Of a stretch of DNA of 37,796 bases, positions 1-37,796 are shown piece after piece. The stretch spans positions 1-37,796 of the forward strand of contig JALSQH010000128.1 in NCBI GenBank assembly GCA_026985515.1. The letters are read 5' to 3'. Origin of the DNA: a bacterium. Lineage in GTDB: Bacteria; JALSQH01. Numbering within the stretch: position 1 is the stretch's first letter; every line of letters starts with the position of its first letter. The position numbers and the translations under genes were made by a program. Under the pieces are notes generated by a model. That model saw nothing but the letters and a program-made list of their open reading frames with translations. It searched no databases and was not told the DNA's origin.

Positions 1-697
1 CATGTCCCGCCACACCTCCACAGATGAAGGCGTGTTCATCATGAACCTCTCCTCTCACAGGACCCCGGTAGCCCAGTATCTCGGTAGGGGGTATATATTT
101 TCCATCTGGAGGATTAAATATCATACCATCCAGATCAAACCTTTCTTTCCATCCCATCCACGCACTTTCCAGGGTTGCACTGTAAACTTTCTCCACCACC
201 TTTCCAAGAAGTATATACCCGAAATCGCTGTAAGATGAACGGCTTCCGGGTTGGTATTCCATCCTTTCATCAAGAATCATCCTCACCAGTCTGTTGCATT
301 TACTTTTATCCCCCTTTTCAAGTCTTCCTCCTTTATTGATGAAATTCAGGAAATAGAACCTGTAGGATGGAAGGCCTGATGAGTGGTTGAGTAACTGTAA
401 AACTGTCGTGTTTTCCCAGAGGGTTTCCCTCGAATCTTCGACTATCTCTCCCAGTGTGGTGGAAAGAGACAGTTTTTTCTCAAGAATTGGCTGAAAAATA
501 AGGGAAGCTGTAACAAGTGGCTTTGTAAGGGAAGCCACATCAAAGAGAGTCTCGGGTGTTACTGAAATTAACTTTTCGTCAGAAACTGTGGCGAAAAAAA
601 CCTCATCCCCCCATATCACCGAAGCAGCAGCCACAGAAAAAACATTTTCCTCCCTGCCCTTAAGAAGTAAGTCCTTAATAAATGGAGAAAATTTCAT
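1..697 (-). CDS. Serine beta-lactamase-fold hydrolase (class C/CubicO-like), partial
   Basis: The reading frame opens with ATG at 697 and runs off the left edge after 232 codons, so the C-terminus is missing. Seen: the SxxK nucleophile motif S56-L-T-K59 in the context DVASLTKP, a Y156-S-D158 motif where the family has YxN/YxS, the NHSSGLPS block near 104-111, and VHDEHAF..GGVAGH at the cut end, which is typical of serine beta-lactamase/penicillin-binding-like esterases and D-amino peptidases. No signal peptide is visible, which argues for a cytoplasmic enzyme rather than a true secreted beta-lactamase. Its ATG shares one base with the TAA stop of the radical SAM gene upstream, so the two are probably translationally coupled. 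The substrate cannot be told from sequence; it could be an esterase, a peptidase or a cell-wall-related hydrolase. Confidence 0.85.
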   Translation of the reverse strand, partial: MKFSPFIKDLLLKGREENVFSVAAASVIWGDEVFFATVSDEKLISVTPETLFDVASLTKPLVTASLIFQPILEKKLSLSTTLGEIVEDSRETLWENTTVLQLLNHSSGLPSYRFYFLNFINKGGRLEKGDKSKCNRLVRMILDERMEYQPGSRSSYSDFGYILLGKVVEKVYSATLESAWMGWKERFDLDGMIFNPPDGKYIPPTEILGYRGPVRGEVHDEHAFICGGVAGH

Positions 698-1710
698 TAC
701 TCAAAAATTCCAGGAATTGTTGTGCCACAGAATATACACCTTCCTCCCCTGATATTCATCTCAGTTATTCTGTAACCTACTCTTCCAATAACAATCTTGC
801 CACAACCGGGACAGAAGGTATTTTCTCCCACATCACCCCACAGGTTCCCTGAGTAAACAAACTTCAATCCCTCTTCAAGACCAATCTCCCTGGCTCTCCT
901 GATCTTTTCAGGAGGAGTAGGAGGAACATCAAGCATTTTAAAAGCGGGATAAAATGCGCTGAGATGCCAGGGGATATCGGGTGAAATACTCCTGATGAAT
1001 CTTGCTATATCTCTGAGTTCCTCTTCACTGTCATTAACTCCGGGTATTATGAGGGTTGTTACCTCCACCCACTTGCCTGCTTCAAAGAGTGTTTTTATTG
1101 TATTTAACACAGGTTGTAATCTTCCAGAGGCTATCCTTCTGTATGTTTCATCTCTGAAACTCTTGAGATCAACATTTGCTCCATCCAGATATGGAAGAAT
1201 TTCCCTGAGGGGTTGGGGATTGATATATCCATTGGTTATGAAGAAGTTCAAAAGCCCTTTTTCATGAGCCAGTTTGGCAGTATCATAGGCAAGTTCATAA
1301 AATATGGCGGGCTCCGTGTAGGTATATGCTATGCTCCTGCACCCATACCGGAGTGCACTTTCAACAATCATTTCAGGGGTAACATAATCTCCCGTAACTT
1401 TCCCCTTATTCAGGATGGGATACTGAGAAATTGAGTAATTCTGACAATTTTTACATCTCAAATTGCAACCTACTGTTGCTATGGAAAAAATCGTGGTACC
1501 TGGAAGGACATGAAAAATAGGCTTCTTTTCAATGGGATCAATATTTGCTGCAACAATTCTGTCATACACAAGAGTGTAGAGTGTCTCTCCCCTGTTCACT
1601 CTAACCCCGCATACTCCCATTTTTCCATCTCTAATCACACAGTTATGAGGACATAAAGTACATCTTACCCTGTTGTTATCAAGCTTTTCCCAGAATCTTG
1701 CGACCTTCAT
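697..1710 (-). CDS. amrS: AmmeMemoRadiSam-type radical SAM enzyme (AmrS-like)
   Basis: The 337-residue protein has an N-terminal cysteine cluster (C17, C20, C24, C34), then the radical SAM triad C82-x3-C86-x2-C89 (CNLRCKNCQ), the NYSISQ segment and a C-terminal zinc-ribbon-like pair (CPGC and CIFC near 299-330). This arrangement and length match the AmrS family (pyruvate-formate-lyase-activating-enzyme-like) that usually occurs with Memo and AMMECR1 proteins. The family role is unresolved; a radical-based modification is expected. Neither partner gene is in this window. The ATG start shares one base with the TGA stop of the PilZ/AMIN gene, and its own stop overlaps the next start, so it sits inside a coupled operon. 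It is a different family from the second radical SAM gene at 17124-18059. Confidence 0.85.
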   Translation of the reverse strand: MKVARFWEKLDNNRVRCTLCPHNCVIRDGKMGVCGVRVNRGETLYTLVYDRIVAANIDPIEKKPIFHVLPGTTIFSIATVGCNLRCKNCQNYSISQYPILNKGKVTGDYVTPEMIVESALRYGCRSIAYTYTEPAIFYELAYDTAKLAHEKGLLNFFITNGYINPQPLREILPYLDGANVDLKSFRDETYRRIASGRLQPVLNTIKTLFEAGKWVEVTTLIIPGVNDSEEELRDIARFIRSISPDIPWHLSAFYPAFKMLDVPPTPPEKIRRAREIGLEEGLKFVYSGNLWGDVGENTFCPGCGKIVIGRVGYRITEMNIRGGRCIFCGTTIPGIFE

Positions 1711-2945
1711 CAGTGCGTCTTGTAGAAATTAACGATTATTCTGTCTTTCTCTCTGTCAAACTCATAGTAGGGGAGAGAAGGAGTGGTTGGATAGATGGTA
1801 ATTGCCAGTGTTCCCTCCTCCCTCGTAATTACCACACTCCTGACAAGAGAAGAATTTATGAAATACTGATCCTGACCTGTTTCATTATAGGCGTTGGGAA
1901 CATAAATATTGAGAGAATCTTCCAGAGGAGATGGGATGAATTTTCTGTAGGGTCTATTAAAAATGAATTCGAGATGGGTAAAATTGCTTCCCGTTGTGTA
2001 TACAAAGTCTCTCAACCCCGCAGGTCTCACCACTACTCTTTTTTTGTGTTTTTTCTTCTTCGGCTTAGGAGGTGGAGGTTGAGGTTTTGGAGCAGGCTTG
2101 GGAGCAGGCTGTGGCTTTGGCACCACCGGTTTAACTTCCACAACCACTTTCTGCGGTTGCGGCGGGGGAGGTGGAGATTTTTCCACCACTTCCTTCTTCA
2201 TAAAATACTCCTTCCCACCCATGCCAAAAAACCAGAAAGCTCCAGCGGCAAGCAGTATTACTACAATCAGTACCCAGATCCACCCCCTTGACCCTCTCAA
2301 TTTCTTGAGATCCTCTTCAAGAAGAACGTTCTGGGGAGGTACCTGCTGATACGCCGGAGGAACCTGAGGAGCTCCTGAAGAAACATTTACGGAAATCTGA
2401 GCAGTTGGTGGCTGTTGCTGAGGGGGGACAGATTGCTGAGATGGAGGTTGATAAGGTGGCGGAGTTTGAGCCTGGTATGATGGTGGTGGTGTATAGCCCT
2501 GAGAAGGTGACTGCTGGGCAGGAGGTTGGGGAGATGGAGTGGGTGGTGCGGACTGCGGTTGAGATGCTGAGGGTGACGCATAATCTGAAGTAATTTCTTT
2601 CTCAGCAGTAGAGGAAGCAGTGGAAGGTGGGGGAGTAGCAGAAACTGGAGGAGGAACAATTCCGCCTGCATTCTCGAGGATTTCCATACTTTCAGGAGTC
2701 AGAACAATATTTCTCACAAGGAAGCCTTTCCTGCCGGTGGAATCAACCTCGTCATCCACCCAGCTAACTTCACCTATCCCGGAGATTTCTATGTTTTCCT
2801 CCGGAAACTGAAAAACTATATTCACTTCATCCCCTTCAGAAACATCCCTCGATGTCTTCAGATAAATTCCGCTCTTCTGAATTTTTTCCTTAAAATCGGT
2901 TACGAATGCCTGAAAATTTTTCCTTTTAACAACAAATTTGAGCAA
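1710..2945 (-). CDS. PilZ-like / proline-rich / transmembrane / AMIN-like protein
   Basis: The 411-residue protein has an N-terminal PilZ-like beta domain (about 1-90), a Pro/Gln/Ser-rich linker (97-205), one strong transmembrane helix (222-242), a second Pro/Lys-rich linker (257-305) and a C-terminal beta-rich domain (310-411) resembling AMIN domains, which bind peptidoglycan or secretin partners. The canonical c-di-GMP residues of PilZ (RxxxR, D/NxSxxG) are not evident, because the aligned segment reads KIQKSG. Nucleotide binding is therefore doubtful. Predicted topology is a cytoplasmic PilZ domain and a periplasmic AMIN domain. The TTG start at 2945 is supported by a GGAGG 7 nt upstream. 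A separate promoter lies in the 62-nt gap after murJ. The low-complexity Pro regions create long false reading frames on other strands. Confidence 0.75.
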   Translation of the reverse strand: MLKFVVKRKNFQAFVTDFKEKIQKSGIYLKTSRDVSEGDEVNIVFQFPEENIEISGIGEVSWVDDEVDSTGRKGFLVRNIVLTPESMEILENAGGIVPPPVSATPPPSTASSTAEKEITSDYASPSASQPQSAPPTPSPQPPAQQSPSQGYTPPPSYQAQTPPPYQPPSQQSVPPQQQPPTAQISVNVSSGAPQVPPAYQQVPPQNVLLEEDLKKLRGSRGWIWVLIVVILLAAGAFWFFGMGGKEYFMKKEVVEKSPPPPPQPQKVVVEVKPVVPKPQPAPKPAPKPQPPPPKPKKKKHKKRVVVRPAGLRDFVYTTGSNFTHLEFIFNRPYRKFIPSPLEDSLNIYVPNAYNETGQDQYFINSSLVRSVVITREEGTLAITIYPTTPSLPYYEFDREKDRIIVNFYKTH

Positions 2946-2983
2946 GTGACTTCCTCCTTAAAATCCAATTTTACATTCTACAT

Positions 2984-3011
2984 TTTATATATTTTATGAC
3001 AGTTATGTCAA
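2984..3011 (-). promoter_or_regulatory. Sigma70-type promoter with overlapping palindrome
   Basis: On the minus strand TTGACA (3011-3006) is followed after 16 nt by TATAAA (2989-2984), placing transcription start near 2977, about 32 nt before the TTG start of the PilZ/AMIN gene. A perfect inverted repeat TGACA-N4-TGTCA (2997-3010) covers the -35 box and the murJ stop, so it could be an operator. No regulator gene is adjacent. Confidence 0.6.
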
Positions 3012-4594
3012 TCTTTTTGTTTAACCAGACCCAGCCTTTTACCAGCACCTTTTAACAGCGAAACTGCTTCTTCCACTTTAAGAACAATGGTTGCCGAAAA
3101 ATATACCAGAAAAACAACAGAGGAAGCAAAGGTCAGCCATAATAAACGGAGCAGAAGGGAGGAGTGGAGAGGGTATGCCCAGAAATAACGGAAAAGAAGG
3201 AGGGTAAAAATTCCCAGAGCTGATGCAACGAAGAGTTTAAAAAAAATTGTTCTGAAATTTTTAAAACCTAAAAGCTTATGTCGTCTGGAAGCCATTATCC
3301 AGAGGAAGGTGAAATTGCCCATCGATGCCACAGCAATTGATAGAGCAAGACCACGATAAGAGATATATCTCATCAAAACAATACCGAGAACAAAATTTAG
3401 CGTAAGTGAAACCAGGCCAGACTTGAGTGGAACATAGGGCTCCTTTCTCGAATAGAAGTATGGAGCAAGGACTCTCACAGATGCCGCAGACCAGAGACCC
3501 ACAGCGTACAACCTTAGAACAGAACCTGTTGCCCTCACTTCTTCCAGCGTAAAGGCACCCCTTCTGTAAAGAATATCAACAATCTGATCAGCGAGGAAAA
3601 GATAAAGGATCATGACAGGTATCACCAGAAGAAAGTTAAGTCTCATGGAAAAGGAAAGCAATTCAGCAGCCCTGTCATGTTCTGAAGATGCACTCTGCAT
3701 GGAAAGGGAAGGAAGAGCTGCCGTTGAAATGGCAAAGGAGAAAACCCCTATGGGTAGCTGCATCAGTCTGTCACCATAGTAAAGGTAGGATACACTGCCC
3801 CTCTGAAGAAAAGAGGCAAGCTGAGTTGATACAAGAGTGTTTAGCTGATAAACCATCAGTCCCATTGCAGCAGGGAGGAGCAACTTCCCCACCTCTCTCA
3901 TGTATGGATCGCGAATGTCAAAGTGAGGATAAACTTTCAATCCCGTTCGGGGAAAGCATACGACCTGAAGAAGGAGTTGCAAAAAACCACCCACAAGTAC
4001 ACCATATGCCAGAGAAACAATGGGAGGCAGACCAAACTGGTACCTCCCCAGAAAATAACCAAACCCGGCTATTGAAATGTTAAGCAGAGCCTGTGAGATT
4101 GCAGGGGCAAAAAAGTAGCCATAGGTATTCAGAACACCACCTAAGAGCACAACCATACTTATTAACCAGATATAGGGGAAAACCATCCTTGTCAGCAGAA
4201 TGGTCAGATTATAGGTGGAAGGTTCCTTTGAAAAACCAAAGGCAAACAGCTTCACCACAATATCGGGGAAAAATTCCACAAAACCAATGATAAAGAACAG
4301 AGCGAGGGAAAATGTAACAAGGACATTACCGATGAATCTTTCCACATTTTCTCTGCTGCTGCGTGTCTTAACCTCAGAGAGAACAGGAATGAAGGCAACA
4401 TTCATTCCACCTTCGGCAAAGAGCTGCCTGAGGGTATAGGGTATCCTGAAAGCCACAAAAAAAGCATCAGTGGCGCTGCCTGCTCCAAAGACACCTGCAA
4501 TAACCATCTCCCGGATCAAACCTGTTATACGACTTACAAGAACTGATATACCTACGATCCCTGCATTTCTGGCTACCCGACTCCTGTCACCCAA
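3008..4594 (-). CDS. murJ: Lipid II flippase MurJ (MviN)
   Basis: The 528-residue, very hydrophobic protein of the MATE/MviN superfamily has the family N-terminus (SRITGLIREMVIAGVFG followed by ATDAFFVAFRIP) and FAEGGMNVAFIPV. Its length and roughly 14 membrane segments fit MurJ, which flips the lipid-linked peptidoglycan precursor across the inner membrane. The start is TTG at 4594, backed by AGGAGG 5 nt upstream. It follows uppP by only 9 nt, so two steps of the undecaprenyl lipid cycle (carrier recycling and lipid II flipping) share an operon. The stop codon lies within the palindrome of the next promoter. Confidence 0.95.
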   Translation of the reverse strand: MGDRSRVARNAGIVGISVLVSRITGLIREMVIAGVFGAGSATDAFFVAFRIPYTLRQLFAEGGMNVAFIPVLSEVKTRSSRENVERFIGNVLVTFSLALFFIIGFVEFFPDIVVKLFAFGFSKEPSTYNLTILLTRMVFPYIWLISMVVLLGGVLNTYGYFFAPAISQALLNISIAGFGYFLGRYQFGLPPIVSLAYGVLVGGFLQLLLQVVCFPRTGLKVYPHFDIRDPYMREVGKLLLPAAMGLMVYQLNTLVSTQLASFLQRGSVSYLYYGDRLMQLPIGVFSFAISTAALPSLSMQSASSEHDRAAELLSFSMRLNFLLVIPVMILYLFLADQIVDILYRRGAFTLEEVRATGSVLRLYAVGLWSAASVRVLAPYFYSRKEPYVPLKSGLVSLTLNFVLGIVLMRYISYRGLALSIAVASMGNFTFLWIMASRRHKLLGFKNFRTIFFKLFVASALGIFTLLLFRYFWAYPLHSSLLLRLLWLTFASSVVFLVYFSATIVLKVEEAVSLLKGAGKRLGLVKQKD

Positions 4595-4603
4595 GCGTTC
4601 CTC

Positions 4604-5392
4604 CTACCTGAGAAGGAGTGTTAGAAGAGAAAGGATGAGACAATATATTCCAAACCACTTCAATGATCTGCTCCTGATCACCCTCAGGAGTATCTTTATT
4701 GAAAAAACTCCAACCACAAAAGCCACCAATCCGGCAACAACATACTCCAGTAACATTGAGTGGCTGATCTCCTCAACATGCCTCAATTCAAGTAGACCTG
4801 CTCCTCCAACAGCAGGAAGAGAAAGAAGAAAGGAAAATGTTGCAGCCACGGATCCTTTCAACCCCAGGAAAATTCCAGAGGCAATGGTAGAGCCAGATCT
4901 TGAAATCCCGGGCACCAGGGCAAGTGCCTGGAATGTACCTATTATAAGCGCGTCCAGATAGGTTATATCCTTCATCTCTTTCTTTTCTCTTCTAAAAAAG
5001 TCACTCAGAATCAATATTACCCCTGTAAACAACCATCCAGGAAAAAGGCTTGAGGTTGAGTTAAATAGAGCCTCAATCTGATCTTTCCATCCCAGGCCCA
5101 CAATTGCAGCAGGCACAGATCCTGTCATAATCAGCCAGATCACCCTGAAATAGGGATCTTTTCTATCCCATTTGAAGAAGACCCTTATGAGCCTCACCAC
5201 ATCCTTCCAGAAAGCCACAATCACAGCCAGCAGCGTTCCAAGGTGAAGGATGCCATCGAAGAGTGCTCCTGGCTGGAAAAACCCCCTGTAAAAACTCTGA
5301 ATGAGAACAAGATGTCCTGAACTTGAAACAGGGAGGAATTCTGTCAAGCCCTGTATAACTGCAAGAAAGATTAAAAATCCGAATCTCCCCAC
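4604..5392 (-). CDS. uppP: Undecaprenyl-diphosphatase UppP (BacA)
   Basis: This 262-residue integral membrane enzyme dephosphorylates undecaprenyl pyrophosphate so that the lipid carrier can be reused in peptidoglycan synthesis. Both family signatures are present: QGLTEFLPVSSSGH near residues 15-28 and PGISRSGSTI near 160-170, which carry the catalytic Glu, Ser and Arg residues. The start is GTG at 5392, inside the last 22 nt of the preceding gene. This start puts the N-terminus at the family's usual position; only a weak GGTAGG lies upstream, so translation may depend on coupling. It is followed 9 nt later by murJ. Confidence 0.95.
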   Translation of the reverse strand: MGRFGFLIFLAVIQGLTEFLPVSSSGHLVLIQSFYRGFFQPGALFDGILHLGTLLAVIVAFWKDVVRLIRVFFKWDRKDPYFRVIWLIMTGSVPAAIVGLGWKDQIEALFNSTSSLFPGWLFTGVILILSDFFRREKKEMKDITYLDALIIGTFQALALVPGISRSGSTIASGIFLGLKGSVAATFSFLLSLPAVGGAGLLELRHVEEISHSMLLEYVVAGLVAFVVGVFSIKILLRVIRSRSLKWFGIYCLILSLLTLLLR

Positions 5393-5808
5393 AGGTACTT
5401 ACCTACCTTTTTCTTTTGATCTATCAGGTGTTCAATTTTTTCCTTGATCATCTCAGCATCAACTCCGTAACCGGAAAGCCTTGTAACAAGATAAATCATA
5501 TCATCATAAAAACCAAGTGCCGCGTCATAGATATCAAGATTGAGCTCCAGGAGTTTCTCGAGAAGTTCAATATAATCTTCTTTACTTTCCATCTTCTGAT
5601 CACTGATCTCTCCCACCGGCGTAACAATGGATATTACGGGTTCACCTGCAAATTCAGGATACTCATCTGCAATAATATGAATACCATCCTGCCCATACTG
5701 AAAATACCAGCTTGTCCTCTCCAGATCCTCAATATCAAGGGCTTCATCTGGATTAATGCCCACCATCTCAAAAAAGTCATATATTGCTTCCATCATTCTT
5801 GATTCCAT
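5371..5808 (-). CDS. Small acidic protein, possible YbjN/CesT-like fold
   Basis: This 145-residue acidic protein has no signal peptide or membrane segment. The alternating beta/alpha pattern and the segment LLELNLDIYDAALGFYDD followed by IYLVTRL resemble the YbjN / type III chaperone-like (CesT) fold, but the match is from general pattern only and no catalytic motif is visible. The ATG start is preceded by AGGAGG at a 5-nt spacing, which overlaps the mutS2 stop. The 3' end overlaps uppP by 22 nt. A cytosolic chaperone or binding protein is possible. The function is unknown. Confidence 0.7.
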   Translation of the reverse strand: MESRMMEAIYDFFEMVGINPDEALDIEDLERTSWYFQYGQDGIHIIADEYPEFAGEPVISIVTPVGEISDQKMESKEDYIELLEKLLELNLDIYDAALGFYDDMIYLVTRLSGYGVDAEMIKEKIEHLIDQKKKVGKYLWGDSDF

Positions 5809-5817
5809 AACAACCTC

Positions 5818-8139
5818 CTAAATTTCTATAACTGTTACTCCATCTCCGCCCTCCTCCAGTTCACCGGGCCTCCACTTCTCAACCAGCTGATGATCCTTGA
5901 GGTATTCCCTTATTCTCTTTTTCAACACCCCGGTGCCATGTCCATGTATGACAATGAGTTTACCTGAAAAGTTTTTTAAAACAAGTTCATTTAACTTTTT
6001 TTCAATCTCTGCAATTGCTTCCTCAGAAATCATTCCCCTCACATCCACTCTCTCATACCCTGCCTGCTTCAGGGAATACTCTTTTCTGTAATTCTCCTCC
6101 TCCCTTGATTCCCCCACTTTCCTGAACATCTGCGGTTTACCCACAAATTCCTTTCCCCTGTAAACAATCTTCACCCTCTTTTCATCAACCTCAACCACCT
6201 TTCCAACAACACCAAGTCCTCTGTACTCAGCAAGATCACCGATGTTCAACTTTTCACCGCTCTGAGGTCCACTGTCCAGTAAATTTTTCATTTCCACCCT
6301 GACTCTGTTGCCTGCTTTAGTTAAAACCACAGGCCTTTTTTCCTTCTGAAATTCTGAGAGAGCCTTCTTCACCTCACTTTCAAGTTCCCTGAGCCGGGTA
6401 GCCACCTTCTCCTTCTCCTTTCTCCACCTATCCTCAAGCTCTTCCTCCTTTCTTTTTAAACTCTCCCTCAATTTTCTCCCCTCTTCCTCCAGAATCTTCT
6501 CTTTCTGGAGGATCTCCTCAAGCTTCTTTTCCATCTCTTTTTCCTTTTTCACCAGAGAAAGGAAAAGTTTTCCCTCCTCACTTCCCAGATCATTTTTGAA
6601 TCTTTCAGCTTCCTCAATCACTTCCCTGCTTACTCCCAGGAACTTTGCTATTTGCAGAGGAAAACTCATCCCTGTGGAGCCATACACAATCCGGTAGAGA
6701 GGTTTAAATTTCTGGAAATCAAAATCCATCTTCGCTATTTCAAATCTCTCATCCAGCAGAGGCAACATTTTCAAGTATGTGTAGTGGGTTGTAACAGCAA
6801 TCAAAACACCTTTATCAACAAATTTTGTGAGAAAACTCATGGCCAGAAAGGAACCCTCTTCCTGATCTGTTCCCATCATAATTTCATCAATCAGCACCAG
6901 GTCCCCCTTTCCTGCATCTCTGTAAAATCTGTCACATGTTATGAGATGAGAAGAAAAGGTGGAGGCATCCTCTCCGATGCTCTGATAATCTCCGATCTCA
7001 GCCATTACTTTTTCCGGTACATAAGTCCTGGCGCTTTCAGATGGTATAAAAATGCCCCGTTTTATCATCAGATGAAAAAGACCTATCATTTTAAGGAAAA
7101 CAGTCTTTCCTCCGGCATTTGGACCCGTAATAATAAGTGCTGGTTTTCTAAAATCCATGAAAATTGAATTGGGAACCACAGAAACTCTTTTCTTCAGGAG
7201 AAGAGGATGTCTGCCATCTACGATTGATATTTCCATTTTATCTGTTATCTCCGGCTTAATTCCTCCAGTTTCCCTTACTATTTGACTTTTTGCGTTCAGA
7301 AGATCGAGCCTTCCGATAAGATCATACAACTCCCGAAGAAGTGAAATATGAGATTTAAGAAGGGAGTAGAATTCACTGAGTATTCTTCTCTTCTCCCTTT
7401 CTATGTCATCGTGAAGAGTTTGAATTCTGTTGTTAAGATTGAAAAGAAGATCAGGTTCAAAGTAGGCAGTATTTCCCGTTGAGGAAAGTCCATGAACTAT
7501 TCCCCTTACTTTCCCCATAAAATTCCTTTTCAGTGGTAAAACATATCTTCCGTCCCTCAGTGTGAAGTATCTATCCTGGAGCATCTGCTTCCACTCCCTG
7601 TCATTGAGGATACTCTGCAGTGTGGCCCTTACACTTTCTCCAGCCTTCTTCAACTCCCCATACAACCTGATCAGCTCGGGAGAAGCATTATCCCTGATTT
7701 CTCCTGATGGATCAAAAATTTTATCAAATTTTACCGTAAGAGAAACATCATAATCACAGAACCCTTTAAATACTTCAAGATGGGGGTATTTTGAAAAATC
7801 AATCCCGCTGAAAAAATTCTTCATTTCCCGCAGGAGAAAGAGAAAGCTTCTCAGTGAAACAAAATCCTCCTTCTGCAATTCTCCATTTTTCTCAATAAGG
7901 GAGAGGATCCTGGAAAGTTCATCCATGTAATAGAGAGGCGGTGAAGAACGTTCCTCAACAAGTTTAAGATACTCATCAAGCGTATCAAGAGCCTGTATAA
8001 CACTCTCCTTATCAGAGAGAAATTCCTCCTTTTCCAGCGCCCTTATCCCTGCCTCGGTGTAGAGAAAACTCCTCAGCCATTCTTCAAATTCATACCAGTC
8101 AAGGGAGCGCAGAGTATGTTCTACCAGATTAACTTCCAT
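5818..8139 (-). CDS. mutS2: MutS2 family DNA/RNA-processing ATPase-nuclease
   Basis: The 773-residue protein lacks the mismatch-recognition domain of MutS. It has a helical lever/core region (1-300), the ABC-type ATPase with Walker A GPNAGGKT (339-346) and downstream LIDEIMMGTDQEEG (Walker B/signature) and TTHY (H-loop) segments. A long charged coiled coil (about 525-610), a KOW-like beta segment and a C-terminal Smr domain with VDVRGM and HGHGTGVLK (about 690-773) follow. This is the standard MutS2 layout, linked to suppression of recombination and, in other bacteria, rescue of collided ribosomes. ATG at 8139 has only a weak ribosome site. It is the first gene of the leftward operon. Confidence 0.95.
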   Translation of the reverse strand: MEVNLVEHTLRSLDWYEFEEWLRSFLYTEAGIRALEKEEFLSDKESVIQALDTLDEYLKLVEERSSPPLYYMDELSRILSLIEKNGELQKEDFVSLRSFLFLLREMKNFFSGIDFSKYPHLEVFKGFCDYDVSLTVKFDKIFDPSGEIRDNASPELIRLYGELKKAGESVRATLQSILNDREWKQMLQDRYFTLRDGRYVLPLKRNFMGKVRGIVHGLSSTGNTAYFEPDLLFNLNNRIQTLHDDIEREKRRILSEFYSLLKSHISLLRELYDLIGRLDLLNAKSQIVRETGGIKPEITDKMEISIVDGRHPLLLKKRVSVVPNSIFMDFRKPALIITGPNAGGKTVFLKMIGLFHLMIKRGIFIPSESARTYVPEKVMAEIGDYQSIGEDASTFSSHLITCDRFYRDAGKGDLVLIDEIMMGTDQEEGSFLAMSFLTKFVDKGVLIAVTTHYTYLKMLPLLDERFEIAKMDFDFQKFKPLYRIVYGSTGMSFPLQIAKFLGVSREVIEEAERFKNDLGSEEGKLFLSLVKKEKEMEKKLEEILQKEKILEEEGRKLRESLKRKEEELEDRWRKEKEKVATRLRELESEVKKALSEFQKEKRPVVLTKAGNRVRVEMKNLLDSGPQSGEKLNIGDLAEYRGLGVVGKVVEVDEKRVKIVYRGKEFVGKPQMFRKVGESREEENYRKEYSLKQAGYERVDVRGMISEEAIAEIEKKLNELVLKNFSGKLIVIHGHGTGVLKKRIREYLKDHQLVEKWRPGELEEGGDGVTVIEI

Positions 8140-8286
8140 ACTTTTTATATTAGCACTTTAAGATTGTGAGTTCTATGGGGTTCCCTCTCAAAATAATCTT
8201 AATCCGATATCAAACACCTTGCATTTTCAAAATTTTTGTGCTTTACTTAATAAGTGAGTATTCACTAACTAAAAAGGAGGTTGAAG
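8140..8286. other. Divergent intergenic region mutS2 / BKACE
   Basis: This 147-nt AT-rich gap is one of the two largest in the window and must hold divergent signals for mutS2 (leftward) and the BKACE operon (rightward). I see no convincing consensus promoter for mutS2. The right part holds the palindrome described separately. No small ORF or RNA gene is evident. Confidence 0.5.
8249..8270 (+). promoter_or_regulatory. Candidate TetR-type operator and promoter for the BKACE operon
   Basis: AGTGA (8253-8257), GTAT, TCACT (8262-8266) form a perfect inverted repeat. Its shape resembles operators of TetR-family fatty-acid regulators (Bacillus FadR type, TGAATGA-like arms around a TA-rich centre). 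A weak promoter, TTGTGC (8236-8241), 17 nt, TATTCA (8259-8264), would place the repeat over the -10 box, as expected for repression. AGGAGG of the first gene follows at 8275-8280. No regulator gene is nearby. Confidence 0.4.
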
Positions 8287-9204
8287 ATGCCACTGGAAAG
8301 ATTTGATTACGATTACCTGTATGGAAGGAAAAGTGACAAAGTTATTATCAGTGTGGCCATAACAGGTGCCCTTGCAAACAGGTACCAGAATCCGGGGATC
8401 CCATATACACCGGAGGAAATGGCAGAGGAGACATACAGAGCCTACAATGCAGGAGCATCTATAGTTCATATTCACGCCAGAGAAAGGGATGGGACCCCTT
8501 CGATAAGACCTGAAATGTTCAAGGAAATAACAGAGGCAATCAAGGCAAAATGCGATATAATCATCAACTACTCCACAGGAGCAGTGGGTATACCAAGAGA
8601 AATGAGAATAGAACACATCAGACAGCTGAAACCAGACATAGGTGCCCTCAACATGGGGTCAATGAACTACTCAAAGTACAGTACAAAGAGGAAAGATTTC
8701 GTTTTTAAATTTGTTTTTGAAAACACCATGGATGACATAATGTACTTTATCAATGTTATGAATGAAGTGGGGACAAAACCGGAACTTGAATGTTTTGATG
8801 CGGGACATATTGCCAATTCTTACCCACTTCTTGATATGGGACTTCTGAAACCTCCTGTCCATTACAGCATAATCCTGGGTGTACTTGGAGGAGCTCCACC
8901 CACACCAAGGATGCTTCAAACCATGGTGGATATTTTACCACCGGGGTCACACTGGCAGGTAATTGGAATAGGACCGGTCCAGTGGCGGCTGGTAGCAGCA
9001 GCTCTCGCAATGGGTGGAGATATCAGGGTGGGACTTGAGGACAACTTCTATCTTGGAAATGGTGAAATGGCTACCAGTAATGGACCACTGGTGGAACAGG
9101 CTGTGAGAATGGCAAGGGATGTGGGGAGAGAACCTGCCACAGTGGAAGAGGCAAGGGAAATTATTGGCTTGAAGACAAAGGAGGAAAAGGGGGATGGCCA
9201 GTAA
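8287..9204 (+). CDS. Beta-keto acid cleavage enzyme (BKACE, DUF849 family)
   Basis: The 305-residue protein belongs to the family of 3-keto-5-aminohexanoate cleavage enzyme (Kce), which splits a beta-keto acid with acetyl-CoA into an acyl-CoA and acetoacetate using zinc. Seen: the metal ligands H61-x-H63 in VHIHARERDG, VAITGA near 23-28, NYSTG near 94-98, and ECFDAGH and GPVQW segments typical of the fold. ATG at 8287 is chosen over TTG at 8281 because AGGAGG ends at 8280, leaving the normal 6 nt before ATG. The substrate is not deducible: lysine fermentation, carnitine breakdown and other beta-keto acids are all served by this family. It overlaps the acyl-CoA dehydrogenase homologue by 11 nt. 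Confidence 0.9.
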   Translation: MPLERFDYDYLYGRKSDKVIISVAITGALANRYQNPGIPYTPEEMAEETYRAYNAGASIVHIHARERDGTPSIRPEMFKEITEAIKAKCDIIINYSTGAVGIPREMRIEHIRQLKPDIGALNMGSMNYSKYSTKRKDFVFKFVFENTMDDIMYFINVMNEVGTKPELECFDAGHIANSYPLLDMGLLKPPVHYSIILGVLGGAPPTPRMLQTMVDILPPGSHWQVIGIGPVQWRLVAAALAMGGDIRVGLEDNFYLGNGEMATSNGPLVEQAVRMARDVGREPATVEEAREIIGLKTKEEKGDGQ

Positions 9205-10339
9205 TTTTTTCACAGAAGATGAGAAGAAAATTCAGGAAAAATACAGAAAGCTTGCAGAAGAACTGATTCTACCCAGAGAGAAAGAGATAGACGAAAAGGA
9301 TAGAATCCCCCCCGATTTAATTAAACAGCTTACCGGTGACCCCTTCTATCTTCCCTCCCTCTCTGTACCTCAAAAATATGGTGGCCTTGAACTCAGTAAT
9401 GTAAAGGTAGGAATAATTGCTGAAGAGATAGGCTATGCATGCCCGACACTCATACCCTTTCTGGAAATTGCCCAGCTCTATTCCCATGTTATAAAACTTG
9501 GGGGAAGCGAAGAACAGAAGAAAAAATTCCTGGGTGCACTTGCTCAAGGTAAAATAGGCGCCTACGCACTCACAGATGAAGGTCCCGGATCAGATCCTGC
9601 AAGAATGAAAACCATCGCCGTTAAAAGAGGCACCAGATACTACCTTACGGGGAAAAAGAGAATCATAACTTATGCTGATCTTGCTGATCTCATAGCGGTT
9701 TTCGCAAGCGAAGATCCAGAAGCAGGCGCAAAGGGGATAAGTGCTTTTATCATAGAGAAGAAAGGTATTAAAGGAATTAAATTTGAGAGGAGAATTGATA
9801 CCTTTGGACTGAGGGGACACAGAGCCTTTGACATCGTCCTCAAAGAGGTGGAGGTGCCTGAAGAAAACAGAATTGGTAAAAGCGGAGAGGGACTGAAACT
9901 TGCTCTCAAGGTTCTCAACATAACCAGAATAAGTCTTGCATGGGGGTTCATAGGGCTGGCAAGAAGGGCGCTGGAAGAAACAATAAAGTGGGTTAAGGAG
10001 AGAGAAGTTGCTGGAAAGAAATTAAAAGAATTCAGCAACATAAGCTTTGCAATAGCTGAAATAGCAACACAGATTGATGCTGCGAGACTGCTTGCGTACA
10101 GAGCTTCATCCATGGCTGATAGAGGTATGGAGCATAGAAAAGAAACATCAATGGCAAAGTGGTATGCAGGGGAAATAATGCTAAAGGCTGTGGATCTTGC
10201 AAACAGAGTATATGCAGGTTACGGAGCCGACCCACTCTATCCTGTGGAGAAATTCCTGCGTGATGCCTACACGTGGCATCCCGCTCAGGGAACAAACGAG
10301 GTTCAAAAGTTCATAATAGCAAGGGAGCTCTTAAAATAG
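9194..10339 (+). CDS. Acyl-CoA dehydrogenase homologue lacking the canonical catalytic Glu
   Basis: The 381-residue flavoprotein has the full acyl-CoA dehydrogenase layout: a helical N-domain, the beta barrel with ALTDEGPGSDPA (about 125-136) and a C-terminal helical domain ending QGTNEVQKFIIARELL. At the position of the catalytic base of medium/short-chain enzymes (YEGT) this protein has Q365 (AQGT). The alternative site used by isovaleryl-CoA and long-chain enzymes is T244 (NITRIS). Flavin-contact residues seem kept. It may therefore be a reductase, an oxygenase-like or non-redox variant, or use another base. The ATG at 9194 has AAGGAGG 8 nt upstream and lies inside the BKACE gene, so the two are coupled and probably share a pathway. 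Confidence 0.85.
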   Translation: MASNFFTEDEKKIQEKYRKLAEELILPREKEIDEKDRIPPDLIKQLTGDPFYLPSLSVPQKYGGLELSNVKVGIIAEEIGYACPTLIPFLEIAQLYSHVIKLGGSEEQKKKFLGALAQGKIGAYALTDEGPGSDPARMKTIAVKRGTRYYLTGKKRIITYADLADLIAVFASEDPEAGAKGISAFIIEKKGIKGIKFERRIDTFGLRGHRAFDIVLKEVEVPEENRIGKSGEGLKLALKVLNITRISLAWGFIGLARRALEETIKWVKEREVAGKKLKEFSNISFAIAEIATQIDAARLLAYRASSMADRGMEHRKETSMAKWYAGEIMLKAVDLANRVYAGYGADPLYPVEKFLRDAYTWHPAQGTNEVQKFIIARELLK

Positions 10340-10354
10340 AGCTCCCGATTCTTT
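10323..10354. terminator. Hairpin between convergent genes
   Basis: Arms GGGAGCTCT (10323-10331) and AGAGCTCCC (10338-10346) are perfectly complementary over 9 bp around a 6-nt loop. The hairpin overlaps the stop codon of the dehydrogenase gene. Only a weak T-tract (CTTT) follows on the plus strand, so termination could be partial or the hairpin could protect the mRNA 3' end. It may serve the convergent lipoprotein gene too. Confidence 0.6.
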
Positions 10355-10356
10355 AA

Positions 10357-10920
10357 TCAGAGTTCACCCTCAATATCAAAAACTATGTAACCATCAAAGG
10401 AAACATCGTCACAGGGTGCTCTTCCATCAACTTCCGTGGTTACCTTGAACTTATCACCATTCAGAAATTTAACAATGTTAGCACCTGAACCTTTCACAGT
10501 TATCTCAGTTGCATTATCCGGGACCGGATCGAGCTCTCCGATAAGTACCTTTTTATCGCTGTCACCAGTGAGAGGTTCAGCATAGACTTTTATGGAGTTG
10601 AGAAAATTAAAATTGTCAATATCGCTGTCACCACTTTTAGCCGTATCGGTAATTTTAAGAACAAGTTTATCCATTGTGACCTTTGTTATGACCTTCGGCG
10701 CTTTCTTTTTATACTCCTGCGAATTTTCAATATTTATGCTTAGAGGCTTGAGCAGGTTGTTTATCGCAGGAACATTTGTCAGCTGGTCACAATTAGGTAT
10801 TCCAACACCCTGGACCGTTTGTTCAGAAATATCCTGTGTCACTGTAAATGAAATTGTTGCACCACAGGACCCAATCAGTACTGCGAAAAATGCTGTAACA
10901 ACCGGTAAAAATTTCTTCAT
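10357..10920 (-). CDS. Predicted lipoprotein, unknown function
   Basis: The 187-residue protein has a lipoprotein signal: MKKF, a hydrophobic stretch, then the lipobox IGSC with the acylated Cys at position 19. The mature part is beta-rich and polar with two further cysteines (in NCDQL and PCDDV) that could form a disulfide. It resembles no family I can name with confidence. The ATG has GGGAGG 6 nt upstream and a good promoter further up. It is a single-gene unit, convergent with the BKACE operon and divergent from tRNA-Ser. It is expected to be anchored to the inner or outer membrane facing the periplasm. Confidence 0.75.
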   Translation of the reverse strand: MKKFLPVVTAFFAVLIGSCGATISFTVTQDISEQTVQGVGIPNCDQLTNVPAINNLLKPLSINIENSQEYKKKAPKVITKVTMDKLVLKITDTAKSGDSDIDNFNFLNSIKVYAEPLTGDSDKKVLIGELDPVPDNATEITVKGSGANIVKFLNGDKFKVTTEVDGRAPCDDVSFDGYIVFDIEGEL

Positions 10921-10944
10921 CTTCTACCTCCCTTCTGCAGGTTA

Positions 10945-10972
10945 ATTATACTGATAGAGCAGTTGAAATCAA
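10945..10972 (-). promoter_or_regulatory. Promoter of the lipoprotein gene
   Basis: On the minus strand TTGATT (10972-10967), a 16-nt spacer, then the perfect -10 hexamer TATAAT (10950-10945). The predicted start is near 10938, 18 nt before the ATG. The -35 box overlaps the -35 box of the divergent tRNA promoter. Confidence 0.6.
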
Positions 10973-10992
10973 AAAGGTAATTTGAATAATAT
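10963..10992 (+). promoter_or_regulatory. Promoter of tRNA-Ser
   Basis: TTGAAA (10963-10968), an 18-nt spacer, then TAATAT (10987-10992). The predicted start falls about 2 nt before the tRNA 5' end, as expected for a tRNA transcript with a very short leader. It shares bases with the divergent lipoprotein promoter. Confidence 0.5.
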
Positions 10993-11000
10993 ATATGAGC

Positions 11001-11094
<94 letters not shown>

Positions 11095-11115
11095 TTATTT
11101 TTTGGTGGGGATTCA

Positions 11116-12414
11116 GTGAAGAGAATTGTCATTCTTCTTTTCCTCTTTCCATCCATTACCAGTGCCTCACAGTTAACATTTCTTGATTTACCTTACAATT
11201 TTGATACCAGATTTAATCAATTTTCCATGCATCAAACTCTTAATGTAACCACCGCCTTTTCCACAACTCTGCACAGAATCACCACACAAGGGATCTTAAG
11301 ATTTGAACTTCCCGCAAAAATTAAGGCTGTATTATGGGCATTTGCCCTCACCGGTGAAGATTATTTTTTATTTTACCTGCCCGGTGGATATGGATGGCTA
11401 CATGAAGAGTGGCACAGGGCAATACTTTCCATGAGGGGCGTAAACAGTTATGATGAAATCTACTCATTTCCGCTTTTTAAAAAATTTGTCTCCGTTGACC
11501 ATATCAGAGATGAAGACCTCATAAATCTGAAGAAAAAATTTCCTCATGATCTTGTCAGAGCAGAAGAGGCAGGAGTAGAAGCTCAGTTCTTTTTCACCGA
11601 AGAGATCAGAAAAAACTGCTTCTTCAAGAGATCCAGGTGCCTCGAAGAAATTCCGCAGTTACTTTCAAACATTTTGAATTCTTCGTTCTACATACTGTTT
11701 TCCTCAACAGAAGAGGCTTCAAGGGATACAACAGAAATGGAAAAATCAGAAGGTACCATTATCTCAGAGAGAGACGCCTTTGGTCTTGACTTCACAGCAT
11801 GGGTGTATGACCTTTTCAGAGAAAATCTTCCATACTCAATGAGGGGGGTACACCCTTCAGGGGCAGGAATAAAAAGATACGTCTCCCCTTCTCAACTGGA
11901 TGAGAAAGAACTCAATTACCTGAAACTTCAGGGATACTTAACCTGGTTAAATCTGCTATCACCTCAAATTTTCGGTTTTGCACCCTCAGATTACTGGAAT
12001 TTCTACTTCACACACTATCTCACACCATGGGGATTCTCTGCAGGTGTTTCACTTCTCATCAGGGGAAAGAAATGGGGATACTTCCTGGCAGGGAAAATAA
12101 ACTCATCATTGCATCTGAACTTACCCGAACTTGATGCAGAAATCTGGCTGAAAAATAGCTGGAATTCTCTTCTGAAGATCAGAATAAGTCTCTGGATCCA
12201 GCCTCTTAAACAGGACTTTTACTCTAAAAAAGGCAGTCCGGGTGGATTGCTGGAAATCTACCTCAATTTTCCACTGGATAAAAGTACAACTCTTTTCATT
12301 AATCCATTTGTTAAAAGTGAAGGATGGGTTCCAGGAAATGAGTATCTCGATGCTGTCAGTGGGATAAGGATTGGTACATCATTCAGACTCAATCTTCTCA
12401 AGGATACTCTTTAA
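11116..12414 (+). CDS. Secreted protein with HExxH motif and beta-rich C-terminus
   Basis: The 432-residue protein has a signal peptide (MKR, hydrophobic core, cleavage about after residue 17). The sequence GWLHEEWHRA contains HExxH (H96-E97-E98-W99-H100), the zinc-binding signature of many metallopeptidases. A downstream EEAGVEAQ segment (about 150-157) could supply the third ligand, as in gluzincins. The last 150 residues alternate aromatic/hydrophobic and polar residues, like outer-membrane beta strands. I do not recognise the family. The start is GTG at 11116 after a modest GGTGGGG. It begins 21 nt after tRNA-Ser and may be read from the tRNA promoter. Its last 36 nt overlap the convergent hslO gene. 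Confidence 0.7.
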   Translation: MKRIVILLFLFPSITSASQLTFLDLPYNFDTRFNQFSMHQTLNVTTAFSTTLHRITTQGILRFELPAKIKAVLWAFALTGEDYFLFYLPGGYGWLHEEWHRAILSMRGVNSYDEIYSFPLFKKFVSVDHIRDEDLINLKKKFPHDLVRAEEAGVEAQFFFTEEIRKNCFFKRSRCLEEIPQLLSNILNSSFYILFSSTEEASRDTTEMEKSEGTIISERDAFGLDFTAWVYDLFRENLPYSMRGVHPSGAGIKRYVSPSQLDEKELNYLKLQGYLTWLNLLSPQIFGFAPSDYWNFYFTHYLTPWGFSAGVSLLIRGKKWGYFLAGKINSSLHLNLPELDAEIWLKNSWNSLLKIRISLWIQPLKQDFYSKKGSPGGLLEIYLNFPLDKSTTLFINPFVKSEGWVPGNEYLDAVSGIRIGTSFRLNLLKDTL

Positions 12415-13254
12415 TTCCTCAGGGGTAAAAATATACTTCTTCAAACAGAATTTGCATGTTACTTCAATGGGTTCATTCTTTTCAATGGACTTTTTAATTT
12501 CCTCAGGTCCAAGTGCCACAACCGCTTCCTCCGATTTTTCCTTACTGCACCAGCACCGGAAAAAGATTTCCCTCTCTAAAAGAATTTCGACTTCATCAAA
12601 ATCGAGTAATTTCTTTGTTAAATCCTCTATTTTCTCCCCTCTGTTAAGATGGGGAGTTACTCCGCCCATCTTCTTCACATTTTCTTCCAGCTTAACAATC
12701 TCCTCATCCGTTGCATCAGGCATTGCCTCAATCAAAATTCCACCTGCTGACCTGACACTGTTGTCCGGGTTGATGTGGACGCCAACCGCAACAACGGCAG
12801 GGATCTGGAGAGAATAAGCATAATAATACGCAAGATCATCACCTATCTCTCCCGTCTGAAGAGGGACTGAAGTGACATAGGGCTCCTTCAATCCATAATC
12901 AAAGATTATATCCAGGACTCCATTTTTACCTATTGCACCGCCAACATCCAGTTTACCCTCCTTTGGAGGAAGATGCACATCCGGTTTTGCAGGATAACCC
13001 CTTATCCAGCCATCATACCTGGCTTCTGCTGTGACGCTTCCAAGAGGTCCGTCTCCTTTAACCTGGAGTATAACTTTCCCCTCCTTGATATCGGCTGAAA
13101 GGAGAGCGGCACCTATAAGCACCCGTCCAAATGCAGCTGTGGTGGTGGGAAGGGTGTTGTGGATTTTTCTCCCCTCCTCCACAAGATCTCTACCTTCAAC
13201 ACAGGCAAACTTAAAATGCCCATTCTTTGTGATGCCCCTGATAAGATAACTCAT
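12379..13254 (-). CDS. hslO: Redox-regulated chaperone Hsp33
   Basis: This 291-residue cytosolic holdase is activated by oxidation. The C-terminal zinc switch is present as C234-x-C236 and C267-x2-C270, and the N-terminal domain has the family segments SADIKEG and LQVKGDGPLG. The ATG shares one base with the TAA of greA upstream, so the two are co-translated. The 3' end overlaps the end of the convergent HExxH gene by 36 nt, and no intergenic terminator is present. Confidence 0.95.
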   Translation of the reverse strand: MSYLIRGITKNGHFKFACVEGRDLVEEGRKIHNTLPTTTAAFGRVLIGAALLSADIKEGKVILQVKGDGPLGSVTAEARYDGWIRGYPAKPDVHLPPKEGKLDVGGAIGKNGVLDIIFDYGLKEPYVTSVPLQTGEIGDDLAYYYAYSLQIPAVVAVGVHINPDNSVRSAGGILIEAMPDATDEEIVKLEENVKKMGGVTPHLNRGEKIEDLTKKLLDFDEVEILLEREIFFRCWCSKEKSEEAVVALGPEEIKKSIEKNEPIEVTCKFCLKKYIFTPEELKSILEKIESE

Positions 13255-13724
13255 TATTTGTACTCTACCTTTACTATTTCAAATTCCTTGATACCCTGAG
13301 AGGTTCTCACCTCCACCCAGTCACCGGCACTGTGACCGATGAGAGCCTGTGCTATTGGAGATGTATAAGGAATTTCGCCTTTTTCCAGATCATAAATATA
13401 CTCTCCAACAATTTTGTATACCTTTTCTTCCCCCGTATCTCCATCCACAACTGTCACAGTTGCTCCAAAGGAAACCTTATCAGACTTCACTTTCTGGGGT
13501 TCGATTATTTCTGCATTCGCAAGTTTGCTTTCCAGTTCTCTTATCCTTGCCTCAAGTAATCCCTGTTCCTCTTTTGCTGCATCATACTCTGCATTCTCAG
13601 ACAGGTCACCATGAGCCCGTGCCTCAGCAATTGCATCAATAACCCTTTTTCTCTCTGTGGTTTTCAGACGATTAAGTTCATTCTTGAGCATTTCATATTC
13701 TTCCTTTGTCATGGGGAACTTCAT
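13254..13724 (-). CDS. greA: Transcription elongation factor GreA
   Basis: This 156-residue factor stimulates transcript cleavage by stalled RNA polymerase. It has the N-terminal coiled coil with the acidic tip signature DLSENAEYDAAKEEQ (about 42-56 here) and the C-terminal FKBP-like domain (VTVVDGDTGEEKVYKIVG and SPIAQALIGH). ATG at 13724 is chosen over GTG at 13730 because AAGGAG lies 5 nt before ATG and overlaps the GTG. A consensus promoter sits directly upstream, and hslO follows with a 1-nt overlap. Confidence 0.95.
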   Translation of the reverse strand: MKFPMTKEEYEMLKNELNRLKTTERKRVIDAIAEARAHGDLSENAEYDAAKEEQGLLEARIRELESKLANAEIIEPQKVKSDKVSFGATVTVVDGDTGEEKVYKIVGEYIYDLEKGEIPYTSPIAQALIGHSAGDWVEVRTSQGIKEFEIVKVEYK

Positions 13725-13752
13725 GGCCACTCCTTTTCGGGATTTTTAGTAT

Positions 13753-13780
13753 ATTATAATCACAGGGAATTTTATGTCAA
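13753..13780 (-). promoter_or_regulatory. Consensus sigma70 promoter of greA-hslO
   Basis: On the minus strand perfect TTGACA (13780-13775) and perfect TATAAT (13758-13753) are separated by 16 nt. The predicted start is near 13746, giving a leader of about 22 nt with AAGGAG. The promoter lies just after the carB stop, so greA can be expressed independently of the pyrimidine operon. It is the best promoter match in the window. Confidence 0.8.
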
Positions 13781-13784
13781 AGCC

Positions 13785-16700
13785 TCAGGAAATCTCTCTC
13801 TCCCTGTAGTATTCCTGAATTGCTTTTACATTGGGAGATTTTTTCTTCATTTCATCAATTGCAATTGCCGCAGCATAGGCAGCGGAAATTGTAGTGAAAT
13901 AGGGTACCTGATAAACTATTGCACTTCTCCTGATGGAAAAGGAATCCCTGATAGACTGTTTTCCACTTGTGGTGTTTATAATCATTGCAATTTCCCTGTT
14001 CTTGATGTAATCAACTATGTTGGGTCTGCCCTCTATCACCTTTAAAGCCATTTCATTATCCACACCGTGTTTTTTCAGATACTCCGATGTTCCTCTTGTG
14101 GCAACAATTTTATACCCATTTTTTTGAAGGATTTTTGCAATGGGAACAACTGCCGGTTTATCTTCATCTTTCACACTTATGAAAACCTTGCCTTCCCGAG
14201 GTAATGTGTTGCTGGCACCCTCCTCCGCTTTTGCAAAGGCCAGGGGAAAGGAGTAATCTATACCCATAACCTCTCCAGTCGACTTCATCTCTGGACCAAG
14301 AATGGTGTCAACACTGGGGAACTTGGCAAAGGGGAAAACAGATTCTTTCACACCAAAATAGGGAAGTTTTCTCCTAACATTTATCATGTAACCATAATCA
14401 GGGGTAACTCCATAATCCTTTAAAGCATCAACAAGAGTTTTACCAACCATTATCTTTGCCGCTATCTTTGCCAGTGGAACCCCTGTAACTTTTGATACAA
14501 AGGGAACAGTCCGTGAAGCTCTGGGATTCACCTCAAGCACATACAGATCATCCTTTATGGCATACTGAACATTCATCAAACCCTTCACTTTTAGTTCAAT
14601 AGCCAGTTTTTTTGTGGCCTCTGCGATTTTTTCAAGCATTTCCTCAGTCAGTGAGTATGGCGGCAGGACTGCCGCTGAGTCTCCTGAGTGAATTCCGGCC
14701 TCCTCAATGTGTTGCATTATTCCACCTATGTAAACATCTCTGCTGTCTGAAAGAGCATCAACATCTATTTCCACTGCATCCTTCAAAAATTTGTCTATCA
14801 GAATGGGATGATCCGGTGAAACTTCAACTGCTTCCTCCATATACTTCTTCAACTCTATTTCATCGTAAACAATTTCCATGGATCTTCCACCAAGCACATA
14901 GGATGGCCTTACAAGGACAGGGAATCCAATCTCCTTTGCAACTTCAACTGCCTCCTCAACGGACCTTGCAATCCCATTTTGCGGCTGTTTCAGGCCAAGT
15001 CTCTTGAGAAGCTGCTGAAATCTCTCCCTGTCTTCAGCTATATCAATGGAATCGGGGGATGTTCCTACTATCTTTACACCTTCTTTCTCAAGGGGTACCG
15101 AAAGCTTAAGAGGAGTCTGTCCACCAAACTGCACAATCACTCCATCGGGATTCTCCTCTTTCACAATGGCAAGAACATCCTCCTTGGTCAGAGGCTCAAA
15201 GTACAACCTGTCGGCAGTATCATAATCGGTGCTCACCGTCTCAGGGTTGCAGTTAACCATTATTGTTTCATAACCTTCCTCTTTGAGGGCAAACACACCA
15301 TGGACACAACAGTAGTCAAACTCTATTCCCTGACCTATTCTATTGGGACCTCCTCCCAGGATTATAATCTTTTTCCTGTCCGTAACTCCTGCCTCATCCT
15401 CTTCGTCATAGGACGAGTAGAGATAGGGTGTGTAAGCCTCAAACTCTGCGGCACAGGTATCAACTCTCTTGTAGACATTTCTCAAATTAATTTTTTCTCT
15501 GAAATTCCTGATTTTATCCTCATCAGTATCAAGCAGATATGCAAGTCTCCTGTCGGAAAATCCCATCTTTTTTGCCTGAATCAGATACTCCCTAACAACC
15601 TCCGGCTCCTCCCTTTTCCAGCCATCAAAGTTGATAAATTTTTCTTTTTTCTCAATCAGATCCCTCTCAAATTCAATTATTTCCTTTATGTTGTTGAGAA
15701 ACCAGGGATCAATATGGGTGTACCTGTAAATTTCGTCCGTTGAGAATCCCACCCTGTAGGCGTCTCCAATATACCACAGTCTCTTACTGTTGGGGATTTT
15801 TAATTTTTCAATTATCTCCTCTCTTATTCGGGTATCACCTGCAGCTCTCTCAATAGATTTTAAACTTGCTGCAATTCCAACCATCGATTCAAAGCCATAC
15901 TTGTCAATTTCAAGAGATCTGATTGCTTTCTGAAGAGCTTCTTTAAAGGTTCTGCCAATTGCCATCACCTCACCCACAGACTTCATCTGAGTGGTAAGGA
16001 AGTCCCTGGTCTGGGGGAATTTTTCAAATGTGAAGCGGGGAATTTTAACCACCACATAATCCATGGTGGGTTCAAAACTTGCCGGGGTGTATCTGGTTAT
16101 GTCGTTGGGAATCTCATCAAGGGTGTAGCCCACAGCAAGTTTCGTGGCTATCTTGGCGATGGGGAAACCTGTGGCCTTTGAGGCGAGAGCGGATGATCTT
16201 GAAACCCTGGGATTCATCTCAATTACCACCATTCTGCCATCATCGGGATTTATGGCAAACTGGATATTTGATCCGCCCGTGTCAACCCCAATTTCTCTGA
16301 TTATTTTAATGGCTGCATCTCTCATTATCTGGTACTCTTTATCCGTAAGGGTCTGCGCTGGAGCCACTGTTATGCTATCCCCGGTGTGAACTCCCATAGC
16401 ATCAAAATTCTCAATGGAACAGATAATTACCACATTGTCATTCTTATCCCTCATCACCTCCAGTTCAAATTCCTTCCATCCCAGAACAGATTCCTCAATC
16501 AGAATTTCACTTATGGGGGATGCATCAAGTCCCCACTTCACATACTCTTCATACTCCTCCATGTTGTAAGCCACATTGCCACCATGTCCCCCCAGAGTAA
16601 AGGCGGGTCTTATTATGGCGGGGAATCCCACATACTTGATAACTTCCATCGCCTCGTCAAATGACCTTGCAAGACCACTCCTTGGTACCTGAAGACCAAT

Positions 16701-17114
16701 TTTCTCCATCGATTTTTTAAACAGTTCCCTATCCTCAGCCTTCTTTATGGATTCCACATTGGCTCCAATGAGTTCAACACCATACTTCTCCAGGATCCCC
16801 ATTTCATGCAGAGCCACAGCGGTATTCAGCGCAGTCTGACCTCCCAGGGTGGGAAGAATAGCATCGGGCCTCTCCCTCTCTACAATTCTGGCAACTGTTT
16901 CGGGAGTTATTGGCTCAATATAGGTTTTATCTGCAAATTCGGGATCCGTCATGATTGTGGCAGGGTTGCTGTTCACCAGAACCACTTCGTAGCCCTCTTC
17001 TTTCAAAGCCTTGCATGCCTGCGTTCCCGAATAATCGAATTCACACGCCTGACCAATCACAATGGGGCCTGAGCCTATGATCAGAATCTTTTTTAAATCT
17101 TTTCTCCTTGGCAT
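13785..17114 (-). CDS. carB: Carbamoyl-phosphate synthase large subunit
   Basis: The 1109-residue enzyme makes carbamoyl phosphate from bicarbonate, ATP and the ammonia delivered by CarA. The two homologous halves are visible: each starts with a nucleotide-binding loop ([19 protein letters not shown] near 12-30 and [18 protein letters not shown] near 590-607) followed by an ATP-grasp domain. The C-terminal MGS-like allosteric domain begins near 985 ([18 protein letters not shown]), where UMP or ornithine usually act. Length is normal. ATG at 17114 has GAGG 7 nt upstream, overlapping the end of the radical SAM gene. It is the last gene of the pyrimidine operon. Confidence 0.97.
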
Positions 17115-17123
17115 AACCCATCC

Positions 17124-18059
17124 TCACATTTCATAAAAGTAAAGTTCCTGAATATATCCATTCTCAAGTCCATACTTTTCAAGCAGTTTAACTGCCTCTT
17201 CATACTCTCTGCGGGTAATCCTTCTGTTTACCACAGGATCATCAAATGCTCTGTAAGCCGGGAAGTATTGACTCATGAGGCTGATGTACACATCTCTTCC
17301 CACTTCCTCAGCTATAAATTTGAATACCTTTTCAGTGCCGGCAACTCCCTCCGGCAGAACAAGGTGCCTGATGAGAACACCTCTGTAAGCTATCCCCCTT
17401 TCATCAAGTTTCAATCCCCCCACCTGCCTGTACATCTCCTTTATGGCAGGTCTCACCACATCCCAGTAGTTGGGAGCAGCAGACAATTTTCTCGCCCAGT
17501 AGTTGTCAGAATACTTTATGTCAGGCATGTAAATATCAACAATTCCTTCGAGATACCTCAGTGTCTCCACAGATTCATACCCGCTGGTGTTGTATGCCAG
17601 GGGGATTCTCAAACCCATTTTTTTTGCAATGTATGTGGCTTTGATGATCTGAGGGACAAAATGAGTTGGAGTTACAAGATTGATGTTGTGTGCTCCTCTT
17701 TCCTGAAGTTCTAACATTCTCTCTGCAAGTTCCTCTTCAGTTATGTAATTTCCGTTGAGTAACTGACTAATGGGGTAATTCTGGCAGAATTTACACCTCA
17801 GGGGACAACCTGAGAAAAAAATTGTACCGGATCCCCGATACCCTGATATGGGTGGCTCCTCACCAAAATGCAGATTTGCACTGGCTATTTTGAGTTTAAC
17901 TCCCATGCGGCATAATCCTTTATTTGTAACATACCTGTTTATTCCACAATTTCTTGGACAGATGTTACACTTTTCCATTCTCCTGTAAAGGACTTCTATT
18001 CTTCTCTCAAACTCCTCATCAGGTAGAAAAAGATATCCTGGTTTCCTCTCCTCCCTCAT
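17124..18059 (-). CDS. PflX-like radical SAM protein (COG1313 type)
   Basis: The 311-residue protein has an N-terminal cysteine cluster (C31, C34, C38, C50), then HFGEEPPISG, GSGTIFFSGC and the radical SAM triad C85-x3-C89-x2-C92 in CPLRCKFCQNYPIS. These blocks identify the PflX-like branch of pyruvate-formate-lyase-activating-like proteins, whose substrate is unknown. The ATG overlaps the carA stop in an ATGA tetranucleotide, and its end overlaps the carB ribosome site, so it is wedged between the two subunit genes of one enzyme. Whether it modifies a pyrimidine-pathway protein or is a passenger cannot be told from sequence. Confidence 0.85.
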   Translation of the reverse strand: MREERKPGYLFLPDEEFERRIEVLYRRMEKCNICPRNCGINRYVTNKGLCRMGVKLKIASANLHFGEEPPISGYRGSGTIFFSGCPLRCKFCQNYPISQLLNGNYITEEELAERMLELQERGAHNINLVTPTHFVPQIIKATYIAKKMGLRIPLAYNTSGYESVETLRYLEGIVDIYMPDIKYSDNYWARKLSAAPNYWDVVRPAIKEMYRQVGGLKLDERGIAYRGVLIRHLVLPEGVAGTEKVFKFIAEEVGRDVYISLMSQYFPAYRAFDDPVVNRRITRREYEEAVKLLEKYGLENGYIQELYFYEM

Positions 18060-19195
18060 CCCTTCCTGAATCTTTCCATAAGTTGTACAAACTCTCTAAA
18101 AAGATAGGCTGAATCGTGTGGTCCAGGTGAAGCCTCAGGATGGTACTGAACAGAGAGAATAAATCTGGTATCGTCTCTGATTCCCTCAAGTGTTTTATCG
18201 TTGAGATTGATGTGACTTTTCCTCACACTATCTGGAAGAGTTTCAGTATCAACAGCAAAGCCGTGATTCTGGGCAGTTATTTCAACCTTTCCAGTTTCCA
18301 GATCCATAACCGGCTGATTTGCACCCCTGTGTCCAAACTTCAGCTTGAAGGTTTTTGCTCCAAGGGCTCTGCTCAACAGCTGATGTCCCAGACAGATTCC
18401 AAAAATTGGAACAACCCCGATAAAGTGAGAAATATTTTCCACAATATAATCAAGTGCTGCAGGATCACCAGGACCGTTGGAAAGAAAAATACCATCGGGC
18501 TTCATATCAAGTACTTCCCTGTACGGAGTTGTGGATGGAACCACAAGAACCCTGGCTCCGGCACTCTTTAGTAATCTCAGGATGTTCCTCTTTATACCAA
18601 AATCATATGCAACCACAAAATACTCACCATCTCTTTCAGAGTACTTCCTGTATCCCTTTCCCGGCTCCCACACACCTTCACTCCACCAGTAGGGCTTATC
18701 CGTGGTAACATCCTTAACGAGATCCTGACCACTCATTGGAGGAATCTCTTTTGCCCTCTTTTTCAGCCTATCCACATCCAGATCTGTGGTGGAAATCAAC
18801 CCGGGCATTGCTCCTTCATTTCTTATGTGTCGGGTCAATTTCCTCGTGTCTATTCCCTCAATTGCCACAATTTTGTGCTCCCTGAGCCATTCTCCAAGGG
18901 ATTTTTCTGCCCTGAAGTTGCTGTAATTCTCAAAATATTCCTTGACTATGAAGCCAGCCACCTGAGGATGGTCTGACTCCATGTCCTCACTGTTCACACC
19001 ATAATTTCCAATCTGGGAATAAGTCATTGTTACTATCTGACCCCTGTAGGAGGGATCAGTCAGAATCTCCTGGTAACCGGTGATACTCGTGTTAAAGACA
19101 ACCTCACCCTCTGTATCACCATCATAACCGAAGGAATACCCTTCAAAAACCGTACCATCAGAAAGAACAAGGAGTGCCTTTTTCTTTTTCTTCAT
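18056..19195 (-). CDS. carA: Carbamoyl-phosphate synthase small (glutaminase) subunit
   Basis: This 379-residue glutamine amidotransferase feeds ammonia to CarB. The N-terminal CarA-specific domain has VFNTSITGYQEILTDPSY near 33-50. The class I glutaminase domain carries the nucleophile Cys in FGICLGHQLL and the His/Glu pair in VQYHPEASPGPHD. Both ends are ATGA overlaps, with pyrC upstream and the PflX-like gene downstream, so it is strongly coupled within the operon. Confidence 0.97.
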   Translation of the reverse strand: MKKKKKALLVLSDGTVFEGYSFGYDGDTEGEVVFNTSITGYQEILTDPSYRGQIVTMTYSQIGNYGVNSEDMESDHPQVAGFIVKEYFENYSNFRAEKSLGEWLREHKIVAIEGIDTRKLTRHIRNEGAMPGLISTTDLDVDRLKKRAKEIPPMSGQDLVKDVTTDKPYWWSEGVWEPGKGYRKYSERDGEYFVVAYDFGIKRNILRLLKSAGARVLVVPSTTPYREVLDMKPDGIFLSNGPGDPAALDYIVENISHFIGVVPIFGICLGHQLLSRALGAKTFKLKFGHRGANQPVMDLETGKVEITAQNHGFAVDTETLPDSVRKSHINLNDKTLEGIRDDTRFILSVQYHPEASPGPHDSAYLFREFVQLMERFRKG

Positions 19196-20460
19196 AAAAC
19201 CCTGTCCCTGACAATTATGAATTTTTTCTTCCCTTCAAGTTCCCAGCCAATAAAGGGGGAATTTTTACTCTTTGAGAGAATCATGCTCTCTTCAAAAATG
19301 TACTTTTCAAGGGAAAAAACAGTTATGTAGGCAGGTTGACCCTCTGCAATAACTCCTCCATCAAGGCCGAGTATTTTTGCAGGATTTGTGGATAACTTCC
19401 TGAATATCTCCGGCAGAGTGAGAATATTATCCCTCCACAACCTGATAGAAAGGGGAAGAAGCGTTTGAAGACCAATAATACCAAAGGGAGCCTTATCAAA
19501 CTCCACCTCTTTCTCACTTCTTGCATGGGGTGCATGGTCTGTTACTATTGCATCTATGGTACCATCAGCGAGGCCCTCATAGAGAGCCTCAACATCTTCT
19601 TTCGTTCTGAGAGGAGGATTCATCTTGAAATTTGTGTTATATCCGGCTCTGTAGAGATCCTCCTCAGTAAGAGTGAGATGATGAATGGCGACCTCTGCAG
19701 TAACAGGGAATCCCCTCTTTTTTGCCCATCTTATTATCTCAACACTCCCCTTTGTGCTGACATGACATATATGGAGATGGCTTTCAGTGTATCCAGCAAG
19801 GAGAACATCCCTTGCAATCATAACTTCCTCGGCAGTAGAAGGGATTCCGGGCAACCCCATCAGGGTGGATATCCTTCCCTCATTTATCACACCACCTGCA
19901 GAGAGGTTTCTGTCCTCCTCATGTGCTATTATGGGCTTTCCAAAAAGAGAGGCATACTCAAGAGCTCTTCTCATAACTTCAGCATTCTCAACAGGTAATC
20001 CATCATCTGAGAAGCCCACAGCTCCTGCTTCAGCAAGCAGACCCATCTCGGTAAGTGTTTCACCCCTCTGACCTTTAGTAATTGCGGCAACAGGATACAG
20101 CTCTGCAAGTTTCAGGCTCTCTGCTTTGTTAATCATATACTCTGTTACGGAAGGGTCACCATTAACCGGCTTCGTATTTGGCATTGCCGCCACCCTGGTC
20201 ACCCCTCCTGCCACAGCTGCCCTCAATCCACTCTCAATGTCTTCCTTATATTCGTAACCTGGATCTCTCAGATGGACATGCATATCAAAAATGCCAGGAG
20301 CAACATAGGCACCCTCAGCATCAATTACATGCCAGGAAGAATCTGGATGTTCATCAGAAATTCTCCTGATCACACCTTCCTCAATGAAAATATTTGCCCT
20401 CAACAACCTGTCCTTCTCCACATCAATTATGACTCCATTTACCACAGCAATCCGGGTCAT
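19192..20460 (-). CDS. pyrC: Dihydroorotase
   Basis: This 422-residue zinc amidohydrolase cyclises carbamoyl-aspartate to dihydroorotate, the third step of pyrimidine synthesis. Seen: metal ligands H61-x-H63 in MHVHLRDPG, IAHEED, HICHVST, and the catalytic Asp in VTDHAPHA. Length and motifs fit the class I bacterial enzyme usually encoded beside pyrB. The ATG has GGAGA 6 nt upstream. Only 21 nt separate it from the restriction enzyme gene upstream, and its stop overlaps the carA start. Confidence 0.96.
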   Translation of the reverse strand: MTRIAVVNGVIIDVEKDRLLRANIFIEEGVIRRISDEHPDSSWHVIDAEGAYVAPGIFDMHVHLRDPGYEYKEDIESGLRAAVAGGVTRVAAMPNTKPVNGDPSVTEYMINKAESLKLAELYPVAAITKGQRGETLTEMGLLAEAGAVGFSDDGLPVENAEVMRRALEYASLFGKPIIAHEEDRNLSAGGVINEGRISTLMGLPGIPSTAEEVMIARDVLLAGYTESHLHICHVSTKGSVEIIRWAKKRGFPVTAEVAIHHLTLTEEDLYRAGYNTNFKMNPPLRTKEDVEALYEGLADGTIDAIVTDHAPHARSEKEVEFDKAPFGIIGLQTLLPLSIRLWRDNILTLPEIFRKLSTNPAKILGLDGGVIAEGQPAYITVFSLEKYIFEESMILSKSKNSPFIGWELEGKKKFIIVRDRVL

Positions 20461-20481
20461 TCTTAATCTCCATTCAGGTTT

Positions 20482-21363
20482 TTATAACCCATAATAATTT
20501 AAAACCCTAGGAAAAAGATTTAGAAGCTTATAATTGAACACCCAATCCATTTCATACATACTCCTCAATAGTGGATCTTTCATTTTTTTCCACGCAGGAC
20601 CATCGGTAACCCATACAAAAACAATACCATGTTGCTTGGCAACCCTATCCATCTCTAAATAACTTTCAGCAATCGAAATAGGTTTACTACCAGTAACATT
20701 ATAAAAATTGCATTCGATAACAAACCGGGGATAATCTTTAAAATAAATAACTATGTCATGGACTTTCCCTCTCCCTTTACCAATGATAGGATACAGAGAA
20801 AATTGTGGATCATGTTTCACAATTCTTAATTTACTTCCAACCATCTTGCTCAACTTATTCAGACACATTTCTTCAAAAATATTTCCGCTACGGGATTTTC
20901 GGGTGTTTGTATCAATACCTACTTCGACGCCTAAAAGATAATCATGCAAGTCCTTAATTTTATCAAACAAATCTAATATACCAGTTTCCTTACAAAAAAA
21001 TGTAATTTTTTCAATATCGTTGGGGCTAATTTTCTTCTCATCGAACTCAAAAGTAACAAATTCTTCCAACGAAGGATCAAAAATATCAATTATTCCATTT
21101 TTGGCTCTTTCTGCTATTAAAAGAGGAATCACTTTAACAACTTTTGGATATTGCTTCAATAAAAAAAACAAGTGTTTCTCTCTATCTTTTATTCGCACAA
21201 GCGAATTTAAAATCGCTAACTCCGTCGCATAATTTGCTACTTTATTTGCCACTTTATCCCAATCCACAAAGTATTCAAAAGTCTTATTTGTTACAAGAAG
21301 CTTATTAAAAAAATCTTCTACATAAGAATTAAGTGTAGGATAACCAATTTTATCAAATAACAT
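20482..21363 (-). CDS. Type II restriction endonuclease, DpnII/MboI-like family
   Basis: The 293-residue protein carries the family block GIDTNTRKSRSG (149-160), then a PD-(D/E)xK-like core: HDIVIYF (202-208) and E217-C-N-F-Y221, followed by GSKPISIAESYLEM. The E-x-N-F-Y end of the active site is characteristic of DpnII-family nucleases. The recognition sequence cannot be read from the gene; GATC is known only for some relatives. Its ATG lies inside the methyltransferase gene (11-nt overlap, GGGAG upstream). The coding DNA is visibly more AT-rich than the pyr genes around it, which suggests acquisition by transfer. Confidence 0.85.
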   Translation of the reverse strand: MLFDKIGYPTLNSYVEDFFNKLLVTNKTFEYFVDWDKVANKVANYATELAILNSLVRIKDREKHLFFLLKQYPKVVKVIPLLIAERAKNGIIDIFDPSLEEFVTFEFDEKKISPNDIEKITFFCKETGILDLFDKIKDLHDYLLGVEVGIDTNTRKSRSGNIFEEMCLNKLSKMVGSKLRIVKHDPQFSLYPIIGKGRGKVHDIVIYFKDYPRFVIECNFYNVTGSKPISIAESYLEMDRVAKQHGIVFVWVTDGPAWKKMKDPLLRSMYEMDWVFNYKLLNLFPRVLNYYGL

Positions 21364-22294
21364 TATTCTCCCACCATTTTACACTAAACTTGTATTTTCT
21401 AAAATCCTTATCATCAATAGGCTTTCGGAAAACAAAAATATGTTCATGTGAAATTAAATAAAAATCATACTTTCTACCTCTCCATTTTTCTCTTGTTGCT
21501 TTCATATTCCACTGGAGCTTTATTATGTCTTCTTGAAGAATAAACCCGACATCCAAGAAAACTTGTAATACCCGAAATGCGATAGGTACATAATGCTTAA
21601 ATTTTCTGGTATCTCCAATTAAAATGGCACATATTTTCCCAGGCTTTAAAACCCTAAAAGACTCTTGTGCAACATCCTTCATTCCCTTTAAGTAATCATT
21701 GAAAGACAAATAGGAAAGATCACCAATCATATTTTTTTTCTTTGAATAAGTAATTATGTTCGCATAGGGAGGATGAGTGAGAATTAGGTCTATACTTTCA
21801 TTTTTTATTTTATCCAGCTTTCTCGCATCACCCCAAAAAGTTTTAATAATAGGTTCCTTATACTCAGGGAGAAGAGGATTGTAATAAAAATCAAGCCTGT
21901 TCCTTGCAAGCATCACAGCTTCATAGTTAACATCAACTCCTATGGCATTCCTTTCAAGCAACTTTGCTTCCACTAGTGTAGTTCCACTCCCCATCATTTG
22001 ATCCAATACCCAGTCACCCTTATTAGAATATTTAAGCATTAAATTTCTAGGTATATAGGGGGACCAATTACCTCTATAATTACCTTTATGAGTTGCCCAA
22101 CTACCTCTATCCGGGAAACTCCACACAGTGGTATTTTCTAGCTTATAGTCAGATGGTGGAGAAAAGGTTTTTATATTCCAGTTCTTCTCCAATTTTATTT
22201 TTACTCCTCCAATAGTTACAAACTCGTTTTTCATAAGAAATTTCTTGTAATCTTCTTCCGTTATCTCTATCATTTCTCTTACATTTTTTTCCAT
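21353..22294 (-). CDS. Site-specific DNA methyltransferase of the restriction-modification pair
   Basis: This 313-residue amino-methyltransferase has the SAM-binding motif DQMMGSGTTLVEA (98-110; families usually have DPFxGSGTT), GVDVN (119-123) and the catalytic THPPY (173-177, a variant of D/S/NPPY). Motif layout suggests a beta-type N4-cytosine or N6-adenine enzyme; which base cannot be decided. It would protect host sites from the endonuclease encoded next. ATG at 22294 has AAGGAG 5 nt upstream and starts 16 nt after the pyrB stop. The methylase-first order allows protection to precede cutting. No control (C) protein gene or own promoter is visible. Confidence 0.88.
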   Translation of the reverse strand: MEKNVREMIEITEEDYKKFLMKNEFVTIGGVKIKLEKNWNIKTFSPPSDYKLENTTVWSFPDRGSWATHKGNYRGNWSPYIPRNLMLKYSNKGDWVLDQMMGSGTTLVEAKLLERNAIGVDVNYEAVMLARNRLDFYYNPLLPEYKEPIIKTFWGDARKLDKIKNESIDLILTHPPYANIITYSKKKNMIGDLSYLSFNDYLKGMKDVAQESFRVLKPGKICAILIGDTRKFKHYVPIAFRVLQVFLDVGFILQEDIIKLQWNMKATREKWRGRKYDFYLISHEHIFVFRKPIDDKDFRKYKFSVKWWENNVI

Positions 22295-22310
22295 ACGAAC
22301 TCCTTTATAG

Positions 22311-23237
22311 TTAACTGCCCTCTCCGCTCAGCAGAGTGTAGAGTATTGCCATCCTGATGGCAACTCCATTGGTGACCTGATTGAAAATCACCGACCTATT
22401 ACCGTAAACCACCTCAGGGGTAAGTTCCACCCCCTGATTTACCGGTCCGGGATGCATAATAATCGCGTCTTCTTTCAAAAGGGAGAGTTTCCAGTGAGAA
22501 AGCCCATAAAATTTTGAATATTCCCTTATGGAGGGAATCAGCAAAGCCGATTGCCGTTCCCTCTGAATTCTCAGCATCATAACAACATCTGCATCCTTAA
22601 CCGCCTCTTCAAGAGTTCTGGCAATCTTCACCCTGTAAGGGGATGGGTCGTAAAACATCACAGTTCTGGGGCCAAAAAGGGTTATCTCTGTATCAAATTT
22701 TGAAAGTCCAATTATGTCAGACCTCGCCACACGGCTGTGAGAAATATCACCCATAATTGTTATTTTCAATCCATCAAGTCCACCTTTGTAATTCCTTATG
22801 GTGTAGAGATCAAGGAGTCCCTGCGTTGGATGCTCATTTATTCCATCACCTGCATTTACCACCGGAACTTCCACCCTTTCTGCAACGAAATGTGGTGCAC
22901 CACTGCTTGAGTGCCGCATAACAATCAGATCCGGACCCATGGCAAGAATGTTTTTAACAGTATCAAGCAATGTTTCACCTTTGGAAATACTGCTTCCACT
23001 GGATGAAAAATTTATTACATCGGCACCAAGATATTTTCCGGCAAGTTCAAAGCTCGTTCTGGTTCTGGTGCTTGGTTCAAAAAAGAGATTGGCAATAACC
23101 TTCCCCCTCAGGGTCGGAACCTTTTTAACAGGCCTCTCAATAATCTTTTTCATCTCGTCAGCAAGATTGAAAAGCTCCTCTATATCCTCCCTTGAAAGAG
23201 GAGAAAGGGAAATGAGATCCTTGGTGGGAATACCCAT
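22311..23237 (-). CDS. pyrB: Aspartate carbamoyltransferase catalytic subunit
   Basis: This 308-residue enzyme joins carbamoyl phosphate and aspartate. The carbamoyl-phosphate loop FEPSTRTRTSFE (53-64), HPTQGLLDLYTI and PGPVNQGVEL are all present, and the length is typical of the catalytic chain. No pyrI regulatory gene is next to it. The ATG shares one base with the pyrR stop. The restriction-modification pair follows 16 nt after its stop, separating it from pyrC. Confidence 0.97.
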   Translation of the reverse strand: MGIPTKDLISLSPLSREDIEELFNLADEMKKIIERPVKKVPTLRGKVIANLFFEPSTRTRTSFELAGKYLGADVINFSSSGSSISKGETLLDTVKNILAMGPDLIVMRHSSSGAPHFVAERVEVPVVNAGDGINEHPTQGLLDLYTIRNYKGGLDGLKITIMGDISHSRVARSDIIGLSKFDTEITLFGPRTVMFYDPSPYRVKIARTLEEAVKDADVVMMLRIQRERQSALLIPSIREYSKFYGLSHWKLSLLKEDAIIMHPGPVNQGVELTPEVVYGNRSVIFNQVTNGVAIRMAILYTLLSGEGS

Positions 23238-23794
23238 TATTTTTTCCTCCAGATAACTACTCTATCCCTTCCGTCCACCTCTTCCAGCTCAACAAGCACC
23301 GCATCCTCCCTCTTCGTTTCAATAACAACTCCTGTATAATCAGGTTGAATGGGCAACTCTCTGTGACCACGATCAACAAGTACTGCCAGTTCAACTCTGG
23401 AAGGTCTCCCATAATCAAATACCACATCAAGGGCAGCCCTTGCAGTTCTACCGGTAAAAATCACATCATCAACAATTATCACCTCTTCCCCCGTTACATC
23501 TGTTACGGGGATCTTGCTCTCCTTCACCTCCGGCCAGTGATGACGATGGGAAAGATCATCCCTGTAAAAAGTTATGTCAATGGTCCCGATGAGTATATCG
23601 GGGGGAGAAGAGAAACGCTTTTTTATTCTTTCAGCAATATAAATTCCCCGGGTTCTCACACCAAGAAGCAAAATTCTCTTTGAATTCCTGTGGCGGGAAA
23701 GAATTTCACGGGAAATATTTTCAATGAATCTTGCGATATCAGAAGATGTGTATATAACTTCTTCCTCGTACCCTTCCGGTAACCTTGACTCCAT
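23237..23794 (-). CDS. pyrR: PyrR: pyr regulator / uracil phosphoribosyltransferase
   Basis: The 185-residue protein has the PRPP-binding loop VDDVIFTGRTARAALD and the FYRDDLSH segment of PyrR proteins, which bind pyr mRNA in many bacteria and convert uracil to UMP. The frame is open up to 23956, but that would add 54 residues. ATG at 23794 has GGAGG 6 nt upstream and gives the normal family length. It heads the pyrimidine operon. No PyrR-binding stem or attenuator is seen in the 55-nt gap upstream, so mRNA-attenuation control is not supported here. Confidence 0.93.
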   Translation of the reverse strand: MESRLPEGYEEEVIYTSSDIARFIENISREILSRHRNSKRILLLGVRTRGIYIAERIKKRFSSPPDILIGTIDITFYRDDLSHRHHWPEVKESKIPVTDVTGEEVIIVDDVIFTGRTARAALDVVFDYGRPSRVELAVLVDRGHRELPIQPDYTGVVIETKREDAVLVELEEVDGRDRVVIWRKK

Positions 23795-23809
23795 CTCTTG
23801 CCTCCATAC

Positions 23810-23838
23810 AGAATACCACAAGGGAAAGGTGATGTCAA
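23810..23838 (-). promoter_or_regulatory. Candidate promoter of the pyrimidine operon
   Basis: On the minus strand TTGACA (23838-23833), 17 nt, then TATTCT (23815-23810), preceded by TGG as in an extended -10. The predicted start near 23803 would fall inside the GGAGG ribosome site, which is awkward: either transcription starts slightly elsewhere or the leader is almost absent. It lies between the cytochrome gene stop and pyrR. Confidence 0.5.
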
Positions 23839-23849
23839 AAAGAGGGAAA

Positions 23850-25622
23850 CTACCTGTTCTCCTCCAGTTTATAAACTTTCCATCGCCAGTATTTGTAGCT
23901 TTTGTCGGGATAGAGCAGGATTCTTTTCTCCTTTTTCCCCAATCCCCTCTCTCCATCTTTGTAAAATCCCTTTAACTCAAAGAGGGGATAGAGATCCCAG
24001 GAGGTCAGGCCACCATTTACTCTGTACCTTCTCACACCCATTCCGGCGGTTTTGGGATTCTGGTGACACGATTCACAGCTTCTTCCCCGTAGAGTTACTG
24101 TGTGTGGAGAGTAAACTGCGAAGTAATTTGAAAGCATTTTGCCCGTTACCATGTCTCCATATGAAATGTAAAACTGAAATTCGGGTCTTGCGGGATAGAA
24201 TTTTCCCTTTCTCTCATCGTAACCCAGAGGGGGGTTTTCCCATCTTCTCATCATATATCCATTAAACCAGACGCCGGGGAGTTTTCTCCCTGTGATCCAG
24301 TCAACTCCCATCGTTGCTGGTGGAGGGAAATTGAAACCTTTATCACGCATGTAGAGGAAGAAAAACTGTTTCAACACCCATGGATCTCCCTGAACAAAAT
24401 AATCCTTCCAGTACTCCCAGTCCGGGACGTCCTCCCTGACAAGGTTCCAGCCATAATCCTGCTCCCCCCAGGCAGAGTGACAGGCAACGCAGGAGAGTTT
24501 CTCGTGCCCGGGAATTCTGTGGTAGAGGAGTTTTCTGCTGTACAGTTTCAGAGGGAAAATCTTTCCGGTGACATGAGACTTGAAGAAGTATTTACCCCCC
24601 CTTTTGAACATCCCTCTGTGCCAGAATTCTCCCCCTCCGTGACAGCTCATGCATGATACTTTTACAGCTTCCCTCTTCCATTTCACAGATCTCCCATTCC
24701 CCATGATCTCATTCCTGGTGTGGCAATCGGTACAGTGGAGACCTTTATGAAAATGAATATCGGGAACAAGGTGCAGGTAATCCATTCCATAGATTCCCTC
24801 AATACTTTTCTGATGGGCAAGATCAGCTCTGTATCTCAAATGATAATCACGCGGGTAGAGACCCGAATACTCTCCACCAACAAAATGTCCATGGTGACAG
24901 TGCATGCAGGTGGCAGATGGGATTCTATCTGAAAACTGATGGTAAAGTGGATATCCCCTTTTCCCCTTTAAACTTTTATCCCCTCCCCTGTAAACACCAT
25001 CATTTGCGTAGATAATATGACACGCAGAACATCCCTTTCCCCTCATGAATCCATCAACATCTGGAGGTTTTGAGGAGATATGGCAGATAGCACACTTTCC
25101 CCTGATAAGGGAAATAGCAAGGGCGGTCATATCTTCAGGGTAACTCTCCGGTTCTGGAAGTTTTCTGAAATGTGGAGAGGGGAGGGCAGAATAATTCTCC
25201 CTTTTCCCCGTCAATTGATAGAGAGTTGAATTTATAACCCCTGCAAAGGTGTAGTGGGGAGAAGTTCTCAGATTTTCTATATCCCTCTGATGGCAAACTG
25301 CACATCTTTTCCAGTTATCTGGAGCACCCGGATCAGGAATCAGGTTTCTGTGAGCTTCTTTAAAATTAGATGATTCTGGGTTGCCCCCGTGACACTTAAC
25401 ACAGGAAAAATTATGGTTTTTATCAATTACTTCTATGCCTCTGTGACACTTCACACAATTACCATATTTCTTAACATCGTATTTAACGGCAGGATTCTTT
25501 ACAATTTTAAAATGCTCCATTCCCAGCTCTCTATACCTCCCCAGATGAAAGAGTGGTACAAAATCATATCCAAGGAGAAGCAAAGCAGAGAATCCAGCTA
25601 TGAAAATGATAATTTTCTTCAT
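23850..25622 (-). CDS. Decaheme c-type cytochrome, membrane-anchored
   Basis: The 590-residue protein has an uncleaved-looking N-terminal helix (KKIIIFIAGFSALLLLG) and ten CxxCH heme sites (CVKCH twice, CAVCH, CAICH, CSACH, CMHCH, CTDCH, CMSCH, CVACH, CESCH). It is paralogous to the preceding 12-heme protein (shared PDIHFxKGLxCxDCHT, GHEKLxCxACHxAW and SPHT/DPHT segments). Where the paralogue has the heme site CYGCH, this protein has DYGWN (24444-24458), so one heme has been lost. Start choice: ATG at 25622 forms an ATGA overlap with the upstream stop and follows GGGAGG; the in-frame ATG at 25640 has no ribosome site. The likely role is periplasmic electron transfer from the cytochrome b/Rieske pair. 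Homologues should be called multiheme cytochromes of unknown partner. Confidence 0.88.
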   Translation of the reverse strand: MKKIIIFIAGFSALLLLGYDFVPLFHLGRYRELGMEHFKIVKNPAVKYDVKKYGNCVKCHRGIEVIDKNHNFSCVKCHGGNPESSNFKEAHRNLIPDPGAPDNWKRCAVCHQRDIENLRTSPHYTFAGVINSTLYQLTGKRENYSALPSPHFRKLPEPESYPEDMTALAISLIRGKCAICHISSKPPDVDGFMRGKGCSACHIIYANDGVYRGGDKSLKGKRGYPLYHQFSDRIPSATCMHCHHGHFVGGEYSGLYPRDYHLRYRADLAHQKSIEGIYGMDYLHLVPDIHFHKGLHCTDCHTRNEIMGNGRSVKWKREAVKVSCMSCHGGGEFWHRGMFKRGGKYFFKSHVTGKIFPLKLYSRKLLYHRIPGHEKLSCVACHSAWGEQDYGWNLVREDVPDWEYWKDYFVQGDPWVLKQFFFLYMRDKGFNFPPPATMGVDWITGRKLPGVWFNGYMMRRWENPPLGYDERKGKFYPARPEFQFYISYGDMVTGKMLSNYFAVYSPHTVTLRGRSCESCHQNPKTAGMGVRRYRVNGGLTSWDLYPLFELKGFYKDGERGLGKKEKRILLYPDKSYKYWRWKVYKLEENR

Positions 25623-27430
25623 TTTCCTCCCGCGGGACATCTATCGGGATGTGTCTTGAAATAACGGTAACTTTTTTCAAAATCTCTGTAAATTGGATCG
25701 GTGTAGCTATTGTGGCAGATAACACATTCCCCTGCTCTTTTTATCCTCATCAGTTCCCGTCTGTTAAAGGGTCTTGCACCAGTTCTTGAGAACTTTTGAA
25801 GTGGTTCTCCATCCCCCGACTCAACCCTGTAAAGGGCATACCTGTAACCCCATCTCACAGGTATCTGAATATCCTTCTCCCCATTGCCAAGACCCAGCCT
25901 GTATGGATTAAGGTGGCATTGAGCACATGTTGGTACTTCCCTTCTGGTGGTGTGGGGATCAAAAGCAGCCATACCCAGATGTCGATTCAACTGATGGAAA
26001 ACACCATCAGTGGTTTTGAGTGAAAACATAACCTGACATCCGGGAGTCAGAGGTCTTACCTTTCCATCTGCTCCCACGCCCAGGGGAGGTGTTTCAAATC
26101 TGTAAAAATCTGCCTTTTCACTCCACCTGCCCGGTGTCTTTTTCATGGTTAGCTTGTCATACTGACTCTTGCCAAGATCAAGCTTATCATGGCAACCGTA
26201 ACACTGGGGAGCCCATGCCGCATGGCAGGCACTGCAGGCAAGTTTCTCATGCCCCCTAAAAGTGTGATAAGGTGTGCCGGTAATGATCTTGATCTGCATC
26301 ATTTTTCCATCTTTTTTTCTGAAGTAGATCCACTTCCCGTTCCTGTACTGAAGATTGTAAATCTCCGTTCCTCTCTTTGTTACTGCCACATAATCACCTG
26401 TTCTCAAGGGCACTTTTCCATTTTCTCTGGCAAGTTTAATAGCCATTGAATCAGAGGTGACCTTTTTCTTATCAGGTGGTTTTTCGCCGCTTCCGTGACA
26501 ATCCTGACAGCTTATGTCGATCTGCTCCTCCATGTGGTAGTGCAACATTCCGTCTCCCATTGTACCCCTGAATGTGTGACAGTCGATGCATGTGAGACCC
26601 TTCTCAAAATGGATGTCAGGCAGAAGCCTCTGCCAGCCACGCTTTGAGGAGAGAAGGTCAGATCTCTGCAAACCATGAAAATAGGGGGTTCTGTAGTTGT
26701 CATCTTCATAAATTCCCTGATAAGAGAGGGCTGTCCTGGCACTTCTGTTGTGGCAGAGTTGACACCGTTTAACGGGAATCTTTGTTGTAAAAGATGGATG
26801 CCCCTTTTTTGCCTCATAGTGACAATCCATACATCCCCCACCCCTTTTGCCAATCTCGCCTCTGAAGTCCCCCTTTCTCTTATTTATATGGCATGTGGCG
26901 CAGAATTTACGGAACTGCCTTTCGGGATAATTTTTATTTCCAACTTTTCTGCACCATCTCACACCATCAGAGATGCTGTCAATTCCAATACAGCTACTGG
27001 GGGAAGAAGTAACACCCCACTGATACAGCAGACCTGAGATTATTCCGGTATTTGTTTCCATAATTGACCTCTTTACCTCCCTCACCCTCTCCGCATGACA
27101 GCCGCTTCTCCCGCAACTCTTCTCTGCATACTCAAGCCTTGCAGGATTCTCAACCACACCTGTGTGTGCTATTTTTTTATTTAAACTTTCCCCTATGCCT
27201 CCATGACAGATGGTGCAGCCAAAATTTTTAACGGGATGGGACTTATCAACATCAACATTCCTGTGACAGGTTACACAGTATTCCTTCTCTCCGTTGAGGT
27301 TAACAACATAGATGGGTTTCTCTGAAAATCTTCTCCACTCCTCCCTTTCTCTGAAAATATATACCGAAACAAACAGAGCAACGATGAAGATCAGTGAATA
27401 TATCCACTTTTTCAAATTGTCAATCTCCAT
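25619..27430 (-). CDS. Dodecaheme c-type cytochrome, membrane-anchored
   Basis: The 603-residue protein has a membrane anchor (about 9-26), eleven CxxCH sites and one CX4CH site (C106-GRSG-C111-H112), giving twelve predicted c-hemes. Two extra cysteines (C147, C160) may form a disulfide. Segments PDIHFEKGLTCIDCHT and GHEKLACSACHAAWAPQCYGCH are shared with the next gene, so the pair arose by duplication; this copy also has an extra C-terminal heme (CVICH, 569-573). The ATG lies 19 nt inside the cytochrome b gene and has AGAGGA upstream. It probably accepts electrons from the Rieske/cytochrome b proteins in place of cytochrome c1 and passes them across the periplasm. Confidence 0.9.
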   Translation of the reverse strand: MEIDNLKKWIYSLIFIVALFVSVYIFREREEWRRFSEKPIYVVNLNGEKEYCVTCHRNVDVDKSHPVKNFGCTICHGGIGESLNKKIAHTGVVENPARLEYAEKSCGRSGCHAERVREVKRSIMETNTGIISGLLYQWGVTSSPSSCIGIDSISDGVRWCRKVGNKNYPERQFRKFCATCHINKRKGDFRGEIGKRGGGCMDCHYEAKKGHPSFTTKIPVKRCQLCHNRSARTALSYQGIYEDDNYRTPYFHGLQRSDLLSSKRGWQRLLPDIHFEKGLTCIDCHTFRGTMGDGMLHYHMEEQIDISCQDCHGSGEKPPDKKKVTSDSMAIKLARENGKVPLRTGDYVAVTKRGTEIYNLQYRNGKWIYFRKKDGKMMQIKIITGTPYHTFRGHEKLACSACHAAWAPQCYGCHDKLDLGKSQYDKLTMKKTPGRWSEKADFYRFETPPLGVGADGKVRPLTPGCQVMFSLKTTDGVFHQLNRHLGMAAFDPHTTRREVPTCAQCHLNPYRLGLGNGEKDIQIPVRWGYRYALYRVESGDGEPLQKFSRTGARPFNRRELMRIKRAGECVICHNSYTDPIYRDFEKSYRYFKTHPDRCPAGGK

Positions 27431-28284
27431 CCAGGTCCTCTGAAAAAGTAAGCCTCAATGGTGAGAAGTGCATAAGTTAGAATGAGGAAAATCAGAACAA
27501 TCCGGAGAATATTCTTTCCCCTCTCCCCTGCAAAGGGAAAGATGAGCCAGAGAAGGAAGAAAACCAGCGGAATAACAATCCCGCCCCAGAAGGGGGGAAG
27601 CAGATAAACAAGTTCCTGAATACCAAGAAAAAACCAGGGGCCTTTTATGGGATCAATCTTCAGCGTGTGGGAAAGGGGTGGTGCCAGGCCGGGATAGATG
27701 GTGAAAAGGACAGGCAAAATATTTGCGATGACAAATTTCTCAACCGTTACATACCTCTGCCATCTGATATGACTGTAGATGAATATGAGGAGGAATATGG
27801 GGAGAATTATAACATGAAAAAAATAGAAGGTCACCGGGGCTTTTGAGTTGAAAAGAAAATCTGAAAGAAAACCCCCTATAACGGGGATCTTACCCGCAAT
27901 CTGAGAAGCGATCCTGCCCGCAAAAAATCCCTCAATGTCAAACCTCAAAACATATCCGCTGAAACCCTCAAAGACAATGATGTAGAACAAAAGCAGGCCA
28001 ACAAACCAGTATTCCAGTGAAACTTCTACCTCATACTTCTTCAAAAAATACTTCCAGGCGTGAAGAGCGAGGAAAACGAGGGAGAGATTTGACGAGTAGT
28101 AGTGAAGGCTTCTGAGCAGATATCCATAGGCATAAATGGAGTGGATAGCCACAACTGATTTATATGGTTTGCTTAAATCATAATTGAAAAGAAGGGCAAT
28201 TCCAGTTACAAAGGAGAGAATCAGAGTGGAGAGTGCAAGCTCACCCCAGGTGGGGGGATTCATATCCTTAAACTTTATAACCAC
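27412..28284 (-). CDS. Cytochrome b (b6-type) of a bc-like quinol-oxidising complex
   Basis: The 290-residue membrane protein has about seven helices. Two bis-histidine pairs are present: H61/H75 (13 residues between) and H157/H172 (14 between, the b6-type spacing). A subunit-IV-like stretch follows, with GPWFFLGIQELVYLLPP (215-231) at the place of the quinol-site PEWY motif, so the usual acidic residue is absent. It would oxidise quinol and split electrons between heme b and the Rieske protein encoded upstream. The start is uncertain: GTG at 28284 lacks a ribosome site, and ATG at 28263 (Met8) has only AAGG very close. The next gene overlaps by 19 nt. Confidence 0.88.
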   Translation of the reverse strand: MVIKFKDMNPPTWGELALSTLILSFVTGIALLFNYDLSKPYKSVVAIHSIYAYGYLLRSLHYYSSNLSLVFLALHAWKYFLKKYEVEVSLEYWFVGLLLFYIIVFEGFSGYVLRFDIEGFFAGRIASQIAGKIPVIGGFLSDFLFNSKAPVTFYFFHVIILPIFLLIFIYSHIRWQRYVTVEKFVIANILPVLFTIYPGLAPPLSHTLKIDPIKGPWFFLGIQELVYLLPPFWGGIVIPLVFFLLWLIFPFAGERGKNILRIVLIFLILTYALLTIEAYFFRGPGWRLTI

Positions 28285-28335
28285 AATTTTATGTTACTGA
28301 AAGGAAGAAGGTAAGGCAAGGGGACGCTACATTTT

Positions 28336-28776
28336 TCAATCCACCTTCACCCTCTGGGAAAATGGAGCAGGTCTGTCTGGGAAAATGATCAATTTATCAC
28401 CTGATTTTTTAATCAACAGCGCCTCAAGATGTCTCTTAGCAGGGCCGTGGACAACATCACCCTCCAGATCAAACTCGCTCCCGTGACATGGACAGTGAAA
28501 AAGTTTTCCGTTCCAGATGGGTTTGCAGCCCAGATGGGTGCATTTAGCCTTCAACGCAAATAATCCCTCTTCATCTCTGATGAGAAAAACCTTTCCCAGA
28601 TCCTTTACCTCTCCCATTTTCAAATGAGAATCGGATAAGTCATAAATGACCCGCTTGCTTTTAACCCGACCACTTTCAGCAAACTTTCCGGTTATATAAG
28701 CAGCAACTGCACCAAGAAAGGTAAATGGGTGAAACAGTTTTTTTAAAAACCTTCTCCTCTGTTCGCTGAAGTTCAT
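28336..28776 (-). CDS. Rieske iron-sulfur protein
   Basis: The protein has about 146 residues. Cluster ligands lie in CTHLGC and CPCHGS (about 79-84 and 95-100), giving two Cys and two His for the 2Fe-2S cluster plus the disulfide cysteines. The N-terminus has a twin-arginine motif (RRRFLK) followed by a hydrophobic helix, the normal Tat-exported membrane anchor of Rieske subunits. ATG at 28776 shares one base with the hisD stop (TGATG); a GTG one codon earlier is the alternative. Ribosome binding looks weak, so translation probably depends on hisD. It partners the cytochrome b 51 nt downstream. Confidence 0.92.
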
Positions 28777-30071
28777 CACTTTAAATCTTTTTTCAGTTGA
28801 TTCAGTCTCACCCTCACTGCATTAGCATGGGCAGGTAAGCCCTCCTTTTCAGCAAGAGCTATTACCTTATCCCCATACTTTTTCAGCCACTCACCATCAA
28901 CCGCAATAATACTGCTTCTCTTGAGAAAATCCTCAACACCAAGAGGGGAAAAGAAGCGGGCGGTACCACCCGTTGGTAAGGTATGATCAGGACCTGCAAG
29001 ATAATCTCCCACAGGTTCCGAGGAGTAATCTCCAATGAAGATCGCACCTGCATTTTTGATTCTTTCCATTGCCCTTTCAACCCTGACCCCAATTAATTCA
29101 AGATGCTCAGGAGCAAACTGATTTACAAAATCAAACATCTCCTCCTCGTCACGAAAAACAAGGATTCCTCCTCGCTGCGAAGATTTCTCAATAATATTTC
29201 TCCTGGGATTCTTCAAAACCATTCTCTCAAATTGGTCTTTTACCTTTCCGGCAAGATTCTCAGAAAGCGTTACAATCACAGGATATGCCATCTCATCATG
29301 TTCTGCCTGGGACATCAGATCAGCTGCTATCCACTCAGGATTCCCGTCAAGGGCAACAACTAAAATTTCACTTGGACCCGCTATCATATCTATATCCACA
29401 ACTCCATATACCATCTTTTTCGCAGTTGCCACATAAATATTTCCCGGTCCCACAATCTTATCAACTCGAGGAATACTCTCAGTTCCATATGCAAGAGCAA
29501 AAATCGCCTGAGCTCCTCCAATCCTGAAGATTCTGTCCACCCCTGCGATATCGGCAGCAACAAGAACAGAGGGATCATACTCGCCATGGGGAAATGGAGT
29601 GACCATGATGATTTCCTTCACTCCAGCCACCTTTGCCGGTACAGCATTCATCAAGACTGTGGAAGGGTAGGATGCCTTTCCACCGGGCACATAAATTCCC
29701 ACCTTCTCCAGAGGGGTTATCCTCTCTCCCATCAAAGATCCTCCCTCTTCCATAAACCAGCTTTCCGGGAGCCTTTTACTCTGGTACCTTCTTATTCTTT
29801 CAGCAGCAACTTTAAGTGCATCAATAACCTCATCTGAAACAGCATCCCACGCTTTCCTTCTCTCCTCCTTAGTGACTTCAAATCCTGAGTCTGAAAGATC
29901 CATTCCATCCCATCTTTTCGTATACTCCACAAGGGCTGAATCACCATCCTTTCTTATGCTTTCCCTAATTTCTCTTACTTTTTCCTCAATCTCTGTAATA
30001 TCAAAGAATCTATCGAGGAGGGCTTTCCTCTTTTCTTCAAATTGTTCCGAGCCTGAAACATAAACTTCCAT
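28776..30071 (-). CDS. hisD: Histidinol dehydrogenase
   Basis: The 431-residue zinc enzyme catalyses the last two oxidations of histidine synthesis (L-histidinol to L-histidine with NAD). Family blocks are complete: [18 protein letters not shown] (about 128-145), [32 protein letters not shown] and [18 protein letters not shown]. The ATG has GGAGG 6 nt upstream. It starts right after hisG and ends inside the Rieske start codon. Confidence 0.97.
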
Positions 30072-30072
30072 A

Positions 30073-30699
30073 CTAATCCTCCAGGACTGATCTCAATCTT
30101 CTCACGACTTCTGCAATTAACTCATTTCTAACATAAAACAAATTCCTGTTTGCCACCAGATAACTCGAGATATAAGGTTCTATTATCTCAACTTCTTCAA
30201 GACCATTCTCACGCAGAGTTCTCCCTGTGGAAACAAGATCAACAATGGCATCAGCCAGACCTGCAACAGGTGCCAGTTCCATTGATCCATACAGTTTGAT
30301 GATCTCCACCTGCTTCCCCCTCCCGGCAAAATAATTTTTGGTGATATTGGGGTACTTTGTGGCAATTCTCAAGATTCTTTCACGGTCAATTCTTCTGCCA
30401 GAAATAGTTGCAACAGATATGCGACACACTCCAATTTTCAGATCAAGAAGCTCAAACAGATTAAAATCATTTTCAAGAAGAGTGTCTTTACCCACAACAC
30501 CCAGATCCGCGGCCCCATATTTTACAAAAACGGGAACATCTGCTGCCCTGATTATCATGAATCTGAACTTATCCTGATCAAAAATAAGCTGTCTGCCTGG
30601 ATTTTTCAGCGGAGTTACAGGAATACCAGCCTTCTCAAAGAGAGGAACTGCCTCTTCTAAAATTCTTCCCTTTGCAAAAGCAATTGTTAACTTTTCCAT
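30073..30699 (-). CDS. hisG: ATP phosphoribosyltransferase, short form
   Basis: This 208-residue catalytic subunit performs the first step of histidine synthesis (ATP + PRPP). Seen: TIAFAKGRILEEA at the N-terminus, AADLGVVGKDTL, and the PRPP-loop region ADAIVDLVSTGRTLRENGL. The C-terminal regulatory domain of long-form HisG is absent, so a HisZ partner is normally required; hisZ is not in this window. ATG with AAGGAG 6 nt upstream. It lies 3 nt after murA. Confidence 0.96.
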   Translation of the reverse strand: MEKLTIAFAKGRILEEAVPLFEKAGIPVTPLKNPGRQLIFDQDKFRFMIIRAADVPVFVKYGAADLGVVGKDTLLENDFNLFELLDLKIGVCRISVATISGRRIDRERILRIATKYPNITKNYFAGRGKQVEIIKLYGSMELAPVAGLADAIVDLVSTGRTLRENGLEEVEIIEPYISSYLVANRNLFYVRNELIAEVVRRLRSVLED

Positions 30700-30702
30700 T
30701 CA

Positions 30703-31956
30703 TCACTCCTTTATTCTTTCAACATGTGCTCCAAGGGCATTTAATTTGTATTCCATCCTCTCATACCCTCTGTCAAGATGGTAGATCCTTGAAATTTTTG
30801 TGACACCTTCGGCAACGAGTCCCGCAAGTACCAGTGAGGCACTCGCCCTGAGATCAGAAGCCATAACGGGTGCACCCTTTAATTTTTCCACCCCTTCAAC
30901 TACTGCTGTCCTGTCCTCAACCTTTATTCTGGCTCCCATTCTGTTCAGCTCATTCACATGCATGAACCTGTTTTCAAAAATGGTCTCAACAATAACACTT
31001 GTACCCCTTGCAAGGGTCAGCATACTCATTATTTGAGCCTGAACATCAGTGGGAAACCCTGGGTATGGCCTTGTTTTAACCTGGACTGGCTTCGGTCTCT
31101 TTCCACCATACACAACCACTCTTTTCTCTTCAACTTTAAAATCTATTCCCGCTTCTGCAACTTTTTTCAGAACTGCGTCTATGTGCTCAGGAATCAAATC
31201 ATCAACAATTACCTCTCCACCACTCATCGCCCCTGCGATAAAGTAGGTGGCAGCCTCAATCCTGTCAGGAATAACTCTGTAGGACCCACCGTGCAATTTT
31301 TTCACTCCCTGGATCCTGATGAGGGGGGTTCCGGCTCCTTCAATTTTAGCTCCAAGTGAATTGAGGAAACTGGCAAGATCAGTTATTTCAGGCTCCATGG
31401 CAGCATTTTCAATGATTGTTTCACCCTCTGCAAGTACTGCTGCCATCATAACATTTTCAGTTCCTCCCACCGTGGGTAGATCAAAAACGACCCTTGCTCC
31501 ACGCAACTTATCAACATTTGCTACAATATAGCCTTCTTCAATATCAATTTTCACTCCCATTGCTTCAAAACCCTTCAAATGCTGATCAATGGGCCTCGCC
31601 CCTATGGCGCATCCACCCGGGAATGAGACTCTTGCAGAGTGATACTTTCCTATCAATGCACCCAGAACGAGAACTGAAGCCCTCATGGTTTTAACGAGAT
31701 CATAGGGGGCGACTGTCTGAACTTCTCCCCCCTGCTTTATGAGAAGTTTTCCATCTTCGTAACTGATTTCCTTGGAAATGTTGGATAGAAGTTTAAGCAT
31801 AGTTTTAACATCGGAAAGATCAGGAACATTCTCAAGATAAACATCATCTTCGGTCAGAATAGTGGCAGCAAGGATGGGAAGAGAAGCATTTTTTGAGCCG
31901 CTGATTTTTACCACACCCTCTAATTTTCTTCCACCTTCGATTAAAAAAGCATCCAA
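30703..31956 (-). CDS. murA: UDP-N-acetylglucosamine 1-carboxyvinyltransferase MurA
   Basis: This 417-residue enzyme adds enolpyruvate to UDP-GlcNAc, the first committed step of peptidoglycan synthesis. The catalytic cysteine is kept: C116 in PGGCAIGARPID, the residue modified by fosfomycin. SGSKNASLPILAA at 19-31 and SDLRASASLVLAGL near the C-terminus are also typical. The start is TTG at 31956 with GGGAG about 8 nt upstream; there is no in-frame ATG that keeps the conserved N-terminus. Confidence 0.97.
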   Translation of the reverse strand: MDAFLIEGGRKLEGVVKISGSKNASLPILAATILTEDDVYLENVPDLSDVKTMLKLLSNISKEISYEDGKLLIKQGGEVQTVAPYDLVKTMRASVLVLGALIGKYHSARVSFPGGCAIGARPIDQHLKGFEAMGVKIDIEEGYIVANVDKLRGARVVFDLPTVGGTENVMMAAVLAEGETIIENAAMEPEITDLASFLNSLGAKIEGAGTPLIRIQGVKKLHGGSYRVIPDRIEAATYFIAGAMSGGEVIVDDLIPEHIDAVLKKVAEAGIDFKVEEKRVVVYGGKRPKPVQVKTRPYPGFPTDVQAQIMSMLTLARGTSVIVETIFENRFMHVNELNRMGARIKVEDRTAVVEGVEKLKGAPVMASDLRASASLVLAGLVAEGVTKISRIYHLDRGYERMEYKLNALGAHVERIKE

Positions 31957-31994
31957 CTTTTATCTCCCGTGTGAATATTTTACATCAACATCTT

Positions 31995-32855
31995 CTATTT
32001 CTCCACCAGTGCAACTCTGGGGAGTCCCGAAAGATCATCAAAAAACTGCGTATTTCTCCACCCTTCTTTTTCAGCAAGGTCATGCACATATATTTTCTGC
32101 TTTCTTGTCCCTATTTCCAGGACAAGATACCCTCTCTCCCTGAGATACCTTTTTCCATCTTCAAGGATTCTCCTGTAAAAGTAGTTTCCACCCTCGGGCG
32201 CTATGAGTGCAATTTCTGGCTCATACTTTAATTCAGGCTGGAGATTTCTGAATTCATCTCTGGATATATAAGGGGGATTGAAGATTATGATGTCAAAAAA
32301 ATTTTCCCTGCATGCCCCGCAGAGGTTTGAGATTTTGAACTCGACATTCTTTACCCCGTGTTTCTCTGCATTCTCCCTTGCAACTCTGAGAATATTTTCT
32401 TTTACATCTGTTGCCCTGAATTCAACTTCTGGAAACTCCAGAGCAAGAGTGATTACCACAGCACCACTGCCTGTACCCAGTTCAAGAACCCGTGGAGGAG
32501 TTCCAGCCTCAATATAATTTTTGATCAAATCCTTTGCAACATCCACCAGAGTCTCAGTCTCAGGCCTCGGGATAAGAACATCACGAGTAACAATAAAATC
32601 GTGTCCATAAAATTCTCTGTGACCAGTTATGTATGCAACAGGTTCTCTTCTACCTCTTCTTCTAACTAACTCTCTGTAACTGTTAACCTCCTCTTCGCTA
32701 AGAGGTCTGTCAAAATTGAGATAAAGTTCTACACGACTCATTCCAAGAAGATGGGCAAGCAGTACTTCTGCATCAAGTCGGGGAGTTTCAATTCCTTTCT
32801 TTGAGAAATATTCTTCCGTCACCTTGAGAATGGAGATAACATTCCACTTTTCCAT
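31995..32855 (-). CDS. prmC: Release factor glutamine methyltransferase PrmC
   Basis: This 286-residue SAM-dependent enzyme methylates the glutamine of the GGQ motif in release factors. An N-terminal helical substrate domain precedes the Rossmann domain with LELGTGSGAVVITLA and the catalytic NPPYIS near 190. It starts immediately after the prfA stop with no gap, matching its job on the factor encoded just upstream. Confidence 0.96.
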   Translation of the reverse strand: MEKWNVISILKVTEEYFSKKGIETPRLDAEVLLAHLLGMSRVELYLNFDRPLSEEEVNSYRELVRRRGRREPVAYITGHREFYGHDFIVTRDVLIPRPETETLVDVAKDLIKNYIEAGTPPRVLELGTGSGAVVITLALEFPEVEFRATDVKENILRVARENAEKHGVKNVEFKISNLCGACRENFFDIIIFNPPYISRDEFRNLQPELKYEPEIALIAPEGGNYFYRRILEDGKRYLRERGYLVLEIGTRKQKIYVHDLAEKEGWRNTQFFDDLSGLPRVALVEK

Positions 32856-33926
32856 TCAGGTTTCCAGATTGGCAAGGGCCTCTGCCTGAAAATGGGTTAT
32901 GAGAGCATCAATGATTTCATCAAGGTCTCCATCAAGGATGGAATCAAGCTTGTAGAGCGTTAAACCAATCCTGTGATCTGTTACCCTGTTCTGGGGAAAA
33001 TTGTAGGTTCTGATTTTGTCACTTCTGTCACCACTCTTTACCTGCTGTCTCCTCTCCTCACCAATCTTTTCCTCCTGTTCCAGCCTTGCTCTCTCCATCA
33101 GGCGGGCCCTGAGAATCTTCATTGCCTTTATTTTATTCTGTAACTGAGACCTCTCATCCTGACAGGAAACAACTATACCTGTGGGCTTATGGGTGATTCT
33201 AACTGCTGATTCAGTCTTATTTACATGCTGTCCACCATGACCTGACGCACGGAAAGTTTCAATTATAAGATCATCTGGATTTATCTGGACATCAACTTCT
33301 TCAGCCTCAGGAAGCACAGCAACACTCACCGCAGAGGTGTGAATCCTCCCCTGAGATTCGGTCACAGGTACCCTCTGGACCCTGTGCACCCCACCCTCAT
33401 ACTTGAGCCTTGAATAGGCTCCCTTTCCGGAAATCAACATGATCACTTCCTTGAAACCACCCAGCCCCGTTCTGTTGGAACTGAGAATCTCCACATTCCA
33501 TCCCTTCCTCTCAGCATACCTGGAATACATTCTGAATAGATCCGCTGCGAAAAGAGCTGCCTCTTCTCCACCAGTACCACTTCTTATCTCCATTATAACA
33601 TTTCTCTCGTCATTTTTATCCCTTGGCAGAAGAAGTAATTTTATTTCTCTCTCAAGTTTCTCCCTCTCTTCCTCAAGTGACTCAAGTTCCTCCCGTGCAA
33701 GATCCTTTAATTCTGGATCACTTTCCTCCCTCAGAAGTTCCTTTGCAGATTCAATTTTAGACAGAGTTTCACTGTATCGATCATAGAGGTTGACAATCTC
33801 CTCTAACTGGGATTTCTCCTGAGAGATTTTAACAAATTCTTCCCGATTATTGATTATGGATGGGTCGGAGAGTTTATCAACTAACTCCAGATAGCGTTTT
33901 TTTACCTCTTCTAATTTTTGAAGCAT
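32856..33926 (-). CDS. prfA: Peptide chain release factor 1
   Basis: This 356-residue factor recognises UAA/UAG stop codons. The codon-reading tripeptide P187-V-T189 (PxT type, RF1-specific) and the peptidyl-hydrolysis motif G231-G-Q233 are present. The N-terminal coiled coil and length are standard. The ribosome site before ATG 33926 is weak, which suggests re-initiation from rpmE 20 nt upstream. Confidence 0.97.
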
Positions 33927-33946
33927 GGAAGCCCATGGAAGAGTAA

Positions 33947-34150
33947 CTAATCTTTAATACCATACTTTTTCTTGAATTTTTCAACTCTACCAGCTGAGTC
34001 TACAATTTTCTGCTTACCAGTGTAGAATGGATGACATGCAGAACAAACAGCCACATGAATATCACCAACGGTGGTTCTTGTTTCTATAACATTTCCACAG
34101 GCACATATAATCTTTGCAGGTTTGTACTCTGGATGAATTCCTTTTTTCAC
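33947..34150 (-). CDS. rpmE: Ribosomal protein L31 (zinc-binding form)
   Basis: The 67-residue protein begins [10 protein letters not shown] and has the zinc ligands CAC and CSAC, so it is the C+ form. The frame is open to 34231, but GTG at 34150 gives the family's exact N-terminus and follows GAGGAGG with 6 nt spacing. It is the first gene of the long rpmE-to-cytochrome operon, behind a strong promoter. Confidence 0.95.
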
Positions 34151-34184
34151 AGTAAACCTCCTCTTCAGCAACTGTCGTATTAAT

Positions 34185-34212
34185 ATTCTATGAAAATAAC
34201 CCTTTTTGTCAA
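34185..34212 (-). promoter_or_regulatory. Sigma70 promoter of the rpmE-prfA operon
   Basis: On the minus strand perfect TTGACA (34212-34207), a 16-nt spacer and TAGAAT (34190-34185, five of six). The predicted start is near 34178, a leader of about 28 nt carrying GAGGAGG. It is the only clear promoter seen for the genes down to the cytochromes. Confidence 0.75.
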
Positions 34213-34247
34213 AAGGATCTTTCAGATTCAAAAATACGCAATTGCGA

Positions 34248-34276
34248 TTAAAAAGCCAGATCCATCAAGGACCTGG
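34248..34276 (-). terminator. Rho-independent terminator after the lipoprotein gene
   Basis: Read on the minus strand: arm CCAGGTCC, loop TTGAT, arm GGATCTGG (one G-T pair), then CTTTTT. It lies 14 nt after the stop of the small lipoprotein gene and before the rpmE promoter. Confidence 0.8.
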
Positions 34277-34289
34277 CGATTCCACAACC

Positions 34290-34673
34290 TTACCTGTATA
34301 CAAACTCAGCCGATACAGAGTTCCCATCTGCAAGGCTTACCTGTACTGTATATGTTACCCCTGATTCCAGAGAATTTGCTGAAAACTGTTCATTAACTCC
34401 ATCTGGAACTTCCCCATAGGTCACAGGAGGTGTAAACTTCTTTCCCAGATAATCTCCCGTGCCGATCTGCCACATAACATCGTAGTTCTCATCCATCACC
34501 ACCAGATTGGCAGCCTCTCCGCCGCTCCAGGAAATTTCGGGGGAATCAAGTTCACCTGTGAGAGTTATATCATCACCTGTTATTTTCGTCCACTTACCCT
34601 CTTCTTTTACGGGCCCACAGGCAGCAGAAACCCACATTAAACCAGCAACAATAAAAAATGCAAGTTTCTTCAT
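34290..34673 (-). CDS. Small predicted lipoprotein, beta-rich
   Basis: The 127-residue protein has a lipoprotein signal ending in SAAC (acylated Cys at 19). The mature part is short, acidic and beta-rich; ESGVTYTVQVSLADG resembles the last strands of a fibronectin-III/Ig-like fold. ATG with AGGAGG 4 nt upstream. It follows the large Fn3 protein by 33 nt and is ended by a strong terminator, so the two probably form one unit and may act together at the cell surface. The function is unknown. Confidence 0.75.
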   Translation of the reverse strand: MKKLAFFIVAGLMWVSAACGPVKEEGKWTKITGDDITLTGELDSPEISWSGGEAANLVVMDENYDVMWQIGTGDYLGKKFTPPVTYGEVPDGVNEQFSANSLESGVTYTVQVSLADGNSVSAEFVYR

Positions 34674-34706
34674 AAAACCTCCTGCAAATAGTATTTCTCT
34701 ACCTCC

Positions 34707-37700
34707 TTACGGAGTGGCAAATATTGTCAATTTGTAGGCAGTACCCATATTTCTCAAAGAGGGAAAGGATGGGTATCCAATGACATAGGCTCCGGCATCA
34801 TTATCATACACAAGAGAATCAAGTCTTACTAAACCATCACTGGCAAGGGCATTGTAGGCTACAGGCTGATCAAAAACCCAGCATCCCAGGTCTGGCATAA
34901 AAACTCCCATCTCAAGAGTTGCAGGTTCGCCGATATAAAAGACAAGATTACCATCCTCAGTTATCTGGGGAGGGGTCTCATCCACAGGATCTGAAACAGG
35001 ATCAAAGCATGGAGTAAGTTGAGAAGTACTACCGAGAGGAGCAGAATAGATACTTTTATCTTTAAAATATGTCACCTGTAACTGACCATTAACCATAGAG
35101 AATCTGCTTCCCCCTATATCACCGGAATCTACTCGTTTATAGCCTTTACCCACTGTGAATATATCAAGCTCAAAACTGGTACCTGCATCCCTTGTAAAGA
35201 GGATGTATGTATCATTATCCACTCTCACTATGTTCAGCCAATCAGATACAATATCTCCACCACTATAAATAGTACTACAGGTAAAATTAAAACTATTATC
35301 ATTACCCTCACAGTAGTGGAGATCGCTGGAATCATCCACATACGCTATAAAGAAATCTGTTACACCTGGTATAGATTCATCCGGTTTCATGAAAAGAGCT
35401 GCATTTATAACATTCACCTGACTGGTCTCAATATTCTCACCTGTGCTGTTGCCAGGAGCGAAAATATTAAAATAGTGATTCTGAGTTTCTCCAATGAAGT
35501 AGACCTTACCGTTTCTCGCCTCAGTATCAAAAACCACCACACTGTCACTACCTGTGGGGGTCGGGGTCACATTCTCATCATCAATCTGGGAAAGTACACC
35601 TTTATAGTTTCCACTGTCATCATAGCCGGTGGAGAGAAAATACCACTTATCACTCTGTTTAAAGAAATCAAATCTCTCTGTTGCCAAAGGTATCTGTAGC
35701 CAGTGATAATCTGCATCGGAAGATATGGGTGTTATGTTGAAAGTTGCAGAGGAATCATTGGCATTTCCATAATAAAGATCAAGTTCCCCATTCCATGCTG
35801 TCAGATAAAGCTTACCAGAATTATCGATTAAACCTGAAATCTGTCTTCTTCCCGGACATGGGAAATCCAGGGCTTTTGAAGCTGGATACTGATCTATTGT
35901 AACAGTAACTGGATTGGAAAAGGGTGAATAGATCTCATCTATCTCCCCAGCACTGCAATTATCGGAGAGATTTGTGTAGGTTAAGATAACAGGATTATTA
36001 TGTGAATCAAATGTAATATCGCTTTCATTGAGAAGGAGACCATCAAAGCTATATTCTGGACCAAATGAAACAACATTGCTGCTGGTATCATCCCCTCTGA
36101 ACTCAACAAGGTAGCCCCTTGTATCAGGTGGATTGGAAGTATCACCTGTGACCTTCTTATAATATATGTAAGTGTTGCCATCTCCAGCCACTCCAAAGCC
36201 TGTCATTCCCACATCACCACTATCAACAAGAGTGGAAGTCCATCCCTGTCCAGAATCATATGCCCAGTAAACCTCACCCTCATTACTGTCAAGATCGCCA
36301 AAGTAGAGAAGCACCTCGGCCCTTTCATGCGCAGAATTCCATTTAGCTTTCAAATCAATTATATGAAGTGAGGAATTGATCTGAAGCAACTGCTCATCAG
36401 ACCCTACTCTACCACTGCTATCCACAACTATCCTGTTTAAATAGAAATGCCCTGAAGAATCGAGAGAAGTGTAGAATATTTCAATACCTCTCCCATCATA
36501 ACAACTTCCCACAGCACGGAGAAGGATCTCGTTACTGTCGGGGTCAAATCTCTTTACCACAGCTGAGGCAGATCCTCCCGGTGACCATTTCACAAAATTT
36601 ATACCAGGATTCAGGTAGAGAGAAGGATACACCACGAAAATATTTGTTCCATCAGTTGTGACGGAAAATTCTGATACTGGATCATTAACTATATTGTATG
36701 AAGTTGAAGGATCATTCAGGTCAACAGCAAAAATTCCTCCTCTGCCCTGATATGAAGTGTAAAATGCAAAATAACCACCTGATGTTGAGACAAGTTTATT
36801 CTGATATCCTGAAATTCCCATACCTGCTTCACTTTCAAGAGTTAAACCTGCTTTCACAATCATTGCTGAAGCATAATTTGGAACTTCATCGTGACTATAA
36901 ATAGCATAATAGGTTACCACATCCCTTTCTGCCTGTGTGTCCCTTATGTGAAGCCAGTTACTGTTGGGAATCTGGTCGGGAGTTCCACTGACAACTCTGC
37001 CATCATCGTAGGATGAAGGTGGTGAACCCACTTTGGCAACTACTCTATATCCTGAAATATCATCAGTATTTGATGGTATTTTCCACACTATCTGATTTCC
37101 GGTTAAAGTCGGTACCCCTCTTGCCTCCACCACAGGGGCAGGAGGTACACTATCATGCGGGGTACCCTTAACTGTGGCACCACTGGAATAATTGGGCACC
37201 TCATCATAGGTGAAAAAGGTGTAACAGTATTCTTCATCATCAGTGAGACCCGTATCTTCAAAGTAAGCTGTTCCTTTTGTAAAATCACCAACCAGCGTTC
37301 CATTTGAATCATTAACCGATGCGGGACAGTAACTGTTATCCCCCCGCAAAACCTTAACTCCCTCATAATCAGAATCTGACGGTTCACTCCAGGAGATTTT
37401 AAGTGCATTTCCTTCTGGCACTACAGTAACATTCAGTCCGTACACTTCCCCGGGCGCCCGTGAATCGGAAGGAGTTGCACAGACAGTCTGTGATCCTGAT
37501 GAATAGTTTGGGACTTCGTCAAATGCAAAGATCCTGTAGCAATATGTTTCACCATCAGTCAGACCATCATCCTCAAACTCAGTGGTGTATGGATACACTG
37601 TGCCTAAATCCACCGCATTGGGATCATTAACTCCACCGGGGAGGTAATTATTATCGCCTCGCAATATTTTTACTCCTGCCAGATCAGTATCGGAAGGTTT

Positions 37701-37796
37701 GGTCCACACCAGTTTCAGAGCATTCCCCTCTGGTAATACATCTATGTGAAAATTGCTCACATTACCGGGAGGTACACTGTCTTGAGGTACTCCTAC
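34707..37796 (-). CDS. Large fibronectin-III repeat surface protein, 5' end outside window
   Basis: The frame stays open through the right edge. A GTG at 37760 is possible as a start, but the residues before it (PQDSVPP) match the linker between later repeats, so the true start lies beyond the window. At least three Fn3-like domains (repeats of about 90 residues, each ending in DEVPNYSSG-like text) are joined by DS-x-PP linkers. They are followed by about 650 residues of beta-rich sequence with repeated short blocks such as YFGDLDSNEGEVYW and LYYGNANDSS, possibly a propeller-like domain, and a C-terminal beta module. Asp/Ser/Tyr-rich composition and paired cysteines in the repeats fit an exported protein. 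No enzyme motif is seen. Adhesion or ligand binding is an inference. Confidence 0.8.
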   Translation of the reverse strand, partial: VGVPQDSVPPGNVSNFHIDVLPEGNALKLVWTKPSDTDLAGVKILRGDNNYLPGGVNDPNAVDLGTVYPYTTEFEDDGLTDGETYCYRIFAFDEVPNYSSGSQTVCATPSDSRAPGEVYGLNVTVVPEGNALKISWSEPSDSDYEGVKVLRGDNSYCPASVNDSNGTLVGDFTKGTAYFEDTGLTDDEEYCYTFFTYDEVPNYSSGATVKGTPHDSVPPAPVVEARGVPTLTGNQIVWKIPSNTDDISGYRVVAKVGSPPSSYDDGRVVSGTPDQIPNSNWLHIRDTQAERDVVTYYAIYSHDEVPNYASAMIVKAGLTLESEAGMGISGYQNKLVSTSGGYFAFYTSYQGRGGIFAVDLNDPSTSYNIVNDPVSEFSVTTDGTNIFVVYPSLYLNPGINFVKWSPGGSASAVVKRFDPDSNEILLRAVGSCYDGRGIEIFYTSLDSSGHFYLNRIVVDSSGRVGSDEQLLQINSSLHIIDLKAKWNSAHERAEVLLYFGDLDSNEGEVYWAYDSGQGWTSTLVDSGDVGMTGFGVAGDGNTYIYYKKVTGDTSNPPDTRGYLVEFRGDDTSSNVVSFGPEYSFDGLLLNESDITFDSHNNPVILTYTNLSDNCSAGEIDEIYSPFSNPVTVTIDQYPASKALDFPCPGRRQISGLIDNSGKLYLTAWNGELDLYYGNANDSSATFNITPISSDADYHWLQIPLATERFDFFKQSDKWYFLSTGYDDSGNYKGVLSQIDDENVTPTPTGSDSVVVFDTEARNGKVYFIGETQNHYFNIFAPGNSTGENIETSQVNVINAALFMKPDESIPGVTDFFIAYVDDSSDLHYCEGNDNSFNFTCSTIYSGGDIVSDWLNIVRVDNDTYILFTRDAGTSFELDIFTVGKGYKRVDSGDIGGSRFSMVNGQLQVTYFKDKSIYSAPLGSTSQLTPCFDPVSDPVDETPPQITEDGNLVFYIGEPATLEMGVFMPDLGCWVFDQPVAYNALASDGLVRLDSLVYDNDAGAYVIGYPSFPSLRNMGTAYKLTIFATP
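36855..37796 (-). repeat. Tandem Fn3-domain repeats within the surface protein
   Basis: Three protein-level repeats lie at 37739-37470, 37424-37158 and 37118-36855. The first two share PEGNALK, the pattern W.(K/E)PSD(T/S)D, (K/V)xLRGDN and DEVPNYSSG; the third is more diverged (DEVPNYAS). A linker-like stretch at the window edge predicts a further repeat outside. The two closest copies suggest recent duplication. Confidence 0.75.

Follow-up and report, generated by a model that had tools for sequence, protein, structure and literature searches.

Complexes of the bc type usually consist of a Rieske protein, a cytochrome b and a one-heme cytochrome c1 or f. A different set of parts was described in 2010 by Butler et al., who found genes for a 12-heme cytochrome, a 10-heme cytochrome, a Rieske protein and a cytochrome b clustered in six Geobacter genomes, took the cluster for a putative bc complex and proposed that it oxidizes quinol in an organism respiring outside the cell (PMC2825233). 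Jahan et al. named the cluster extMNOPQ in 2018 (PMC5877670); it comprises GSU2935-2931, is also called cbc and includes a subunit-IV-like protein, and neither c1 nor f has been described as part of it (PMC2825233, PMC5877670). Geobacter relatives adjoin a porin-like gene, extI, the loss of which impairs selenite and tellurite reduction, as did disruption of the downstream cytochrome genes in work that its authors call preliminary, and Fe(III) citrate reduction does not require extI (PMC5877670). ExtM has further been listed among extracellular cytochromes (PMC13194489). The window considered here, meaning the whole analyzed stretch of 37,796 nucleotides, carries a cassette of the same parts, so that a composition which the initial annotation had thought possibly undescribed turns out to have been reported in 2010 (PMC2825233) and named in 2018 (PMC5877670).

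Gene layout and conserved motifs

Table 1. Features of the cassette and its edges in the window
Feature	Position	Strand	Basis
Rieske [2Fe-2S] protein, Tat-type N-terminal anchor, ~146 aa	28336..28776	-	PF00355 E 1.2e-12; motifs
b6-type cytochrome b, fused subunit-IV-like C-terminal part, 290 aa	27412..28284	-	PF00033 E 1.6e-20
Membrane-anchored 12-heme c-type cytochrome, ExtM-like, 603 aa	25619..27430	-	NF040943 ExtM E 3.4e-104
10-heme c-type cytochrome, 12-heme paralogue, 590 aa from likely start	23850..25622	-	10 CXXCH; ExtM/ExtN/ExtO-model homology
hisD, last gene of prfA-prmC-murA-hisG-hisD run; upstream edge of cassette	28776..30071	-	gene order
Promoter-like site TTGACA-17-TATTCT, between 10-heme gene and pyrR-like gene	23810..23838	-	consensus scan

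All four genes that the initial annotation had listed as consecutive are confirmed on the minus strand, where they follow hisD in the order Rieske, cytochrome b, 12-heme and 10-heme cytochrome (Table 1). The likely Rieske start, ATG 28776, has one base in common with the hisD stop (TGATG), and the longest Rieske frame begins at GTG 28779. A gap of 51 nt separates the Rieske and cytochrome b genes, and the overlaps claimed for the last three genes amount to 19 nt between the cytochrome b and 12-heme genes and to an ATGA between the 12-heme and 10-heme genes. Within this ATGA, preceded by GGGAGGA, lies ATG 25622, the likely start of the 10-heme gene, from which the length in Table 1 is counted; it corresponds to M7 of the longest frame and is kept in 97% of relatives. 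The promoter-like site agrees with the consensus at 10 of 12 positions, a match that alone is no evidence of function, and suggests that the cassette may end there.

The Rieske protein has a Tat-like N-terminus (QRRRFLKK) and the motifs CTHLGC and CPCHGS, with the C-x-H and C-x2-C-H ligands present. Its partner combines a b6 part and a shortened subunit-IV part in one gene, the N-terminal part matching ExtP (E 3.4e-26) and the C-terminal part ExtQ (E 2.3e-4). Two bis-histidine pairs, H61/H75 and H157/H172, are invariant in 27 sequences and are spaced in the b6 pattern, with 13 and 14 residues between. At the quinol site GPWF stands instead of PEWY; P216, W217 and F219 are invariant (27 sequences) and the Glu of PEWY is missing from all 27 homologues aligned, and therefore quinol oxidation in these proteins may depart from the textbook mechanism.

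Eleven CXXCH motifs and one CX4CH (CGRSGCH) make up the heme sites of the 12-heme cytochrome, all 12 of them invariant in 59 sequences; each heme motif of the two cytochromes is kept in at least 92% of relatives, those of the 12-heme protein in 100%. The two proteins are homologous to each other (28.7% identity, 161 bits). Outside the heme motifs of the 12-heme cytochrome five histidines, two methionines and two lysines are invariant and two more histidines are highly conserved; conserved distal histidines being fewer than hemes, some of the hemes may have an open site or another ligand. Its single N-terminal hydrophobic helix looks uncleaved, also in its relatives; many relatives of the 10-heme cytochrome, by contrast, have signals that look cleavable, and this difference fits the 12-heme cytochrome as a complex-bound subunit. 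AlphaFold single-chain models have pLDDT values of 84.6 (12-heme) and 73.9 (10-heme). When both models were compared with the PDB by Foldseek, nothing matched at E 0.001 or better, and VIA-align, run on the 12-heme model, did not exceed Z 2.2. Since secondary structure is sparse in multihemes, these outcomes do not bear on fold novelty. Assignment of the two cytochromes as NrfA or an octaheme reductase was rejected, PDB sequence matches to nitrite reductases being short and weak.

Relatives and genomic setting

A search for the four-gene cluster in other genomes, as suggested with the initial annotation, returned the exact order Rieske-b-12-10 in 19 of the 80 best loci, spread over Calditrichota, Campylobacterota, Desulfurellales and Desulfobacteraceae. 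Because the heme motifs are conserved and the gene order recurs across phyla, chance is excluded as the origin of the cassette. Where the core is present it comes in two arrangements, Rieske-b-12-10 and 12-10-Rieske-b, with order and overlaps strongly conserved, and pairwise distances of the four genes correlate (r 0.89-0.96), as they would under block co-inheritance. In 41 of the 80 best loci, several of them cut by contig ends, the multihemes occur without an adjacent Rieske or cytochrome b gene, and WOR-3 genomes have a lone 12-heme cytochrome. Since about half of the related loci thus carry multihemes with no Rieske or cytochrome b nearby, the 12-/10-heme pair is a separable module.

Cassettes from the four groups named above (L067-L069, L071, L075, L082, L093, L097, L101, L105, L111 and L119) have the window's four genes, order and overlaps. 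These Rieske-b-12-10(8) cassettes resemble it also in a GPW-type motif and a fused cytochrome b of ~260-305 aa, at identities of 38-41% for the 12-heme cytochrome and 23-29% for cytochrome b. In many such relatives the cassette adjoins PhsA-like, rhodanese or YeeE/YedE genes, whereas the window's cassette is flanked by hisD and pyrR/pyr genes and by none of those three; other relatives of the cassette adjoin YeeE/YedE and rhodanese genes. The run PhsA-PhsB-small protein-Rieske-cytochrome b-12-heme-8/10-heme is found in L068, L071, L073, L074, L076 and L097 and likewise in L101, L111, L112, L116 and L157, and in Campylobacterota and Desulfurellales it is headed by Tat-exported PhsA-like and PhsB-like genes, with no PhsC/NrfD membrane subunit. 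The PhsA-like, rhodanese and YeeE/YedE neighbors of the relatives hint at sulfur or selenium compounds as possible substrates. A Rieske chain could not drive the reduction of thiosulfate or polysulfide, whose potential is too low, and therefore the sulfur-gene neighbors do not name the substrate.

The window's genome is 97.6% complete. Cytochrome c1 (PF02167) is absent from it, so that no c1 to pair with these genes was found elsewhere; a search for COX1 found none, and the only bc-type cytochrome b gene found is that of the cassette. With one cytochrome b, no c1 and no COX1, no other bc-type route is seen in this genome. At a heme spacing of 6-26 residues no multihemes other than the cassette pair were detected; this search also picked up one paired heme motif outside the cassette, interrupted by a stop. 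The futalosine-pathway family PF02621 (menaquinone) was not found in the genome, and ResB and CcsA, for heme attachment, were found at C103. PhsA-like complexes are encoded elsewhere in the genome and have their own FdhI-type cytochrome b.

The sister genus (G001) keeps prfA-prmC-murA-hisG-hisD with other genes behind hisD, and the cassette was either gained in the window's lineage or lost in the sister genus. A mis-binned contig was rejected, as MurA is 79% identical to that of the sister genus against at most 57% in ten other genomes tested and five genes are syntenic with the sister genus; CarB, tried as a further binning check, had no match in the 80% complete sister genome.

Proposed electron route and its alternatives

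We read the cassette, with a probability of roughly 60%, as a quinol oxidase of the bc type whose anchored 12-heme cytochrome stands in for c1 or f and whose electrons are used in the periplasm, probably for a sulfur or selenium compound. Quinol would be oxidized at the outer (Qp) site. Of its two electrons, one would go back by way of both b hemes and reach the inner quinone site in a proton-translocating Q-cycle, and the other would leave via the Rieske cluster for the 12-heme and then the 10-heme cytochrome. From there electrons would be spent in the periplasm, most likely on a sulfur or selenium compound, rather than carried out of the cell, and the acceptor would be reduced either on a heme of the 12-/10-heme pair or by a partner enzyme. 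The quinol-oxidizing core with multihemes in place of c1 or f, as first annotated, is supported by the lack of c1, the single cytochrome b and the conserved four-gene block with its correlated distances. Its proposed continuation as a 22-heme wire to extracellular acceptors is weakened, since no other multiheme with a heme spacing of 6-26 residues was detected in the genome, which argues for a periplasmic end point. That the 12- and 10-heme subunits themselves reduce the terminal acceptor, making a self-contained quinol-driven terminal reductase on a bc-type core in an organism where c1, a heme-copper oxidase (COX1) and other multihemes were not detected, is a doubtful proposal.

Electron flow might also run in reverse, from periplasmic sulfur compounds through the multihemes or a PhsA-like partner to the Rieske protein, cytochrome b and quinone at the cost of the proton gradient. 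The PhsA-/PhsB-like genes without PhsC/NrfD that head the run in Campylobacterota and Desulfurellales speak for this, as do the PhsA-like complexes of the window's own genome and the fact that Desulfurella and Campylobacterota are sulfur-cycling groups. We nevertheless find it unlikely, as the window's cassette is without PhsA, the PhsA-like enzymes of the genome have a cytochrome b of their own, and reverse operation of bc complexes is known mainly with high-potential donors.

Quite unlikely, too, is that the cassette feeds an extracellular electron-transfer chain, its 22 hemes serving as a wire to the outer membrane, minerals or partner cells. The porin-like extI beside Geobacter relatives (PMC5877670), the place of ExtM among extracellular cytochromes (PMC13194489) and the role that Butler et al. 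proposed (PMC2825233) favor such a wire; however, the genome search at a heme spacing of 6-26 residues leaves no outer-membrane multiheme conduit visible, no porin gene is seen near the cassette, and extI itself can be dispensed with for Fe(III) citrate (PMC5877670). The Rieske/cytochrome b and 12-/10-heme pairs might instead be separate systems in one operon, with the multihemes forming a periplasmic reductase of their own that gets its electrons elsewhere. This agrees with the 41 loci without an adjacent core and the lone WOR-3 cytochrome but is very unlikely given the conserved order and overlaps wherever the core is present, and given that the searches of the window's genome found nothing else bc- or multiheme-like that could serve as partner.

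Read as a quinol oxidase with a periplasmic end point, the cassette would belong to a family of wide distribution whose members have very large multihemes where c1 or f would be; the Geobacter complex, conserved and biochemically uncharacterized, is another member and was put forward in 2010 as the quinol-oxidation site that had been missing. A genome with no other detected multihemes is a simple setting in which to learn what such complexes reduce and how anaerobic respiration saves energy, and the link to sulfur genes offers testable substrates for the family.

Comparison with known complexes

With cytochrome b6f and bc1 complexes the cassette has the Rieske ligands and the b6 bis-histidine spacing in common; it differs in having multihemes where no c1 was found, GPWF for PEWY and a shortened C-terminal part. 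Pcc/Mtr-type porin-multiheme conduits need a porin and further periplasmic or outer-face multihemes; no further multihemes with a heme spacing of 6-26 residues were detected in the window's genome, and no porin gene lies near the cassette. Kuenenia complexes (Kuste4569-4574 and Kustd1480-1485) have, as in the window, a b6-like cytochrome b and subunit IV, and in them a cytochrome c with six or eight hemes takes the place of cytochrome f (PMC12954380); these multihemes differ from those of the window, which also is without the NAD(P) oxidoreductase subunit of the Kuenenia complexes.

Geobacter extMNOPQ shares all the parts of the window's cassette, in the order 12-10-Rieske-b-Q against Rieske-b-12-10. 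In the window the b and Q parts are fused in one gene, unlike in Geobacter, and extH (rhodanese), extI (porin), extJ, extKL and extS are not nearby. The scores miss the NCBIfam equivalog cut-offs (ExtM 349.3 against 800, ExtP 92.3 against 290 and ExtQ 21.4 against 150 bits), and the window's proteins are thus homologous to ExtM, ExtP and ExtQ but not equivalogs. The 12-heme cytochrome is 29-34% identical to Geobacter ExtM and is set apart from it in the tree by a long, fully supported branch. Because of this separate deep branch we count the cassette as a variant: rather than a new machine, it is a rearranged and divergent relative of Geobacter extMNOPQ (cbc) from a little-known bacterial lineage.

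Composition of the four-gene cassette

The set of Rieske, cytochrome b, 12-heme and 10-heme genes proposed in the initial annotation was confirmed by HMM scans, heme counts and reading of the gene junctions. The genes for the Rieske protein (PF00355, E 1.2e-12) and the 290-aa cytochrome b (PF00033, E 1.6e-20) lie 51 nt apart, the cytochrome b and 12-heme genes overlap by 19 nt, and the 10-heme start at ATG 25622 is kept in 97% of relatives. Both large cytochromes match several class III/c7-type cytochrome models in the HMM scan, carry 12 (11 CXXCH and one CX4CH) and 10 heme motifs, respectively, and are homologous (28.7% identity, 161 bits). Cytochrome b has the His pairs H61/H75 and H157/H172, invariant across 27 homologues and separated by 13 and 14 residues, as in b6. 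Its PEWY position reads GPWF, and as P-W-F is invariant family-wide, the quinol-site Glu is missing throughout, a genuine difference from textbook bc complexes. Rieske proteins of Campylobacterota cassettes (L067, L068, L071, L073, L097, L101, L111, L112) show CPCH[H/K/S/D]S instead of CPCHGS, an unusual change beside the cluster ligands.

Features of the window; housekeeping gene names were assigned by reading translations
Feature	Position	Strand	Details
Gene order		minus	prfA-prmC-murA-hisG-hisD, Rieske, cytochrome b, 12-heme, 10-heme, pyrR and more pyr genes
Rieske start	28776	minus	ATG; TGATG shared with hisD stop (junction reading)
10-heme start	25622	minus	ATG; Shine-Dalgarno-like GGGAGGA and ATGA overlap (junction reading)
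313-aa protein with methyltransferase-like motifs, 293-aa neighbour	20482-22294	minus	Between pyrB and pyrC; G+C down to 36%
Predicted 1017-aa protein	34707-37760	minus	Zero Pfam matches at E 1e-5

Because the 313-aa and 293-aa genes interrupt the pyr genes where G+C drops, they may be an inserted restriction-modification pair.

Relatives, inheritance and sulfur-gene neighbours

The window's MurA is 79% identical to that of the sister genus genome G001 and at most 57% to those of ten other genomes. G001 keeps the prfA-prmC-murA-hisG-hisD order but has another gene behind hisD, and the 2.4 kb from there to the contig end are free of Rieske, cytochrome b and multiheme genes; the cassette therefore either arrived in the window's lineage or disappeared from G001. 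A search of named genomes returned 191 related loci, the best 80 of which were retained for order counts. The window's order is found at 19 of these and parts of it at 7; another 13 follow the Geobacter arrangement (12-10-Rieske-b), and the other 41 have multihemes, single or paired, without the core, contig ends truncating some. In a quick tree of the 12-heme protein, a long, fully supported branch separates Geobacter-type ExtM from the window, which is placed weakly beside Calditrichota on a long branch, its exact place unsure. Across 19 loci, the four proteins' pairwise distances track one another with correlations of 0.89-0.96, beyond 2000 permutations, which shows inheritance as a block and is by itself no proof of a complex. 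WOR-3 genomes (L062, L063, L064, L072) have a single 12-heme gene, nearest the window's in sequence among the matches listed (44-46%), and the flanking stretch examined lacks Rieske, cytochrome b and 10-heme genes.

Relatives' cassettes are joined to PhsA-PhsB-like, rhodanese and YeeE/YedE sulfur-transport genes, the PhsA-PhsB-like genes forming one run with the Rieske gene at 11 loci (raw count), and relatives' PhsA-like proteins carry Tat signals. Together these point to a putative function in periplasmic sulfur or selenium chemistry; the window's cassette has no PhsA-like, rhodanese or YeeE/YedE neighbour. At L068, L071, L073, L074, L076, L097, L101, L111, L112, L116 and L157, a seven-gene run encodes PhsA-like, PhsB-like, small secreted (the examples read out end in EGC), Rieske, cytochrome b, 12-heme and 8/10-heme proteins; none of these 11 runs has a PhsC/NrfD gene, and the run may encode a sulfur-compound oxidoreductase, built on a bc core, that is yet to be described. 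At the Campylobacterota loci L085, L086, L089, L090, L099, L103 and L110, the 12-heme gene lies beside rhodanese and two YeeE/YedE genes without Rieske or cytochrome b, and is paired with an 8-heme gene on complete contigs.

Proposed electron path in the organism

The genome (2.36 Mb draft, 97.6% complete), in which the contig with the cassette is exactly the size of the window (37,796 bases), encodes one cytochrome b; whole-genome searches of this draft found no COX1 and no cytochrome c1, in line with the initial annotation, which saw no c1 gene. The futalosine menaquinone family was searched for in the genome and is absent. ResB and CcsA genes (system II heme attachment) lie side by side on contig C103. 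Two genome-wide spacing searches, which miss monoheme proteins and pairs <6 or >26 residues apart, placed paired CXXCH motifs only in the cassette, save for one stretch on C15 that reads with a stop codon inside its first motif.

The suggestion of a bc-type quinol oxidase with multihemes for c1/f stands as the simplest reading: the core would oxidise quinol, the anchored 12-heme would stand in for c1/f, and the 10-heme would either hand electrons onward or consume them. An outer-membrane multiheme conduit is disfavoured in this organism because the spacing searches detected no other multihemes. PhsA-like molybdoenzymes with FdhI-type cytochrome b on C17 (L172) and C218 (L174), the latter set followed by a rhodanese gene, are likely the organism's terminal sulfur-compound reductases.

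Comparison with known complexes

A Rieske/cytochrome b pair of Caldithrix abyssi that has no accompanying c1-type gene is the proposed feeder of periplasmic multihemes (PMC5317091), and Kuenenia complexes have hexa- or octahemes in place of cytochrome f (PMC12954380). Geobacter GSU2937-2930, conserved across six Geobacter genomes, encodes Rieske and cytochrome b along with cytochromes of 12, 10, 5 and 2 hemes and was described as a putative bc complex (Butler et al. 2010, PMC2825233). The cluster was named extHIJKLMNOPQS, and without extI selenite/tellurite reduction is impaired, whereas that of Fe(III) citrate is not (Jahan et al. 2018, PMC5877670). ExtN of cable bacteria, with a pentacoordinate heme in models, is classed as potentially catalytic (PMC11976967). 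We found no published description of the Calditrichota/Campylobacterota Rieske-b-12-10 order in the open-licence literature. Whereas Geobacter ExtQ, which is subunit-IV-like, is encoded by its own gene, the window has the corresponding part within cytochrome b, as its C-terminal third. The initial view that the composition may be undescribed was not borne out in light of the Geobacter cluster (PMC2825233, PMC5877670): the cassette represents a divergent version, with altered gene order, of an already known complex that lacks biochemical characterisation.
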